From: Pseudobdellovibrionaceae bacterium
GTDB taxonomy: Bacteria; Bdellovibrionota; Bdellovibrionia; Bdellovibrionales; Bdellovibrionaceae
Direction: 5' to 3'
Assembly: GCA_021731025.1 (NCBI GenBank)
Contig: JAKFYD010000004.1
Location: 1-64,000 of the forward strand
Length of the DNA: 64,000 nt
Below, piece after piece: positions 1 through 64,000 of the stretch; the first letter of the stretch is position 1; each line of letters starts with the position of its first letter. The position numbers and the translations under genes were made by a program. The notes under the pieces are model-generated. The model saw only the letters and a list, made by a program, of their open reading frames with translations, had not been told where the DNA came from and did no database searches.

Positions 1-1
1 C

Positions 2-361
2 TTTTTTGATAAGAAAATCTCTTTGGACGGCCTAAGAAGCCATAAGATGAGTTTAGTTCTGGGAGAAAATTCCTTTTCCATTTCCTCAGTTAAGCTCCTC
101 GACAACAAGGCAATTTTAAAATTCAATACCAGTTCGAAAACTTTGAATACGCAAAGTCTTAGCACTTATTCTCGCGTCTCTTTTGTCGAATCAAAAAAAG
201 AGGCTAAAATTTCTCTTGAGTTTAATACTCCTGAAATTAAAGAAGATATTGCCTTAGACGAGCGGATTGAAAAGCAAATTGACGATTATAAAAATCAGCA
301 AGAACAGTTAATTATTAATTATACTCGTTTTGCTTGCGAGAGCGTATTTTTATCTCAGTAA
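2..361 (+). CDS. Partial unknown protein, C-terminal part
   Basis: The reading frame is open from the first bases of the window to a TAA stop, so this is most likely the 3' end of a longer gene cut by the left edge; a TTG at 23 is only an internal possible start. The visible ~119 residues are rich in Lys, Glu and Ser, with a beta-type first half and a charged probably helical stretch (ALDERIEKQIDDYKNQQEQ) near the end. There is no transmembrane segment or recognisable motif. Its 3' end overlaps the 3' end of the convergent protease gene by 12 bases. I do not recognise the family. Confidence 0.5.
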   Translation, partial: FFDKKISLDGLRSHKMSLVLGENSFSISSVKLLDNKAILKFNTSSKTLNTQSLSTYSRVSFVESKKEAKISLEFNTPEIKEDIALDERIEKQIDDYKNQQEQLIINYTRFACESVFLSQ

Positions 362-1258
362 ATTTTGAACTTTTACTTTTTTAATAATTTCGACAATAGG
401 CTCCATCGATTGAACTGTTTCCCCCAGACAATCATCGTTTTGACAGCGATTTAAAATCTGACATGACCGTGTTTGATCAGGAGTTAAATCTTTTTCTCCA
501 GCGACCAGTAAACCGACCAATTTCATTTCGGAAGAAAACACAGGTGAGCCCGAGTTATTATTAAGTGCATCGAGATTGGTGATAAAATTTGTTTTATCAA
601 TCGCTCTGACCACACCATTATTAACAATTTTTTGAGGGAGGCCAAAAGGATTGCCTATCATCAATAAAGGATCAGAAACCCGAACAGATGGGTGAGCTTC
701 TTCGGCCATCACAGGCGTACGATTAAAAGGAACAGGTCGATCCAAGCGCAGTATTGCGTAATCTAATCCCTTTCTAGTACTTTGAAATAAAATTTTTGAA
801 CAGGAATAAACATTTTCGCGAAACACAAGACTGGGATCCTGTTCGGACGAAGTTAGGCGATAATCAAAAACAATTTTAATTCCCCAACAAGCCAATCGAC
901 CGAGCCTTACACAATGCCCAGCTGTTAAAATTAAATCCTTGTCTATTAGAACACCCGAGCAGTAGGCAGCAGCAGGTTGTGATGAGAATTTTTCTTCTTC
1001 ACAAATGTTTTTTACTCTTCTAAGAGGTCGTTTATCGAGCTGAAGAAAAGAGTCGTTGTAGTTATGGACCTTAAAAAAAGGCACTAAAGCCACTGTCGCG
1101 CGGGAAAGCTCTTCTATTTTTGGTTCATTGATTTCGAAGGGCTCATAGCGATCATCAGTTCCGTAAATGGCGAACACATTGTGATCTTTTTTCTTAGCTA
1201 AACTGCTGCTGAAAATTGGCAGGCAAAGAAAAGAAAAAATAAAAATTTTTCTCAACAT
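350..1258 (-). CDS. Secreted trypsin-like serine protease
   Basis: A 302-residue protein starting with a signal peptide (MLRKIFIFSF..., hydrophobic core ending SSSLA about residue 21). The chymotrypsin/trypsin-fold catalytic triad is visible: His115 in LTAGHC, Asp166 in LDYAILRL and Ser236 in NNNSGSPVF. The NSGSP version of the nucleophile motif is closer to glutamyl-endopeptidase/V8-like and HtrA-like proteases than to the classical GDSGGP. Several cysteines (C86, C100, C116, C124, C153, C266, C272, C277) suggest disulfides in the periplasm or outside the cell. No PDZ domain follows, so it is not DegP. It lies just downstream of the ATP synthase F0 terminator and so probably has its own promoter. 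The substrate is unknown. Confidence 0.88.
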   Translation of the reverse strand: MLRKIFIFSFLCLPIFSSSLAKKKDHNVFAIYGTDDRYEPFEINEPKIEELSRATVALVPFFKVHNYNDSFLQLDKRPLRRVKNICEEEKFSSQPAAAYCSGVLIDKDLILTAGHCVRLGRLACWGIKIVFDYRLTSSEQDPSLVFRENVYSCSKILFQSTRKGLDYAILRLDRPVPFNRTPVMAEEAHPSVRVSDPLLMIGNPFGLPQKIVNNGVVRAIDKTNFITNLDALNNNSGSPVFSSEMKLVGLLVAGEKDLTPDQTRSCQILNRCQNDDCLGETVQSMEPIVEIIKKVKVQNLLR

Positions 1259-1273
1259 ACGGGCCTCTCGTTA

Positions 1274-1307
1274 AAATAAAAAAGCCCACGACGTTATCGT
1301 GAGCTTC
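1274..1307 (-). terminator. Intrinsic terminator after atpE
   Basis: On the minus strand AGCTCACGA (1305–1297) pairs with TCGTGGGCT (1291–1283) across a 5-base loop, with one G·T pair, and is followed at once by a T-rich tract (revcomp of 1282–1274). It begins about 30 bases after the atpE stop and ends the run of genes that starts at dnaN or dnaA, separating it from the protease gene. Confidence 0.85.
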
Positions 1308-1333
1308 TAAACAAACTTTATTTTTTAAGCAAA

Positions 1334-1663
1334 TTACAGCAAGCCGCCGATTTTTACGAAAGAAACAAGGAAAGCCAAGATCACCAGAGACTCGATCAGC
1401 GCCAAGCTCAGGATGAATGGAGTAAAGATTTTATCAGTAGCCGCAGGATTTCGAGAAACCCCTTCTAAAGCTGCACGAGCCGCTAAGCCTTGAGCTAAAG
1501 TTCCGCCCAAAACCGCAACTGAAATCGCGATAGCTGCTGCTAAAGCAATCATGCCTGAAGAAGCAGTTCCTGCAGTTGTAGCCGCAGTGTGAGTTGCTGC
1601 TTCTTGCGCCATTGCTGATGCTGACATCATAGTTCCCAAAATCGCCAATACATATTTTTTCAT
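1334..1663 (-). CDS. atpE: ATP synthase F0 subunit c
   Basis: Subunit c forms the ion-carrying rotor ring of F0. The 109 residues are longer than the usual 75–90 because of a signal-peptide-like N-terminus ([10 protein letters not shown]...ASAMAQ) and a short Ala/Thr linker. The mature hairpin follows: helix 1 from about residue 38, the polar loop RNP at 71–73, and helix 2 with the essential carboxylate Glu91. Gln58 and Ser92 sit at positions which, in sodium-type rings, help bind the ion, but the residue after Ser92 is Leu. Gene order is atpB then atpE, last in the operon and followed by a terminator. The other F0F1 genes are near 22.5–28.3 kb. Confidence 0.96.
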
Positions 1664-1687
1664 AATTTCTCCTTAGTTTTTTAAATA

Positions 1688-2374
1688 TTAATGTTCATCC
1701 GATAAAGCCAAAGCCACATAAACCATAGACAGCAAAGTGAAAACGAAAGCCTGAATAAAGCAAACCACCAAACCCAATAAATAAAAAGGAATCGGGTAAA
1801 GAATTGGATATTTCAAAAGCCCAAGAAATACGGAAAGAACGGTGTGGTCACCCGTCATCACGTTTGAAAGACGCAAACTCAGTGTTAAAGGACGAATTAA
1901 GTGAGAGATAATTTCTATGATCAGCATTAAAGGCGCCAAATACCAAACCGGTCCTAAAAAATGCTTAAGATAGTGAAGTCCGCCATGCTTTAATCCAACA
2001 ATGTTGTAAACTAAAAACGAAAATACACCGAAAGCGAAAGTGGTGTTGATATTTTCAGTTGCAGGGGTCATTCCCGGAATGATGCCAATCAAATTATTGA
2101 ATAAGACAAAAACAAAAATCGTCGAGTAGAAAGGCACATAAGGTCCTGCTTTGGGACCAATCACCGAATAGCAAAGCTTCGAAATAAATTCGACATTCAT
2201 TTCGAAAAGTCCTCTTAGAGAAAACTTTCCTGTAGGAATAACGGCCTCTTCGCCATTTCCTAATTTAGTGCGAGCATACAAACCCATACCCAACAACACT
2301 ACGGCTGAAACTCCTAAAGTTGCGACGTGGGCATATTCATGTCCAACTGCAAGTTGAGTCCAATTAAAAGACAT
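1688..2374 (-). CDS. atpB: ATP synthase F0 subunit a
   Basis: Subunit a provides the two half-channels through which ions reach the c ring. The 228-residue protein is strongly hydrophobic with 5–6 membrane helices. The essential arginine lies in LTLSLRLSNVMTGDH, where most species have LRLFGNMxAGH; Asn and Met of the motif are conserved. The N-terminal half has the usual PVPFYST-type loop (PYVPFYSTIFVFVL) before a membrane helix. It is followed 24 bases later by atpE and preceded by the AtpI-like genes, the standard F0 order atpI–atpB–atpE. The b, b' and F1 genes are encoded elsewhere in the window. Confidence 0.95.
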   Translation of the reverse strand: MSFNWTQLAVGHEYAHVATLGVSAVVLLGMGLYARTKLGNGEEAVIPTGKFSLRGLFEMNVEFISKLCYSVIGPKAGPYVPFYSTIFVFVLFNNLIGIIPGMTPATENINTTFAFGVFSFLVYNIVGLKHGGLHYLKHFLGPVWYLAPLMLIIEIISHLIRPLTLSLRLSNVMTGDHTVLSVFLGLLKYPILYPIPFYLLGLVVCFIQAFVFTLLSMVYVALALSDEH

Positions 2375-2380
2375 TTGTCC

Positions 2381-2761
2381 TCATTTTTTCACTTCGAAAA
2401 ATCGTTTTCGAAAAAATTTATAGCTAAACCCAACACCGATAACCGAAACCGGATTCGCTATTATACCCAAAGCAAAATCAAAGGATTCAATTGTTTTTTC
2501 CTTTGGAATTTGCACAAAAACCCACACTAAAATTGCGTACTTAATTACAATGAGAAAGACAGCCAGAGCAACTCTTTTTTTGTTGGAATTGAAAATCAGG
2601 TTCCAAAGATAGACCAATAAGGCAAAGTTAAAAAGGGAAAGCGCGCTGCCGTACAGTAAGGAAACCACTTCCTTCTGTCCCCCAAGGATGATGGCCAGGA
2701 TAAGGCTGACAAGGCCTTGGAAGAGGGCAACCGCTCCGATAAGCTTAAGTGCCATTTCCAT
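2381..2761 (-). CDS. AtpI-type ATP synthase accessory membrane protein
   Basis: About 126 residues with four predicted membrane helices and a basic C-terminus (SYKFFRKRFFEVKK), matching the 'ATP synthase subunit I' family by size, topology and position directly before atpB. In other bacteria AtpI proteins help assemble the c ring or act in Mg2+ supply. I prefer the ATG at 2761 (MEMALKLIGA) or the one six bases on. Upstream extension to 2803 would lie inside the preceding small gene. The chosen start overlaps that gene's stop by about 17 bases, suggesting translational coupling. Sequence conservation in this family is low, so the assignment leans on context. Confidence 0.72.
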   Translation of the reverse strand: MEMALKLIGAVALFQGLVSLILAIILGGQKEVVSLLYGSALSLFNFALLVYLWNLIFNSNKKRVALAVFLIVIKYAILVWVFVQIPKEKTIESFDFALGIIANPVSVIGVGFSYKFFRKRFFEVKK

Positions 2762-2954
2762 CCTTTTTATTAAGCTTTTTAAGGAGATAGGTGATGTGCA
2801 CAAACCATCCTGCCAAAACCACGAAAATCAGCCCCATCGTTAAGAGCCCCTTCGTGGGATACTTTTCTTCAAGATATTCGGCCAAATAAAGGGCCACTAA
2901 AACTGCCCCGATCAGTTCAAAGCCAATGGACATAAAAACAAGATACTTCTTCAT
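2745..2954 (-). CDS. AtpZ-like small membrane protein (F0F1 gene 1 family)
   Basis: A 69-residue protein with two hydrophobic segments. The first helix carries FELIGAVLVALYLAEYLE, followed by a charged loop (EKYPTKG) and a second helix ending in basic residues. This layout fits the family of small proteins encoded just ahead of AtpI in many F0F1 operons, sometimes called AtpZ and proposed to form a Mg2+/Ca2+ carrier with AtpI. The start codon overlaps the stop of the TPR lipoprotein gene by one base (TAATG), and its own end overlaps the AtpI-like start. Function in this organism is inferred from position only. Confidence 0.7.
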   Translation of the reverse strand: MKKYLVFMSIGFELIGAVLVALYLAEYLEEKYPTKGLLTMGLIFVVLAGWFVHITYLLKKLNKKDGNGT

Positions 2955-3757
2955 TATTTACGAAACCCTTTTGCTCCAGGTTGGTTTTTTTGTCTTTCCT
3001 TCAGTCTTTTAATCCTTAAATCAATGTATTCAACAGGACTATAGTGTCCCCGCAGTTCCTCTAACATCTTGATCGCAGCCGCATAATCCTGGTTCTCTTC
3101 GTAACAAACCGCCAGAGTTAAAGATACATTTTCCTTTTTAGCCATGTCTGGGTAATCCCGAATTATATTTCGAAAAATTTCGGCAGCTCGAATAAAATTT
3201 TTCTGAGCAACGAGAATATTACCTTGGAGGATCAGCGTATTAAATCGCATTTGATCATCAATCTTTAGTCTCAGAATTTCGTTAATCTCACTTTCAGCCT
3301 GAAAAAAATTATTCAAGTAGTAGTGAGCCCGCGCAATTGAGAGTTTATATTTAGCCTGGTCAAAATCCAAATGGGACATTTGCAGCAGTTTGCTGAACTC
3401 GATGATGGATTCCTTATAACTTTGCAGGTGATCAAAATAAATTGTGGCTACATCTTTTTGGGCCTGTATTCTTTCCGATGAGTCTTTCGCATAAAGAACG
3501 AGGTGACGATAGTATTCGATCGCTTTCTTATAGTCCTTCGTCTCATAAAGGGAAATCCGCGCAGCTTCCCGTGCGGCTTTGATTCCTAAAGCCGTTTGCG
3601 GTGATCTTTTGATAGCATGATCTAAAAAATTGACGGCGATGCGATAGTGTTTTTTTTCGATCGCCTCTTGGGCTTTTTCATAGTCAGCAGATTGATAACT
3701 CGTGCACGAAGCTAAACCGAAGAGAGCCATCAGCACGAGGGCTCTCGCTTTAAACAT
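2954..3757 (-). CDS. TPR-repeat lipoprotein (BamD-like architecture)
   Basis: A 267-residue protein with a lipoprotein signal ending in the lipobox LASC (Cys18), so it should be anchored to a membrane after processing. The rest is a chain of tetratricopeptide-like helix pairs (for example the stretches around KAIEYYRHL, ESIIEFSKLL, RAAEIFRNI and AAIKMLEEL), reaching a basic C-terminus. Overall build resembles BamD or other outer-membrane TPR lipoproteins, but I cannot show it is BamD. It is wedged between gyrA and the atp genes with one-base TAATG overlaps on both sides, so it is translated as part of the dnaN–atpE run. Confidence 0.75.
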   Translation of the reverse strand: MFKARALVLMALFGLASCTSYQSADYEKAQEAIEKKHYRIAVNFLDHAIKRSPQTALGIKAAREAARISLYETKDYKKAIEYYRHLVLYAKDSSERIQAQKDVATIYFDHLQSYKESIIEFSKLLQMSHLDFDQAKYKLSIARAHYYLNNFFQAESEINEILRLKIDDQMRFNTLILQGNILVAQKNFIRAAEIFRNIIRDYPDMAKKENVSLTLAVCYEENQDYAAAIKMLEELRGHYSPVEYIDLRIKRLKERQKNQPGAKGFRK

Positions 3758-6213
3758 TAATGAGTTTCCTCACCGGTTTTATCTTCATCTTCAACGACAG
3801 CTAAACCTGTTACCACTTCTTCTTTGTCGTCCAAGTTGATTAAGCGCACACCTTGAGTGTTGCGTCCTAACACAGAAATATCTGAGATTCTCATGCGGAT
3901 AACTTGTCCATTATCGGTCGAAAGAATAAGCTCCTGGCCGTCGCTGACCCGTTTTGTTCCGATGACGAGTCCAACTTTATCGGTGGTTTTTTGCGTAATG
4001 ATTCCCACGCCTCCACGGCTTTGAACACGATATTCGTCGATAGAAGATCTTTTTCCGTAGCCTTTGGATGTGACCATCAGCACGGTGTCTTTGCTGTTTT
4101 TTTCGAAAACTTCCATTCCGATAACGACATCGTCTTTAGATAAAGTAATTCCTTTAACTCCACGAGCAGTACGTCCCATCGATCTCACGTCATCTTCATT
4201 GAAGCGAATCGACATTCCTTCTTTGGTTGCAATAAAAATATCGCTTTGGCCGTCACTGATTTTCGCATCAATAAGGGCATCATCTAGATCCGTAGTTAAT
4301 GCGATAATCCCTGCGGTTCGTGGATTCTGGAAAGCATCCAAAGATGTTTTCTTAATGATCCCTTTTTCAGTGATCATCACGACATGTTTATTTTCAGTAA
4401 ATTCTTCAACAGGTAAAATCGAGCGAACCTTCTCATTGCTCGTAAGTTGAATGACATTGGCAATCGCTTTGCCCTTAGAAATTCGTGTTCCCAATGGAAC
4501 TCGATGGACTTTCACCCAAAAGACTTTTCCTTTATCGGTGAAAACCAACAGCATTGTTTTTGTACTGGCCGTAAAAATATCGGTAACGTAGTCCTCTTCG
4601 CGAGTTTCCATTCCCTTTAAACCTTTACCACCACGCTTTTGCACTCGGTATTCATCAACAGGAATTCGTTTGATGTAGCCTGTGTTTGTGAAGGTAACGA
4701 CCATTTTTTCGTCGGCAATCAGATCTTCGTCTTCAAGATTTGTTAAATCACCGGTAATTTCAGTTCTTCTTTTGTCGGCGTATCTTTCTCTAATCTCTTC
4801 AAGTTCATTGATTATGATTTTGAAGATTTCGCGCACATCAGCCAAAACAAACTTGAGCCATTCAATTTGTTTCATCAGCTCATTGAGTTCGGCAATGATT
4901 TTTTCGCGCTCGAGCCCAGTTAAGCGTTGCAAACGCATTTCCAAAATGGCCTGAGCCTGTCGTTCTGAAAAATCGAATTTTTCGACCAGATTAGCTTTAG
5001 CGATGCTGGTTTCGCTGGATGCACGAATAGTCGCGATCACTTGATCGATAATATCCAGAGCCTTTTTAAGACCTTCTAAAATATGGGCGCGCTCTTGAGC
5101 TTTTTTAAGATCAAAAATACATCGCTTCGTTACAACATCACGACGGTGATCAACGAAAGCTTCGATCATTTGTTTCAGATCAAAAGTTACCGGCTGATTT
5201 TTTTTATCGAGAGCCAGCATAATAATACCAAAGCTCACTTGCATTTGCGTGTACTTATAGAGGCGATTTAAAATAACTCCTGAATTTTCACCGCGCTTAA
5301 GAACAATAAGAATTCTCATGCCTTCACGAGAAGATTCGTCGCGAATATCAGAAATTCCTTCGATTTGTTTATCGCGAACCAGATCCGCGATGCTTTCGAT
5401 CAATTTTGCTTTGTTAACTTGGTAAGGAATTTGCGAGACAATTATTTCTTCGTGATCTTTGTTTTGAACAATTTCAACCACAGCTTTCAGAATAATTACG
5501 CCGCGACCTTTTTTATAGGCCTGTAAGATGCCTTCTTTGCCCGCGATAATTCCAGCTGTTGGAAAATCTGGCCCAGGAATTCTTTGAATTAATTCTTCAA
5601 TCGAGCAGTCAGGTTTGTTGATGTAGTGAATACAGCCATCGATCACTTCACCCAAATTGTGAGGAGGAATGTTCGTAGCCATTCCCACCGCGATACCAGC
5701 TGAACCATTAACAAGCAGGTTCGGAAATTTTGCTGGAAGCACAAGTGGAATTTGTAAACTGTCGTCGTAGTTAGGACCAAAGGGTACAGTTTGTTTTTCG
5801 ATGTCAGATAAAATTTCTTCAGCCAGTCTGGTCATACGAACTTCGGTGTACCTCATCGCTGCTGGAGAATCTCCGTCAATGGATCCGAAATTTCCCTGAC
5901 CATCCTCAAGAGGATATCTCAATGAAAAATCTTGAGCCATCCTGACCATGGTGTCGTAGACCGCTGTATCTCCGTGGGGATGGTATTTACCGATCACATC
6001 CCCGACGATACGAGCTGACTTTTTATAGGGCTTATCGTGGGTATTGTTCATTTCATGCTGGGCGAAAAGAACACGACGGTGAACAGGTTTCAGGCCATCA
6101 CGCACGTCGGGTAATGCTCGTCCAACGATGACCGACATTGAGTACTGCAGGTAAGCTTCCCGCATTTCTTTGTTAATATCTACTGTCGTTATACCATTTA
6201 CAGGTTTATCCAT
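3757..6213 (-). CDS. gyrA: DNA gyrase subunit A
   Basis: GyrA is the breakage-reunion subunit of gyrase, which introduces negative supercoils. The 818-residue protein has the catalytic tyrosine Tyr122 in AAMRYTEVRM, the HPHGD loop at 78–82 and a quinolone-region sequence GDTAVYDT (Thr83, Asp87). The C-terminal domain has the GyrA box-like sequence QKRGGKG and a later repeat SRGGVG, which favours gyrase over topoisomerase IV. It ends in a short acidic tail (VVEDEDKTGEETH). The ATG start is preceded by GGAAGG nine bases upstream. It is 16 bases after gyrB and shares a TAATG overlap with the TPR lipoprotein gene. Confidence 0.97.
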   Translation of the reverse strand: MDKPVNGITTVDINKEMREAYLQYSMSVIVGRALPDVRDGLKPVHRRVLFAQHEMNNTHDKPYKKSARIVGDVIGKYHPHGDTAVYDTMVRMAQDFSLRYPLEDGQGNFGSIDGDSPAAMRYTEVRMTRLAEEILSDIEKQTVPFGPNYDDSLQIPLVLPAKFPNLLVNGSAGIAVGMATNIPPHNLGEVIDGCIHYINKPDCSIEELIQRIPGPDFPTAGIIAGKEGILQAYKKGRGVIILKAVVEIVQNKDHEEIIVSQIPYQVNKAKLIESIADLVRDKQIEGISDIRDESSREGMRILIVLKRGENSGVILNRLYKYTQMQVSFGIIMLALDKKNQPVTFDLKQMIEAFVDHRRDVVTKRCIFDLKKAQERAHILEGLKKALDIIDQVIATIRASSETSIAKANLVEKFDFSERQAQAILEMRLQRLTGLEREKIIAELNELMKQIEWLKFVLADVREIFKIIINELEEIRERYADKRRTEITGDLTNLEDEDLIADEKMVVTFTNTGYIKRIPVDEYRVQKRGGKGLKGMETREEDYVTDIFTASTKTMLLVFTDKGKVFWVKVHRVPLGTRISKGKAIANVIQLTSNEKVRSILPVEEFTENKHVVMITEKGIIKKTSLDAFQNPRTAGIIALTTDLDDALIDAKISDGQSDIFIATKEGMSIRFNEDDVRSMGRTARGVKGITLSKDDVVIGMEVFEKNSKDTVLMVTSKGYGKRSSIDEYRVQSRGGVGIITQKTTDKVGLVIGTKRVSDGQELILSTDNGQVIRMRISDISVLGRNTQGVRLINLDDKEEVVTGLAVVEDEDKTGEETH

Positions 6214-6229
6214 ACTTTAACCTTCCAAG

Positions 6230-8662
<2,433 letters not shown>

Positions 8663-8667
8663 TCACC

Positions 8668-9792
8668 TCATCCACGAATTTTTCCACCACTCAAAGAAAT
8701 AACCGCTGGTTTTTCCAGATAAAAGCTTTCAGCAAGATTCAAATCCGTTGTGGTGACAAAAGTTTGAGTTTTAACTTCATGAAGAAATGAAATTAAAGCT
8801 TCTTTCTTTATCGAATCCAATTCGGAAAGAACGTCGTCTAAAAGCAAAACCGGGTACACTCCGTGAGTCTTTCTATGATACACAACCTGAGCCATTTTGA
8901 AAGATAATATGATAGCTCTTTGTTGGCCTTGTGAGCAGTAAAATCTTGAATCTTTTTGACCATATAGAAATAAAATTTCGTGCTTGTGAGGGCCAACCAG
9001 TGTCACTCCAGAAGCCAGCTCTGCAGATCTTAATTCCGACGATCTTTTTTGCATCGAATCATGGACTTGTTCAGGTAGAAAACTCATCCCGTTAACACTC
9101 GAGATGAGGTATTCCACCGAAATTTCCACAGCCTTATTCGAGGAGATATATTGCATGGCATTATTAAACTCGTATTTGATTTCATTCAGCGCATTCACCC
9201 GAGCCATTGTTAATTCTACGGCAAGTTTAAAATAGCTGGGATCAAGACTCTCAAGTAAATTTTCGGTGGTTTTCAGAGATTGAATGTTTTCAATAGCATC
9301 TTTTAAAATTCGATTTCTTGTGCGCAGAGCTTTTCGAAATTCATAAATCAATTCTGCATTTCTAGCGGTGACTGAAACCAATAAATCGTCCACCAATTCT
9401 CGGCGTAAATCTGAACTTTCTTTGATGGCTGATAAACTTTCCGGACTAAAAATAACAGAATGAAATTTTTTTTTCATGTCCAAACCGGTCGCTTTTTTTT
9501 CATTAATAAAAAAATGTCGGCGACTTTTTGAAATGTGCAATTTGAGTTCATTCAATAAACCAGCGCTTTCGACATCGGTGAAAAGAACTGCTTCGTTTTT
9601 AGTGTCTTGAATTAAATTGGTATTGTCGCAATAGCGGAAAGACTCTCCTTGGGTAAACAAACTCAAGGCTTCCAATAAATTTGATTTGCCTTGGCCATTT
9701 TCACCAACGAAAAAATTCATTCCTGGAGAGAATTCAACGTCGATCTGATCAAAATTACGGAAATCTTTAAGTCGTAATTTTTTGAAATACAT
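8668..9792 (-). CDS. recF: DNA repair and replication protein RecF
   Basis: RecF is an SMC/ABC-type ATPase that acts with RecO and RecR to load RecA at gapped DNA. The 374-residue protein opens with the diagnostic LRLKDFRNFD and Walker A motif GENGQGKSN (30–38). The ABC signature region CSQGQQRAIILSFKMAQ and Walker B LLLDDVLSELD are in the C-terminal third. Length is the family norm. Its ATG overlaps the dnaN stop by one base (TAATG), and gyrB follows 11 bases later, giving the classic dnaN–recF–gyrB order. Confidence 0.97.
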   Translation of the reverse strand: MYFKKLRLKDFRNFDQIDVEFSPGMNFFVGENGQGKSNLLEALSLFTQGESFRYCDNTNLIQDTKNEAVLFTDVESAGLLNELKLHISKSRRHFFINEKKATGLDMKKKFHSVIFSPESLSAIKESSDLRRELVDDLLVSVTARNAELIYEFRKALRTRNRILKDAIENIQSLKTTENLLESLDPSYFKLAVELTMARVNALNEIKYEFNNAMQYISSNKAVEISVEYLISSVNGMSFLPEQVHDSMQKRSSELRSAELASGVTLVGPHKHEILFLYGQKDSRFYCSQGQQRAIILSFKMAQVVYHRKTHGVYPVLLLDDVLSELDSIKKEALISFLHEVKTQTFVTTTDLNLAESFYLEKPAVISLSGGKIRG

Positions 9793-10898
9793 TAAATTCT
9801 CATGGGCATAACTACACAGGTGTAGCTTTGGTCTCCCTGTGGACGAACCAATCCCGGAGATAGTTGGTCGTTGAGTTCCAGATCAATGATTTCATTATTC
9901 ATGCTCGTTAAAATATCCATCATGTACTTTGCATTGAAACCAATTTTTATATCTTGTCCTTCGTAATCAATTTCAATTTCTTCCTTTGCATCACCCAACT
10001 CAGGGTTGTTAGAAGAAATTTCCAGCTTACCTTTGGTTAAATTTAATAACACAGCTTTTGATTTTTGATTCGCCAAAAGAGAAACTCGCTCGAGGGACAT
10101 TAGGAAAGATTCTCTTCGTAAACTCACTTTGTTTGATAATTTCGTAGGAATAAATTGTTGATAGTTGGGATATTTTCCTTCGATCAAACGAATCATCAAC
10201 AGCGTAGATTCATATTTCAAAATAAATTGTGAACCCTCAATGGCAATTTCTATTTCATCGCTAATGCCTTCGAGAATTTTTTTAACTTCGTACAAACCTT
10301 TGCGAGGAATGATCACCCCTTGACCCAAACTGTTTTTTAAACTTCCGGGATTGCGAGTGATCAAACTCATTCGGTGTCCATCTGTCGCCACCATTTTAAA
10401 ACCAAAGCTGGTATTCATCTCGAAAAAAACACCGTTCAGGTGGTAACGTGTTTCATCGTTCGAAACGCTGTAAATGGTTTTATCGATCATCTCCTTCAGA
10501 ATTTGTGCATTTATTTTTAAAAATGATTGTGGGTTGTAGGTTGGAAAAATGGGGTAGTCATCGGCGCTCACTCCAACAATTTTCGAAAGATATTTTCCCT
10601 GTTTAATTTCGAGCCAATGATTATCTTTTTTGATGAGTTGTATTGGGCCATCAGAAAGTTTTTTAGCAATTTCGAAAAGACTTTTTGCACTGACCGCAAC
10701 TTTCCCTTGTGTATGAACTTTGACTTTGACTTCATCGGTTAAACTCACTTCCAAATCGGTGGCAAAAACTTTTAAATGTTCCGCCTGTGTTTCAAGAAGA
10801 ACATTCACCAGTACAGGCATTGTATTTCTTTTTTCAACAATATTCTGTGTCTTCCCGATTAAATTTAAAAGCTCTTTTTTTTCAATTTCTAATTTCAT
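9792..10898 (-). CDS. dnaN: DNA polymerase III beta subunit (sliding clamp)
   Basis: The beta clamp encircles DNA and tethers polymerase III. The 368-residue protein starts MKLEIEKKELLNLIGKTQNIVEKRNTMP-style, the usual N-terminus, contains the clamp-typical ATDGHRMSL segment, and ends with VVMPMRI, matching the conserved PMRL/I C-terminus. Three clamp domains fit the length. It is the first gene after oriC on this arm and overlaps recF by one base. The ribosome site (GTGAGAAAA) is weak. Its promoter must lie within the 247-base oriC region or be that of dnaA. Confidence 0.97.
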   Translation of the reverse strand: MKLEIEKKELLNLIGKTQNIVEKRNTMPVLVNVLLETQAEHLKVFATDLEVSLTDEVKVKVHTQGKVAVSAKSLFEIAKKLSDGPIQLIKKDNHWLEIKQGKYLSKIVGVSADDYPIFPTYNPQSFLKINAQILKEMIDKTIYSVSNDETRYHLNGVFFEMNTSFGFKMVATDGHRMSLITRNPGSLKNSLGQGVIIPRKGLYEVKKILEGISDEIEIAIEGSQFILKYESTLLMIRLIEGKYPNYQQFIPTKLSNKVSLRRESFLMSLERVSLLANQKSKAVLLNLTKGKLEISSNNPELGDAKEEIEIDYEGQDIKIGFNAKYMMDILTSMNNEIIDLELNDQLSPGLVRPQGDQSYTCVVMPMRI

Positions 10899-10920
10899 TT
10901 TTTCTCACTGATCTGTGGTT

Positions 10921-10968
10921 TACAAAAATTCATAATTTTATACATACTAATACTATATATATAAATAC
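10921..10968. other. AT-rich candidate duplex unwinding element
   Basis: About 48 bases that are almost entirely A and T, including TACTATATATATAAATAC near 10951. It directly abuts the trinucleotide run TCGTCGTAGTAG, on the dnaN side of the DnaA boxes, as expected for the strand-opening site of an origin. Confidence 0.65.
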
Positions 10969-10970
10969 CG

Positions 10971-10994
10971 TCGTCGTAGTAGGGGCGTGGAAAA
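10971..10994. other. Candidate DnaA-trio, GC patch and adjacent box
   Basis: TCG-TCG-TAG-TAG (10971–10982) is followed by GGG and then CGTGGAAAA (10986–10994), whose reverse complement TTTTCCACG differs by one base from TTTTCCACA. In the basal origin unwinding system known from Bacillus subtilis, repeated TAG-type triplets lie beside a GC-rich patch and a DnaA box in this same orientation. Only two of the four triplets fit the TAG form. Confidence 0.45.
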
Positions 10995-11036
10995 AGTATC
11001 AAAGGTCATAAGTTCTTGTAAACACTTTCAAAGATC

Positions 11037-11125
11037 TGTGGATAAGGACTCTTTAAAAACTCCGCCAAAGTGGTCAATTTTTGGGGATAAGGTTATTCAC
11101 AAAAGTATCCTTGAACTTTTCCACA
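11037..11125. promoter_or_regulatory. DnaA box cluster
   Basis: Four nonamers fit or nearly fit the DnaA consensus TTWTNCACA: 11037–11045 TGTGGATAA (perfect, minus orientation), 11082–11090 TGGGGATAA (one mismatch, minus), 11093–11101 TTATTCACA (plus) and 11117–11125 TTTTCCACA (plus). The middle two lie almost back to back. Besides initiation, such boxes beside dnaN and dnaA may affect dnaN transcription. Confidence 0.8.
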
Positions 11126-11145
11126 GGTTTTTACACCCTCCACAT

Positions 11146-12534
11146 TCACACCCCTGTGATATTGTGAATTCTCTGCTCTAACTCTTCGATATCTTTAAAT
11201 AAGTCTGGGTCTGTTTGTTGTAGATGTTGAACCCGTCCAAGGGCATTCATCACCGTAGTATGGTCTTTTCCGCCAAAGCACTTTCCGATATCAACAAGAG
11301 ATTTATCGAGAAATTTTTTAATAAAATACATACAAATTTGACGTGGAACAACAATTGGGCGGGCCCGAGTCGATGATTTTAGATCAGCAACTCGCACTTT
11401 AAAGTGGTCGGCGACAATCCGGGTGATTTCTTCTACGCTAATAACTGTTTGAGTTTCGTGTTGAGAAAGGATCCTTTTGACCAGATCGTAGTCGATTTGC
11501 AAACCCTGAAGTTCAGAAAACATCTTAACCTTTTTAAGATTTCCTTCGAGCTCTCGAATAGATCTTTTTGAAATGCGGGCAATATAATTCACAACATCTT
11601 CAGGGATACGCATATTAAAGCGCTCGGCTTTGTACCGAAGGATGGCGATCCTAGTCTCGATATCAGGCATAGTGATATCAGCAATCAAGCCACGCTCTAA
11701 ACGCGTGCGATTGCGATCTTCGAGATCCATAATATCTTTAGGCATGCGATCGCTGGCAAGAATGACCTGCTTTTTTCGATCAATGAAACTGTTGATTGTA
11801 TGAAAGAACTCGGCCTGAACTGCTTCTCCTCGTCCTATATATTGAACGTCATCAACTAAGAGAATATCGGCATTCTCGCGGTACTTTTGACGAAACTTTT
11901 CCATTTGGGAATGGCGAATCGAAGAAATACATTCATTCATGAAGCGTTCGGCAGAGATATAGATGATCCGCGACCATGGAAAATTTTCACGAATAAAATT
12001 CCCGGCGGCGTGCAGAAGATGGGTTTTCCCCATACCCACAGGACCAAAAAGATACAGAGGATTATAGTCGTCAGCCCCTGGATTTTTCGCCACATTGAAA
12101 CAAGCGGCGTGGGCAAATTCTGAGTTTTTTCCAACCACAAAGGTAGAAAAGGTCAGTTCGACATTCAGAGGATCAGAGTGTGGTCCTGTATTTCGAGGGA
12201 CAACAACAGGTTTTGGCCCGGCAATAGCCTCTTCGAGAGCTCCAGGATTTTCTGGAGGAAGGGGGGCTTTATTGCCTGTTACAACAAACTCCACTTCGAA
12301 GGAAGAGTTGTAACTGCCTGAAATTTCGGAATAAATTTTTTCTTGCAGATTTTCGATGACAAAATACTGGTGAAAAGCGTTCGGTACACCTAAGACCAAT
12401 TTGGGTCTTTCCTGAGTTCCCGACGTATTAATGTACTCGATAGGGTCTAACCAAGTATCGAGTAACTTATTATTATTGTTTCTGCTTTTCATCTTGGATT
12501 TTATATCATTCCAAAAGACCGAATTTATTTCCAC
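11146..12534 (-). CDS. dnaA: Chromosomal replication initiator DnaA
   Basis: DnaA is the AAA+ protein that binds DnaA boxes and opens oriC. It has an N-terminal interaction domain, a proline-rich linker (about 90–125), the AAA+ core with Walker A GPVGMGKTH (about 164–172) and Walker B ILLVDDVQYIG, and the C-terminal DNA-binding signature GGKDHTTVMNAL. Length, about 462 residues, is normal. A GTG at 12543 could also be used, but AGGGG would then touch the start codon; GTG at 12534 has that site eight bases upstream, so I prefer it. It lies between rpmH (divergent) and oriC. Confidence 0.97.
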   Translation of the reverse strand: MEINSVFWNDIKSKMKSRNNNNKLLDTWLDPIEYINTSGTQERPKLVLGVPNAFHQYFVIENLQEKIYSEISGSYNSSFEVEFVVTGNKAPLPPENPGALEEAIAGPKPVVVPRNTGPHSDPLNVELTFSTFVVGKNSEFAHAACFNVAKNPGADDYNPLYLFGPVGMGKTHLLHAAGNFIRENFPWSRIIYISAERFMNECISSIRHSQMEKFRQKYRENADILLVDDVQYIGRGEAVQAEFFHTINSFIDRKKQVILASDRMPKDIMDLEDRNRTRLERGLIADITMPDIETRIAILRYKAERFNMRIPEDVVNYIARISKRSIRELEGNLKKVKMFSELQGLQIDYDLVKRILSQHETQTVISVEEITRIVADHFKVRVADLKSSTRARPIVVPRQICMYFIKKFLDKSLVDIGKCFGGKDHTTVMNALGRVQHLQQTDPDLFKDIEELEQRIHNITGV

Positions 12535-12631
12535 GCGACGCACCCCTACTTTACGTTCGTGTAATCATTCAATGATGTTTACGCGCTAAAAGTTCGAGAT
12601 GTCTAACAGGGCCCAAAGATCTGATCAACTA

Positions 12632-12660
12632 TTGACCTCGTTGCTGCGATGTGCTTTATT
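12632..12660 (+). promoter_or_regulatory. Candidate promoter for rpmH operon
   Basis: TTGACC (12632–12637), 17-base spacer, TTTATT (12655–12660). The -35 matches sigma-70 well (5/6), the -10 less so (4/6). It lies about 90 bases before the rpmH start in the divergent dnaA–rpmH gap, with room for a leader. Confidence 0.5.
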
Positions 12661-12750
12661 TCAACCCCACGTATTTAGTGCAAATCTCAGAAATGACCTG
12701 CATATGTAGGAAGTGACGCCATAGGGCGTTGTAGCTGTGAGGAGTTAATA

Positions 12751-12900
12751 ATGAAAAGAACATACCAACCGAGTAAGCGCCGCCGAAAAAGCACCCATGG
12801 CTTTCGCAAACGAATGAAAACCAAAGCTGGACAAAAAGTTTTGTCTCGTCGTCGTGCTAAAGGCCGAAAAAAATTAGCCGTAAAGAAAAGTGGAAAATAA
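12751..12900 (+). CDS. rpmH: 50S ribosomal protein L34
   Basis: A 49-residue, highly basic protein starting [20 protein letters not shown], which is the near-universal L34 sequence, and ending in a Lys-rich tail. It is a small structural protein of the large ribosomal subunit. The start has a clear ribosome site (GAGGAGTT, 12739–12746). It is divergent from dnaA and its last 11 bases overlap the rnpA start, the standard rpmH–rnpA pairing, which suggests translational coupling. The codons are unbroken and the length is usual for proteobacteria. Confidence 0.98.
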
Positions 12901-13255
12901 GCAGCCACAGACTTTAAAAAGAAACGCCGATTTCCTCGAAATTAAAAAATCAGGTCGACGATTTTGGGCTTCCCAATGGCTTCTCATTAATTATATGAAA
13001 AGCCCCACGAACAACTTTAATTTTGGAATTACTGTTAGCCGGAAAGTGGGAGATGCCGTTGTTCGTAACAAGTTAAAACGTTGGACCCGAGAGAATTTGC
13101 GAATCATGTCGGGCCAGAACAGTGAGATTAGGATAAATGTTAACTTTATTTTCAAACCTATGTCGCAAGGATTTTATAAAGGACTCCTTCATTCCGAGTT
13201 CGAAAAAAGCTTTAAACTGGCTTTTGCTCAATTGCGAAAAGAAAACGAAAGATAG
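12890..13255 (+). CDS. rnpA: Ribonuclease P protein component
   Basis: The protein partner of the RNase P ribozyme, which matures tRNA 5' ends. The 121-residue basic protein contains the family signature: the strand [27 protein letters not shown]-region holds the conserved RNKLKR motif, and [11 protein letters not shown] near the N-terminus matches the usual F-x-x-v-f-x-x-G-r-r pattern. The start is a GTG inside the end of rpmH. A start slightly downstream is possible, but no ATG lies before the conserved region. yidD follows, overlapping or only a few bases away. Confidence 0.93.
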
Positions 13256-13490
13256 TTTATCATTTTTAGTGAGTTTATACCGCGTGATTGGCAGTCCTTT
13301 TTTTGGGGGGCAGTGCCGCTTTTATCCTTCTTGTTCTGAATTTGCTCTTCAAGCTTTGGAAGAGCATCGTGTTTCCGCAGCCGTCGGCTTGATCGCGAAT
13401 CGACTGTGCCGATGTCATCCTTGGGGTGACAGTGGATATGATCCTGTACCGATTAAATTAAGGGAGGCCAATGGCTTCACAAAAAAGTAG
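13224..13490 (+). CDS. yidD: Membrane protein insertion efficiency factor YidD
   Basis: YidD is a small membrane-associated protein encoded between rnpA and yidC that helps insertion. The family core is plain: GSPFFGGQCRFYPSCSEFALQAL and later RLCRCHPWGDSGYDPVP, with its conserved cysteines. No ATG is available close to the core. Candidate starts are TTG at 13224 (88 residues, overlapping rnpA) and GTG at 13269 (73 residues, 14 bases after the rnpA stop). The N-terminal LSFLVSLYRVIG looks native to the family, so I favour the longer form. Its end overlaps the yidC start by 20 bases. Confidence 0.88.
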   Translation: MLNCEKKTKDSLSFLVSLYRVIGSPFFGGQCRFYPSCSEFALQALEEHRVSAAVGLIANRLCRCHPWGDSGYDPVPIKLREANGFTKK

Positions 13491-15084
13491 TCCTATCGAT
13501 GCCCGAGTTATTATTGCCGTCGTTATTTTCTTTGTTTTTTATTTTGGCTGGCAAAACCATCTCGCAAAAAAATATCCTGGTTATAATTCTAAACCGAGCG
13601 TTACAAAAACCAATGACAACACCGCAGTTGTCAATGAGACCCCAAAGAACCCATCAGAATCAACGAACCCAACCAATACTCCAACTGCAGCTTCTCCTGA
13701 ACCGAAGAAAACAGAAGTTCCCATCGAAGAAAAATTATTTTCTTACCAAAACAAAAACATAGAATTCCAGGTCAGTAATCGGGGAATGGGAATTTCCAAC
13801 TTTAAAATTCTAAGATACACAGATAAAGACAAGTCCCCCATTATTCTCAGTGAAAGCGTAAACCAAAAACTTTTTGAATTGCGCTCAGGACCTAATAGAG
13901 ACCTTGTCGTTTTTGAAATTGAAGATCAGGGTAACGGCCACTATGTAGGTCGTACTCAGATCGGAGATATGAAGATAGAACGAGACCTCAAATTTCTTCC
14001 AGAGAGCTCGTCTTTTGAAAATACTGTGAAGATTATGAATGCCGGAAAGTCTTCGGTTTCATCGCTGTCTTTTTATATCCCTGATCGTATACACACTCCC
14101 GAGAGCACTTCGTTTTTATTTCCCTCTTTCGAACGCCAAGATTTTTACATCGCCCATTCTGGAACTTCAGAAAGAATCAATCTTAACCACGCTAAAGAAG
14201 ATGTTAATAAGGACTATAAATTAGCTTCAATTTTATCTCTGGAAACCCAATATTTTTCTTCGGCCATACTGGATCAATCAGAGATCAGCCCTGAGGCTTC
14301 AGTTCATGCAACATTATCAACAAAAAACGCGATTGCGGAACTGACTTATCAAATGCCGGTTTCTCAACCAGAGCTTCTGATTAAACAGGTGCTCTATGCA
14401 GGTCCAAAATCGATAGATAATCTTAAAAAGATTGATCCACGCATGGCTCAACTTTTCGATTTCGGCTGGATGGAGTGGATCGCTGTTCCTTTACTGTACA
14501 CGATGAAGTGGATGTATTCGATGATTCCTAACTGGGGAATTGCGATTATTTTGTTAACTCTTTTCGTGCGCTTCTTGGTGCTTCCTTTCAACGTGATGTC
14601 TGTGCGGTCAATGAAGGCCATGCAAAAGATCCAACCGCAAATTAATTCTCTCAGAGAAAGATATAAAAGCGACCCTCTTAAGTTGAATCAAGAAATGATG
14701 GCTTTGATGAAGGCTAATAAAGCAAATCCCTTAGGTGGATGTTTGCCGATGTTGATTCAAATCCCTATCTTTTTTGCCCTTTACCGGGTTATTGGCTCCA
14801 GCATTGAACTTTATCAATCGCCTTTTGGTTTGTGGATTACGGATTTAAGCTCTCACGATCGATTTTACGTTTTACCTATTCTTATGGGTATAACGATGTT
14901 CGTTCAGCAAAAGGTAACGCCCACGACGATGGATCCGACACAGGCTAAAATCTTAGCCTTTATGCCCTTAATTTTTACTGTTTTTATGCTCCAACTACCC
15001 AGCGGATTAACTTTGTATATGTTTGTTAGTGCGCTATTTGGAATCACACAACAATGGATCATGCTCAGGCAGAAAGCGAGCTGA
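13471..15084 (+). CDS. yidC: Membrane protein insertase YidC
   Basis: YidC inserts and folds inner-membrane proteins, including F0 subunit c. The 537-residue protein has the Gram-negative layout: an N-terminal membrane anchor (about residues 11–27), a Pro/Thr/Ser-rich linker, a large periplasmic beta domain (about 80–320), and a C-terminal bundle of membrane helices starting near WIAVPLLYTMKWMYS and containing the conserved arginine-bearing first helix (TLFVRFLVLPFN) and GGCLPMLIQIPIFFALY. The start ATG follows GGGAGG. It lies within the yidD–yidC–jag cluster. Confidence 0.97.
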   Translation: MASQKSSPIDARVIIAVVIFFVFYFGWQNHLAKKYPGYNSKPSVTKTNDNTAVVNETPKNPSESTNPTNTPTAASPEPKKTEVPIEEKLFSYQNKNIEFQVSNRGMGISNFKILRYTDKDKSPIILSESVNQKLFELRSGPNRDLVVFEIEDQGNGHYVGRTQIGDMKIERDLKFLPESSSFENTVKIMNAGKSSVSSLSFYIPDRIHTPESTSFLFPSFERQDFYIAHSGTSERINLNHAKEDVNKDYKLASILSLETQYFSSAILDQSEISPEASVHATLSTKNAIAELTYQMPVSQPELLIKQVLYAGPKSIDNLKKIDPRMAQLFDFGWMEWIAVPLLYTMKWMYSMIPNWGIAIILLTLFVRFLVLPFNVMSVRSMKAMQKIQPQINSLRERYKSDPLKLNQEMMALMKANKANPLGGCLPMLIQIPIFFALYRVIGSSIELYQSPFGLWITDLSSHDRFYVLPILMGITMFVQQKVTPTTMDPTQAKILAFMPLIFTVFMLQLPSGLTLYMFVSALFGITQQWIMLRQKAS

Positions 15085-15095
15085 GGAGGAATAAT

Positions 15096-15644
15096 ATGGC
15101 GGGATTTTTTAGAAAACTTTTCGGTGGGGGATCAAAAGCCTCAAATGGCGTTGAAAAATTGGCTTCGGAAACTTTAGAAGGTCTTTTAGAGAGATCGGCT
15201 TTAGATTTAACATTTGAGACTAAATACACCTCTGAAAGTGAAGGCGGCGGACAGTTACACATCGAGTTCTCTGGTGCAGATGAAGAAATTCTTAAAGATC
15301 GCAAAGGGCAGGTTTTAGATTCTATGCAGCTTTTCTTAAAGCGGGTTATTCAACATCACCTTCCTGAAGACCGCACAAATTTGACGGTGGATTGTGGCGG
15401 TTACCGCGAAGAAAACGAAGCGGCTTTGATCGAACGTGCGGAAAGTTTAAAAACAATCGCCTTAGAAGAAGGTAAGTCTGTTTATTACCGTGCTTTACCG
15501 CCTAAAGAGCGAAAAATTGTTCACCAGTATTTAGCAAAAGACCCTCGGGTCAAAAGCCGTTCCCTGGGTGATGGCCTCTATAAAAAAATAAAAATCTATC
15601 CTTCTAAAAACAACTCTTCGCAAGAAGACGTTATTCAAGAGTAA
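15096..15644 (+). CDS. RNA-binding protein Jag/KhpB (KH–R3H)
   Basis: Jag proteins bind RNA with a KH domain and an R3H domain and sit beside yidC in many bacteria. I take ATG 15096 (MAGFFRKLFGGG), which has AGGAGGA nearby; the frame extends upstream but into yidC. The 182 residues contain a KH-like region (about 40–105, ILKDRKGQVLDSMQLFLKRV) and R3H near the end (ERKIVHQYLA, Arg-x3-His). A separate N-terminal Jag_N domain, present in many homologues, appears to be missing; only about 40 low-complexity residues come before the KH part. mnmE follows after three bases. Confidence 0.85.
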   Translation: MAGFFRKLFGGGSKASNGVEKLASETLEGLLERSALDLTFETKYTSESEGGGQLHIEFSGADEEILKDRKGQVLDSMQLFLKRVIQHHLPEDRTNLTVDCGGYREENEAALIERAESLKTIALEEGKSVYYRALPPKERKIVHQYLAKDPRVKSRSLGDGLYKKIKIYPSKNNSSQEDVIQE

Positions 15645-15647
15645 TAT

Positions 15648-17081
15648 ATGACCTCCCTTGTGGGCCGAGATTTAGATACGATTTGTGCGGTCTCGACGCC
15701 TCCTGGGACGGGTGGAATTTCAGTCATACGAGTGAGTGGCGATAAAAGCCTTGCCCTTGCTCGACAGATCTCAAAGTTTTTACCTGAAGAAGTTCAATCT
15801 CATAAAATATATTTTGGTTTAATCAAGGATCCAGTAAATTCTGAAGTCTTAGATGAAGTGCTGGTAGCTTATTTTCAAAATGGGAAGTCTTTCACTGGGG
15901 AAGAAGTTGTGGAAATCAGCTGCCATGGAAGTCCCGTTGTTGTTGATGCTATTTTAGCTGTGTTAATTCGCCTTGGGGCACGAATGGCTGACAAAGGCGA
16001 ATTCACTTATCGTGCATTCATGAATAATAAATTGGACTTGGTCCAAGCTGAAAGTGTTTTATCTCTCATTGAAAGCCAATCCAAGAAAGCTGCGAAATTA
16101 GCTCAACGGCATCTGCAGGGAGCCTTGTCCGTGCAACTGAATCACATTGAAAGTGAATTGCTGTGGATGTCGGCGCATATGGAAGCAAGCATCGACTTTT
16201 CAACAGAAGGTCTACAGATTGTCGAAGTGAAAGAACTTTCTGCAAGGATGAGTACTATATCTGCAGAGTTGAAGAGTTTGATCTCCTCTTACAAGATGGG
16301 CCGACTGATAAAAGATGGTATTTGGTCAACATTGGTGGGTCGCGCTAATGTTGGAAAATCCAGTTTGTTCAATTTGTTGGTCGAATCTGATCGGGCTATT
16401 GTCACTAACATTCCTGGGACGACCCGTGATTTAGTTACGGCCGAGACCAGGCACGAGGGAAATAAATTCGTTCTTACGGATACGGCGGGTCTGCGTAAAG
16501 AAACCATTGATCAAATCGAAATTATTGGGATGAACCGCTCAAAAAAAGCCATGAGCGAGGCCGACATCAATCTCTTTGTGTTTGATATCACTCAGGGGCT
16601 GACCGTTGAAGATCTGGAGATTCTGGGAGATCTTGATCCTAAAGAGACTATTATTCTTGGTAACAAATCAGATTTGAAGTCTCTCTCGAAAGAGGATATT
16701 TTTAAGGTTGCGCAAATCAGAACAAGTAAATTTTTCCAAAAGCTGACTTCGTTCGATGATTTCCTTAACCGTCAGGTGCGAATTCTTAGTGCTCTTGATA
16801 TAAAAAGTCGAAGTGCCGTGCTTGATATGATTCTTGGCCAAATTGTTGGAAATAATTCTTCCGATGAAGTTTTGATCAGCCATGCTCGCCATTTTGAGGG
16901 TTTAAATTTAGCGCTCACCCATTTAGAACGCGCAGAAAAAAATCTGCAAAATAAAATGGGTGCCGAGTTCATAGCGATGGATCTGAAAGAGTCTGTTCTC
17001 AAGATTCAGCAAATCTTGGGTAAAGCTTTCGACGATCAAATTATGGACCGTGTATTTAAAGAATTTTGTTTAGGTAAATAA
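15648..17081 (+). CDS. mnmE: tRNA modification GTPase MnmE
   Basis: MnmE works with MnmG to install 5-(carboxymethyl)aminomethyl groups at wobble uridine 34 of certain tRNAs. The 477 residues show the N-terminal tetrahydrofolate-binding domain, a helical domain and an inserted G domain with G1 GRANVGKS (231–238), G2 IPGTTRD, G3 DTAGLR (278–283) and G4 NKSD. The C-terminus FCLGK keeps the conserved cysteine of the MnmE FC(I/L)GK ending. mnmG starts one base after the stop, so the two partner proteins are made from one transcript. Confidence 0.97.
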   Translation: MTSLVGRDLDTICAVSTPPGTGGISVIRVSGDKSLALARQISKFLPEEVQSHKIYFGLIKDPVNSEVLDEVLVAYFQNGKSFTGEEVVEISCHGSPVVVDAILAVLIRLGARMADKGEFTYRAFMNNKLDLVQAESVLSLIESQSKKAAKLAQRHLQGALSVQLNHIESELLWMSAHMEASIDFSTEGLQIVEVKELSARMSTISAELKSLISSYKMGRLIKDGIWSTLVGRANVGKSSLFNLLVESDRAIVTNIPGTTRDLVTAETRHEGNKFVLTDTAGLRKETIDQIEIIGMNRSKKAMSEADINLFVFDITQGLTVEDLEILGDLDPKETIILGNKSDLKSLSKEDIFKVAQIRTSKFFQKLTSFDDFLNRQVRILSALDIKSRSAVLDMILGQIVGNNSSDEVLISHARHFEGLNLALTHLERAEKNLQNKMGAEFIAMDLKESVLKIQQILGKAFDDQIMDRVFKEFCLGK

Positions 17082-17082
17082 C

Positions 17083-19017
17083 ATGTCCAAATTTGATTTC
17101 GATATTATTGTTGTTGGTGCCGGTCATGCCGGAGTTGAAGCCGCGTTGGCGTCAGCCCGTCTCCATTTAAAAACTTTACTAGTGACAACGAATTTGGATC
17201 GCATCGCATACATGAGCTGTAATCCTTCAATTGGAGGGTTGGCTAAAGGACATATGGTTCGCGAGCTTGATGTTCTCGGTGGTGAGATGGCTTATGTCGC
17301 TGATCAAACATGTATTCAGTTTAAACGATTGAATGCTTCGCGCGGCCCCGCTGTTCGGGGAACCCGAGTGCAATCCGATAAAGAAAAATATTCTGCATTA
17401 ATGTCTCAGATTATATACGCTCAAGAAAATCTCAGTGTGCTTCAGGGAGAAGTTAAAAGACTTCTTTTAGAAGAGAATCTTTGTGCGGGAGTCGTTTTGG
17501 CTGATGGTTCTTCTGTACGTTCACGGGCAACCGTGATCACCACGGGTACATTTATGAACGGAGTCATGCACATTGGTCTCGAGCAAACTGCGGGCGGGCG
17601 GGTTGGAGATCAGGCTAGCGTGGGATTGTCTGATCAGTTAAGAGAATTCGGCTTTACAGTTCGTCGTTTGAAAACAGGAACCCCGCCAAGATTATTGAAC
17701 TCAAGTATTGATTGGTCCAAAACAACAGCTCAGTATGGTGATGAAAATTTATATCCCTTTAGTTTGAGAACTCAAACTTTTCCGGTCTTACCCCAAATCG
17801 CCTGTTATTTAACAAGAACAACAGAAGAGACCCACGATATTATCAGAAAAAATTTGGATCGCTCACCTCTTTTTAGCGGTGCCATCGAAGGGACGGGTCC
17901 TCGCTATTGTCCAAGCATCGAAGATAAAATCACTCGGTTTGCAGATCGGGAAAGTCATCAGAGTTTTTTAGAGCCTGAAGGTCTGGACACGGATTTAGTT
18001 TATTTACAGGGAATTTCGACGTCTTTACCAGCTGATGTTCAGGATTTGTTTTTAAGAACAATTCCTGGTTTAGAAAACGTGAAGGTTGTTCGCCCGGGCT
18101 ACGCCGTAGAATATGATTTTATTGAACCCACACAGATTTTTCATCGTCTCGAGACCCGCACAATTAGACAGTTATTTTTAGCAGGGCAAATCAATGGAAC
18201 TTCGGGATACGAAGAGGCCGCTGTCCAGGGAATGATTGCAGGAATCAATGCGGCCCACAGCATTTTAAATCGAAGCGAATTTATTTTGCGGCGGGATCAG
18301 GCCTATATTGGTGTATTGATTGACGATTTGATCACTAAAGGGACTCGTGAGCCTTACCGTATGTTCACTTCTCGCGCTGAGCATCGTCTTGTATTGAGAG
18401 AAGACAATACTATCGATAGGTTAAGTAATATCTCTTCGGAGCTGAGTTTGTCGTCTCAGGCCCATTTGGATAAGCTTTTTTCACTGCGCAATCGGAGAAA
18501 AGCTTTGCACCAACGCTTGGATGAGACACGGATTACTCCCAAGGAAGAAGTTCAACAGACTTTGACTCGTTTAGGTTCGACGCCACTCTTAAAATCAGTC
18601 AGTTTTACCGAATTGTTACGACGGCCTGAAATCAATGCTTTGGATTTGTCTCAATTTGGTTTTGAAATCGAGAAAGATCCAAATGTTTCGGAGCCTGTTG
18701 AAATTGAAGTTAAGTATTCAGGTTACATTAAACGCCAACAAGAACTTATTGATCAGCAAAAACGTTACGAAGAAATGTTAATTCCAGAAAACACAGATTT
18801 TAGTAAAATTCGCGGGCTTTCAACCGAAGAGAGAGATAAGTTATTTCAGATTAAGCCCCGTACTTTAGGTCAGGCGCAAAGAATCAGCGGTGTTAACCCA
18901 TCGGCTATTCAGGCTATCATGATTTTTCTAAAGGCTAAGGCTAGTCAGTTGAATAGGCAGGAGATTGTTCATGGCGGAAAAGGCAGAAGTGATAGCGGCT
19001 CCCCCTTGGAGACTTGA
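17083..19017 (+). CDS. mnmG: tRNA uridine-5-carboxymethylaminomethyl enzyme MnmG
   Basis: MnmG (GidA) is the FAD-dependent partner of MnmE in wobble uridine modification. The 644-residue protein begins with the FAD dinucleotide motif VVGAGHAGVEAALA and contains family landmarks such as SCNPSIGGLAKGHMVRE, GTFMNGVMHIG, RLKTGTPPRL, the region GYAVEYDF, and GTSGYEEAAVQG. Length is as expected. The rsmG start lies inside the last ~47 bases of this gene, as in many mnmG–rsmG pairs. Confidence 0.98.
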   Translation: MSKFDFDIIVVGAGHAGVEAALASARLHLKTLLVTTNLDRIAYMSCNPSIGGLAKGHMVRELDVLGGEMAYVADQTCIQFKRLNASRGPAVRGTRVQSDKEKYSALMSQIIYAQENLSVLQGEVKRLLLEENLCAGVVLADGSSVRSRATVITTGTFMNGVMHIGLEQTAGGRVGDQASVGLSDQLREFGFTVRRLKTGTPPRLLNSSIDWSKTTAQYGDENLYPFSLRTQTFPVLPQIACYLTRTTEETHDIIRKNLDRSPLFSGAIEGTGPRYCPSIEDKITRFADRESHQSFLEPEGLDTDLVYLQGISTSLPADVQDLFLRTIPGLENVKVVRPGYAVEYDFIEPTQIFHRLETRTIRQLFLAGQINGTSGYEEAAVQGMIAGINAAHSILNRSEFILRRDQAYIGVLIDDLITKGTREPYRMFTSRAEHRLVLREDNTIDRLSNISSELSLSSQAHLDKLFSLRNRRKALHQRLDETRITPKEEVQQTLTRLGSTPLLKSVSFTELLRRPEINALDLSQFGFEIEKDPNVSEPVEIEVKYSGYIKRQQELIDQQKRYEEMLIPENTDFSKIRGLSTEERDKLFQIKPRTLGQAQRISGVNPSAIQAIMIFLKAKASQLNRQEIVHGGKGRSDSGSPLET

Positions 19018-19630
19018 AACCTGGTTTCCGGATATTCAGCCTGAGAATCACAATAAATTTAAGCTACTTAATGCGCTGCTCCAAAAACACAATCGTGTTC
19101 TAAACTTGGTTTCATCAAAGACTTTGATCATGTCCGATGTTCTCCATTTTGCGGATTGCATTTTGGCTATGCGCTTACTTTTTAATGATAATCCTAAGAT
19201 TGATCACCTTTATGACTTTGCAACCGGTGCTGGTTTTCCAGGTGTCGTTGCGGCTATCCTGTATCCAAATGTGAAGTTCACTTTGGTGGAATCGGACACT
19301 AAAAAGATTGAATTTTTGAATGGTCTCAGTGATGAACTCCAACTTAAAAATGTCGATGTGGTCAATGCGACTATTGAAAGTATTCAAGCTGACCTAGTTA
19401 GGTACGCAGTGATCAGAGGATTTGCCAACATATCCAAAACAATGATGAGTACGCGAAAGTGTGTGGTCTCCAAGGGCACTGTTTATCATATGAAGGGTGA
19501 GCAGTGGGGATTAGAGGTTAGTCAAATTCCTACTCAACTTTGCTCGGTTTGGACCCCGTCTTTAATTAAAGAATATAAGCTTCCTGTGGGTGAAGTTCGT
19601 TTTGCTCTTTTAAAAACTGATAAGAATTAA
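18971..19630 (+). CDS. rsmG: 16S rRNA (guanine-527-N7) methyltransferase RsmG
   Basis: RsmG (GidB) methylates G527 of 16S rRNA using S-adenosylmethionine. I choose ATG 18971 (MAEKAEVIAAPP) over an upstream TTG. The 219-residue protein has the Rossmann SAM motif FATGAGFPGVVAAI, the acidic LVESDTKKIEFL segment, and the NRVLNLVSS motif near residue 45 typical of GidB. The usual RAVA motif reads RGFA here, a mild divergence. It overlaps mnmG by 47 bases. Its stop codon lies inside the first parS-like palindrome. Confidence 0.93.
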   Translation: MAEKAEVIAAPPWRLETWFPDIQPENHNKFKLLNALLQKHNRVLNLVSSKTLIMSDVLHFADCILAMRLLFNDNPKIDHLYDFATGAGFPGVVAAILYPNVKFTLVESDTKKIEFLNGLSDELQLKNVDVVNATIESIQADLVRYAVIRGFANISKTMMSTRKCVVSKGTVYHMKGEQWGLEVSQIPTQLCSVWTPSLIKEYKLPVGEVRFALLKTDKN

Positions 19631-19650
19631 AGTTCCACGTGGAACTTTAA
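19627..19650. promoter_or_regulatory. parS centromere-like site 1
   Basis: The core AGTTCCACGTGGAACT (19631–19646) extends to a perfect 24-base palindrome. The central TTCCACGTGGAA is the parS form widely recognised by chromosomal ParB (core consensus TGTTNCACGTGNAACA). It lies in the convergent rsmG/lipoprotein junction, covering the stop codons of both genes, and might also form a terminator hairpin. It is about 8.6 kb from oriC. Confidence 0.88.
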
Positions 19651-20132
19651 TGACCACCCTGTGAAACACCACTTTTGGGTTTAAGGTCTGATTTGTAATC
19701 TTCCAAACGTTGTTTTGCGTCCCACTCAATTTTGGCCAAGCGCAATTTCTTTTCTGAAAGGTAAACTTCGTACTCTTTTGGATTTGGCCAAGGTTTTTTA
19801 TCGACATAAGCCTTATTGTAGTCAATTCTTGCCTGCTTTGCGCGATCCTCCAGCCGAATGATCCAATATTTAACTTGTTGCTGATAAATATCTCTTTCTT
19901 TTTCAAACTGAAAAATTCGACGCTGAAGAAGCTTTATTTGACCCGTCTGAGGAAGTGCAGCTGAAAGTTCACCTTTGAGCTCGGCGATTTTCGCATTAGA
20001 AGCGGCAACAGCTTTTTCGGCAAGTCCCTGCTGAGTTCTAATATCTAAATAGATGGGATCTTTTAATTCCGGAGTAGGCTCTCTTTTCTCGCAGCCCAAA
20101 AGAAACACTGAAAATATTAAAAAAATCGCCAT
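19647..20132 (-). CDS. Small lipoprotein with coiled-coil body, between two parS sites
   Basis: About 161 residues from ATG 20132. The N-terminus MAIFLIFSVFLLGC is a lipoprotein signal with lipobox LLGC (Cys14). The body is helical, with a heptad-like coiled coil (AEKAVAASNAKIAELKGEL and onwards) and a charged C-terminus. I do not recognise a family; no catalytic motif is visible. The gene is opposite in direction to its neighbours rsmG and parA and sits between two parS palindromes: one overlaps its stop codon, the other lies 8 bases upstream of its start, in the place of the ribosome site. ParB binding could therefore influence its expression. Confidence 0.75.
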   Translation of the reverse strand: MAIFLIFSVFLLGCEKREPTPELKDPIYLDIRTQQGLAEKAVAASNAKIAELKGELSAALPQTGQIKLLQRRIFQFEKERDIYQQQVKYWIIRLEDRAKQARIDYNKAYVDKKPWPNPKEYEVYLSEKKLRLAKIEWDAKQRLEDYKSDLKPKSGVSQGGH

Positions 20133-20139
20133 TCGATGC

Positions 20140-20155
20140 TGTTCCACGTGGAACA
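20140..20155. promoter_or_regulatory. parS centromere-like site 2
   Basis: TGTTCCACGTGGAACA is a perfect 16-base palindrome identical to the common proteobacterial parS form. It lies just upstream of the lipoprotein start on one strand and about 95 bases before parA on the other, so bound ParB could also affect parA transcription. It is the stronger of the two sites by consensus match. Confidence 0.92.
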
Positions 20156-20249
20156 ATTCGGCAAAATCGATAAAAAACATAACAGAAATATCTTTGAGCT
20201 TGAATGTTTGAAAAAAATTTATCATCGTAGAGTCCTTCCCGGAGGTTTT

Positions 20250-21077
20250 ATGGCAAAGGTTATTAGCATCGCAAATCAAAAGGGAGGCGTAGGAAAAACC
20301 ACCACCTCTGTAAATCTGGCATCTGCTCTCGCAAGTCTAAACAAAAAAGTGCTACTTATAGACATGGACCCTCAGGGAAATGCTTCAAGCGGACTCGGGG
20401 TAAAAAAATATGAAAATCAAGACAGCCATATTTATCATGTGTTGATCGGCGAAAGAACATTAGCGGAAACTATACTTAAAACAAAGAATCCTAAACTCTT
20501 TATCTCGACAGCGAATCCAGATCTCGTCGGCGCTGAAATCGAAATGATAGACATGCCGCAGCGAGAATACCGCTTGAAACAAGCGATTGCCACAGTTGCA
20601 GAGGAATTCGATTTTGTTATTATCGACTGCCCACCTTCGCTGGGAATGCTGACCTTAAATGCTCTAACTGCAGCTAACAGTTTTTTAGTTCCCCTACAGT
20701 GTGAATATTATGCTTTGGAAGGTTTAAGCCAGTTGCTGAACACCGCAGGCCTCGTAAAGAAAAATTTGAATCCCGCCTTACATATAGAGGGAATTGTTTT
20801 AACGATGTTCGACACTCGTAATAACTTGAGCCATCAGGTTGTTACTGAAATTAAAAATCATTTTGGTGATAAAGTTTTTGCCTCAATCATTCCTCGAAAC
20901 GTACGACTCAGCGAAGCTCCAAGCCATGGACAATCTATTTTTGAGTACGACGGGAAATCTATCGGAGCTTTGAAGTATCAGGAGCTCGCTAAAGAAATCA
21001 TTCTAAAGCAAAACTCCGTTGAAACGGACACAGAAAGTCCTGAACAAAATGGCAATTACGGTGAAGCAAATGTCTGA
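20250..21077 (+). CDS. parA: Chromosome partitioning ATPase ParA
   Basis: ParA is the Walker-type ATPase that moves ParB–parS origin complexes. I choose ATG 20250 (MAKVISIANQ), with GGAGG 5 bases upstream; the frame extends upstream through parS but without family sequence. The 275-residue protein has the deviant Walker A KGGVGKTT (11–18) with the signature lysine, the MDPQGNASSG switch region, and FVIIDCPPSLG. No N-terminal DNA-binding extension is present, so it is the short chromosomal type (Soj-like). It overlaps parB by eight bases. Confidence 0.97.
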   Translation: MAKVISIANQKGGVGKTTTSVNLASALASLNKKVLLIDMDPQGNASSGLGVKKYENQDSHIYHVLIGERTLAETILKTKNPKLFISTANPDLVGAEIEMIDMPQREYRLKQAIATVAEEFDFVIIDCPPSLGMLTLNALTAANSFLVPLQCEYYALEGLSQLLNTAGLVKKNLNPALHIEGIVLTMFDTRNNLSHQVVTEIKNHFGDKVFASIIPRNVRLSEAPSHGQSIFEYDGKSIGALKYQELAKEIILKQNSVETDTESPEQNGNYGEANV

Positions 21078-22077
21078 TTTATCAGTAGAAAACAAAAACA
21101 AAAAGAAAGCATTAGGCCGGGGACTGGGAAGTTTGTTCGGAGGCCCCGAGGCCGCAGGCACGACCACCAAACCAAAAGAAAATTTTGAGCCTCGCCCACA
21201 TCAAAAACCAGCACCTACTCCGGTTGTTGAAATTGAAACTGAAAGTAAAGCAGTTGCTCCGGCTTTACAGGGAGAGGGCCGCGTTTGGCAGGTGAGCATT
21301 GAAAAAATTAAAGCGGGAATTTATCAACCCAGAACTAGTTTCGAAAAAGAAAGCCTCGAAGAGCTTGCTCAGTCCATAAAACAGAACGGAATTTTACAAC
21401 CTATTATAGTCAGGAAATCTCAAGACTCGGGATTCGAAATCATCGCCGGAGAAAGGCGATGGAGAGCAGCTCAGCTCGCTGGCTTACATGAAGTTCCAAT
21501 AATTATTAAGAATTTCAATGACAAACAAGCTTTAGAAATGGCCATTGTTGAGAATATTCAACGGGAAGATTTAAATCCCGTTGAAGAAGCGCAGGCATAT
21601 TCTCGCCTCGTTTCAGAATTTAACCTATCCCAACAACAAGTGGCCGAGCGAGTGGGCAAAGATCGAGCGACCGTCGCCAATCTTTTGCGAATTCTTTCTT
21701 TACCCGAACCAGTTCGCAAGATGATTGAAACTGATCAACTCAGTTTAGGGCATGCGAAAGTTTTACTTTCGATTCCAAATGTCGAAACACAAATCCAATT
21801 CGCAAAAAAAACGACCCATGAAAAGTGGAGTGTGCGAAAGCTTGAAAAGATGATCGCTAGTCCCGATGCCGTTGGAGCTAAGTCGCTATCAAACACAACA
21901 GATGTTGATGTTACAAAAAGACTGATTTCTGGCTTGGGTGAAGAGCTTCAAAAAAGCTTGGGTACAAAGGTCACTATCGAGTACACTTCCGGTAAGGGAA
22001 AAATCGCTATCAATTTTTACTCGGATGAGGAGTTGTCGAATCTTGTCGATCGACTGAAACAAGGATGCCAGAAATAG
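21070..22077 (+). CDS. parB: Chromosome partitioning protein ParB
   Basis: ParB binds parS and spreads as a CTP-dependent clamp. From ATG 21070 the protein is 335 residues. It begins with a basic segment holding GRGLGSLFGG, a region that in other ParBs contacts ParA. The N-terminal CTP-binding core includes IYQPRTSF and the GERRWRAAQLAG box, followed by the helix-turn-helix region LSQQQVAERVGKDRATVANLLRIL and a C-terminal dimerisation domain. It overlaps parA at the start and the bactofilin gene at the end. Both binding sites are within about 1.5 kb. Confidence 0.96.
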   Translation: MSDLSVENKNKKKALGRGLGSLFGGPEAAGTTTKPKENFEPRPHQKPAPTPVVEIETESKAVAPALQGEGRVWQVSIEKIKAGIYQPRTSFEKESLEELAQSIKQNGILQPIIVRKSQDSGFEIIAGERRWRAAQLAGLHEVPIIIKNFNDKQALEMAIVENIQREDLNPVEEAQAYSRLVSEFNLSQQQVAERVGKDRATVANLLRILSLPEPVRKMIETDQLSLGHAKVLLSIPNVETQIQFAKKTTHEKWSVRKLEKMIASPDAVGAKSLSNTTDVDVTKRLISGLGEELQKSLGTKVTIEYTSGKGKIAINFYSDEELSNLVDRLKQGCQK

Positions 22078-22427
22078 AGCCATTAAAAACTGAAACAAAT
22101 GCCACCGGCCATGTCACCGCCATTCTTGATCGAGGAGCTTCTTTCGAAGGTCGACTGAGCTTTGAAGGAACAGTTCAAATTGGCGGAGCTTTTAAAGGCG
22201 AGATTTTTACGAAAGACACTCTTGTTGTTAATGAAAACGCAAATGTTTTTGCACAAATAGAAGCTGACACAATAATCATCAGTGGAAAAGTTGAAGGCAA
22301 TATTTTTGCCAGACGTCGCGTCATTATGCACCCACCTGCTATCTTTAAAGGCACAGTAACATCACCTAGTTTGAGAATTGATGAAGGTGTTGTTTTCGAG
22401 GGTGCTTCCTACATGCCCAAGCCCTGA
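22065..22427 (+). CDS. Bactofilin cytoskeletal protein
   Basis: Bactofilins polymerise into nucleotide-independent filaments made from a right-handed beta helix. The 120-residue sequence shows the repeated six-residue hydrophobic/glycine pattern (GRLSFEGTVQIGGAFKGEIFT, VEGNIFARRRVIMH, GTVTSPSLRI) with flexible ends, and has the diagnostic opening between residues 20 and 45. Its start overlaps the parB end by 13 bases, so it belongs to the par operon. In Myxococcus, bactofilins work with ParABC at the pole; a link with segregation or cell shape here is inference from position. Confidence 0.92.
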   Translation: MPEIEPLKTETNATGHVTAILDRGASFEGRLSFEGTVQIGGAFKGEIFTKDTLVVNENANVFAQIEADTIIISGKVEGNIFARRRVIMHPPAIFKGTVTSPSLRIDEGVVFEGASYMPKP

Positions 22428-22434
22428 TTTTGCC

Positions 22435-22462
22435 TTGACCACACTTTGGCGGCAATGCTAAT
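22435..22462 (+). promoter_or_regulatory. Candidate promoter for atpF'FHAGDC
   Basis: TTGACC (22435–22440), 16-base spacer, GCTAAT (22457–22462), about 30 bases before the first atp gene in the only gap of this region. The -35 matches 5/6 and the -10 4/6. A terminator between the par and atp genes is not obvious, so read-through is also possible. Confidence 0.5.
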
Positions 22463-22493
22463 CGATCTGCACCACAAAAAGGGATCCCAATAA

Positions 22494-22925
22494 ATGCTTC
22501 AACAACTTGGCGTAAATAGTACTGTCTTCTTTCAGTTTATTATCTACATTCTCGTCTTTCCTCTTTTGCACATTCTTGTTTTCAAACCTTTCGCTAAAGC
22601 CCAAGAGCAAAGACAAAATCGCACGAAAGGTTCCGAGCAACTTTCTTACGAGTTCCAACAAAAAACAGCCGAGCTCCAAGCTGAGTATCAACGCCGGGCT
22701 CGCGAAGTGAATGGAACTATCCACGAAATTTTCACTGATGCCAAAACGGCTGGCGCTGCTGAACAAGAAAAAATCATTTCTTCGGCCAGACAAGAAGCGC
22801 AAAAAATGACCGACGAAAATAACAAGAAGATTTCAATGCTCGTTGCCGAAGCCGGTAAAGATCTGCATGGCCAAGCTTCCCAGTTGGCCATGGCGGTCAC
22901 ACAAAAACTTTTGGGGAAAGCATGA
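22494..22925 (+). CDS. ATP synthase F0 subunit b' (first b-type)
   Basis: A 143-residue b-type stalk subunit. A single N-terminal membrane helix (about 10–30, FFQFIIYILVFPLLHILVF) leads into FKPFAKAQEQR and a long charged, Ala-rich helix, as in the peripheral stalk. Two different b-like genes in tandem indicate a heterodimeric b/b' stalk, as in photosynthetic and several delta-lineage bacteria. Which of the two is called b or b' is a convention; this one lacks the signal peptide of its neighbour. The end overlaps the next gene by four bases. Confidence 0.85.
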   Translation: MLQQLGVNSTVFFQFIIYILVFPLLHILVFKPFAKAQEQRQNRTKGSEQLSYEFQQKTAELQAEYQRRAREVNGTIHEIFTDAKTAGAAEQEKIISSARQEAQKMTDENNKKISMLVAEAGKDLHGQASQLAMAVTQKLLGKA

Positions 22926-23488
22926 TTCGTTACTCTGGATTTTTCATATTTTTTTATGCTCTTACGGCCAAAGCCGCCGATAGCGCTCACGGCGCACATT
23001 CAAATGAAATTCCTAGCGTGGTTATTTGGCAATTTATTAATCTCGCCATCCTTTTTGGTGCATTAATTTATTTACTGAAAGACAAAATCAAAGCGACCTT
23101 TGTTGAACGACGGGCGCAGTTTTTGGCTGAAGCTGAAAAGTCTAAAGCCGCTCAAGTTGAAGCTGAAAAGGGATATTTAGAAATTAAAAAAAGACTCGAG
23201 CAATTTAATGCAAGTGTTGATATGAGCCTGGTCAAAGCCCGATCCGAAGCTGAAGAGTTGAAAAAACAAATTATCACCGACACTAAAATGCAAGCTCAAC
23301 GAATCAAAGACGAAGCTTTCATGATGGCAAAAAGCGAAGCCTTGCGTGCTCAACGTCAATTGCATCAACAAGTTGCTAACGAAGTCTTAGCAATGGCTCG
23401 CACAGTTTTATCTAAAGACATTGGAACATCTGATCATCAAAAACTTCAAAGCGATTTTTCAAAGAATATTCAGGTGGTAAATCCATGA
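22922..23488 (+). CDS. atpF: ATP synthase F0 subunit b
   Basis: The second stalk subunit, 188 residues. It begins with what looks like a cleavable signal peptide (MIRYSGFFIFFYALTAKA, cut before ADSAHG), then a His/Ala-rich spacer, a membrane helix (VVIWQFINLAILFGALIYLL) and a long coiled-coil-forming helix (about 60–170). Such an N-terminal extension on AtpF is, to my knowledge, also seen in some delta-lineage bacteria. It overlaps its neighbours by four bases on each side (ATGA), so translation is coupled through the operon. Confidence 0.93.
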   Translation: MIRYSGFFIFFYALTAKAADSAHGAHSNEIPSVVIWQFINLAILFGALIYLLKDKIKATFVERRAQFLAEAEKSKAAQVEAEKGYLEIKKRLEQFNASVDMSLVKARSEAEELKKQIITDTKMQAQRIKDEAFMMAKSEALRAQRQLHQQVANEVLAMARTVLSKDIGTSDHQKLQSDFSKNIQVVNP

Positions 23489-24024
23489 GCCAAACTGAAA
23501 TCGGCAAGCGTTACGCAAAAGCCCTATTCACCTCGATGAAACAAGCGGGAACTCAAGAAAAAGGTTTGGCTGAATTGCGGGTTATTGCTCAAGCTTTTGA
23601 GTCTGATTCTTCGATCAACGAATACTTTTCAAACCCTTTAATTGCTAGCCAGCAAAAAGCGGAAGTTATTCGAAAATCTTTAACAGATAGAGGTTTGAAT
23701 GGTGATGTTTTTGGCCTGGTTTTGCTGATGGCAGAGAAAAACAGGTTGGCTCACTTGCCTGCTGTGGCCAAATCTTACGAAGCCCTTTCCGATGCCGAGC
23801 GAGGAATCACAACGGGAGTTGTTCGAGCCGCAAAGCCCTTACAGCCGAATGACCAAAAAGAATTAGAAGCAAAAATTAATGAAGTTTTAAAGAAAAAAAT
23901 TGTTCTCACTTTTAAAGAAGATCCAAGTTTATTAGGTGGAGTGATCGCTGAAGTTGGTGGATGGACATTTGATGACAGCATCGACACGCATCTTAAAAAA
24001 CTCAGTGAAGTTCTGACACGATAA
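23485..24024 (+). CDS. atpH: ATP synthase F1 subunit delta
   Basis: Delta links the top of the F1 head to the b stalk. The 179-residue protein starts with the usual IGKRYAKALF motif, has an N-terminal helical domain for binding alpha, and ends with the typical C-terminal DPSLLGGVIAEVGGWTFDDSIDTHLKKL element, where the GG and the D-x-S-h-x-x-x-L pattern are conserved. It overlaps the b gene by four bases, and atpA follows 12 bases later. Confidence 0.95.
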   Translation: MSQTEIGKRYAKALFTSMKQAGTQEKGLAELRVIAQAFESDSSINEYFSNPLIASQQKAEVIRKSLTDRGLNGDVFGLVLLMAEKNRLAHLPAVAKSYEALSDAERGITTGVVRAAKPLQPNDQKELEAKINEVLKKKIVLTFKEDPSLLGGVIAEVGGWTFDDSIDTHLKKLSEVLTR

Positions 24025-24036
24025 GGAGATAGGGAA

Positions 24037-25569
24037 ATGGAAACCACAAACATTCGCGCTGATGAAATTAGCCGGGTACTGAAAGAACAAATTAATCAGT
24101 ACAATAAAAAAATTGAAGTCAGCGAAACAGGAAGTGTTTTGTCCGTGGGTGACGGGGTTGCGCGAGTTTACGGTCTTGAAAATGTGATGGCCGGAGAGCT
24201 GGTTGAATTTCCGAATAAAATTTTCGGAATGGTTTTAAATCTGGAAGATTCCCATGTTGGGGTCGTTATCTTCGGTGAAGATCGTTACATTAAAGAAGGC
24301 GACACGGTTAAAAGAACAAAAAAAATCGTAGAAGTTCCGGTGGGCGAGGCCTTGTTGGGCCGAGTTGTTGATGCCCTTGGAAATGCTATCGACGGTCGTG
24401 GTCCAATTTCAACTCCGCACTCTCGAGTTGTTGAGTTGAAAGCCCCTGGTATCGTTTATCGTCAGCCTGTTTCTGAGCCGATGCAAACAGGAATCAAAGC
24501 TATTGATTCCCTGATTCCAATTGGTCGTGGCCAACGGGAATTGATCATTGGTGATCGCCAAACAGGAAAAACCGCGATTGCGATCGACACTATTATTAAT
24601 CAAAAAGGCCAAAACGTTCAGTGTTTCTACGTAGCGATTGGACAAAAGCAATCAACGATTGCCGTGGTTGTTGAAAAACTTCGTGCTGCTGGTGCTATGG
24701 ACTACACAACAATTATTTCAGCGAGTGCTTCTGAAGCAGCTCCGTTGCAATTTTTGGCGGCTTACTCTGGAACAGCAATGGCGGAATACTTCCGGGATAC
24801 TGGAAGACATGCTCTTATTATTTATGATGATTTAACAAAACAAGCTCAGGCTTACCGTCAATTGAGTTTGTTACTTCGACGTCCTCCGGGTCGAGAAGCC
24901 TTCCCTGGAGACGTATTTTATCTCCATTCTCGTTTGCTCGAGCGTGCTGCAAAATTGTCTGATGACAAGGGCGGCGGTTCTTTAACGGCACTTCCTATCA
25001 TTGAAACCCAAGCGGGTGATATCTCTGCTTACATTCCTACGAACGTGATCTCAATCACTGATGGACAAATCTTTTTAGAATCTGATTTATTTTATAAAGG
25101 TGTGCGCCCAGCAATTTCCGTTGGTAAATCGGTTTCGCGCGTGGGTGGAGCGGCTCAAGTTAAGGGAATGAAACAAGTTGCGGGTTCTATAAAATTGGAA
25201 CTGGCTCAGTTTCGTGCTATGGAGGCTTTTGCGGCTTTCGCAGCTGATCTGGATAAAGCAACTCAACAGCAGCTGGCGCGTGGTCGCCGATTGGTTGAAT
25301 TGTTGAAACAAGGTCAGTACCAACCTCTAAAAGTTGAAGAACAAATCATCGTTATTTTTGCGGCGACCAATGGTTACTTGGATATTTACGCCGAAACAGA
25401 GGTTCGTCGTTACGAAAAAGAACTCCTGGATTATTTGAAACAAAAATATGCTCAAGTTGTTCGTGATTTAGCAGACAAAAAAGCAATGACTGACGAAATT
25501 AAAAAATCTTTGGTTGCGGCACTTGAAGAGTTTAAAGCGGTATTTCAGCCAACATCTTCAAAGAAATAA
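24037..25569 (+). CDS. atpA: ATP synthase F1 subunit alpha
   Basis: The alpha subunit forms the non-catalytic nucleotide sites of the F1 hexamer. The 510-residue protein has the Walker A motif GDRQTGKT (172–179), the beta-barrel domain before it ([21 protein letters not shown]), the [16 protein letters not shown] segment, and the late [17 protein letters not shown] region with the conserved arginine in VSRVG that completes the catalytic site of beta. Ribosome site AAGGAG is nine bases upstream. It sits in the standard order H–A–G–D–C. Confidence 0.98.
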
Positions 25570-25578
25570 TGGCTTAAA

Positions 25579-27878
<2,300 letters not shown>

Positions 27879-27880
27879 TT

Positions 27881-28291
27881 ATGTTTAAACTGACTCTTGT
27901 TACTCCAGAAAAAAAACTTGTCGTTGATCAAGAAATTCTTGAAGTAACGGTTCCTGCTTATCGAGGAGCTTTAAATATTTTACCGGGACACACTTTGCTC
28001 ATGACGACCTTAGAAACAGGCATCATGCGCTGGAAATTAAAAGGTCAGGACAAAACTTTTAAAGCCGTTGTCAGTTGGGGATATTGCGAAGTTCATCCTC
28101 AAGGCGTAGATATTCTTGCGGACATCATCGATCTTCCTGAAGAAATCAATTTGGAAGAGCGAAAGAAATCGATCATTGAGGGCGAGAAGAAATTGGCTTC
28201 AGTGAGCTTGGATGACGAAGACTTTGAGCAGGAACGTCGGGAGATCGCGCGAGCCCGCGCTGGGATCGAGTTACTGGAAGAGAAGTACTGA
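27881..28291 (+). CDS. atpC: ATP synthase F1 subunit epsilon
   Basis: Epsilon sits at the foot of the central shaft and can inhibit ATP hydrolysis. The 136-residue protein has the N-terminal beta sandwich (FKLTLVTPEKKLVVDQEILEVTVPAYRGALNILPGH with the conserved G-x-h-G-I-L-P-G-H type loop) and a C-terminal helical hairpin with an acidic, Arg-rich sequence. Its last 119 bases are also read on the other strand as the C-terminal tail of the convergent GH3 hydrolase gene. Confidence 0.95.
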   Translation: MFKLTLVTPEKKLVVDQEILEVTVPAYRGALNILPGHTLLMTTLETGIMRWKLKGQDKTFKAVVSWGYCEVHPQGVDILADIIDLPEEINLEERKKSIIEGEKKLASVSLDDEDFEQERREIARARAGIELLEEKY

Positions 28292-29873
28292 TCTTTTCAT
28301 TTAAAAATTCAGCAAGCCGCCCACCCGCTTGAATATAAGGTAACAGGACTTCCAGGCGAGCCTGAAAAGTTGTCGTGTCTCTGAGAAATGCAGCGGAACT
28401 TAAATTGATAACCACTAAACTTTTCCTAAGTTCTTCAGGCAATTGCACGGCTAATTGGGCCTGATGCCAGTTTGAAATCGTAAAAATATTCAAGTTACAG
28501 TAACCCTTACGCAAACTCTTCACCAACACATCAGAGTGAAAGTGGGGATGAAGCTCAAAAGTTTTTAATGGGGCTTTTAAATAGGTGCGCATTTGATTCA
28601 CGAAATTTTTCTGTGAAGAGTAAAGACAGACCTGTTGCCCTGGTGACAAGGCGATCGCGTCTTTAACACTCTGAAATTTCGTTTTAAACAAGTGATAATC
28701 AATGTTCGACAGAGTGGAAGAAGCAATGATGTTCCCTTTGTAATTCTGAGGAACAAACTTTTTTTGCTCGACAAAGCGTTTCATTTTTAAAATTCGCAGA
28801 ACCTTTTCATCAAGCTCATGAATTGGCAATTTACCTTCTTTATAAGACTTGGTGATGTAATTGACGGTCTTTTCCTGTTCGCTGAAGGACCAAGACAACA
28901 TGATAATATCAGCCCCCGCAGAAAGCGCTTTGAAAGCTCCTTCAGGAACGGTGTTTGAATCTGTTGAAGCTTTCATGTGAAGATCATCCGTGATGACGAC
29001 TCCGTCAAATCCGACTTCATGACGAAGCCAATGACGAATAATTTTTTCGGAAAAAGACGCTGGGACTTTATTCTCATCCAACTGAGGATAAATCATGTGC
29101 GATAACATGATGGCCTTTTCTCCCTGAAGTTCAGAATATTTTTTAAATGGAAATAGATCTTTGTTGATAATATTTTTGAATGATTCTTGGCGAGTGATGG
29201 AAACTAAATGGGGATCCTGATCTTGATCGCCTAAACCCGGAAAATGTTTTGCAGTGGGAATGACATAGCTTTTAAGTAAGCCGGCCGAATAAGCCTTTCC
29301 TAATGAGGCCACGGTCATTGGGTCGGCCCCAAAGGAGCGAACTCCAATGAAAGACTTCTTTTTAGGGAAAGCTAAATCCAAGACGGGCGCTAAGTTCATA
29401 TTGAAACCAAGAGACTGCAAAACTTTTCCAATTTCTTCACCGAAGGCATAGCTGATAGCGGTCGAGTTCGAAATTCCGAAGGAAACGGCATGGGGTACAC
29501 TCGGAAGCAGAGGGATTCGGTTAACGAAGCCGCCCTCTTGATCGACGGCAATAATAGGCAAAATCCCGGATTCCTGACGACTGATTTGATGTAAAGAAAG
29601 ATTAAGTTCAGTCACCTGTTTGGGATTTAGAATATTTCTTTTAAAAAGAAGAAATGATCCAAATTTATTTTTTTGAATGTGTTGGCGAAGTCTTTGATCA
29701 AGGTAAGTTTGTGGAAAGCCAACTATAAAGAGCTGCCCTATCTTCTGTTCTAGACTCATTTGGGAAAGTTGACGAGGAAGATCGAGCTCTGTGGCTGTCA
29801 AAAGGTTGGGAATTTGGGCTAAACAAAAAAATAAGCTAATCCCTAAGGACCAACTCAGTTTAAACTTTTTCAT
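28173..29873 (-). CDS. Family 3 glycoside hydrolase, NagZ-like beta-N-acetylhexosaminidase
   Basis: About 566 residues from ATG 29873 (MKKFKLSWSL), with a signal peptide-like N-terminus (to about residue 28), so periplasmic, whereas NagZ of E. coli is cytosolic. GH3/NagZ motifs are clear: KHFPGLGDQDQDPH (209–222, His222 the likely acid/base of the His/Asp dyad) and VVITDDLHM with Asp296 as likely nucleophile. It should remove terminal N-acetylglucosamine, probably from peptidoglycan fragments. A GH3 C-terminal part (about 370–535) follows. The last ~39 residues are antisense to the end of atpC and look non-conserved in character (Arg/Ser/Pro-rich). Confidence 0.88.
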   Translation of the reverse strand: MKKFKLSWSLGISLFFCLAQIPNLLTATELDLPRQLSQMSLEQKIGQLFIVGFPQTYLDQRLRQHIQKNKFGSFLLFKRNILNPKQVTELNLSLHQISRQESGILPIIAVDQEGGFVNRIPLLPSVPHAVSFGISNSTAISYAFGEEIGKVLQSLGFNMNLAPVLDLAFPKKKSFIGVRSFGADPMTVASLGKAYSAGLLKSYVIPTAKHFPGLGDQDQDPHLVSITRQESFKNIINKDLFPFKKYSELQGEKAIMLSHMIYPQLDENKVPASFSEKIIRHWLRHEVGFDGVVITDDLHMKASTDSNTVPEGAFKALSAGADIIMLSWSFSEQEKTVNYITKSYKEGKLPIHELDEKVLRILKMKRFVEQKKFVPQNYKGNIIASSTLSNIDYHLFKTKFQSVKDAIALSPGQQVCLYSSQKNFVNQMRTYLKAPLKTFELHPHFHSDVLVKSLRKGYCNLNIFTISNWHQAQLAVQLPEELRKSLVVINLSSAAFLRDTTTFQARLEVLLPYIQAGGRLAEFLNEKISTSLPVTRSQRGLARSPDVPAQSLRHPSSLKPISSRPQ

Positions 29874-29935
29874 ACATGTATAGAATAACAAGTTGTCCGA
29901 CAAAGCTCACAGAAGAACACATCATTCAGAAGAAA

Positions 29936-30907
29936 TTGAACTTTTGTCAGTCACACTTTAGTAGAGTCGCGATAGGCCTAGTAATAATTGCGGGTTTACT
30001 TGTGGGCGCAAAGCCGGCGTATGCTCAAGAAGATGATTTTCAGGAATTACCTCTGGCCGAAGAGCCAGCTTCAAGCCCCACAGAAAAATCGGGGGATAGC
30101 TTAAATCTACCTACGGATGAACCAGCGGCTGCGCCGGTATCGGAAGCCGAGCCTAGCTTGGAGAATGAACCCCCATCTGAAACTGTGGCTGAAGACCTTC
30201 CAGCTGTGGAACAAGATCAATTTCCTGTGGATAATCTGGTTGAAGTCCAAGGAAGTGATTCTCCTTTAGTTGAAGTTCGACAAAGATTTTCATCAGACAC
30301 ACCTTATCGTGATCGACGGGATACCTTTGGCTGGGTGTTCTCGATTGGTACTGAAAATTTATTTATGCCAGATTACCTTTCGCTATTGGATGATAATTAT
30401 TATGAAGATCTTTTTGGTGATTCGGATCTTTCGTTTTTTCAACTTGGTCTGGGATTTAAATACAACTTCAGCTTAGGATCCATGGCCTTATCTGCAGGAT
30501 ATGCAATGGGATCCATCACTGACAATCGTGTTGGTGATGAAAGACGATTAGAGCTTTCTAAACCCTACGCCGATTTAAGTTTTTATCTTGATACCTTTAT
30601 GAAGGAACCCTATGTTGTGCCCTACGTCGGCGCTCAAGTTTGGTCCATGAATGTTAAAGAAGAATCTGTGGGAAGCGAAATCGAAGACTCACTCACCACG
30701 GATATTGGTTTTTCTTTTAAGGTCGGACTATTGTTCCAACTGAATTGGTTAGATACGGAATCAGCGCGAGAAGCTTACAATGATTTTCACATTCAAAATA
30801 CTTATTTAGATATTTTTGCCATTCAAAACACCGAAACCCAAGGTGAAGATGATCCTAATCTCAGTTCTGACTTTAATTGGGGCGCCGGTCTTAAAATAGA
30901 ATTCTAA
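29936..30907 (+). CDS. Candidate outer-membrane beta-barrel protein with acidic Pro-rich N-terminus
   Basis: From a TTG at 29936 the protein is 323 residues with a signal peptide ending AKPAYA before QEDDF (about residue 30). An ATG at 29876 is also in frame but would make an unusually long leader. After the signal comes a Pro/Glu/Ala-rich linker of about 70 residues, then alternating beta-type segments (FKYNFSLGSMALSAGYAMGS, YADLSFYL, FSFKVGLLFQLNW) and a C-terminal GLKIEF ending in Phe, the usual sorting signal of outer-membrane barrels. Family unknown. It is divergent from the GH3 gene with little room for promoters, and its end overlaps mfd by four bases. Confidence 0.7.
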   Translation: MNFCQSHFSRVAIGLVIIAGLLVGAKPAYAQEDDFQELPLAEEPASSPTEKSGDSLNLPTDEPAAAPVSEAEPSLENEPPSETVAEDLPAVEQDQFPVDNLVEVQGSDSPLVEVRQRFSSDTPYRDRRDTFGWVFSIGTENLFMPDYLSLLDDNYYEDLFGDSDLSFFQLGLGFKYNFSLGSMALSAGYAMGSITDNRVGDERRLELSKPYADLSFYLDTFMKEPYVVPYVGAQVWSMNVKEESVGSEIEDSLTTDIGFSFKVGLLFQLNWLDTESAREAYNDFHIQNTYLDIFAIQNTETQGEDDPNLSSDFNWGAGLKIEF

Positions 30908-33900
30908 ACCAGCTTCAGTAAATAATTTAATTCTTCGTAAACCGATGACCACGTAATTGTATTCAGGCGTATATTAAGGCGGTTATCCGGGGTGATTGAA
31001 TATTTTTTATTCTCTCGCATGGCGAGCTTGATCACCGTTTCTGTTTTCAGTTTTGTTTTTTCCGTAAATATCAACGAAACAGTTTTTACACCAGCGCTCA
31101 CGTCGCGCACACCAAGATCTTTACACTGTCGTCGAATCAACATCAGTCCCATTAAATTAATGACAGCTTCAGGAAGAGGACCAAATTGATCCTTCAGCTC
31201 GTCTTCGATTTTTTCAAGATCTGCTTCGGATTTAATTTCGGCAAGAGCTTTGTAATAGCTTAACCGAATTCGAATGTCGCCAATGAAGGCTTCGGGTATC
31301 ATAGCAGGAATGCGTAAGTTGATTTCAGGATCGAGCTCGTAGTCTTCGGTGGGTTCTCCTCTTAAATCCTGAAGTGTTTCATTTAAAAGATCGGTGTAAA
31401 GTTCGTAGCCGACAGCGCTAATATGTCCCGACTGTTCTTCGCCCAAAATATTTCCGGCTCCGCGAAGTTCTAAATCGTATTGCGCAATTTTGATTCCACT
31501 TCCCAAAGCTGTATTTTCTTGAATGATTTTTAATCTTTCTAAAGCATCCTTATCTAATTTTTTCTGTCGTGGTAAAATCAGGTAACAGTAAGCTCGCTGT
31601 TTGGAGCGACCAACTCGTCCCCGCAGTTGGTAGAGTTGACTGACACCGAACAGTTGAGCCTGATCGATAAACATTGTGTTGGCGCGGGACACATCCATTC
31701 CGGATTCGACAATAGCGGTACAAATAAGAACGTCGATTTCATGGTGAAAAAAGGCCAACATCGTTTTTTCAAGTTCTTCTTCCTGCATTTGTCCATGGGC
31801 TACCTTGATGCGCGCTTCGGGAACGATCTGACGAATTTCATCGGCTAAGCCGTAAATGGATTGGACACGGTTGTGAATAAAATAAACTTGTCCACCGCGA
31901 TGAATCTCCGAGGTGATAGCTTTGCGAATCGTTTCAGGATCAAACTTGCAAATAAATGTTCGTGTCGGTAATCGATCGACAGGAGCGGTGTTGATCAAAC
32001 TTAGATCTCTCACTCCGAACAAACTCATATTGAGGGTGCGAGGAATCGGGGTTGCCGATAGAGAAAGATTATCGACGGAGGTTTTTAATTTTTTTATTTT
32101 CTCTTTATGAGTGACCCCAAATTTTTGCTCTTCATCAATGATCAAGAGACCTAAATTGTTGAATACAACATCTTTGGATAACAATCGGTGTGTTCCGATG
32201 ATGATACTGACGCGACCATTTTTTAAACCCTCGACAGTTTTTTTCGCATCAGCCGTTGAAACAAATCGATTTAAAACTTCGATGGTTACTGGCCATCCAG
32301 AAAAGCGTTTTTTAAATGTTTCTATATGTTGAAAGGTAAGCACTGTTGTCGGAGCTAAAACCGCAACCTGTTTTCCATTTTGGACCGCGATGAAGGCTGC
32401 TCGCATGGCGACCTCTGTCTTTCCGAAGCCAACATCACCGCAGATCAAACGATCCATCGGTTTTGTCGACGAAAAATCTTTTATCAGATCTTCAATCGCC
32501 CGATTTTGATCATCGGTCTCGGTGTAAGGGAAACCGTTTTCGAATTTAATGAGATCATCTTTGGGAAGTTGAAAAGGAGGACGATGAATTTCCGCACGTT
32601 TCGCATACAGAAGTAAAAGGTCATGAGCCACTTCCTTCAGATGAGAACGAACCTTGGCTTTTGTTTTCTCCCAGCCTGGTCCACCCAGTTTATCCAGCGC
32701 CATGGTTGCGGAAGCGCCAGAATATTTTTGAAGTTGTCCAACACGATAAACTGGAAGGTAAAGTCGGTCTTTCTCTTTATAAGAAAGTTGAATAAATTCA
32801 CTCTCAACCCCATTGATGGACATCAATTTCAAGCCTTCGTATTGGCCAATACCATGCTTGATATGAACGACAAGGTCACCGGGCTTAAGATCGCCAAAGT
32901 TAAGGCGTTTAGCTTGAGTTTGAAAATCTTCGGAAGCTTTTCTTTCCCGCAAGCGATCTTTTTTTCCAAAAAAATCGGACTCAGTCAGAAAAACAAGTCT
33001 CTCTTCATCTAACCGTAAACTTTCCCCTAAATGGCGAGGAATAAGATGAATTAAATCTGCGTGGGAATCCTGTTCGTGAAGCCAAGTGTCCCACATATAG
33101 TCGTCGCTATCTACCTTAGCTAAGCGAAACTCCATTCGCTCTAGCAAAAGACGCAGTCTTTCCATTTGCGAACTGCTCTTGATGGCAATGAAGATGCGCT
33201 GATGATCTTCCTTCCAAGTACTTAATTTGTGCTTAATACTTTGCAGCCAATTTTCGCTCCCGACCGTAGACGTCAGAGCGATGTTAGAAAAGTCGGTTGT
33301 TCGTCGAGTGCGATACGGAATACTGGATTCAGGGTCTTTTTTTTCATCAATGAATTCAAGATCGGTGAATTCAATTTTTCGCCCTTCTTCGGGAAACGAA
33401 ATTTTTTCGTAGGGTAAAAAGAAGTCTTCGACAGCGGGCCTTAATGTGGCCGAAGGTGAATTTTCAAAAGCCGTTTTAAGCTCAGCCCAAAAGGAGTCAT
33501 TAGCTTGAGAAAGTTGCGAGGAATCGAGAGTCCAAACGTTCAATGGTGTTGAAAAGTACTCGATAGGCCAAGAAGGATATTTGTAAAAGTAAGGCAAAAG
33601 GTATTCAATGCCCAGAAAATAAGATTTTTGCACAACTTGTCGCAAAGAATCCTCGCGTTCAAACTCATCAACGGTGCGACCCTCTAGAGACTGTCGAAAT
33701 CTGGACACCAAGTTTTCATACTCGCTATCGAGATAAAGAACTTCGCGAGTAGGAATCAGCGAAAATGAAAGTATGTTTTCGAGACTGCGCTGATCTGCGG
33801 GGCTAAAGGTACGCAGGCTTTCTATTTGTTCTCCAAAAAGTTCAACGCGGACTGGGTGAAGCATTGAAGGCGAAAAAATATCTAAAATGCCTCCGCGATA

Positions 33901-34443
33901 AGCAAATTGACCCCGATCTTCGACTAAAGGTGAAGCTTCATATCCCAACTCACCAAGGAAACGATGAATGTTTTCGGGAATCTCTTCGCCAACTTTTAAA
34001 ACCAAAGATTTTTCTGTCATCACCGAGTAAGGCAAAGTTCTTTGACCAAGACCTTGAGGCGTTGATAAAAAAATCTGCCCTGGTTGAGCCCCCATCGCTG
34101 CATTTAAAAAATGAAGTCGATCAAAAGGAATATTTGTTCGCGGAGTTAAGCCGTCGTAAGGGAGAACATCGAACTCAGGAAGAATCGCAAGGGATCGACG
34201 GGGATCAAAGAACTCAAATATCTGCTGAAACTGATAGCACTCTGCAATACTTGAAAAAATAATCAAGTGCGGCAAGTTATTAATAATTTTAGAGTTTAAC
34301 TGAGACAACACATAGGCAAGCGACAACAGCGAAGAACCTCCACTGATGTGTAAAGAGTGATGACGTGTTTCGAAAGCTCTTTGAATTAAACTTTCGAGTC
34401 TGGTGTGTGTTGATTCCATAATCATTTCAAAGTTTTTTACCAT
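30904..34443 (-). CDS. mfd: Transcription-repair coupling factor Mfd
   Basis: Mfd removes RNA polymerase stalled at DNA lesions and recruits UvrA. The 1179-residue protein has all the expected parts: UvrB-like N-terminal region with LPEFDVLPYDGLTP and the RGGILDIF segment, an RNA-polymerase-binding domain (GDLVVHIKHGIGQYEGL, about residue 520), a RecG-like translocase with Walker A GDVGFGKT (about 669–676), DEEQKFGV, SATPIPRTL and QLRGRVGRS, and a C-terminal domain. Start uncertain by a few residues (MVKNFEMIMEST). It is convergent with the outer-membrane protein gene and divergent from nuoA. Confidence 0.97.
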   Translation of the reverse strand: MVKNFEMIMESTHTRLESLIQRAFETRHHSLHISGGSSLLSLAYVLSQLNSKIINNLPHLIIFSSIAECYQFQQIFEFFDPRRSLAILPEFDVLPYDGLTPRTNIPFDRLHFLNAAMGAQPGQIFLSTPQGLGQRTLPYSVMTEKSLVLKVGEEIPENIHRFLGELGYEASPLVEDRGQFAYRGGILDIFSPSMLHPVRVELFGEQIESLRTFSPADQRSLENILSFSLIPTREVLYLDSEYENLVSRFRQSLEGRTVDEFEREDSLRQVVQKSYFLGIEYLLPYFYKYPSWPIEYFSTPLNVWTLDSSQLSQANDSFWAELKTAFENSPSATLRPAVEDFFLPYEKISFPEEGRKIEFTDLEFIDEKKDPESSIPYRTRRTTDFSNIALTSTVGSENWLQSIKHKLSTWKEDHQRIFIAIKSSSQMERLRLLLERMEFRLAKVDSDDYMWDTWLHEQDSHADLIHLIPRHLGESLRLDEERLVFLTESDFFGKKDRLRERKASEDFQTQAKRLNFGDLKPGDLVVHIKHGIGQYEGLKLMSINGVESEFIQLSYKEKDRLYLPVYRVGQLQKYSGASATMALDKLGGPGWEKTKAKVRSHLKEVAHDLLLLYAKRAEIHRPPFQLPKDDLIKFENGFPYTETDDQNRAIEDLIKDFSSTKPMDRLICGDVGFGKTEVAMRAAFIAVQNGKQVAVLAPTTVLTFQHIETFKKRFSGWPVTIEVLNRFVSTADAKKTVEGLKNGRVSIIIGTHRLLSKDVVFNNLGLLIIDEEQKFGVTHKEKIKKLKTSVDNLSLSATPIPRTLNMSLFGVRDLSLINTAPVDRLPTRTFICKFDPETIRKAITSEIHRGGQVYFIHNRVQSIYGLADEIRQIVPEARIKVAHGQMQEEELEKTMLAFFHHEIDVLICTAIVESGMDVSRANTMFIDQAQLFGVSQLYQLRGRVGRSKQRAYCYLILPRQKKLDKDALERLKIIQENTALGSGIKIAQYDLELRGAGNILGEEQSGHISAVGYELYTDLLNETLQDLRGEPTEDYELDPEINLRIPAMIPEAFIGDIRIRLSYYKALAEIKSEADLEKIEDELKDQFGPLPEAVINLMGLMLIRRQCKDLGVRDVSAGVKTVSLIFTEKTKLKTETVIKLAMRENKKYSITPDNRLNIRLNTITWSSVYEELNYLLKLV

Positions 34444-34452
34444 TTATATTTC

Positions 34453-34481
34453 TTGGAATTCAATCTCTGGATGAGTATAAC
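34453..34481 (+). promoter_or_regulatory. Sigma-70-type promoter of the nuo operon
   Basis: TTGGAA (34453–34458), 17-base spacer, TATAAC (34476–34481): 4/6 and 5/6 matches with ideal spacing, placed 37 bases before the nuoA ATG in the short mfd–nuoA gap. A ribosome site AAGGAG lies just before the start. Confidence 0.72.
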
Positions 34482-34518
34482 TAAATGATTCAAGACGAGA
34501 ATTCAAAAAGGAGTCAGT

Positions 34519-34890
34519 ATGCCTTTGGGTGGCGTCATTTTTTTATCGGTTTTTATCGCCATATTTGGATATATTCTTATTTTGCTGGCCCGCTTTATTG
34601 GTGGCCGTCGTACAAATAATTCAGCAGTTAAAAGAGACCTTTACGAGTGTGGCCTGGTTGGCCAAGATAAAAAAGACACTAAAGTTTCCGTTAAATTCTA
34701 TCTGACAGCCATTCTTTTTATTCTTTTCGATATTGAAATTATTTTTCTTTATCCTTGGAGCTTAACTTTCCGTGAATTTATCAGCGCGGGTTCAGGTGGC
34801 CCTGTTTTTATTAGCATGATGATCTTTTTAGGAATTTTTATTTTTGGTTTATTTTGGGAAGTTAAATCAAAAGCTCTGGAGTGGGACTAA
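34519..34890 (+). CDS. nuoA: NADH-quinone oxidoreductase subunit A
   Basis: NuoA is a small three-helix subunit of the membrane arm of respiratory complex I. The 123-residue protein has the typical loop YECGLVGQDKKD (conserved Y-E-C-G) followed by KFYLTAILFILFDIEIIFLYPW, where the FDIE/IFLYPW sequence is diagnostic. First gene of the nuoA–H–J–K–L–M–N set, with nuoH starting on the next base after the stop. The subunits normally found between A and H (B, C, D, E, F, G) are not here. Confidence 0.97.
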   Translation: MPLGGVIFLSVFIAIFGYILILLARFIGGRRTNNSAVKRDLYECGLVGQDKKDTKVSVKFYLTAILFILFDIEIIFLYPWSLTFREFISAGSGGPVFISMMIFLGIFIFGLFWEVKSKALEWD

Positions 34891-36012
34891 ATGGGAAAAG
34901 ACCTTTTTGAAATTACGGTCAACGGGATAAAACTCATTCTTATTTTTCTAATGATGGTGCAGGCTGTGCCTATATTAGTTTGGCTTGAGCGTCGAGGTTC
35001 TGCCTTTATTCAAAATCGCTTTGGTCCTAATCGCGTGGGCCCCTTGGGATTGCTGCAGCTTCTTGCTGATGCTGTTAAATTTCTTAACAAAGAAGACTTT
35101 GCTCCGGATAAGGCTGTTAAATCTTTGTTTTATGCGGCACCTGTTTTTGCTTTGATTCCTGCGACCCTGGCTTTTTGTGCTGTACCGATGTCAGTCCCTT
35201 TGACGATTGGTGAATATACTTTTCGCATTCAAGGCTACGATATGAATGTTGGAATCGTTTTTATTTTAGGTGTTTCATCCTTAGCAGCTTACACCATCCT
35301 TATGGCAGGGTGGGGTTCGGGAAATAAATTTTCTTTGCTGGGCGCTCTTCGCGCCAGTGCACAAATCATCAGTTACGAATTGGCCTTAGGCCTTTCCATT
35401 GTTGGCGTCATTATGCTGTATGGAACTTTTAATCTTACTGAAATGGTTAACAACCAGATCGGCAGCTTACAGTTCATAGCTTTGGGTCACACGGTGCAAT
35501 CCAATTGGCTTCCAAATTGGGGAATCTTTTATCAGCCCTTAGCCGCTGTTATTTTTTTCGCAGCGGCTTTTGCTGAATCAAATCGGTTACCATTTGATTT
35601 AGCTGAAGGCGAAGCGGAGCTCGTCGCTGGTTTTCACACTGAGTACGGTGGATTTAAGATGCTCATGTTTTTTATCGGTGAGTACGGCCATATGATGTTG
35701 GCTTCGGGCTTGATGGTGACTTTCTTTTTTGGTGGTTACCTAATTCCGTTTGTAACGCCAGAAGCTTTAATGGGATGGATCCAAACTAATCTGACGGAAT
35801 CCCAAACTGCGGCGAATGTTATCTCTACACTTATGCATTTTATTTCTTTCAATATTAAATTCGCTGTTTTTCTGTGGATCTTTATTCAAGTTCGCTGGAC
35901 TTTGCCACGATTCCGCTACGATCAACTTATGGATTTAGGCTGGAAAACAATGTTGCCATGGGCATTGGCGAACACAATTGGAACTGCTGCTGTTATTTAT
36001 TTTGTTTCGTAG
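34891..36012 (+). CDS. nuoH: NADH-quinone oxidoreductase subunit H
   Basis: NuoH forms the quinone-chamber floor where the membrane arm meets the peripheral arm. The 373-residue membrane protein has the signatures VWLERRGSAFIQNRFGPNRVGPLGLLQ-type N-terminal loop and AFAESNRLPFDLAEGEAELVAGFHTEYGG, the acid-rich loop important for quinone coupling. Around eight to nine membrane helices are predicted by eye. It is followed by nuoJ; nuoI, usually the next gene, is absent. Confidence 0.97.
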   Translation: MGKDLFEITVNGIKLILIFLMMVQAVPILVWLERRGSAFIQNRFGPNRVGPLGLLQLLADAVKFLNKEDFAPDKAVKSLFYAAPVFALIPATLAFCAVPMSVPLTIGEYTFRIQGYDMNVGIVFILGVSSLAAYTILMAGWGSGNKFSLLGALRASAQIISYELALGLSIVGVIMLYGTFNLTEMVNNQIGSLQFIALGHTVQSNWLPNWGIFYQPLAAVIFFAAAFAESNRLPFDLAEGEAELVAGFHTEYGGFKMLMFFIGEYGHMMLASGLMVTFFFGGYLIPFVTPEALMGWIQTNLTESQTAANVISTLMHFISFNIKFAVFLWIFIQVRWTLPRFRYDQLMDLGWKTMLPWALANTIGTAAVIYFVS

Positions 36013-36020
36013 GAGGTGAT
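36011..36020 (+). promoter_or_regulatory. Very strong ribosome binding site for nuoJ
   Basis: AGGAGGTGAT is a near-full complement to the 16S rRNA 3' end. It immediately follows the nuoH stop codon and sits 4 bases before the GTG start of nuoJ, supporting that unusual start codon. Confidence 0.7.
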
Positions 36021-36023
36021 TGA

Positions 36024-36569
36024 GTGACGCCTGATGCATTTCTATTTTGGTTACTGACAATAGCAACCCTGGGTGGTGGCTTAGCAGTTATTCTTATGAC
36101 GAATCCTATTTACTCGGCATTGGCGCTTGTATTCACAATGGTAGGCGTCGCAGGATTTTTTGTGACCTTGGGAGCTCACTTTATCGCAGGTGTTCAGCTT
36201 ATTGTTTATGCCGGCGCAGTCATGGTTCTCTTCGTGATGGTGCTCATGCTCTTCGATTTAAGAACAGAAGTGACTGCGTTTACTCGCGGATTGTTTACGG
36301 GTGCCCTAAAGATTTTTTCTGTTGGGGTTTTTGGTGGACTTGTGGTTGGCGCTATTTCAATGGGCTCCAATGTTTTAAATGACAATACGGCCGCTATGAA
36401 ACCTGTTGTTGAAGCCTCGTTAAGCCCGGATGCGCCTACAAAGGCTTTGGGCGAAGCTTTATTTTCTCGTCATATTTTTGGTTTCGAAGCACTAGGGGTT
36501 TTGCTTTTGGTGATCGCGGTTGGGACCGTTGCGCTTTCCCGCAGTCGAGGGGGAACTCATGCTAAATAA
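36024..36569 (+). CDS. nuoJ: NADH-quinone oxidoreductase subunit J
   Basis: NuoJ is an antiporter-adjacent membrane subunit with five helices. The 181-residue protein shows the conserved ALALVFTMVGVAGFFVTLGAHFIAGVQLIVYAGAVMVLFVMVLML segment, in which GAHFIAGVQLIVYAGAVMVLF is the NuoJ hallmark (the pi-bulge helix). Starts at GTG 36024 behind a strong ribosome site. The C-terminus (SRGGTHAK) overlaps the nuoK start. Confidence 0.96.
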   Translation: MTPDAFLFWLLTIATLGGGLAVILMTNPIYSALALVFTMVGVAGFFVTLGAHFIAGVQLIVYAGAVMVLFVMVLMLFDLRTEVTAFTRGLFTGALKIFSVGVFGGLVVGAISMGSNVLNDNTAAMKPVVEASLSPDAPTKALGEALFSRHIFGFEALGVLLLVIAVGTVALSRSRGGTHAK

Positions 36570-36885
36570 TGAAATGTTCGTAGATATTGGTCTTAATCAT
36601 TACCTGGTTGTTTCGGCACTTTTGTTTGCTATGGGCATGGCTGGAGTTCTTCTTCGTCGCAATATTATTGTGATTATGATGTCTATTGAAATCATGCTCA
36701 ATGCGGTGAACTTGACTTTCATTGCTTTCAGTAAATTTACCAATGTTATTGACGGACAAATCATGGTCTTTTTTGTCATGACCATAGCTGCTGCCGAGGC
36801 TGCAGTTGGTTTATCGATCGCTGTCACTATTTTCAAAAAATTTAAAGAAGTGAACATTCGATTTTTCGAACATCTGAAAGGCTAG
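36559..36885 (+). CDS. nuoK: NADH-quinone oxidoreductase subunit K
   Basis: NuoK is a three-helix subunit with two buried glutamates needed for proton transfer. The 108 residues from ATG 36559 include LNHYLVVSALLFAMGMAGVLLRRN and MMSIEIMLNAVNLTF (glutamate in SIEIMLNAVN) plus a second in AAAEAAVGLSIAV. I choose 36559 because GAGGGGG (36547–36553) lies six bases upstream; the upstream frame start at 36520 is inside nuoJ. It overlaps nuoJ by 11 bases. Confidence 0.96.
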   Translation: MLNNEMFVDIGLNHYLVVSALLFAMGMAGVLLRRNIIVIMMSIEIMLNAVNLTFIAFSKFTNVIDGQIMVFFVMTIAAAEAAVGLSIAVTIFKKFKEVNIRFFEHLKG

Positions 36886-36900
36886 AAAGGCACGTTCATC

Positions 36901-38835
36901 ATGAATCACTCGATGCTAATGTCCATTTTAATTCTCAGTCCCTTGGTTGGTTTTTTTCTGAATGGATTTCGTTATCGAAGTCAAAAGGCCAACCTTTCCG
37001 GTGGCATCGCTACGGCGGCTTTGTTCGTTTCATTCATCAGCGCCATTTTACTGGTTAATGAACTGATCGCATTGCCGCCTGAAGCACGAAGAATTCAAAT
37101 CAAATTTTTTGATTGGATTTATATTGATCAATTGAAAATTGATATGGGTTTTGTCGTCGATCAAATCAGCGCCATCATGATTTTGGTCATTACGGGTGTG
37201 GGAACTCTCATCCATATGTTTTCAATTGGTTACATGCACCACGATAAAGGTGTGACAAAATATTTTGCCTACTTAAATTTGTTTGTTTTCAACATGTTGA
37301 TTTTGGTTCTTGGAGACAGTTTATTAACTTTATTCGTTGGCTGGGAAGGCGTTGGATTGTGCTCTTATTTGCTGATTGGTTTTTGGTTCACTGATAAAGA
37401 AAAAGCCACCGCAGGAATGAAAGCATTTATTACAAATCGCATCGGTGATGCGGCTTTCTTGTTAGGAATGTTTGTTCTGTTTGCGACTTTTGGAACTTTA
37501 AATATTCAAGAGCTCAATGCTTTGGCTCCCACTGTTGCTGAAGCCTCATGGTTAGGTGCCGTGACCTTAGGAACTTTATTTTTGTTCATTGGAGCTACCG
37601 GAAAATCAGCACAAATTCCTTTGTATGTTTGGCTTCCCGATGCGATGGCGGGTCCAACTCCGGTATCAGCTTTGATCCATGCGGCAACGATGGTCACCGC
37701 TGGGGTTTACATGATTGTGCGACTTAATCCTTTATTTATCATGGCTCCAAACACGATGATGGTGATTGCTATTATTGGTGCACTGACTGCTGTTTTTGCG
37801 GCCACCATTGGGATTACTCAGTGGGATATTAAAAAAATTCTGGCTTACTCCACGGTTTCACAACTGGGTTATATGTTTTTAGCTGTCGGGGTTGGAGCTT
37901 TTGGTCCCGCGATGTTTCATTTGATGACTCATGCTTTCTTTAAAGCACTCATGTTCTTGGGATCAGGAAGTGTCATCCATTCAATGCACGAAGAACAAGA
38001 CATTCGAAAAATGGGCGGGCTCAAAAAATATATGCCGATCACCCATCTTACGTTTTTTTTGGGCTGGGTCGCGATCATTGGTTTACCACCGTTTGCGGGT
38101 TTTTTCTCGAAAGACGAAATTTTGTGGATGTCGTTTCATTCACCCATGGGACACACGGCACTTTGGGTGTTAGGAGCTTTGGGCGCGACAATGACCGCGT
38201 TTTACATGACTCGTTTGATGTGCCTTACATTTTGGGGACCAAGTCGCGTGCCTAAAAATATTCATCCTCATGAGTCTCCCTGGTTGATGACAGTTCCACT
38301 GATGGTGTTGGGATTCTTGAGCGTTGTTGGCGGGTGGATTGGAATTCCACACGTTATTTCTGAAGTGCTTCCGGGACATCCTCAAAATATTTTTGCAGAT
38401 TGGTTAGCGCCGGCTTTGAAACCAATTCCTAATCTGGGTCACGCAGATGCCAGCCTTGAATGGGGAATGATGGGGGCTTCTGTTTTCCTCGCGATCATTT
38501 CAGCCCTTGTTGCATATAATTTCTATGTTCGGAGCCCCGAAACTCCGAAGCGATTGGCTGAGGCTCTGGGCCCTATCTACCGTTTGGTTTCAAAAAAATA
38601 TCTTGTGGATGAATTGTATTTCGGCGCGATCATCAATCCTTTGGTGAAGCTTTCTCGACATGCTTGGCATCGTATTGATGTGAATCTAATTGATAAAACA
38701 ACTTATGTTGTAGCTGATTTTGTTCGTGGTGGTGGATCTTTAGTCCGTTCGTTACAAACCGGTAACTTACAACAGTACGCGATGTATTTTGGACTTGGAA
38801 TTGTGATCGTGATGGCCGTGATATTAATGAGGTAG
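36901..38835 (+). CDS. nuoL: NADH-quinone oxidoreductase subunit L
   Basis: NuoL is the distal Mrp-antiporter-like proton-pumping subunit with a long lateral helix. The 644-residue protein has the antiporter core: LFVGWEGVGLCSYLLIGFWF with the key glutamate, IPLYVWLPDAMAGPTPVSALIHAATMVTAGVYMI with the conserved P-T-P-V-S-A-L-I-H, and KKILAYSTVSQLGYM with the buried lysine. The C-terminal lateral-helix region (around PKRLAEALGPIYRLVSKKYLVDELYF) is present. It precedes nuoM by four bases. Confidence 0.97.
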   Translation: MNHSMLMSILILSPLVGFFLNGFRYRSQKANLSGGIATAALFVSFISAILLVNELIALPPEARRIQIKFFDWIYIDQLKIDMGFVVDQISAIMILVITGVGTLIHMFSIGYMHHDKGVTKYFAYLNLFVFNMLILVLGDSLLTLFVGWEGVGLCSYLLIGFWFTDKEKATAGMKAFITNRIGDAAFLLGMFVLFATFGTLNIQELNALAPTVAEASWLGAVTLGTLFLFIGATGKSAQIPLYVWLPDAMAGPTPVSALIHAATMVTAGVYMIVRLNPLFIMAPNTMMVIAIIGALTAVFAATIGITQWDIKKILAYSTVSQLGYMFLAVGVGAFGPAMFHLMTHAFFKALMFLGSGSVIHSMHEEQDIRKMGGLKKYMPITHLTFFLGWVAIIGLPPFAGFFSKDEILWMSFHSPMGHTALWVLGALGATMTAFYMTRLMCLTFWGPSRVPKNIHPHESPWLMTVPLMVLGFLSVVGGWIGIPHVISEVLPGHPQNIFADWLAPALKPIPNLGHADASLEWGMMGASVFLAIISALVAYNFYVRSPETPKRLAEALGPIYRLVSKKYLVDELYFGAIINPLVKLSRHAWHRIDVNLIDKTTYVVADFVRGGGSLVRSLQTGNLQQYAMYFGLGIVIVMAVILMR

Positions 38836-38839
38836 AGCA

Positions 38840-40399
38840 ATGATTCTGTCAGCGATAGTTTTTTTACCAATTGTATTTGCTTTAATTTTAACTGTTTGGC
38901 CTAAAGAAAATACCATACGGCCTTTGGCTCTTGGCTTTAGTTTGGTTGAATTTTTCCTTAGTTTAAGCTTGCTGCAAAGGTTTGATCCCAGCACGGCCGC
39001 TTTGCAAATGGTTGAAAAATCCATGTGGATTCCGCGGTTTGGTATTCAGTATTATTTGGGTGTTGACGGAATTTCTTTGTGGTTGGTTTTGCTGACAACT
39101 TTTTTAACTCCCATCATTATTCTAGGGAGCTGGAAATCCATTGAAACTCGGCTGAAGGGTTTTCACGTTGCGATGTTCATTTTGCAAACAGCAATGTTGG
39201 GAACATTCTTAGCGTTGGATGCCGTGTTCTTTTACGTCTTTTGGGAATTATCTTTAATTCCCATGTACTTTATCGTTGGAATTTGGGGAGGCGCGAATCG
39301 CATTTACGCCACCATCAAGTTTTTTATCTACACCATGTTCGGTTCACTGTTGATGTTGGTCGCCATCATTTACATGATGTATCTGACTCAAGAAGCGACA
39401 GGAACGATGAGTGCCAGTATTCTTGATTTCTATAAATTAAAAATTCCTTTTGTTGGTCACGATATCTTCAGTCTGCAGACAATGTTGTTTTTTGCTTTTG
39501 CTTTAGCTTTCGCCATCAAAGTCCCTCTGTTTCCAGTTCACACCTGGTTGCCAGATGCCCACGTCGAAGCGCCCACACCCGGTTCAGTCATTCTGGCTGG
39601 TGTGATGTTGAAAATGGGGACCTACTGTTATTTACGATGGATTATTCCTCTTTTTCCGGAAGCTGCTGAATACTGGGCTTGGATCTTTTTAGTTTTAGGA
39701 ACGGTTGGAATTATTTACGGAGCTTTAGTAGCGATGGTTCAGCCCGACATCAAAAAGCTTGTCGCCTATTCGTCAGTATCACATATGGGCTATATCATCA
39801 TTGGTATGTTCGTCTTCAATCAGTACGGCATCACCGGTGGTTTGTTGCAAATGTTGAATCACGGTATTTCGACGGGAGCTTTGTTCTTATTGATAGGTAT
39901 GATCTACGAACGAACCCACTCACGTGAGATTTCAAAATATGGAGGCTTGGCCGCCGTCGCTCCTATTTATTCCATTTTATTTTTTATTATTACACTTTCA
40001 TCGATTGCAGTTCCATTGACGAATGGTTTTGTCGGTGAATTTTTGATTCTTTTGGGAGTGTTCAAAGCTTATCCAATCTATGCTTACTTCGCAGTTTCCG
40101 GCGTCGTCTTAGGTGCTGTCTATATGTTGTGGATGTTCAAACGAGTTTTCTTTGGAGAGCCCGGAGAACTTTTTAAAGATGAACATCATCCTGTCTCGGA
40201 TTTAAGTTTAAGGGAAATCGCCGTCATGGTTCCTTTGGTGATTATGGTCTTTTGGATGGGACTATTCCCAAATCATTTCATGGATTATTCAAAAGCCAGC
40301 ATTGATCACTTGGTTAAAAATCGAACAAATTACAATCTGACCCAAACGCAAAATACCAATGAAAATGCTCAAGCTCGTTGGCAAGGAGAAGAAAAATGA
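38840..40399 (+). CDS. nuoM: NADH-quinone oxidoreductase subunit M
   Basis: NuoM is the second antiporter-like proton-pumping subunit. The 519-residue protein has VFFYVFWELSLIPMYFIVGIWGG (the conserved WE), VPLFPVHTWLPDAHVEAPTPGSVILAG and KKLVAYSSVSHMGYI with the buried lysine. About 14 membrane helices. The tail is unusually rich in Asn/Gln/Thr (after residue 490: RTNYNLTQTQNTNENAQ), so the last ~25 residues look disordered. The ATG of nuoN overlaps its stop (ATGA). Confidence 0.97.
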   Translation: MILSAIVFLPIVFALILTVWPKENTIRPLALGFSLVEFFLSLSLLQRFDPSTAALQMVEKSMWIPRFGIQYYLGVDGISLWLVLLTTFLTPIIILGSWKSIETRLKGFHVAMFILQTAMLGTFLALDAVFFYVFWELSLIPMYFIVGIWGGANRIYATIKFFIYTMFGSLLMLVAIIYMMYLTQEATGTMSASILDFYKLKIPFVGHDIFSLQTMLFFAFALAFAIKVPLFPVHTWLPDAHVEAPTPGSVILAGVMLKMGTYCYLRWIIPLFPEAAEYWAWIFLVLGTVGIIYGALVAMVQPDIKKLVAYSSVSHMGYIIIGMFVFNQYGITGGLLQMLNHGISTGALFLLIGMIYERTHSREISKYGGLAAVAPIYSILFFIITLSSIAVPLTNGFVGEFLILLGVFKAYPIYAYFAVSGVVLGAVYMLWMFKRVFFGEPGELFKDEHHPVSDLSLREIAVMVPLVIMVFWMGLFPNHFMDYSKASIDHLVKNRTNYNLTQTQNTNENAQARWQGEEK

Positions 40400-41862
40400 A
40401 AATGGATGTCTCTTGGAAAGATATCACTCTAGTCACGCCGATGATTGCGATTTTCTTAACCAGTCTTATTCCCATTACCATTAAAGTTTTGCGTGGAAAT
40501 CGAGAACAAAATCCTTTGGCCACATTAATCCAAAGTTTATCGGGTTTGTTAATCGCATTAGGTTTGCTTGTTGTTGTTGGCTCCATCGCCGACGGAGCGG
40601 CAGCCTTTAGCAACGCACTTCTTTTCGATCCCATCACTCAGTGGATGGGTGCGGTAGCTATCATTGCAGCAGGTGCCTCATTAGTGATGATGTATGAAAA
40701 CCCGGCCACAAAAGGAGAACAGTTTTCTGAGCTGACCTTTTTAACGATGAGTTCCGTTGTGGGTATGCTCATTCTTGTTGCGGCAGTGGATTTATTAACC
40801 GTGTTTATCGGACTGGAATTGATGTCGTTGTCTCTTTATCTCATGATTGGGATGAGCCACGAAGAAAAATTATCCAAAGAAGCTGCGCTGAAATATTTTG
40901 TGTTGGGAAGTTTTGCATCAGCTATCTTTCTATTCGGAACCGCTTATATTTTCGGAACCACGGGCTCAACTAACATTTTAAATTTCATTCAAGATACCGC
41001 AGGGCTTGTTCAGTCGAATCGCTTGTTCCTGATGGGCATTGCTTTTGTGATGTTGGGTTTTTGTTTTAAAGTTTCAATCGCCCCTTTTCATGCGTGGACT
41101 CCTGATGTTTATCAAGGAGCGCCAACTCCGCATGCAGCCTTTATGGCTACCGCAGTGAAAACGGTTTCTTTCGCGGCATTTTTAAGATTGGTCGCAACCA
41201 AATCTTTGGTGGGTTCGGCGAATTTGTTTGATGTGCTTCAATGGTTGGCTGTCATCACCATGTTAGTTGGAAACGTTGGAGCTATTTTACAAAACAATTT
41301 AAAGAGGATGCTAGCTTACTCGAGCGTGGCCCATTCCGGTTATATTTTAATGGGTCTGATTACGGCGGGTGTTTCCGATGACGGAGCTTTCGGTGCCAGC
41401 GGAGTTATTTTTTATCTTTTAGCTTACTCAATCATGACTTTAGGTTCCTTTGCTTTAGTAGCGATGATGGAAAAAACTGCCGAATCGATTACGGCGGTGG
41501 ATGATCTAGCTGGACTCGCAAAAAATCGTCCTGTTCTTGCTTTGTGTTTTACTGTTTTTATGTTGTCTCTAGCGGGCTTGCCACCAACTTTGGGATTCTT
41601 TTCGAAATTTTATCTCTTTAGCGCAGCAATCAAAGAAGGTTTGCTATGGCTTGCTCTTTGGGGTGTTCTTAACTCAGTGATCAGCGTGTACTACTACTTA
41701 CGACCAATCGTCGTAATGTATATGAAAGAAGGCGATGCGCAAATTGCGGGTCACAATCTAACAGCAACCACAGTGACCATCTATGCTTCGGCCTTGTTCA
41801 TTGCTTTGCTAGGATTTGTGTCGGGGCCGATCTTCACTGCTGTTGAACGCAGTTTTCTTTAG
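40396..41862 (+). CDS. nuoN: NADH-quinone oxidoreductase subunit N
   Basis: NuoN is the third antiporter-like subunit, next to NuoK. The 488-residue protein from ATG 40396 (MKMDVSWKD) carries FIGLELMSLSLYLMIGM with the conserved glutamate, SIAPFHAWTPDVYQGAPTPHAAFMAT and KRMLAYSSVAHSGYI. The upstream TTG frame start at 40378 lies in nuoM and is less likely; AAGGAG precedes the ATG. Last gene of the operon; no strong terminator is visible after it. Confidence 0.97.
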   Translation: MKMDVSWKDITLVTPMIAIFLTSLIPITIKVLRGNREQNPLATLIQSLSGLLIALGLLVVVGSIADGAAAFSNALLFDPITQWMGAVAIIAAGASLVMMYENPATKGEQFSELTFLTMSSVVGMLILVAAVDLLTVFIGLELMSLSLYLMIGMSHEEKLSKEAALKYFVLGSFASAIFLFGTAYIFGTTGSTNILNFIQDTAGLVQSNRLFLMGIAFVMLGFCFKVSIAPFHAWTPDVYQGAPTPHAAFMATAVKTVSFAAFLRLVATKSLVGSANLFDVLQWLAVITMLVGNVGAILQNNLKRMLAYSSVAHSGYILMGLITAGVSDDGAFGASGVIFYLLAYSIMTLGSFALVAMMEKTAESITAVDDLAGLAKNRPVLALCFTVFMLSLAGLPPTLGFFSKFYLFSAAIKEGLLWLALWGVLNSVISVYYYLRPIVVMYMKEGDAQIAGHNLTATTVTIYASALFIALLGFVSGPIFTAVERSFL

Positions 41863-41980
41863 AAAAAGCCGGTTATAAAATTAATTTCGAAGCTAATATA
41901 GGCCTCGGTCGAGACGAGTTGAAGCAAAGACATAAGTCTAAATTTAAAAATTAAACCGTGACGGGCGCGCGTGGCGAAGA

Positions 41981-42001
41981 TGTAAACTAATTTTGTTTAC
42001 A
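41981..42001. promoter_or_regulatory. Operator-like inverted repeat before the desaturase gene
   Basis: TGTAAAC (41981–41987) and GTTTACA (41995–42001) are perfect inverted copies 7 bases apart, ending 13 bases before the likely desaturase start and next to its ribosome site. The size and position fit an operator for a dimeric repressor; a hairpin that hides the ribosome site is another reading. Confidence 0.5.
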
Positions 42002-42013
42002 TTTGGAGTCGCT

Positions 42014-42904
42014 ATGATTGGCTTTGCTCATTTTAAAAAAGATCCAAGGTATTTATTAAAAAATAATTTATTGAGAATAATATGCTTTTTATCAATAAAT
42101 TTATATTTATGGATGCGGCTGGAGATCTCGTGGCAACAAATAACCTTTTACAGTATTTCCATTTTTTTACTTTCGATGGCGGGAACATTACCAACAGCAT
42201 TGGGAATGTTTATCGGATTCGCTCTGCACTGGTACCAATTTAATGTATCAGCAAATGATTTTGTACTTATAGCTGCTGGGATTCTGATGACCTTCCCCGT
42301 AACGGGCCTTTATCACTGCTGTTCACATGAAAGTATAAAACCACGCTGGCTTAACCGTTTCTTTGGTGAGCTCACTGGCACGTGGCATAACTCAAGCTTA
42401 GATGAATGGAGTATCATCCACGCCTATCACCACCGTTATGCTGATGATAATGAAAATGACCCTCATCCTCCAAATGGCCAAGCTTTCTTTCAGTACATCA
42501 GCGGAATGGGTAAAACTATCGCACGTACTTTTGGAAAACATTATCTCACAGAACACGGTCAGGGCTCTCGACAAGTGAAAGACCTCAAAAGGATTTCATG
42601 GTCGATCATGATTCGACAGATAACAGTGTCATCCTTTTGGTTTTTAGCATTAGGTCCGCAGGCTTTCGTGTTTTTGTATGGATCTAATATTGTCTTTAAG
42701 AAATGGCATTATGCTTGGTTCAATTGGGCGACTCATGTCAAACAAGACAACAAAGTCATGATTTTAAATAAATCTAAGGGTTTTTATCAAATCGTTAACT
42801 TTCTAACATTCAATTTGTATTACCACGAAAATCATCATTTGCGGCCAGGGCTTTTCAATCCAAAAACTTTAAAAAAATCAGAGAAAATAGAACAAGTCGC
42901 TTGA
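42014..42904 (+). CDS. Membrane fatty-acid desaturase family protein
   Basis: About 296 residues from ATG 42014 (MIGFAHFKKD), with GGAG six bases before. The di-iron histidine boxes of membrane desaturases are visible: HCCSH (101–105), HAYHH (136–140) and YHENHH (histidines near 271–275), set in a hydrophobic protein with membrane helices in the first third and the centre. The pattern fits acyl-lipid or acyl-CoA desaturases that introduce double bonds into membrane fatty acids, or a related hydroxylase. An operator-like palindrome upstream suggests regulation. It is convergent with the patatin gene, six bases apart. Confidence 0.85.
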   Translation: MIGFAHFKKDPRYLLKNNLLRIICFLSINLYLWMRLEISWQQITFYSISIFLLSMAGTLPTALGMFIGFALHWYQFNVSANDFVLIAAGILMTFPVTGLYHCCSHESIKPRWLNRFFGELTGTWHNSSLDEWSIIHAYHHRYADDNENDPHPPNGQAFFQYISGMGKTIARTFGKHYLTEHGQGSRQVKDLKRISWSIMIRQITVSSFWFLALGPQAFVFLYGSNIVFKKWHYAWFNWATHVKQDNKVMILNKSKGFYQIVNFLTFNLYYHENHHLRPGLFNPKTLKKSEKIEQVA

Positions 42905-42910
42905 TCTGAA

Positions 42911-44119
42911 TTATATATCGTGGCGACGAAGAGCACTGATCGCGGATTTAAAACCGACGCGAACAATGCGCTCAAGAATTTTTGGACGCAAGCTAAAGTG
43001 ATCCACAAAAAACATTTCATAATTTTGCGGCCGGGGAGTGATGTGCACATATTCAACATCGGGGCGGTAGTTAAATCGTGTGCGATAAAGTTCTAAAAGT
43101 TTTTCGCGGTGTTCATCGGAAATATTATTCTGTTTAAAATAACTGTCGATCATCTTGTAGGTCTGTTTCATGTTGTGTTGCCACTCGACATGCTTGGTGT
43201 GTTTCTGTTCCAGGACCTGGTACAAGGCCTGGTTAATAATAACCGGAATTCCATATTCGTGAAGGCTGCCCATTTCTTCAGTGTAGTGATAGGGCTGCAT
43301 GGAATAGGATGAGAAAACGAGATCACATCCATGATCAGCCGCTACATGGGCCGAAAGTGTTTCCCGAATTTCACCGTCATAAAAATAGAGCATCTTTTTA
43401 TCAGGTCTTTCAACTCCGTAAGGAGAAAAAATGGGCGGGAGTGCGGCTGAACAGGCAACTGCCTGGCTAATGGTCGCGTAATTCACATACTTAGTCGAGT
43501 TAGTTTTGAAATTCTCTTTAAAATTCGAAAAGATAACTTTCCTGGAGTGGTTCAATTGTGTGGCGATGATGTAGAGCTCGGCATTTAGTCGAGAAAAATC
43601 ATTTTCAACCAAGACGTACTTTCGCAGATATCTTTCAAGACCCCGAGTTGAAAACAGACCATTGATTTTAAATCCATTTTTGATGAAGGCTTCAAGCCCA
43701 CCGGTGACTAAAGACTTTTGCAAAAAGTTCTGTAAAAAAGATTGAGGCATGAATCGCATAAAGCTACCGCCGTTGACGGCGAAGATATGTCGGTAACTGA
43801 TAGCCTTCAAAGTTGAAGCATCGCGGCTATTAAAACGGGGAGTTTCACCAGACCCCAGTTGAAAAGCATTAATTAAAGCTTCAATGCTATAACCTGCGGC
43901 TAAGATGGAACTTACAAAAGCGCCGGCACTGGATCCCACATAAAGTTGGATAGTCAGGGGATCATGATCCTTCGTACGAGAAGAAGGATCCCTAGGCCCA
44001 CCCGCAAATTTAAATCCTTTTTCTTTAAGGGCAAGACAAACTCCAATGTGGAAAGCTGCTGCTTTAATCCCTCCACCACTTAAGACCAATCCAATTTTTT
44101 TCTTATCTTTGAAGCGCAT
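42911..44119 (-). CDS. Patatin-like phospholipase
   Basis: 402 residues with the patatin fold: oxyanion motif LSGGGIKAAAFHIG (13–26, GGGxK/R form), nucleophile Ser64 in VGSSAGAF (G-x-S-x-G), and a candidate catalytic Asp in YFYDGE (D-G motif). The catalytic dyad is complete, so it should hydrolyse acyl ester bonds of phospholipids. No signal peptide or membrane helix is seen, so it is probably cytosolic or membrane-associated. The C-terminal ~120 residues are outside the core. It could act in lipid turnover, or during attack on another cell's membranes if exported. The second is speculation. Confidence 0.9.
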   Translation of the reverse strand: MRFKDKKKIGLVLSGGGIKAAAFHIGVCLALKEKGFKFAGGPRDPSSRTKDHDPLTIQLYVGSSAGAFVSSILAAGYSIEALINAFQLGSGETPRFNSRDASTLKAISYRHIFAVNGGSFMRFMPQSFLQNFLQKSLVTGGLEAFIKNGFKINGLFSTRGLERYLRKYVLVENDFSRLNAELYIIATQLNHSRKVIFSNFKENFKTNSTKYVNYATISQAVACSAALPPIFSPYGVERPDKKMLYFYDGEIRETLSAHVAADHGCDLVFSSYSMQPYHYTEEMGSLHEYGIPVIINQALYQVLEQKHTKHVEWQHNMKQTYKMIDSYFKQNNISDEHREKLLELYRTRFNYRPDVEYVHITPRPQNYEMFFVDHFSLRPKILERIVRVGFKSAISALRRHDI

Positions 44120-44248
44120 ACGACCTATTCAACACCTTTGAATACCCTGAATCAAGGCCTGATCAAGCCTATGGTCTTGCAAAATAGCTTGGATAACCAG
44201 CCCAAAGTTCAGAATTGAACAGGCTTTATAAAGGATAGTCATAAAACT

Positions 44249-44276
44249 TTGACACTCCAAATGCCTTTGATAAGGT
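44249..44276 (+). promoter_or_regulatory. Weak candidate promoter before the HTH protein
   Basis: TTGACA (44249–44254) is a perfect -35; 16 bases later TAAGGT (44271–44276) is a poor -10. If used, the mRNA has a leader of roughly 75 bases, in which CCGGT/ACCGG and GGTG/CACC could form stems (44288–44325). Nothing else stands out in this 239-base gap. Confidence 0.3.
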
Positions 44277-44358
44277 TGAGTAAGCAGCCGGTGCATGGGT
44301 CACCACCTCAGGTACCGGTTCGAATAGTTGGCTACGCTGACTATCAAAAGGAGTTTGA

Positions 44359-44784
44359 ATGTCTTTCGGTCAATGGCTAGCACTTACTGATTACTCAAAT
44401 AAGTATAAAGTAAGTGTGAGTACTCTGCGACGACGCATCAAGACAGAAGACATTAACTTTCAGTTGAAAGACGGGAAGTACTTCTTGATCGACGAGCCGA
44501 TGAGCACCCATCAGAAACATCGCCCCTCCCAGGACAGCGAAGTAGATATGATGGGTGCTCATTTAGCCATCCCCACAAAGCTTGGCAAAGACGAGCCCAT
44601 TCTTACTGCAGCAAATAAATTATTAAATGAACTCAAAAAAGCCTACAGTCAGATACTGTGCGAAAAAGAAGAACAAATTATGCAACTGAAAGAAGAAATT
44701 GCAGATTTGAAAACTTTGGTTAAAGTGCTTGAGAGTGAAAACAAGCGCATCCATCCCCGTAGGTCCGATCCGAAGAATTCTTAA
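44359..44784 (+). CDS. Helix-turn-helix plus coiled-coil protein of unknown function
   Basis: 141 residues. The first ~50 (SFGQWLALTDYSNKYKVSVSTLRRRIKTEDINFQL and the following KYFLID) resemble an excisionase/MerR-like winged helix: a helix-turn-helix that reads 'sequence, then variable, then STLRRRIK', followed by a short beta wing. After a Ser/Gln/His-rich linker, residues 85–130 form a strong Leu heptad coiled coil (AYSQILCEKEEQIMQLKEE and on), typical of dimerisation. It may be a small DNA-binding regulator. The gene overlaps the M28 peptidase gene by about 50 bases. I do not recognise a named family. Confidence 0.7.
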   Translation: MSFGQWLALTDYSNKYKVSVSTLRRRIKTEDINFQLKDGKYFLIDEPMSTHQKHRPSQDSEVDMMGAHLAIPTKLGKDEPILTAANKLLNELKKAYSQILCEKEEQIMQLKEEIADLKTLVKVLESENKRIHPRRSDPKNS

Positions 44785-45754
44785 AGTTATCTTTATATTC
44801 ATCATCGTTTTAGCTGTGCTCGTCCTTTTCACAAAAAATCCCGTACCAACTCCAGCTCGCGTTAAGCATGATCTCAAAGTTTCTGATGAAAGCTTAAAGC
44901 TTCATGTCGAAAAAGTTTCCAGCTTAGTTGGCCGAAATGCTGACAACCTTGAAATTCTTAATAAAGCGGCTCAATACATTACTGATGAGTGGACTCAACA
45001 GGGTTACAAAATTAAAGAGCAAAAGTACAAGGTCAAGAATCAGCAGGGCGAATACGTCGAAGTTAAAAATTTGGTTATCAGTTACAATGACAAGGAAGAT
45101 CCTTCACAAAAAACAATTGTGGTCGGGGCCCATTACGATGTGTGGTCAAATTTGTCGGGTGCCGATGACAACGCCAGCGGTGTCGCTGGTCTTTTGGAAT
45201 TAACTCGTTTAGTTAAAGAGCAAAATCCCAAGCTGGATTCCCGAATTGAATTCGTCGCCTATACTTTGGAAGAACCTCCGTTTTTTGATACCGAAGAAAT
45301 GGGATCTTTTATTCACGCAAAATCGCTGAAAGAAGAAAACCGCAATGTTTCTTTAATGCTCAGTCTAGAAATGATTGGTTATTTTTCTGAAAAGCCCAAT
45401 TCACAAAATTATCCAGTGCCGCTTTTAAATAAAATTTATCCCGACAAAGGTAATTTCATTGCTCTGGTCGGTGAATTTGGAGAATGGTTTATTTCTCGGA
45501 AAGTAAAAACTTCTTTTCAAGAAATGTCAGATCTTCCTATGTATTCCATCAACACGACGAAATACATGGAAGGAATCGATTGGTCTGATCATCTGAGTTA
45601 TTGGAAGCAAGGTTACCCGGCGCTGATGGTCACCGACACTTCGTTTTTAAGAAACGAAAACTATCATAAAGCCACAGACACGACGAATTTGCTCGACTAC
45701 AAAAAAAGCGCCCAAGTTGTCTTGGGCGTTTATGGAATTATCACAAATTTTTAA
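44729..45754 (+). CDS. Membrane-anchored M28-family zinc metallopeptidase
   Basis: 341 residues with one N-terminal membrane segment (about 16–34) and the rest outside the membrane. M28 aminopeptidase ligands are visible: GAHYDVW (His135, Asp137), SGADDNASG (Asp146/147), LEEPPFF (Glu181/Glu182), Glu214 and a late His in DHLSYW. The family cleaves N-terminal amino acids with two zinc ions. The start is uncertain: TTG 44729 and GTG 44735 are in frame, both inside the end of the HTH gene, and no ATG lies before the membrane segment. The 3' end carries the lon terminator in its coding sequence. Confidence 0.87.
   Translation: MRVKTSASIPVGPIRRILKVIFIFIIVLAVLVLFTKNPVPTPARVKHDLKVSDESLKLHVEKVSSLVGRNADNLEILNKAAQYITDEWTQQGYKIKEQKYKVKNQQGEYVEVKNLVISYNDKEDPSQKTIVVGAHYDVWSNLSGADDNASGVAGLLELTRLVKEQNPKLDSRIEFVAYTLEEPPFFDTEEMGSFIHAKSLKEENRNVSLMLSLEMIGYFSEKPNSQNYPVPLLNKIYPDKGNFIALVGEFGEWFISRKVKTSFQEMSDLPMYSINTTKYMEGIDWSDHLSYWKQGYPALMVTDTSFLRNENYHKATDTTNLLDYKKSAQVVLGVYGIITNF
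45701..45728 (-). terminator. Intrinsic terminator of lon, inside the M28 coding sequence
   Basis: On the minus strand CGCCCAAG (45728–45721), loop ACAA, CTTGGGCG (45716–45709), then C and seven T (45707–45701). This 8-bp GC-rich stem plus U tract begins 27 bases after the lon stop codon. It lies within the last codons of the convergent M28 gene (around KKSAQVVLGV). Confidence 0.85.
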
Positions 45755-48163
45755 TTAAGCTGCGGCCGCAGGATTTTTTGGTTTCTTTTGATCGCGTTTT
45801 GAACCTGTTTTCTTCTGTTGAGGTTTCGCGTTTTTATCAAAAGCTACTGCAAAAACTTCATCGACATTTTCAGCTAAGATAAAATTCAATTTATCTTTGA
45901 AGACCTTAGGAATATCAGAAAGATCTTTTTGGTTAGCGATCGGAATAATAATGTTGTTGATGCCCATATTTAGAGCCGCTAAACATTTTTCCCGAATTCC
46001 ACCCACCGGTAAGACTCGCCCTTGCAAAGTCACTTCGCCCGTCATTGCTAAATCATGACGAACAGGAGTGTCTGACATCAAACTGACAAGTGCTGTCGTC
46101 AATGCAATCCCTGCCGATGGGCCATCTTTTGGAATAGCACCAGCTGGTAAATGCACGTGGATGTCATACTTTTCAAAGAAATCTTCTGGAATATTAAGTT
46201 CATGCATGTGAGCTTTTGCGTAGGACATGGCTGCTTGAGCTGATTCTTTCATCACGTCGCCCAACTGACCTGTCAGTAAAAGGTGGCCTTTCCCTTTCAT
46301 TTTCAAAGCTTCGATGTACAGAACTTCACCACCAGCCTGAGTCCAAGCTAGACCTTGAACGATACCAATTTGCGAATCGATCATTTTTTCTTCGCGCAAG
46401 AATTTAGGCGGACCTAAAATCTCAGAAACAGTCGTACCGTTAACCTCGACTTTAGTGGCTTCACCCATCACAACCATCTTCGCGACTTTTCGACAGACAC
46501 TGCCGACTTCTCGCTCGAGATTACGCAGTCCAGCTTCTCTTGTGTAGCCGGCAATGATGGCGCGGATGCCATCATCAGTGAACTGGACTTGAGATTCGTT
46601 GATCCCGTTGTTTTCGATTTGTCGTTTAATCAGATGTTTCTTCGTGATCAACAATTTATCGTTCTCGGTGTAGCCAGGTATGTTTATAATCTCCATACGG
46701 TCGCGTAATGCAGCGGGTATGTTCTCCAACATATTGGCTGTTGCAATAAACAACACGTTGCTAAGGTCAAAATCAACATTCAAATAGTTATCTCGGAAGG
46801 TCGCGTTTTGTTCAGGATCCAAAACCTCGAGCATTGCTGCCGACGGATCACCGCGGAAATCGCTTCCCAACTTATCGATCTCATCCAATACAAACACAGG
46901 GTTGTTTGACTTCGCTTGACGAAGGGCTTGGATCACTTTTCCGGGCATAGCACCGACATAAGTCCGGCGATGACCACGAATTTCTGCCTCATCTTTTACG
47001 CCGCCCAAAGCAATTCGGAAATATTCCCGACCCATGGCGCGAGCAATCGATTTTCCTAAAGAGGTTTTACCCACACCCGGAGGTCCAGCAAAACACAAGA
47101 TAGGTCCCTTCATATTACTTTTTAATTTTCTGACTGCTAAGAATTCAAGGATACGATCTTTAGCTTTTGTCAGTTCGTAATGGTCTTCATCGAGAATCTC
47201 TTTAGCATGTTTAAGTTCTAAAGAGTCTGTTGTCTTTTTAGCCCAAGGAAGGTCAACCATCCAATCCAGATAAGTTCTAACCATTGTCGCCTCGGAAGCA
47301 TCGGGATGCATTCTTTCAAGACGGTGCAATTGTTTTAGAGCCTCTGTTTCAACATGTTGAGGCATTCCTGAAGTTAAAATTTTCTCGCGCAATTCTTCCA
47401 TCTCTTCCGATTTAGAATCCGCTTCGCCCAATTCGTTTTTGATCGCTTTCATCTGCTCGCGTAAAAAGTATTCACGCTGAGATTTAGACATTTCATCTTT
47501 AGCTTGTGAACGAATTTTTTGTTGCATGGACATAACATCCAATTCAGCAGCTAAAATTTCGGTCACAATTTTAAGACGTTCTTTAGGATCGTTCGTTTCT
47601 AAAACTTTTTGTGCGTCCTGAACTTTTACACCTAAATTAGATGCAATAAGATCAGCCACACGTCCTGGATCAGAGACATCATCAAGAACAAGTAAAATAT
47701 CAGGAGAAAGCGGTCGACCTAAAGCAATGATTTTTTCAATATGCTCTTTAGCTGTACGGATAAGTGCTTCGGTTTCAGAAGGATTCGCCACTTGTACGTC
47801 TTCAATTTTCTCGACGCCAACTTCAAAACTGGGAGTTGTTTTAACAAAGTTTTTGATTTGTCCTTTAGCCACACCTTGAATCAAAATTTTTACTCGACCA
47901 TCAGACAGTTTGCGCATGCGCATGATCATCGCGATGGTTCCAGTCGTATAAATAGACTCTGGAGTTGGATTTTCTTCAGTGATATCTTTCTGGGAAGCCA
48001 GAAAGATTAATCTGTTTTTTGCCAAAGCTTCTTCGACAGAACGAATCGATGATTCCCGACCTACAAATAATGGAATTATCATGTAAGGGAAAACAACGAT
48101 GTCCCGTACGGGCAACATTGGTAACGATTGTGGAATTTCTAATACTTTATCATCAAAGCTCAT
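45755..48163 (-). CDS. lon: ATP-dependent protease Lon
   Basis: Lon degrades damaged and regulatory proteins. The 802-residue protein has the N-terminal substrate domain (LPMLPVRDIVVFPYMI), AAA+ module with Walker A GPPGVGKT (360–367), and the protease dyad Ser683 in KDGPSAGIAL and Lys726 in GGIREKCLAAL, 43 residues apart as in E. coli Lon. The C-terminus is Lys/Ala/Pro-rich. The ATG follows GGAGGGG. Its stop abuts the stop of the convergent M28 gene and its terminator lies inside that gene. Confidence 0.98.
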   Translation of the reverse strand: MSFDDKVLEIPQSLPMLPVRDIVVFPYMIIPLFVGRESSIRSVEEALAKNRLIFLASQKDITEENPTPESIYTTGTIAMIMRMRKLSDGRVKILIQGVAKGQIKNFVKTTPSFEVGVEKIEDVQVANPSETEALIRTAKEHIEKIIALGRPLSPDILLVLDDVSDPGRVADLIASNLGVKVQDAQKVLETNDPKERLKIVTEILAAELDVMSMQQKIRSQAKDEMSKSQREYFLREQMKAIKNELGEADSKSEEMEELREKILTSGMPQHVETEALKQLHRLERMHPDASEATMVRTYLDWMVDLPWAKKTTDSLELKHAKEILDEDHYELTKAKDRILEFLAVRKLKSNMKGPILCFAGPPGVGKTSLGKSIARAMGREYFRIALGGVKDEAEIRGHRRTYVGAMPGKVIQALRQAKSNNPVFVLDEIDKLGSDFRGDPSAAMLEVLDPEQNATFRDNYLNVDFDLSNVLFIATANMLENIPAALRDRMEIINIPGYTENDKLLITKKHLIKRQIENNGINESQVQFTDDGIRAIIAGYTREAGLRNLEREVGSVCRKVAKMVVMGEATKVEVNGTTVSEILGPPKFLREEKMIDSQIGIVQGLAWTQAGGEVLYIEALKMKGKGHLLLTGQLGDVMKESAQAAMSYAKAHMHELNIPEDFFEKYDIHVHLPAGAIPKDGPSAGIALTTALVSLMSDTPVRHDLAMTGEVTLQGRVLPVGGIREKCLAALNMGINNIIIPIANQKDLSDIPKVFKDKLNFILAENVDEVFAVAFDKNAKPQQKKTGSKRDQKKPKNPAAAA

Positions 48164-48323
48164 GGCGCTCCCCTCCGCGTGGCTTGCGGGTCCAGGTTGT
48201 CTTGTACAAAACTTGTCGGTGTTATCCTCGAGGGGCTTTAAAGAAAAATCGCTCGCCTAAGTCCGGATTTTCAATGGAGAGGCGAAGTAACTTCGGTTTA
48301 AGACGCCGTTAAACACGGGATGA

Positions 48324-48364
48324 AGTCTGGATTTCGCGAAAATACAGACTGACATCCATGTCAG
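48324..48364. repeat. Nested inverted repeats between dksA and lon
   Basis: AGTCTG (48324–48329) pairs with CAGACT (48345–48350) around an ATTTCGCGAAAAT element that is itself near-palindromic; directly beside it CTGACATCCATGTCAG (48349–48364) is another 6-bp stem. They lie between the dksA stop and the lon start. They may be a weak terminator for dksA, an operator for lon, or both. The rest of this 236-base gap shows only the lon ribosome site. Confidence 0.35.
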
Positions 48365-48399
48365 AAAACCTTCGTCCATGACCAAAACAAGATTTATTA

Positions 48400-48771
48400 T
48401 TATTGGTAGCTCTTTAGGCTGTCTTCACGTTCTTCCATGCAGGCAATGCACAAAGTAGTGAATGGACGGGCTTTAAGACGTCGTAAGCCAATGTGATCTT
48501 CGCACACTTCGCAAAGACCATAAGTTCCATCAGCAATTTTACCGAGAGCGACTTCGATCATCATTAAGGAACGGCGGTTCCTTTCGAGAAGATGAATCGA
48601 AATATTATTATTGATATCTTGGCTCGCCACTTCAGATTCGTCAGCAGCTTGCACAGGATTCATTTGTTCTAATTTAAATTCTACAGACTTATTTAAGATG
48701 GCAGCCTTTTGTTCAAGGAGACACTCCTTGATCGCATTTACTTCCATCGAATTGATATCGCCCGAATTCAT
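48400..48771 (-). CDS. DksA/TraR family regulator with intact zinc finger
   Basis: DksA proteins enter the RNA polymerase secondary channel and, with ppGpp, tune rRNA and stress promoters. The 123 residues hold the complete four-cysteine zinc finger: Cys87, Cys90, Cys108 and Cys111 (GLCEVC ... LCIACMEER). The coiled-coil tip reads DESEVA (44–49), where the classical acidic motif is DxxDxA, so the second Asp is Glu. It starts at an ATG behind a G-rich ribosome site (GGGGGGAC). A second DksA-like gene is just upstream on the same strand. Confidence 0.92.
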   Translation of the reverse strand: MNSGDINSMEVNAIKECLLEQKAAILNKSVEFKLEQMNPVQAADESEVASQDINNNISIHLLERNRRSLMMIEVALGKIADGTYGLCEVCEDHIGLRRLKARPFTTLCIACMEEREDSLKSYQ

Positions 48772-48928
48772 CTCTGTCCCCCCTGATGATTATGGTCGAA
48801 TCACAGAAGTTTGCATATTACGAAGGATAGATGATGTGTCATCAAAAAAAAGAATTTGCTTAAGTATTCTACAAAGAATTTAACGCGCTCATAAAAATAA
48901 AAATGTGGATATCTTTGCAGAAAATTTT

Positions 48929-49306
48929 TTATGCACGAGCAAATTTTCGACTTAAAGCTTCTCGAAGTTCTGCACCTTCAATGCTGAGACGAGTCCATGG
49001 AATTGCAATTAATCTTTCAACTTCAATCGCTTCTTCTGTCTCTTCACAAATTCCAAACGTCCCTTGTTCTATTCGCGCAAGAGCAAATTCAATCTCCATC
49101 ACTTGATGACGAAGACGTTCCTGATTGATTAAAAAAGAATGTTCTTCAAGGTTTGCAACAGTGAGATCGATTTCATCTCCACCTTTTTCAGCCATGACGA
49201 AACCTTGAGCTGAAGCCTGCATGCGACTGAGCAACTCTTGCTTCAAGGTCAGTAATCTTTTTTTACACTCCACGATTAAGTCTGGCGTCAGAGATTTATT
49301 TCTCAT
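48929..49306 (-). CDS. DksA-like paralogue without zinc-binding cysteines
   Basis: 125 residues from ATG 49306 (MRNKSLTPDL), with GGGGG nine bases upstream. Aligning it by position with its neighbour, the zinc ligands are replaced: Cys87 stays, but Thr90, Ser108 and Gly111 stand where cysteines are expected. The coiled-coil tip is DEIDLT (44–49), keeping both acidic residues of DxxDxA. This recalls the zinc-independent DksA2 type of Pseudomonas, which uses C-x-x-T. A plausible role is to keep DksA activity under zinc limitation or oxidative stress; this is inferred. Confidence 0.82.
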   Translation of the reverse strand: MRNKSLTPDLIVECKKRLLTLKQELLSRMQASAQGFVMAEKGGDEIDLTVANLEEHSFLINQERLRHQVMEIEFALARIEQGTFGICEETEEAIEVERLIAIPWTRLSIEGAELREALSRKFARA

Positions 49307-49433
49307 TATTTTTCCCCCTTTTACTTGAGTCAAAGACCACAAGTGTCTGTTGAGATGAAAAAAATGATCTTATGGGTTAAAGATTATTAATAAATTAATT
49401 TTATATCTCGTATAATTTCGTTGCGGGACGCAA

Positions 49434-51128
49434 TTATTGGGTTTTTACGGGAACGATTTCGCCACGATCTAAAGTTAAAGATAACAAGGGGCGCTGAATC
49501 TCGCGCTCAGCAGTCATTTGCAGAGGTCCCAAAGAACCCGGGAACTCTTTTAAGCCACTGAGCTTTTCGATAAGATCTTCGCGGCTGGAAGCCCCTTGCA
49601 TGATCAACTGACGCAAAATCAAAGCCGAATCGTAGGCTTGAATTTCAATTAAAGAAGGATCTTCGTTGTAAATTGATTTGTATTCGCTCAAAAATCGATT
49701 CGAAGCTAACGAGGCTGGAGTAAAGCTATCCACAAACAAAATATTGTTTACAAAATTTCCGGCTCGTTTTGCTAGTCCAGGGCTATTCCACAAATTTGTT
49801 CCAAGAAGCTTAACGTTTCTAACCCCGCCATAAGAAAGGAAAGCAGAAATTTGGCCTAAAGTTTTGGCGCTATCAGGAATAAAGAGCCCATCAAAATCAA
49901 CGATCGGGGTTAATAAATCGGCAGCATTGTAATTAGCTCGAGAATTTTTATTTTTGCTGTTTGAAAAGAACTCTTTTTGTTTGCTTTTATATTCGTCCAG
50001 ACGGGCTTCAATATAAAAGGTTCCAACAAGTCTTTGCACGGGTTGTATAAAGTCCGTGTCTTTAGGGTTGTAGGTCTGCGCAGCAACAATGGTCCCCCCA
50101 CGCGCTAAGACTTCATCCCAAAACATATTTGTTGTTTCAACACCATAGGCATCATTGGGATACATGACTGCAAAACGTCTCATCCCCATTTCATCCATAG
50201 CGACGCGAACCAGATGATGAATCTGCATTTCCGTAGTCAACGAATTGCGAAAAACGTTTGGACCAAGCTCTGTTAGCCCTGATTTCTGTGAAAGAGTGAT
50301 TGTCGGTATATTAAATTCATTGGATTTTGTAATTTCAGCAAGCGCCGTCTTACCAAGAAGGCTTCCAATAATAGCAATCACATTGTCTTCATGAACTAAG
50401 CGCTCAACGCCGCGACGAGCGTTATCCGCGTTACCTTCGCTATCCATCACCGCAAGTTTAAAATTAGAGTAAGGTTGGTGTAAGCCTAGGCCCATCTGAA
50501 TACCACGCAAGGCCCGCTGGCCAATGTTGGCATTTTTTCCAGACAAGGGCAGCACAACACCGATGGTTTTCGGAGAAACTCTTTTGGAAGCTTCTAACTG
50601 ATCAATGATTTCCTGACTTTTATAAGCGAGATCAGAACCAGGTTGAAATTCGCTAACACTTCGAAAATATCTTCGTGCGGTATCAAGATCGCGGCGTTCA
50701 ACACTCATCTCTGCTAACCGATAAAGTGAATGGGCTCTTAAAAAGTTGTAATCTGCATTCCGTGAAACCTCATGCAAATCACTTTCATTCAATTTCGTTT
50801 CAACGATTTCGATCGCTCGTGCGCGAGCCTCATCCTGATCTTTTTTGGCTGGAGCTGAAACTGCGATCGAAGCTAGTAGTTTAAGCGCATCTAAATTTTG
50901 TCCTGCTTTTTCAAAGGCTAAAGCCTGCTGAGTTTGATTCAAAGTATTTTGCGCAAAGCCTGTTGTCGGAGTGGTCTCGGTATTTTTCGCACTTCCTTTT
51001 GTGGGTCGTGGACCAATTTTCACCGGAGTAGGCTTCGGCGCGCGGGTCTCGTGTCGTTTAACTTTGGAAGTACAAGAGAGCATGCTCAAAGTGCAAGCAA
51101 GCGCACTCACAATAAGAATTTTTTTCAT
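49434..51128 (-). CDS. Periplasmic-binding-fold lipoprotein (LpoA-like architecture)
   Basis: 564 residues with lipobox LSC (Cys19 in MLSCTSK). The architecture is: a Pro/Lys/Thr-rich linker, a helical TPR-like region (about 65–180, [36 protein letters not shown]) and then a type I periplasmic-binding fold (from [26 protein letters not shown] about 190) as in Leu/Ile/Val-binding proteins. The combination matches LpoA, the outer-membrane activator of penicillin-binding protein 1A in gamma-proteobacteria, but no such link is proven here. The gene overlaps dnaJ by four bases (ATGA). Confidence 0.75.
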
Positions 51129-52114
51129 TTTCGTAACCTTAAAATCTGCGCTGACTTTTCTTTGAATGTTTTGACCATAGGAGTATCGTCTGAAGACTCG
51201 GCTAATTTTTCAATCAATTCTTTTTGTTCTTTAGAAATTTGGGACGGGATATCGACTAAAACTTTGACCAACATGTCGCCAGATCCAAATCCGCCGAGCT
51301 TAGGGAAGCCTTTCCCTTTTAATCGAAAAGCTTGACCTGAATGCGTGCCGGCAGGAACGCGAATCATGGCCTTTCCCGTCAAAGTTGGAATTTCCACTTG
51401 CGTCCCTAAAAGAGCGTGAACATAGGAGATCGGTAGATCCATCACAACATCATTGTCATCACGACGAAACAAAGGATGTTCTTGAACATTAATAATTACG
51501 TAAAGATCACCTGCAGGACCATTCGGCGCAGAGGTGTCGCCTTCATTTGCTAATTTGAGTTTTTGATTTTCTTTAACTCCAGCCGGAACAGTGACAGAAA
51601 GCTTTGCGGTTTCTTCTCTACCAGCGCGTTGGCGAACAAAGTGAATCAGCTTTTCGCAACCAAGGGCCGCCTCTTCAAAGGTCAAGGAAAGGGTGTAGCG
51701 AAGGTCTGCGCCTTTTTGTGAACGGCGTTGTCGTCCAGCGCCGCCTCGCCCACCAAAAATTTCGCTAAAGACATCGCCGAAGACGTCTTGAAACTGATCT
51801 TGGTTACCAGGTTCATCACCACCGAAGCCCCCTCGGAAGCCACCAAAACCGCCCCCACCAAAGGGTCCACCAGCACCACCGAAACCAGCTTGCGCTCCGG
51901 CGTGTCCAAACTGATCATACATTTCACGTTTTTTTTCGTCGCTTAAGGTGTCATAGGCTTCAGAAATTTCTTTAAATTTTTCTTCAGATTTTTTATCTCC
52001 AGGATTTTTATCAGGATGAAATTGCAAAGCCAATTTTCGATAGGCCTTTTTAATTTCCTCCGGCGTAGCTGTGCGCGCTACTCCTAACAATGAATAAAAA
52101 TCTTTTTTAGACAC
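51125..52114 (-). CDS. J-domain co-chaperone lacking the zinc finger (CbpA/DnaJ class II)
   Basis: 329 residues. The J domain occupies residues 1–70 with the HPD motif (QFHPDKNPG) that stimulates DnaK. A Gly/Phe-rich segment follows (75–125, with long GFGG repeats), then two C-terminal substrate-binding domains. The four CxxCxGxG zinc repeats of true DnaJ are missing: the place where they should lie has only [14 protein letters not shown]. This is therefore class II (CbpA-like), and it may be the main DnaK partner because it is next to grpE. dnaK is not in the window. It follows grpE by 11 bases. Confidence 0.9.
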
Positions 52115-52125
52115 GGTTAGCTCCC

Positions 52126-52659
52126 TTATTCAGGTTTACGTGCAACGACAACCTGAGCTGGTCTGATAATTTTATCTTGCAACTTGTAACCTTTTTTAAA
52201 AACACGCAGAACATTTCCTGCAGGGACAGAGTCACTCATTTCACTGCTCAATGCCTCGTGCTGATTGGGATCAAAAGGGACTCCATCACAAGGAATTTCT
52301 GTGATGCCATTTTTTCCTAAGGCATTTTTCAGTTCATTCGAGGTCATTTCGATGCCTTTAACATAGTCATGGAAATTTTCGGCAGTGACTTGAACCGAAT
52401 TCGCTCGTTCAAAATTATCCAAAACAGATAGTAGATCTAAAGCGAGCTTTCGCGCGCCATACTTAATAAGATCGGACTGCTCTTTTATCGCATTTTTACG
52501 ATAGTTGTCGAATTCAGCCCGCAAATAAAGATAGTCCGTTTTAAACTTTTCAGCTTGCTCTTGGAATTTTTGAATTTCCGTATTTAAATCATTCGCTTCT
52601 CCATTTAGGGAAGAAGCTTCATCTTCAGAATTAATATTATTTACTTTAGAATCGGACAC
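52126..52659 (-). CDS. grpE: Nucleotide exchange factor GrpE
   Basis: GrpE releases ADP from DnaK. The 177-residue protein has an acidic, Asn/Ser-rich start (about 1–25), a long coiled-coil helix ([29 protein letters not shown], where the [11 protein letters not shown] segment is the GrpE signature), and a C-terminal beta domain ([44 protein letters not shown]). The gene is followed by the J-protein, as in hsp operons, but no CIRCE-type repeat (TTAGCACTC-type) was found upstream. Confidence 0.95.
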
Positions 52660-52760
52660 AAAACCTCCTCAAGTGCTTGTACGCGCTTCTGTAAGATTGG
52701 TTACGTCAGCGAAAATGTCAATGCGGGCCAAAAATAAAATAAGCCGCTAATAGCTGGAAA

Positions 52761-53939
52761 TTAATGGGATAAATCCCCTTCTAAAAAAGTCAGTTCAAAA
52801 AAGACCTGATTGCTTAAAACGATCCCCTGAGGGGTCAAAGTCCAGCGATCTTTGCCGAGTTGTATCAATTCTCGAGATTGCAGTTTTTTTAAACGCTTTT
52901 CCGTGGTTTCCCAAGCTTGTTCAGAGAATTTTTTTCTGAAAATAACAGGATCTAAACCAAAACTGCGGCGGAAAGCTGTATGGCAAAAGTCCGTCAGAGC
53001 TTGGTTTTCTTGAAGGGTTTCATACTGAGCTGAAGGAAGGCCTTCACAGAGTTTGGTTCCCTGATGGTTTTCGCTTTGAAGAATTTGTTTTTCATACTCA
53101 TTGATGGAATTGACGTTCCAGAACCGAGTTCCCCAAGGGGATTGCTTCGAGTATGAATGCGAACTTAATCCTAGACCCCAGTACTCCTGATCTGTCCAGT
53201 AAAGGGTATTGTGACGTGACTCAAACCCGGGCCGCGCGAAATTTGAAATCTCATACTGTTGGTAATCGGCGCTGATTAAGCCCTCTCGGAGAATTTCAAA
53301 CATCTCGACCTGATCCTCTTCCAAAGGACGATTTTTTGATAAAGGATGACCTTCGGGAACCGTTAAGCAATAGGGACTGATGTGCTGAGCTCCAGAGGTC
53401 AGAGCAATCGCGAGGTCTTTTTGCAAGCCCTCTTTTGTCTGCCCCGGCAAAGCAAAAAGAATATCAAAGTTAAAATTCACGCGAAAGTCTCTCAACATCT
53501 GCAGTGTGTCCAAAGTTTGTTGAGCGTTATGTTCCCGCTTAACCATTTTCAAAAGGGCGTCATCAAATGTCTGAGCGCCAACACTGAAGCGGTTGAAACC
53601 GCCGCGAAGATATTTTTCCATTTTCTCGGGGGTCAAAGTTGCCGGATTAATCTCTAAGGTAATTTCTGTTTCAGGACCCCGTGAAAAACCTTTCTTTTCA
53701 AGCTCGGCAATCAAAGATAAAATTAATTCCGGAGCTAGTAAACTGGGGGTGCCGCCACCAAAATAAATTGTATCGAGTTGACGCTCGGAAAAGTAATTCA
53801 GCTTTTGATGAATTTCTTTTTTCACCAGTTCGACATAATTTTCTGGAGGTAAAATTTGCGATTTTTCATAGGTTGCAAAATCGCAGTAAGAGCAACGCTG
53901 TAAGCAATAGGGAATGTGGAAGTAAACACCAAAAGACAT
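52761..53939 (-). CDS. Radical SAM heme chaperone HemW
   Basis: 392 residues with the radical SAM iron–sulfur motif CxxxCxxC at Cys12, Cys16 and Cys19 (PYCLQRCSYCDF), followed by TIYFGGGTPSLL and the HNTLYWTDQEYWGLGLSSHSY region. The single CxxxCxxC and short N-terminus fit HemW rather than the coproporphyrinogen oxidase HemN, which carries a further cysteine just after the cluster. HemW delivers heme to respiratory enzymes. It is divergent from the M16 peptidase gene, with starts only 17 bases apart, so both promoters must overlap the coding sequences or lie in that gap. Confidence 0.92.
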   Translation of the reverse strand: MSFGVYFHIPYCLQRCSYCDFATYEKSQILPPENYVELVKKEIHQKLNYFSERQLDTIYFGGGTPSLLAPELILSLIAELEKKGFSRGPETEITLEINPATLTPEKMEKYLRGGFNRFSVGAQTFDDALLKMVKREHNAQQTLDTLQMLRDFRVNFNFDILFALPGQTKEGLQKDLAIALTSGAQHISPYCLTVPEGHPLSKNRPLEEDQVEMFEILREGLISADYQQYEISNFARPGFESRHNTLYWTDQEYWGLGLSSHSYSKQSPWGTRFWNVNSINEYEKQILQSENHQGTKLCEGLPSAQYETLQENQALTDFCHTAFRRSFGLDPVIFRKKFSEQAWETTEKRLKKLQSRELIQLGKDRWTLTPQGIVLSNQVFFELTFLEGDLSH

Positions 53940-53956
53940 GAGGAAATACTGATTAT

Positions 53957-56578
53957 ATGAAGTTAAAACAATTTCAACTTAAAAACGGACTCAAGGTGCT
54001 CTTTGTTGAAAGTCATAAGTCTCCCGTCATTTCAATTCAAATGTGGGTACGCACAGGAAGCGCCGATGAAAAAAAGAAAGAAGAAGGCATCAGTCACTTC
54101 ATTGAACATTTAGTCTTCAAGGGAACAAGAAAGTATGGTTTGGGTGAAATTGCCTCTGCCGTCGAGGGTGCTGGTGGTGAACTGAATGCCTACACCAGCT
54201 TTGATCAAACGGTTTTTTACGTCACAGTTTCGAAGACATTTTCTAAAACTGGACTCAGCGTAATTTCCGAAATGATGGGTTACCCCACTTTTGATGCTCA
54301 AGAAATTGATAATGAGCGCGAAGTTGTCATTGAAGAAATCAAAAGAGGCGAGGACAGTCCTCATCGAAAAGCAAGTCAGCTGCTATTCAGTACGGCTTAC
54401 AATAAACATCCTTACGGCATTCCTGTTATTGGGTACGACAAAAACATTCGCGAATTGTCACCGAAAAAAATTAAGAAGTTTTTCCAGGACCGGTATGCTC
54501 CCCGAAATATGTTTTTAGTTGTCAGTGGAGACTTTGAATCACCCGAAATGAAAAAAAACGTCGAAGAATTTTTCGGTGGGTTTAAAGATTACAAAGTTAG
54601 AAAAATTAAAAGAACGGCAGAAGTCGCGCAAAAATCTCCTCGCCACGCTTATCTTCATGCGAATTTCAACGAGAGTTTGATGTATGCTGCCTTTAAAATT
54701 CCAAGCGTCAAACACAAAGACATTCCAGCTTTGGATGTGCTGGCGCTAATCTTGGGCCAAGGCGACAGTTCGCGATTGGTTCATCGTTTAAGAATTGAAG
54801 AGCCCATCGCGAATTCCGTGGGCGCTTTTACTTTCAGTCCTATGGACCAAGGAGTTTTTGCTTTATCGGCGGGATTCCAAATTAAAAATTTATCGCAGCT
54901 TCTAGATGGCTTTCTCATTGAGATTGAAAAAATTCTGACCCAGCATCCAACATCGGAAGAAATGCAAAAGGCCATTACGAACTTGGCCAGTGAACAGGTT
55001 TACTCTTTAGAAACGGTGGATGGTATCGCTCGTAAGATTGGTCATTTGGAATTCTACATGCGGGATCCTAAATACTTTCCAAAATATCTCAAAAGTTTAT
55101 ATAAGCTTAAGCCAAATGATATTGTTAAAGCGGCTCGTAAATACATAACGGCTAAAACTTTAAATTTTGTATTAACGACCAATGGCCAAGAAGTTATTTG
55201 TCGTCAGGAGATGAAGAGATTCACAGATCGATTGAAAGAAATCGAAAAGAAAACCAAAAATGTTAAACTTAAAAACACTCAGTTCAAAGTTAAAGCACTT
55301 AAGACAAGTGCTTTGAATAAAGAAACTCCGATTGAGAATAAAATTTTTAATTTACCGACGGGAACCAAAATTATTCTTCGTCACCAAAAAGACACGCCCA
55401 CAGTTTCCATGAGAATGGCTTTCATGGGGGGATTGCGAATTGAAGATAAAGAAAAAACTGGATTGAGTGAGCTGATGGCTCGAACGTGGTTGGCCGGAAC
55501 AAAAAATCATAGCGAGCAAGAAATTAATAACCGAATTGATTCCATGGCCGCTTCCTTAGGTGCATTCTCGGGGAGAAATTCTGTGGGATTAAGTATGGAT
55601 TTTTTATCTCACTATGAAAAACCAATGGTCCATTTGATGGAAGATGTTTTCTTGAACCCGAATTGGGGCGACCAGGTTTTAAACCGCGAGCGAGAAATTC
55701 TTCATCACCAAATTGTTTCGAAACACGACAATCCTGCCCAGGTCACCATTGCTCAGTTCATGAAATTTTTATTTGGCGAGCATCCCTACAGCCGTGAGAC
55801 TTGGGGCGATGAAGAGACCATCAAAAACATCGATGTCCATGACTTGCAACAGTACTACCGTCAAATTCGCAGCGCCGCGAATATGACGATTTGTGTGGTC
55901 GGAGATTTCGATCAAAAATATTGGCATCACAAATTGACCGAGCTCAGTGAGAAAATCGAAAAAGGTTCACGGCTAGAAAAAAATCTTCCCGTCGAAGTCC
56001 TTCCTCAAGAGATTAAAGTTTTTAAAAAGCTAGAGCGAGAACAATCTCACTTGGTGGTGGGCTATCGAGGTCTTACTTTGAAAGACAATGATCGCTTCGC
56101 ACTGCAAGTGATGCAGTCGATTCTATCTGGACAAGGCGGAAGACTCTTCGTCGAGCTTCGAGATAAAAATTCCTTAGCTTATTCAGTTTCCCCCATGAGA
56201 ATGGAAGGAATCGAGACTGGATATTTCGGGGCTTACATTGGTTGTTCCCCCGAAAAAGTGGAAAAGGCCATTCAGATGATTCATCAGGAGTTCGATAAGT
56301 TGATGCAAACTCCGGTGGGACGAGATGAGTTGGAAAGAGCTCAACGTTACATCGTGGGCCGACACGATATCGACTTGCAAAGAAAGTCAGCGGTGTGCAA
56401 TTCGATTCTTTTTGATTCTGTCTATGGATTGGATCCATTGGAGACTTTTAATTCGACGGAAAAATATTTCTCGATTACACCTGATGATATTCAGAAGCTG
56501 GCGAAGAGAATTTTTTCGCAGAAGGCAGTCACGAGTTTGGTGGGGAGTCGCGCTCCGCAGGGGTTTATTGAGGTTTAG
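53957..56578 (+). CDS. Two-domain M16 zinc metallopeptidase
   Basis: 873 residues made of two M16 halves in one chain. The first half has the inverted zinc motif HFIEH (47–51) and the downstream glutamate (VIEE, about 126), so is catalytically complete. The second half (from about residue 465, NLPTGTKIILRHQKDTPTVSMRMAF) lacks HxxEH; the equivalent place reads LSELMARTWL. This active–inactive clamshell is typical of M16 zinc proteases. No signal peptide is evident. A short middle segment (about 415–465) links the halves. Confidence 0.92.
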   Translation: MKLKQFQLKNGLKVLFVESHKSPVISIQMWVRTGSADEKKKEEGISHFIEHLVFKGTRKYGLGEIASAVEGAGGELNAYTSFDQTVFYVTVSKTFSKTGLSVISEMMGYPTFDAQEIDNEREVVIEEIKRGEDSPHRKASQLLFSTAYNKHPYGIPVIGYDKNIRELSPKKIKKFFQDRYAPRNMFLVVSGDFESPEMKKNVEEFFGGFKDYKVRKIKRTAEVAQKSPRHAYLHANFNESLMYAAFKIPSVKHKDIPALDVLALILGQGDSSRLVHRLRIEEPIANSVGAFTFSPMDQGVFALSAGFQIKNLSQLLDGFLIEIEKILTQHPTSEEMQKAITNLASEQVYSLETVDGIARKIGHLEFYMRDPKYFPKYLKSLYKLKPNDIVKAARKYITAKTLNFVLTTNGQEVICRQEMKRFTDRLKEIEKKTKNVKLKNTQFKVKALKTSALNKETPIENKIFNLPTGTKIILRHQKDTPTVSMRMAFMGGLRIEDKEKTGLSELMARTWLAGTKNHSEQEINNRIDSMAASLGAFSGRNSVGLSMDFLSHYEKPMVHLMEDVFLNPNWGDQVLNREREILHHQIVSKHDNPAQVTIAQFMKFLFGEHPYSRETWGDEETIKNIDVHDLQQYYRQIRSAANMTICVVGDFDQKYWHHKLTELSEKIEKGSRLEKNLPVEVLPQEIKVFKKLEREQSHLVVGYRGLTLKDNDRFALQVMQSILSGQGGRLFVELRDKNSLAYSVSPMRMEGIETGYFGAYIGCSPEKVEKAIQMIHQEFDKLMQTPVGRDELERAQRYIVGRHDIDLQRKSAVCNSILFDSVYGLDPLETFNSTEKYFSITPDDIQKLAKRIFSQKAVTSLVGSRAPQGFIEV

Positions 56579-56591
56579 TTGGAAGGTGTAG

Positions 56592-56711
56592 ATGATGACT
56601 TTAATACTTTCAATCTTATTGAATCAGATGGTTTATGCGGGAAGTTCAATAAAGATGGGCACGCTGGACTATGAATTTCCTTATATAAATTGGGATTGGA
56701 AAAATCTTTAG
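56592..56711 (+). CDS. Possible small exported peptide (39 residues)
   Basis: ATG 56592 to TAG 56711, preceded by GGAAGGTG. The sequence begins MMTLILSILLNQMVYAGSS, which looks like a signal peptide ending VYA, and ends YEFPYINWDWKNL. It lies 14 bases after the M16 stop. The start context and signal-like N-terminus are the only evidence; it might be chance, and the remaining part of the gap to 56787 shows no other feature. Confidence 0.3.
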   Translation: MMTLILSILLNQMVYAGSSIKMGTLDYEFPYINWDWKNL

Positions 56712-56786
56712 AACAAAGTTAACGCATTCATGTCAGGAAAATTGGATTAGTAGACAATTTCTGTTTTCCAATTTAACTCATACAAT

Positions 56787-57284
56787 ATGAAAAAAATTGT
56801 TATTATTTTTTTATTGGGGCTTGGCCTATTTATTTCTTTTTTACTTATTAAAAGCTCAGATCAGAATGAAAATAAAAGTGAAGTTGAAAAAACTACGGTC
56901 GAGGTTCCGATAAGCACCGAACCTACCGGAAATGTTGTCCTTATTGAAGATGATTTGTTAAAAGCATTGAAAAATCCTTCTCTTCTTCGAGAAGCAAGAC
57001 TCTTGCCTCGAGAAAAAGAAAATGCAATTGAATGTTTTGAAATTGTTCATATTGATGAAGGCAGTCGGATAAAAGATTTAAAATTGCAAAAAAATGATTG
57101 TCTCATTTCATTTACTAGCTTTAAACCGCAAGGAGAAGTTCTATTATCGGAGGTAGTTGTTTTAAACTCAGCTAGTGCTATGACAAAGGTTCTTCCGGCC
57201 TTAGCGGGGACGGTAAGGGTAAATCTTCATTATTTTCGTGATGGTAAAGAAGCTATAAGTTTTTATTTTCTTAAGGCTAAATGA
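56787..57284 (+). CDS. Membrane-anchored protein with PDZ-like domain
   Basis: 165 residues with an N-terminal membrane helix (about 4–23) and an acidic/polar linker (24–45). The C-terminal part (about 50–165) contains IVHIDEGSRIKDLKLQKNDCLISF, which looks like the 'left half' of a PDZ domain as in GspC of type II secretion systems. No other secretion gene is nearby, so the function is open. Base composition is more AT-rich than the neighbours. Conserved cysteines: ECFEIV and NDCLIS. Confidence 0.5.
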   Translation: MKKIVIIFLLGLGLFISFLLIKSSDQNENKSEVEKTTVEVPISTEPTGNVVLIEDDLLKALKNPSLLREARLLPREKENAIECFEIVHIDEGSRIKDLKLQKNDCLISFTSFKPQGEVLLSEVVVLNSASAMTKVLPALAGTVRVNLHYFRDGKEAISFYFLKAK

Positions 57285-57485
57285 CTAAAAATTTAATATC
57301 TTGAAATCTCAGACTCCGAAATCATTCCACCCCGTCCCATTCCGAGACACATAAATATTTCTAATATCCCCGAAAATCCTCGATTATCCTAACACCGACT
57401 TTTGCACGGTTGCTCATGGGATTCTGTCGAATTGCCGATAAGAAGTGTATGATAAAGGTGATGTTAACTCTAAACAGAGAGCGTT

Positions 57486-58127
57486 ATGGGCACAGACCGC
57501 AGTGAAACGGGGCAAGGCTTAAATCTCTTCGTTTCTCCAGATGACTTTTTTAAAGAAAGCGTGCGCAAGGCTTTTGCCGAAAGAAAAGTTGAAACTTATC
57601 CTTTGGTTGAAAATTACCTCATTAAACTTCTTCAACACTACTTAGATGCTCGCAATCTTTTCGATAGCGAAACCACTGACGAGTTTGGTCAACGAAAGCC
57701 ACAAACTTTGGCGGAACTTTATTTAACGGCGAACATTTCCGATCACGCAAAGAAAATTGAGCTTCTCAAAAAATTAGCTGATCGGTCACTTTATATGAGT
57801 GGATTTTTCGGTGATTCCTTTGATCGAAAAATCATTGATGTGGATTATTATGCGGAAATGGGTGGAGCAGCTTACCGAACTCTCGCTGATTGCACTCGGG
57901 AAGACACCATGGCCAAAGTCTACGGTGTTTTCTCGGAAAAATTTGTGCAGTTCATGGATGTTCTTGCTTACATCAGTCAAAATAGCCTTATTCAAAGCAA
58001 TCAAAGTGTCCTTCGTCTGTATGATCGCTATCTGCGCACGGGTTCCGAGCTCGCTCGGGAAAAGCTTGTGGAAATGGGTGTTTTTACCCTTCCTTTGGAC
58101 CAAGCTAAATTGACCCGGCAATCCTAA
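57486..58127 (+). CDS. Hypothetical soluble protein before tat genes
   Basis: 213 residues, mostly alpha-helical, no signal peptide or membrane segment. It has Asp/Glu-, Lys- and Tyr-rich patches and a motif-like stretch YLIKLLQHYLDARNLF. I do not recognise it. The ATG follows AGAGAGCG. It starts a short plus-strand cluster: tatA/B begins 17 bases downstream, so it may be transcribed with the Tat genes. The preceding 200-base gap contains only weak promoter-like sequence (TATGAT at 57448). Confidence 0.6.
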   Translation: MGTDRSETGQGLNLFVSPDDFFKESVRKAFAERKVETYPLVENYLIKLLQHYLDARNLFDSETTDEFGQRKPQTLAELYLTANISDHAKKIELLKKLADRSLYMSGFFGDSFDRKIIDVDYYAEMGGAAYRTLADCTREDTMAKVYGVFSEKFVQFMDVLAYISQNSLIQSNQSVLRLYDRYLRTGSELAREKLVEMGVFTLPLDQAKLTRQS

Positions 58128-58144
58128 CAGTTTACAGTGACATC

Positions 58145-58459
58145 ATGTTCGGCTTAGGTATGTCAGAAATTATTCTTTTAAGTGTGTTGGCTTTGATCAT
58201 CATTGGGCCAAAACAACTTCCCGAAGTGGCGCGAACACTGGGTCGTTTCATCAATGATCTCAAGCGATCCACAGAAGGCTTAAAAGATGAAATTAAAAAG
58301 CAAGCTATGGGCGATTTCGAGATTGAAGATTATCTTCGCCAAAAAAAAGGGACAGAAGAAATAGCCACCGCCACTCCCGATGAACCTCAACAAATTGAAA
58401 TGCAAACGATCGAAGCCGATCCGATTGAAATCAAAGACAAGAAAGATGAACCCACATGA
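58145..58459 (+). CDS. Sec-independent translocase subunit TatA/TatB
   Basis: 104 residues with the TatA/B layout: a short N-terminal membrane helix (MFGLGMSEIILLSVLALIIIGPKQLP, helix from about residue 6), hinge GPKQLP, an amphipathic helix (EVARTLGRFINDLKRSTEGL) and an acidic disordered tail. The N-terminal Glu in MSEI is the conserved polar residue. The sequence is closer to TatB-style naming in many annotations, but TatA is possible; only one such gene is seen here. It overlaps tatC by four bases. Confidence 0.9.
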   Translation: MFGLGMSEIILLSVLALIIIGPKQLPEVARTLGRFINDLKRSTEGLKDEIKKQAMGDFEIEDYLRQKKGTEEIATATPDEPQQIEMQTIEADPIEIKDKKDEPT

Positions 58460-59220
58460 GTCTTGATTCTCCCGAAACTGATGATAAAGCCCAAGGACTA
58501 ACGGAACATCTTACAGAGCTGCGAACACGTATCATTTACAGTTTGTTGGGCTTACTGGTTACAACAGGTATCGCTTATGCTTACAGCGAACAATTATTTA
58601 ACTTGGTTCGACTTCCCATCGCAAAATATCTAACAACCGGAGGTTTAGTCTACACCGGGCCCATGGATAAATTCATGGCGCATATTAAGATCGCCGTTGT
58701 TTTTGGAATTGTGACTTCATGTCCATTTTGGCTCTACCAAATCTGGAGATTCATTGCTCCGGGCTTGTACCGTGACGAAAAAAAATATGCGGCTCTTTTT
58801 ATTTCTGCGGGATCAATTTTATTTTTAGGGGGAGTTGTTTTCGCTTATCTCGTGGCGCTACCCATGGCCTTCGATTTCCTTTTTACCTTCGGTGGTGATG
58901 TTGATAAACCCATGATCACCATTGAACAGTACCTGGGATTTTTTAATCAATTCTGTTTGATGTTTGGAGTCGCCTTCGAACTTCCATTGATCCTTAGTAT
59001 CCTAGGAATGATGGGCATAGTTTCACAAAAGTTTCTGATCGATAAAGGCCGCTACGCCGTTATGATTTTAGCGGTGATTGCAGCTATTATCACGCCCCCC
59101 GATGTGATGAGCATGATCATTATGCTGGTCCCCTTAATTGCACTTTATTACGTCGGTGTGGTTGTTGTGGGAATTATCGAGAAAGGTCGCAGAAAAGCGG
59201 CTGTCAACGAAACAGAATAG
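58456..59220 (+). CDS. tatC: Sec-independent protein translocase TatC
   Basis: TatC recognises twin-arginine signal peptides. The 254-residue, six-helix protein has LTEHLTELRTRIIY with the conserved E-L-R segment, FWLYQIWRFIAPGLYRDEKKYA with the loop acidic residue, the AFELPLIL glutamate and TPPDVMSM in the late helices, all typical of TatC. The start GTG/ATG overlaps tatA/B by four bases. Clear Tat substrates are not encoded in the window. Confidence 0.97.
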   Translation: MSLDSPETDDKAQGLTEHLTELRTRIIYSLLGLLVTTGIAYAYSEQLFNLVRLPIAKYLTTGGLVYTGPMDKFMAHIKIAVVFGIVTSCPFWLYQIWRFIAPGLYRDEKKYAALFISAGSILFLGGVVFAYLVALPMAFDFLFTFGGDVDKPMITIEQYLGFFNQFCLMFGVAFELPLILSILGMMGIVSQKFLIDKGRYAVMILAVIAAIITPPDVMSMIIMLVPLIALYYVGVVVVGIIEKGRRKAAVNETE

Positions 59221-59327
59221 CATTCTAACTGTATTAGGACGATGTTTTAAAACAAATTGATTGACCAAATCTGTGTTCTCTTGTTTTTTAGGCCGAAGTT
59301 CTTTTCGGAAAAACTAAGGAGAATCAT

Positions 59328-59723
59328 ATGAAAACACTCGGTATAATTCTTGTCATACTGACATCATCGTTCGCTCAAGCTTTTGAATACACTTGCACAA
59401 CTTCGATATGGTCAAAAGGCATTTTCGGAACTTATTTTATTTCATCTCTTCCACGATCTGTTGAAATGGATACTAAAAATCAACTCAAGGGTGAAGTCCG
59501 AGGGCTCGAAATTGGATCTGCAAATCTAGGGAAATTGAGATTCGTAGTCAATGGCGTTATGGATTGCTCGCAACGTTCTTGCTTTTTCGAAGGGACGCTC
59601 ACTGAAATTCTTAAAGACGTTGGTTTTCTAGGTCAGTATTATGTGAGTGTCGGTGAAAATGAAGAAAAAGTAATCGGAATCCACGAAGATCGAGTTTTTA
59701 AAATCTCTTGTGAAAAAGATTAA
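59328..59723 (+). CDS. Secreted small cysteine-containing protein, unknown
   Basis: 131 residues with a signal peptide (MKTLGIILVILTSSFAQA, cut before FEYTC). The mature part is beta-rich and has cysteines at YTC, DCSQRSC and SCEKD, so disulfides in the periplasm are likely. AAGGAG lies ten bases before the ATG. Nothing identifies the family. It is convergent with the accB-type gene. Confidence 0.65.
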   Translation: MKTLGIILVILTSSFAQAFEYTCTTSIWSKGIFGTYFISSLPRSVEMDTKNQLKGEVRGLEIGSANLGKLRFVVNGVMDCSQRSCFFEGTLTEILKDVGFLGQYYVSVGENEEKVIGIHEDRVFKISCEKD

Positions 59724-59738
59724 AGGTAAGCGCTATTT

Positions 59739-60266
59739 CTAAACTTCGCCAAATTTAATCAGCACAGCGCCAGCTTCGACACTATCACCTTGTTTCACGC
59801 AAACTTCTTTAATGCGCACTTCGCGAGAACTGCGCATTTCGTTTTCCATCTTCATAGCTTCCATAATCAACAGAGGTGCATTTTCTTTGATGACATCACC
59901 GGGCTTCACGAAAATTTCGATGATCTTCCCGGGCATGCCTGAACGCAGATCAGTACTGCCGCCCAGAACGCCACCTTTTTTCAGTGATTCATGCAACAGC
60001 ATTTCATCATTGTAAATTTTGATATTGCGGTGGGAATTTCGTACGAAAACAGTGTACTCGGTGTCTTTGCCAATCACATCGACCAAGTAAGACTGACCGC
60101 CAAATAAAAAACTGATGTACTCTTCGGCTTGTTTGAAATCATTTTTTGAAATTTCGTAATTTTTCCACTCTTGCCCTTCAGGTTGCAAAGAGATTTTCCA
60201 GGCGTGGCGATGTTCAGTAACATCCACTTTATATTTTCTTCCTCGTAATTCAGCTTCAAAATACAT
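59739..60266 (-). CDS. Biotin carboxyl carrier protein of acyl-CoA carboxylase
   Basis: 175 residues. The C-terminal ~80 form the biotinyl domain with the lysine Lys139 in MEAMKMENE, the attachment site for biotin, and the GMPGKIIEIFVKPGDVIKENAPLLI approach strand. The N-terminal half (about 1–95) is a separate small domain linking to the carboxylase partner. It follows the biotin carboxylase gene by 11 bases (starting at ATG 60266 with AGAGGA), forming an operon with it and the carboxyltransferase gene. Confidence 0.94.
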   Translation of the reverse strand: MYFEAELRGRKYKVDVTEHRHAWKISLQPEGQEWKNYEISKNDFKQAEEYISFLFGGQSYLVDVIGKDTEYTVFVRNSHRNIKIYNDEMLLHESLKKGGVLGGSTDLRSGMPGKIIEIFVKPGDVIKENAPLLIMEAMKMENEMRSSREVRIKEVCVKQGDSVEAGAVLIKFGEV

Positions 60267-60277
60267 AGTGTCCTCTT

Positions 60278-61792
60278 TTAATTCGTTCTCAAGGCAATTC
60301 GTCGGCCCATGCGCTTCCAGTTAGAAACCAAATTGAGTTGTCGCACATCTTTTGATTTGCGATCGTTGTAAGCCGTGATTGCTGCCGCAATCAAAAACAT
60401 AGGATCTTCAACTTCTTTAAAGAGCTGAGGTTCGATCACTTCAAAATTCTTTTCAATAAACTGAGTCGTGTAACTGCCATCGCGAAACTTGGGATGATCC
60501 AAAATTGTTTTGTGAAGAACAATATTTGTTTTAATTCCCGTGAGCACAAATTCCGTCAGTGCTCTTTGCATGCGATCAATAGCTTCTTCGCGAGTTTCCC
60601 CCCAAGTGATCACTTTCGCAATCATGGGATCGTAGTAAATAGGAACTTCGTAACCGGGGTAAGCGTAAGAATCCACACGCATAAAGGGACCTTGAGGGTG
60701 TCGGCAGGCGCGAATAACACCAGGACTTGGTTTGTAGGTCACAGGATCTTCAGCGCAAATGCGCGCTTCAATCGCGTGTCCATGCTGAACCAACTCTTCC
60801 TGTTTGAAACTAAGTGGCAATCCTGCGGCCACAAAAATTTGTTCTTTAACCAAGTCCACATTCGTTGTCGCTTCAGTGACGGGATGTTCCACTTGCAAGC
60901 GAGTGTTCATCTCCATAAAATAAAATTCTTTGGTTTGATTATCGAAAATAAATTCGATTGTGCCCGCGCCAATATAATTAATTTGTTTAGCGGCGCGAAC
61001 GGCAGCTTCGCCCATTTTTTTGCGAACGGCAGGGGGGACCGAAGGACTTGGAGCTTCCTCGATGATCTTTTGGTGACGACGCTGAACTGAACATTCCCGT
61101 TCAAACAAATGACAAACATTTCCGTGAGTATCACCAAAGACTTGAATCTCGATGTGTTTCGGATCGTTGATGAACTTTTCAATGTAGACTGTCGGATTCG
61201 CGAAATAATTTTGTCCTTCCGAGCGACAAGCCCGAAAAGCACTGTCAAATTCGCTTTCTTGGCGAACCACGCGCATGCCTTTTCCACCACCACCAGCCGT
61301 TGCTTTAATGATAATAGGGTAGCCGACTTTTTTAGCGATCTCGCGGCCGTCTTCTAAAGTTTCAACTCCACCATCACTTCCAGGAACACAGGGCACATTG
61401 GCTTTTTTCATTAAAGCCTTTGCTGAAAGTTTATCTCCCATAGCATCGATATTTTCCGGAGTAGGCCCAATGAAAACAATTCCCGCTTCAGCACAAGCGC
61501 GGGCAAAAGTCGTATTTTCAGAGAGAAAACCATAGCCAGGATGAATCGCATCGACTTTGGCTTCTTTAGCGACAGCAATGATCTTGCGATAATTAAGGTA
61601 GCTCTCCTTCGAGGGAGCCGGACCAATATTGTAAGCTTGATCAGCCAAAAACACGTGCAAACTATCGCGATCCGCATCGCTAAAAACCGCGATGGAAGAA
61701 ATTCCCAGCTCACGGCAGGCTCGGGTGATTCGAATGGCAATTTCACCGCGGTTCGCAATCAAAATTCTTTTAAAGGGAAGTTCCTTTGTCAT
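60278..61792 (-). CDS. Biotin carboxylase subunit of acyl-CoA carboxylase
   Basis: About 504 residues from ATG 61792 (MTKELPFKRI), with AAAAGGA upstream; an in-frame TTG six bases earlier is less likely. Features: RILIANRGEIAIRITRACRELG, the HPGYGFLSEN segment, the glycine-rich ATP-grasp loop TAGGGGKGMRVV, and FMEMNTRLQVEHPVTE. It catalyses ATP- and bicarbonate-dependent carboxylation of biotin. Combined with a PccB-type partner, the enzyme is more likely propionyl- or methylcrotonyl-CoA carboxylase than acetyl-CoA carboxylase, though this cannot be settled here. Confidence 0.95.
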   Translation of the reverse strand: MTKELPFKRILIANRGEIAIRITRACRELGISSIAVFSDADRDSLHVFLADQAYNIGPAPSKESYLNYRKIIAVAKEAKVDAIHPGYGFLSENTTFARACAEAGIVFIGPTPENIDAMGDKLSAKALMKKANVPCVPGSDGGVETLEDGREIAKKVGYPIIIKATAGGGGKGMRVVRQESEFDSAFRACRSEGQNYFANPTVYIEKFINDPKHIEIQVFGDTHGNVCHLFERECSVQRRHQKIIEEAPSPSVPPAVRKKMGEAAVRAAKQINYIGAGTIEFIFDNQTKEFYFMEMNTRLQVEHPVTEATTNVDLVKEQIFVAAGLPLSFKQEELVQHGHAIEARICAEDPVTYKPSPGVIRACRHPQGPFMRVDSYAYPGYEVPIYYDPMIAKVITWGETREEAIDRMQRALTEFVLTGIKTNIVLHKTILDHPKFRDGSYTTQFIEKNFEVIEPQLFKEVEDPMFLIAAAITAYNDRKSKDVRQLNLVSNWKRMGRRIALRTN

Positions 61793-61804
61793 GATCAATC
61801 CTTT

Positions 61805-63367
61805 TTAAAGCGGAATGTTTCCATGTTTTTTAGGCGGAGTGATATCGCGTTTGTGCTTCAGCATTTCTAAGGAATCGATGATGCGTTTACGAGTCATCGC
61901 CGGTTCGATAACTTCATCGGTATATCCCAGTTCTGCAGAAACGTAAGGATTGCTAAATTTCTTTTCATAATCAGCAATCAATTTCGCTTTTTCCGCGACA
62001 GGATCTTTTGCTTTTTTAATTTGTTCTCGGAAGACAATATTCACGGCACCTTCAGCACCCATAACCGCGATCTCGGCAGAAGGGTAAGCCAGATTAACAT
62101 CACTGCGAAGAAGTTTAGATCCCATGACGATGTAGGCGCCACCGTACGCTTTACGAGTAATCACCGTGATTTTTGGAACAGTGGCTTCCGCATAGGCGTA
62201 AAGCAATTTCGCTCCGTGAGTGATAATGCCATTCCACTCTTGATCTTTCCCCGGAAGGAATCCAGGAACGTCAACAAAGCTAACAATAGGAATATTGAAA
62301 GAATCACAGAAGCGAATAAAGCGGGCCGCTTTTCGAGAAGCTTCGATGTTCAAACAACCTGCAAGCACATTCGGTTGATTCGCAACGATCCCAACGGGGC
62401 GACCATTAAAGCGAGCAAACCCGACAATAATATTTTGAGCATAATATTTGTGAACTTCCAAAAAGTAACCTTCATCCACACACTCAGTGACTACATTCAA
62501 CATGTCGTAAGGTTTCTTTGGATTGTCTGGAATAATTTTATTAAGAGCTTCGACAATGCGATCCGGTTTGTCTTCCGTCGGCAAAATCGGAGCATCATCT
62601 AAATTGTTTGCCGGTAGAAAATTTAACAATTCGCGAATCATCAACAAACAGTGTTTATCATCTTCGGTCGCAAAGTGTGCGACGCCTGATTTTTGCGAGT
62701 GAGTCGCGGCTCCACCCAATTCTTCCTTAGTTATATCTTCGTGCGTGACCGTTTTAATAACATCAGGTCCTGTCACAAACATATAACTGGTTTCTTTCAC
62801 CATGAAAACAAAATCTGTGATGCTAGGACTGTACACAGCTCCACCAGCGCAAGGACCAAGGATCGCCGTGATTTGGGGAACAACTCCTGAAGCTAAAACA
62901 TTGCGAGTGAAAATATCAGCATACCCGCCCAAAGATTCGATTCCTTCTTGGATACGAGCTCCACCGGAATCGTTCAGGCAAATCACAGGCGCCCCATTTT
63001 TCAAAGCTAGATCCATCACTTTACAAATTTTATTTGCTTGTGTGCGTGACATTGATCCACCAATAACAGTGAAATCTTGACTGGCAACGTAAACTAATTT
63101 TCCATTCACGCGACCATAACCGGTAACGACACCGTCACCAGGAACAACTTGTTTATCCATTTCAAAATTCACGCAGCGATGGGTAACAAAACGATCCATC
63201 TCGACAAAACTTCCAGGATCTAAAAGCACATCTAAGCGCTCACGAGCCGTAAGTCTTCCACCTTCTTTGTGTTTAGCAACGCGAGCCGTGCCACCACCCT
63301 GCATGGCCTGCTCATTTCTTTTATCCAAATCTTGGAGGCGAGCTTGATTGGCGTTTTCGATTTCCAT
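61805..63367 (-). CDS. Carboxyltransferase subunit of acyl-CoA carboxylase (PccB type)
   Basis: 520 residues in one chain containing both the N- and C-terminal carboxyltransferase halves, as in propionyl-CoA carboxylase beta. Typical strings are [66 protein letters not shown] and [12 protein letters not shown]. It moves the carboxyl group from biotin to an acyl-CoA. AAGGAG precedes the ATG. First gene of the carboxylase operon; asnS lies just upstream on the same strand, nine bases away. Confidence 0.95.
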
Positions 63368-63376
63368 GGATTCTCC

Positions 63377-64000
63377 TTAAGGATAACTGCGACCGTAAAG
63401 TCTTGGGAAAGGAATGGTTTCACGCACGTGAGGCAATCCGCAAATCCAAGCCACCGTTCTTTCGATGCCTAAACCAAAACCACTGTGCGGAAAAGAACCA
63501 AAACGACGAACATCCAAATACCATTGGAAATCTTTTTCATTCAGTTTGTGTTCTTTAATTTTTTCTAAAAGTTTGGCAATGCTTTCTTCCCGTTGTCCAC
63601 CACCGATGATTTCTCCGTAACCTTCCGTCGCCAAGAGATCACATCCCATCGCGTAGCCGGGCTCATTAGGATCTTCTTTCATGTAGAAAGCTTTAATAGC
63701 TTGAGGATAGTGATGAACAAAAACAGGTTTATCATATTTCGAACTGACAATAGTTTCGTCAGGAGCACCAAAATCATCGCCAATATTGAATTCAGGATTC
63801 TCTTTTTTAATCATTTCCGCAGCTTCTTTGTAATGAAGGCGAGGGAAAGGACCTTTAATCACTTCCAATTTGCTGAGATCCCGTTCGAGAACTTTTAACT
63901 CTTCAGTGCGATTTTTTAAGGTACGTTGAACAATGTATTCGACGAATTGCTCAGCTAAATCCATGTTGTCGTACATGTCGTTGAAGGCCACTTCGGGCTC
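63377..64000 (-). CDS. asnS: Asparaginyl-tRNA synthetase, C-terminal part (runs off window)
   Basis: The frame stays open to the right edge (residues [12 protein letters not shown] at the edge), so the N-terminal half is outside. The visible ~208 residues are the class II catalytic core: the motif 2-like region [14 protein letters not shown], the [12 protein letters not shown] segment, and motif 3 [27 protein letters not shown]. The '[10 protein letters not shown]' and '[10 protein letters not shown]' strings are typical of AsnRS rather than AspRS. The gene is transcribed away from the window edge into the carboxylase operon. Confidence 0.93.

Follow-up and report, generated by a model that had tools for sequence, protein, structure and literature searches.

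The window, i.e., the whole stretch of 64,000 nucleotides analysed, belongs to a genome assembly of 3.49 Mb in 81 contigs and carries two adjacent genes of the DksA family on the minus strand, designated here P1 and P2. The initial annotation had located both open reading frames (ORFs) and named their key residues correctly: the translations have cysteines at 87, 90, 108 and 111 and a DxxE tip in P1, and C87/T90/S108/G111 with a DxxD tip in P2. The claim that the two proteins differ in zinc-binding capacity likewise holds, judged by sequence. The features of the pair are given below; alignment A1 consists of 32 zinc-less proteins picked from 75, and alignment A2 of 26 four-cysteine (C4) proteins picked from 34.

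48400..48771, minus strand: P1, four-cysteine DksA-family protein, 123 aa (ORF translation; PF01258, 43.3 bits)
48439..48513, minus strand: P1 zinc finger C87xxC90...C108xxC111, the same in all 26 C4 proteins of alignment A2
48631..48642, minus strand: P1 coiled-coil tip D44-E-S-E47 (DxxExA with A49); E at the D74 equivalent in 22/25 family orthologues
48929..49306, minus strand: P2, zinc-less (C-T-S-G) DksA-family protein, 125 aa from ATG (ORF; PF01258, 33.3 bits)
48974..49048, minus strand: P2 altered finger C87xxT90...S108xxG111, the same in all 32 zinc-less proteins of alignment A1
49166..49177, minus strand: P2 coiled-coil tip D44-E-I-D47; D at the D74 position in 73/75 zinc-less proteins

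Both proteins passed the gathering cut-off (24.9 bits) of PF01258 (zf-dskA_traR) and stayed below the DksA equivalog cut-offs: P1 scored 80.2 against 115.5 for TIGR02420, 87.4 against 105 for NF033459 and 47.6 against 289 for PRK10778, and the corresponding scores of P2 were 55.5, 50.4 and 27.6. BLASTP gave modest identities to E. coli DksA (39% over 74 aa for P1 and 32% over 99 aa for P2) and aligned P1 with P2 over the finger and the helix before it only (48% across 54 residues). One ungapped register with E. coli DksA, offset by 27 counted back from C114, places residues 44, 47 and 49 of P1 and P2 alike at D71, D74 and A76, which bears out the identical motif spacing reported initially. The register of P1 was the same in phmmer, and a gapped BLASTP alignment of its tip was rejected, as it requires a 6-residue gap inside helix 2. 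Read through position 49, the tips are D44-E-S-E47-V-A49 in P1 and D44-E-I-D47-L-T49 in P2; the canonical DxxDxA is found in neither (DxxExA and DxxDxT, respectively). The canonical zinc set is represented by four of four cysteines in P1 and by one of four in P2.

A third DksA-family copy, P3, is encoded on another contig of the same genome; it is zinc-less, P2-like and 52% identical to P2. The named loci closest to P2 belong to Bdellovibrionaceae and other Bdellovibrionota, and no plasmid match for P2 was found at E 1e-5. Positions 47900-49900 had no match in Rfam at E up to 1, and the window contains no tRNA genes.

Structure prediction with AlphaFold2 gave a confident model of P2 without zinc (mean pLDDT 91.2; 32 sequences) and a similar one of P1 (89.3; 26 sequences), such models being unable to reveal the presence or absence of zinc. 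Both models show a pair of long helices, a tip loop that includes D44 (residues 42-47 in P2 and 38-44 in P1), a small globular region and a helix at the C-terminus, i.e., the antiparallel coiled coil, globular domain and C-terminal helix of the DksA fold. The best PDB match of P2 is the zinc-free DksA2 of Pseudomonas aeruginosa (4ijj, TMq 0.88); P1 also matched DksA2 best (TMq 0.77), followed by E. coli DksA within RNAP complexes. By sequence and model, P2 combines an incomplete zinc set with the DksA fold, as expected of a zinc-independent protein of the DksA2 type.

E. coli DksA (1tjl, 5vsw) has the coiled coil, globular domain and C-terminal helix in common with the pair, the C4 finger with P1 and the two tip aspartates with P2. 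In contrast to it, P1 has E in place of D74 and M at positions 98 and 139, P2 has neither the zinc set nor the residues of ppGpp Site 2, and both proteins start ~27 residues later. DksA of Chlamydia trachomatis (6ptg) is alike in its non-C4 finger and, by alignment, in the AIP motif that occupies the R129 place, and unlike in the residues at the zinc places; its fold match is weaker (TMq 0.55).

Distribution, neighbourhood and descent of the two types

The genome set comprised 39 genomes of 33 genera (the window's own and 38 relatives), with 25 of them in the window's family. PF01258 was found in 39/39, with 110 matches altogether. Residue tables cover 109 of these; the omitted match (G014:C117:13404, some upstream bases of which are N) was read separately as C-T-S-G with the tip DEID. 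The tabulated proteins comprise 75 zinc-less and 34 four-cysteine ones. The zinc places read C-T-S-G in 73 zinc-less proteins and C-T-G-G and C-L-S-G in one each. The zinc-less type occurs in each of the 39 genomes; in ten, eight of them at least 96% complete and the remaining two 83 and 86%, it is the sole DksA type found. G027, G029 and G035 have one DksA-family match each, which is zinc-less. The tandem pair occurs in 23 of the 25 family genomes, and G017 and G018 carry the C4 gene without an adjacent P2. One of the 23 genes grouped in the residue tables as P2 of family pairs is a P3-type gene from G018.

When the phylum was sampled more widely, the zinc-less profile, which catches C4 proteins too, matched in 112 of 114 genomes at E up to 1e-8. 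Thirty-nine proteins from 39 genomes of other families, a non-random sample taken from the stronger profile matches, read C-T-S-G (17), C-T-S-A (6), C4 (9), C-C-C-H (5), C-S-S-A (1) and C-T-C-A (1). The five C-C-C-H proteins (loci L211, L217, L219, L220 and L223) represent another family of the phylum, f17.

The motifs of both types are thus conserved beyond chance (C-T-S-G in 73/75 zinc-less proteins; DxxE in 22/25 family P1), and the finding is stronger than first stated because it extends across a lineage. The possibility that P2 is a decaying gene was rejected, as its replacement residues are almost invariant among zinc-less homologues.

The pair is flanked by the following genes:

45755..48163, minus strand: lon, downstream neighbour (Pfam Lon_C and others), a conserved neighbour
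49434..51128, minus strand: LppC-like/periplasmic-binding-protein lipoprotein, upstream neighbour (PF13458, PF04348)
51125..52114, minus strand: DnaJ-type protein without the CXXCXGXG zinc domain (DnaJ and DnaJ_C matches only)
52126..52659, minus strand: grpE (PF01025)
52761..53939, minus strand: HemW/HemN-like radical SAM protein (PF04055, PF06969), which we take to be hemW

The order hemW-like gene, grpE, dnaJ, LppC-like lipoprotein gene, dksA gene(s) and lon forms a conserved block, and the adjacency to lon pointed out in the initial annotation recurs in most relatives. In 21 of the 25 family genomes, the dksA gene(s) have the lipoprotein gene as well as lon close by (in G023, lon is 3.2 kb off); three of the four family genomes without the full lipoprotein-dksA-lon context are cases of contig ends. 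Outside the family this context was seen in 11 of 14 genomes, with one zinc-less gene in six, two zinc-less genes in three and a zinc-less gene plus a C4 gene in two, and the block was not seen in the stretches read of G027, G029 and G035. Because the block outside the family holds zinc-less gene(s), mostly without a C4 gene, the latter seems to have joined a zinc-less gene that was already in place.

Most of the genomes read from the order encode, between dnaJ and dksA, an LppC-like lipoprotein with a Peripla_BP_6 domain. The CXXCXGXG motif is absent from all 34 neighbour ORFs examined, and a DnaJ possessing this domain is encoded elsewhere in the window's genome (G000:C9). DnaJ and DksA proteins that are both zinc-less are encoded in one conserved block.

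The distribution bears on the zinc-dependent/zinc-independent switch proposed initially. In P. aeruginosa, the cited part of PMC9213440 describes DksA2 as devoid of zinc coordination, repressed by Zur and made only in zinc starvation; by analogy with DksA1/DksA2, P1 would serve zinc-replete cells and P2 would take over under zinc starvation via Zur. The full C4 finger in P1 only and DksA2 as the best solved match of P2 agree with this, and the likeness extends to the threonine at the second zinc position (CxxT) and to the coexistence of a C4 DksA in the same organism. DksA2 (4ijj) has C135/A138 where P2 has S/G, it keeps K98, R129 and K139 where P2 has E98/I129/A139 (alignment), and it is restricted to zinc starvation, whereas the zinc-less type here is universal in the genome set. 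Being universal and the sole type in 10/39 genomes, the latter is therefore the standing version and not a low-zinc backup. A second zinc-less copy (P3) exists elsewhere in the genome, the neighbours (lon, the LppC-like gene, dnaJ, grpE) include no zinc genes, and the suggested search for a Zur site found no Zur-like palindrome above chance upstream of P1 or P2 with a consensus that we assumed and that may not be this phylum's. The difference in zinc capacity between the two proteins stands; the switch is very unlikely, and zinc control of the pair is unlikely.

In the full-domain tree with all rows, the 75 zinc-less proteins formed one group with a support of 100/100, a value based on few columns and on a bootstrap that had not settled. 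When the coiled coil alone was used (75 columns, with 7 divergent C4 rows omitted), the C4 and zinc-less types were separated by one branch of the unrooted tree (SH-aLRT 97.2). Since a single branch divides the two types even there, P1 and P2 are no recent duplication, and an origin by recent tandem duplication was rejected. The trees gave no sign of P1 regaining its cysteines from a zinc-less gene inside this order. The subfamilies of P1 and P2 most likely split before the diversification of the order.

Ordinary redundancy, with interchangeable DksA copies retained for dosage, would be in line with the common fold and spacing of P1 and P2. It is highly improbable in view of this single-branch split, the retention of distinct residues across 39 genomes and 33 genera, and the distinct elements upstream of P1 and P2 (see below).

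Coiled-coil tips, ppGpp Site 2 and upstream elements

At the D74 place, E is present in 22 of the 25 family P1 proteins, and three have DxxD instead of DxxE; D is also found in both C4 partners from outside the family. The zinc-less proteins have D in 73 and G in two cases, and E in none of the 75. The P1 tip, first described as a motif loss, is better viewed as an acid-for-acid change common to one family.

The exact D-x-x-E-x-A tip was found in 16 of the 25 family P1 proteins, and DxxExA is described as the conserved tip motif of GreA/GreB (PMC9239242); the two Gre proteins of the window's genome have the tips DISENA and DRSENA. P1 might, on this basis, have moved towards a Gre-like role, with the tip stimulating transcript cleavage or acting in elongation. 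We regard this as distinctly unlikely: the finger and the C-terminal helix of P1 are those of DksA, and its family matches are to DksA rather than Gre, with no Gre family matched in Pfam at E up to 1, and three family members have D at the tip place. Moreover, Gre_N matched twice in 36/39 genomes and once in the other three, and its presence in every genome therefore leaves no Gre gap for P1 to fill. The candidate role of P1 as a replacement for an absent Gre factor was rejected on the same counts.

In E. coli DksA, the residues listed as contacting ppGpp are K98, R91, K139, L95 and R129, and the K98A or R129A substitution is described as abolishing Site 2 binding with RNAP binding retained (PMC7676912). 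DksA with ppGpp at Site 2 is presented in the same source as generally conserved among proteobacteria. Against the canonical K/R/K at positions 98/129/139, P1 has M/R/M and P2 has E/I/A. The zinc-less proteins have E98 in 72/75, I, L, V or M at 129 in 75/75 and A139 in 75/75 cases, and R91 is retained in most copies. Basic residues at both 98 and 129 occur in three of 109 proteins, namely P1 of G017 and both C4 partners from outside the family. Site 2 has most likely been lost in nearly all DksA copies of the family, and P1 and P2 probably do not use it; P2, with E/I/A in place of K98/R129/K139, is predicted to lack the site and hence to act there independently of ppGpp. The site might be rebuilt from other residues.

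The window's genome has one Rel match, and its omega subunit begins with MARVTVEDC. The beta-prime subunit (PF05000, E. coli rpoC) was unmatched in the window's own assembly and is present in four relatives, and its absence is probably an assembly gap. Beta-prime residues were read in three relatives (L228 being left out), and the rim stretch GERYNKVVDIWA (N680, K681) is retained in all three. These also retain K615 and have R or K at the R362 position and K at the R417 position, places which we take to form Site 1.

The following elements were identified upstream of the two genes:

48815..48846, minus strand: P1 sigma70-like element TTTGATGACA-N16-TAATAT; RTGACA-N16-TAnnAT in 9/25 orthologues
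49354..49381, minus strand: P2 bipartite element TAACC-N18-ATC; TAACC-N17-19-[AG]TC in 21/22 family P2 upstreams

The motifs were discovered and counted largely in the same sequences, with the 11 loci outside the family as a partial exception, and the shuffle means below come from mononucleotide shuffles in which kinship among sequences stays uncorrected. TAACC-N17-19-[AG]TC precedes 32 of 33 P2-position genes. Within the family the count of 21/22 compares with a shuffle mean of 0.54; outside it, the element was found at 11/11 zinc-less genes next to the lipoprotein gene and at 0/3 second zinc-less genes (shuffle mean 0.24, covering 13 of those 14 genes). It was absent from 25 upstreams of P1, 23 of P3 and 14 of P3 outside the family. 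The form with GTC was not found upstream of the lon, grpE, lipoprotein, hemW-like and M16 peptidase genes, and was found at one of 24 dnaJ genes. The element presumably resembles AAC/GTC promoters of ECF sigma factors. A genome-wide search of 24 genomes with the strict element gave 24 matches (three at P2) vs 19 in the reversed control, i.e., no clear excess, and the idea of an ECF-sigma regulon was dropped.

Upstream of P1, RTGACA-N16-TAnnAT occurs in 9/25 (shuffle mean 0.03) and a T-run followed by RTGACA in 13/25 cases (shuffle mean 0.02); the former was found at no P2 or P3 gene. P1 and P2 are probably expressed separately, with both elements as putative promoters. The upstreams of P3 (e.g., L149:5837-6208) have a set of their own: TTGCAAA-N14-19-TTAAT in 11/23 and the palindrome-like GTTCCAwnTTGG in 9/23, which together could be an operator beside a promoter.

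Proposed roles of the two factors

From the observed motifs and their conservation, the phylogenetic split, the synteny, the upstream elements and the predicted folds, we infer polymerase binding, zinc occupancy and ppGpp independence, and consider it reasonably probable that P1 and P2 both regulate RNA polymerase through its secondary channel, as non-redundant members of the DksA superfamily with an old division of labour. P2, together with P3, would be the standard DksA of the lineage, with a globular domain that folds without zinc and a DxxD tip that would reach the active-site region of the polymerase and alter initiation; lacking Site 2, it would not depend on ppGpp there. P1 would be an accessory factor with a zinc finger, gained as an extra copy next to lon; its tip reads DxxE, and its Site 2 would have been lost in part. 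P2 would be expressed from the region with the conserved bipartite element, and P1 from its own sigma70-like promoter.

A thiol/redox split offers a different account of the same fingers, in which the P1 cysteines sense oxidants and P2 resists oxidation and remains active. The title of a cited work calls the C4 finger of DksA a thiol switch, oxidised DksA is described as handled by DnaJ/DnaK in Salmonella (PMC8262869), and grpE and a DnaJ are encoded near the pair. Nevertheless, the C114-equivalent cysteine is present in 75/75 zinc-less proteins, which are therefore not thiol-free, and the nearby DnaJ is without the zinc domain to which reductase activity was mapped according to the same source (PMC8262869). 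In P. aeruginosa, DksA2 is described as able to replace DksA1 for H2O2 tolerance (PMC9213440). On balance, such a split is unlikely.

As for the favoured division of labour between two polymerase regulators, it may be drawn more sharply, and this we propose tentatively and with considerable doubt. In the Bdellovibrio family, the DksA system would have been uncoupled from ppGpp Site 2 (in 24/25 family genomes, no DksA-family copy found is basic at both 98 and 129, the exception being G017), though Rel, a MAR-type omega (in the window's genome) and beta-prime N680/K681 (in three relatives) persist. Two factors would share the work, a zinc-less one with a DxxD tip for initiation and one that has a zinc finger and a DxxExA tip of the Gre type, and each would have a promoter element to itself.

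If true, DksA has been kept over dozens of genera without the zinc set or the Site 2 residues in an old, partly predatory phylum, and this would provide a natural test of which DksA effects require ppGpp. Among the matches listed in our literature search (Bdellovibrio DksA/ppGpp, DksA2 and zinc, the DksA tip and Site 2), which covered titles and the starts of abstracts and mostly passed over subscription papers, there was no published account of this DksA pair. Transcription of a gene called dksA (Bd3519) is described as falling when Bdellovibrio leaves attack phase (PMC2797640), and the DksA system may therefore bear on the life-cycle switch of the predator. In the single-contig genome G105, the position of P3 is 3.42 Mb and that of the pair 3.74 Mb. 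Going by position and gene numbering, Bd3519 more likely corresponds to P3 than to a member of the pair.
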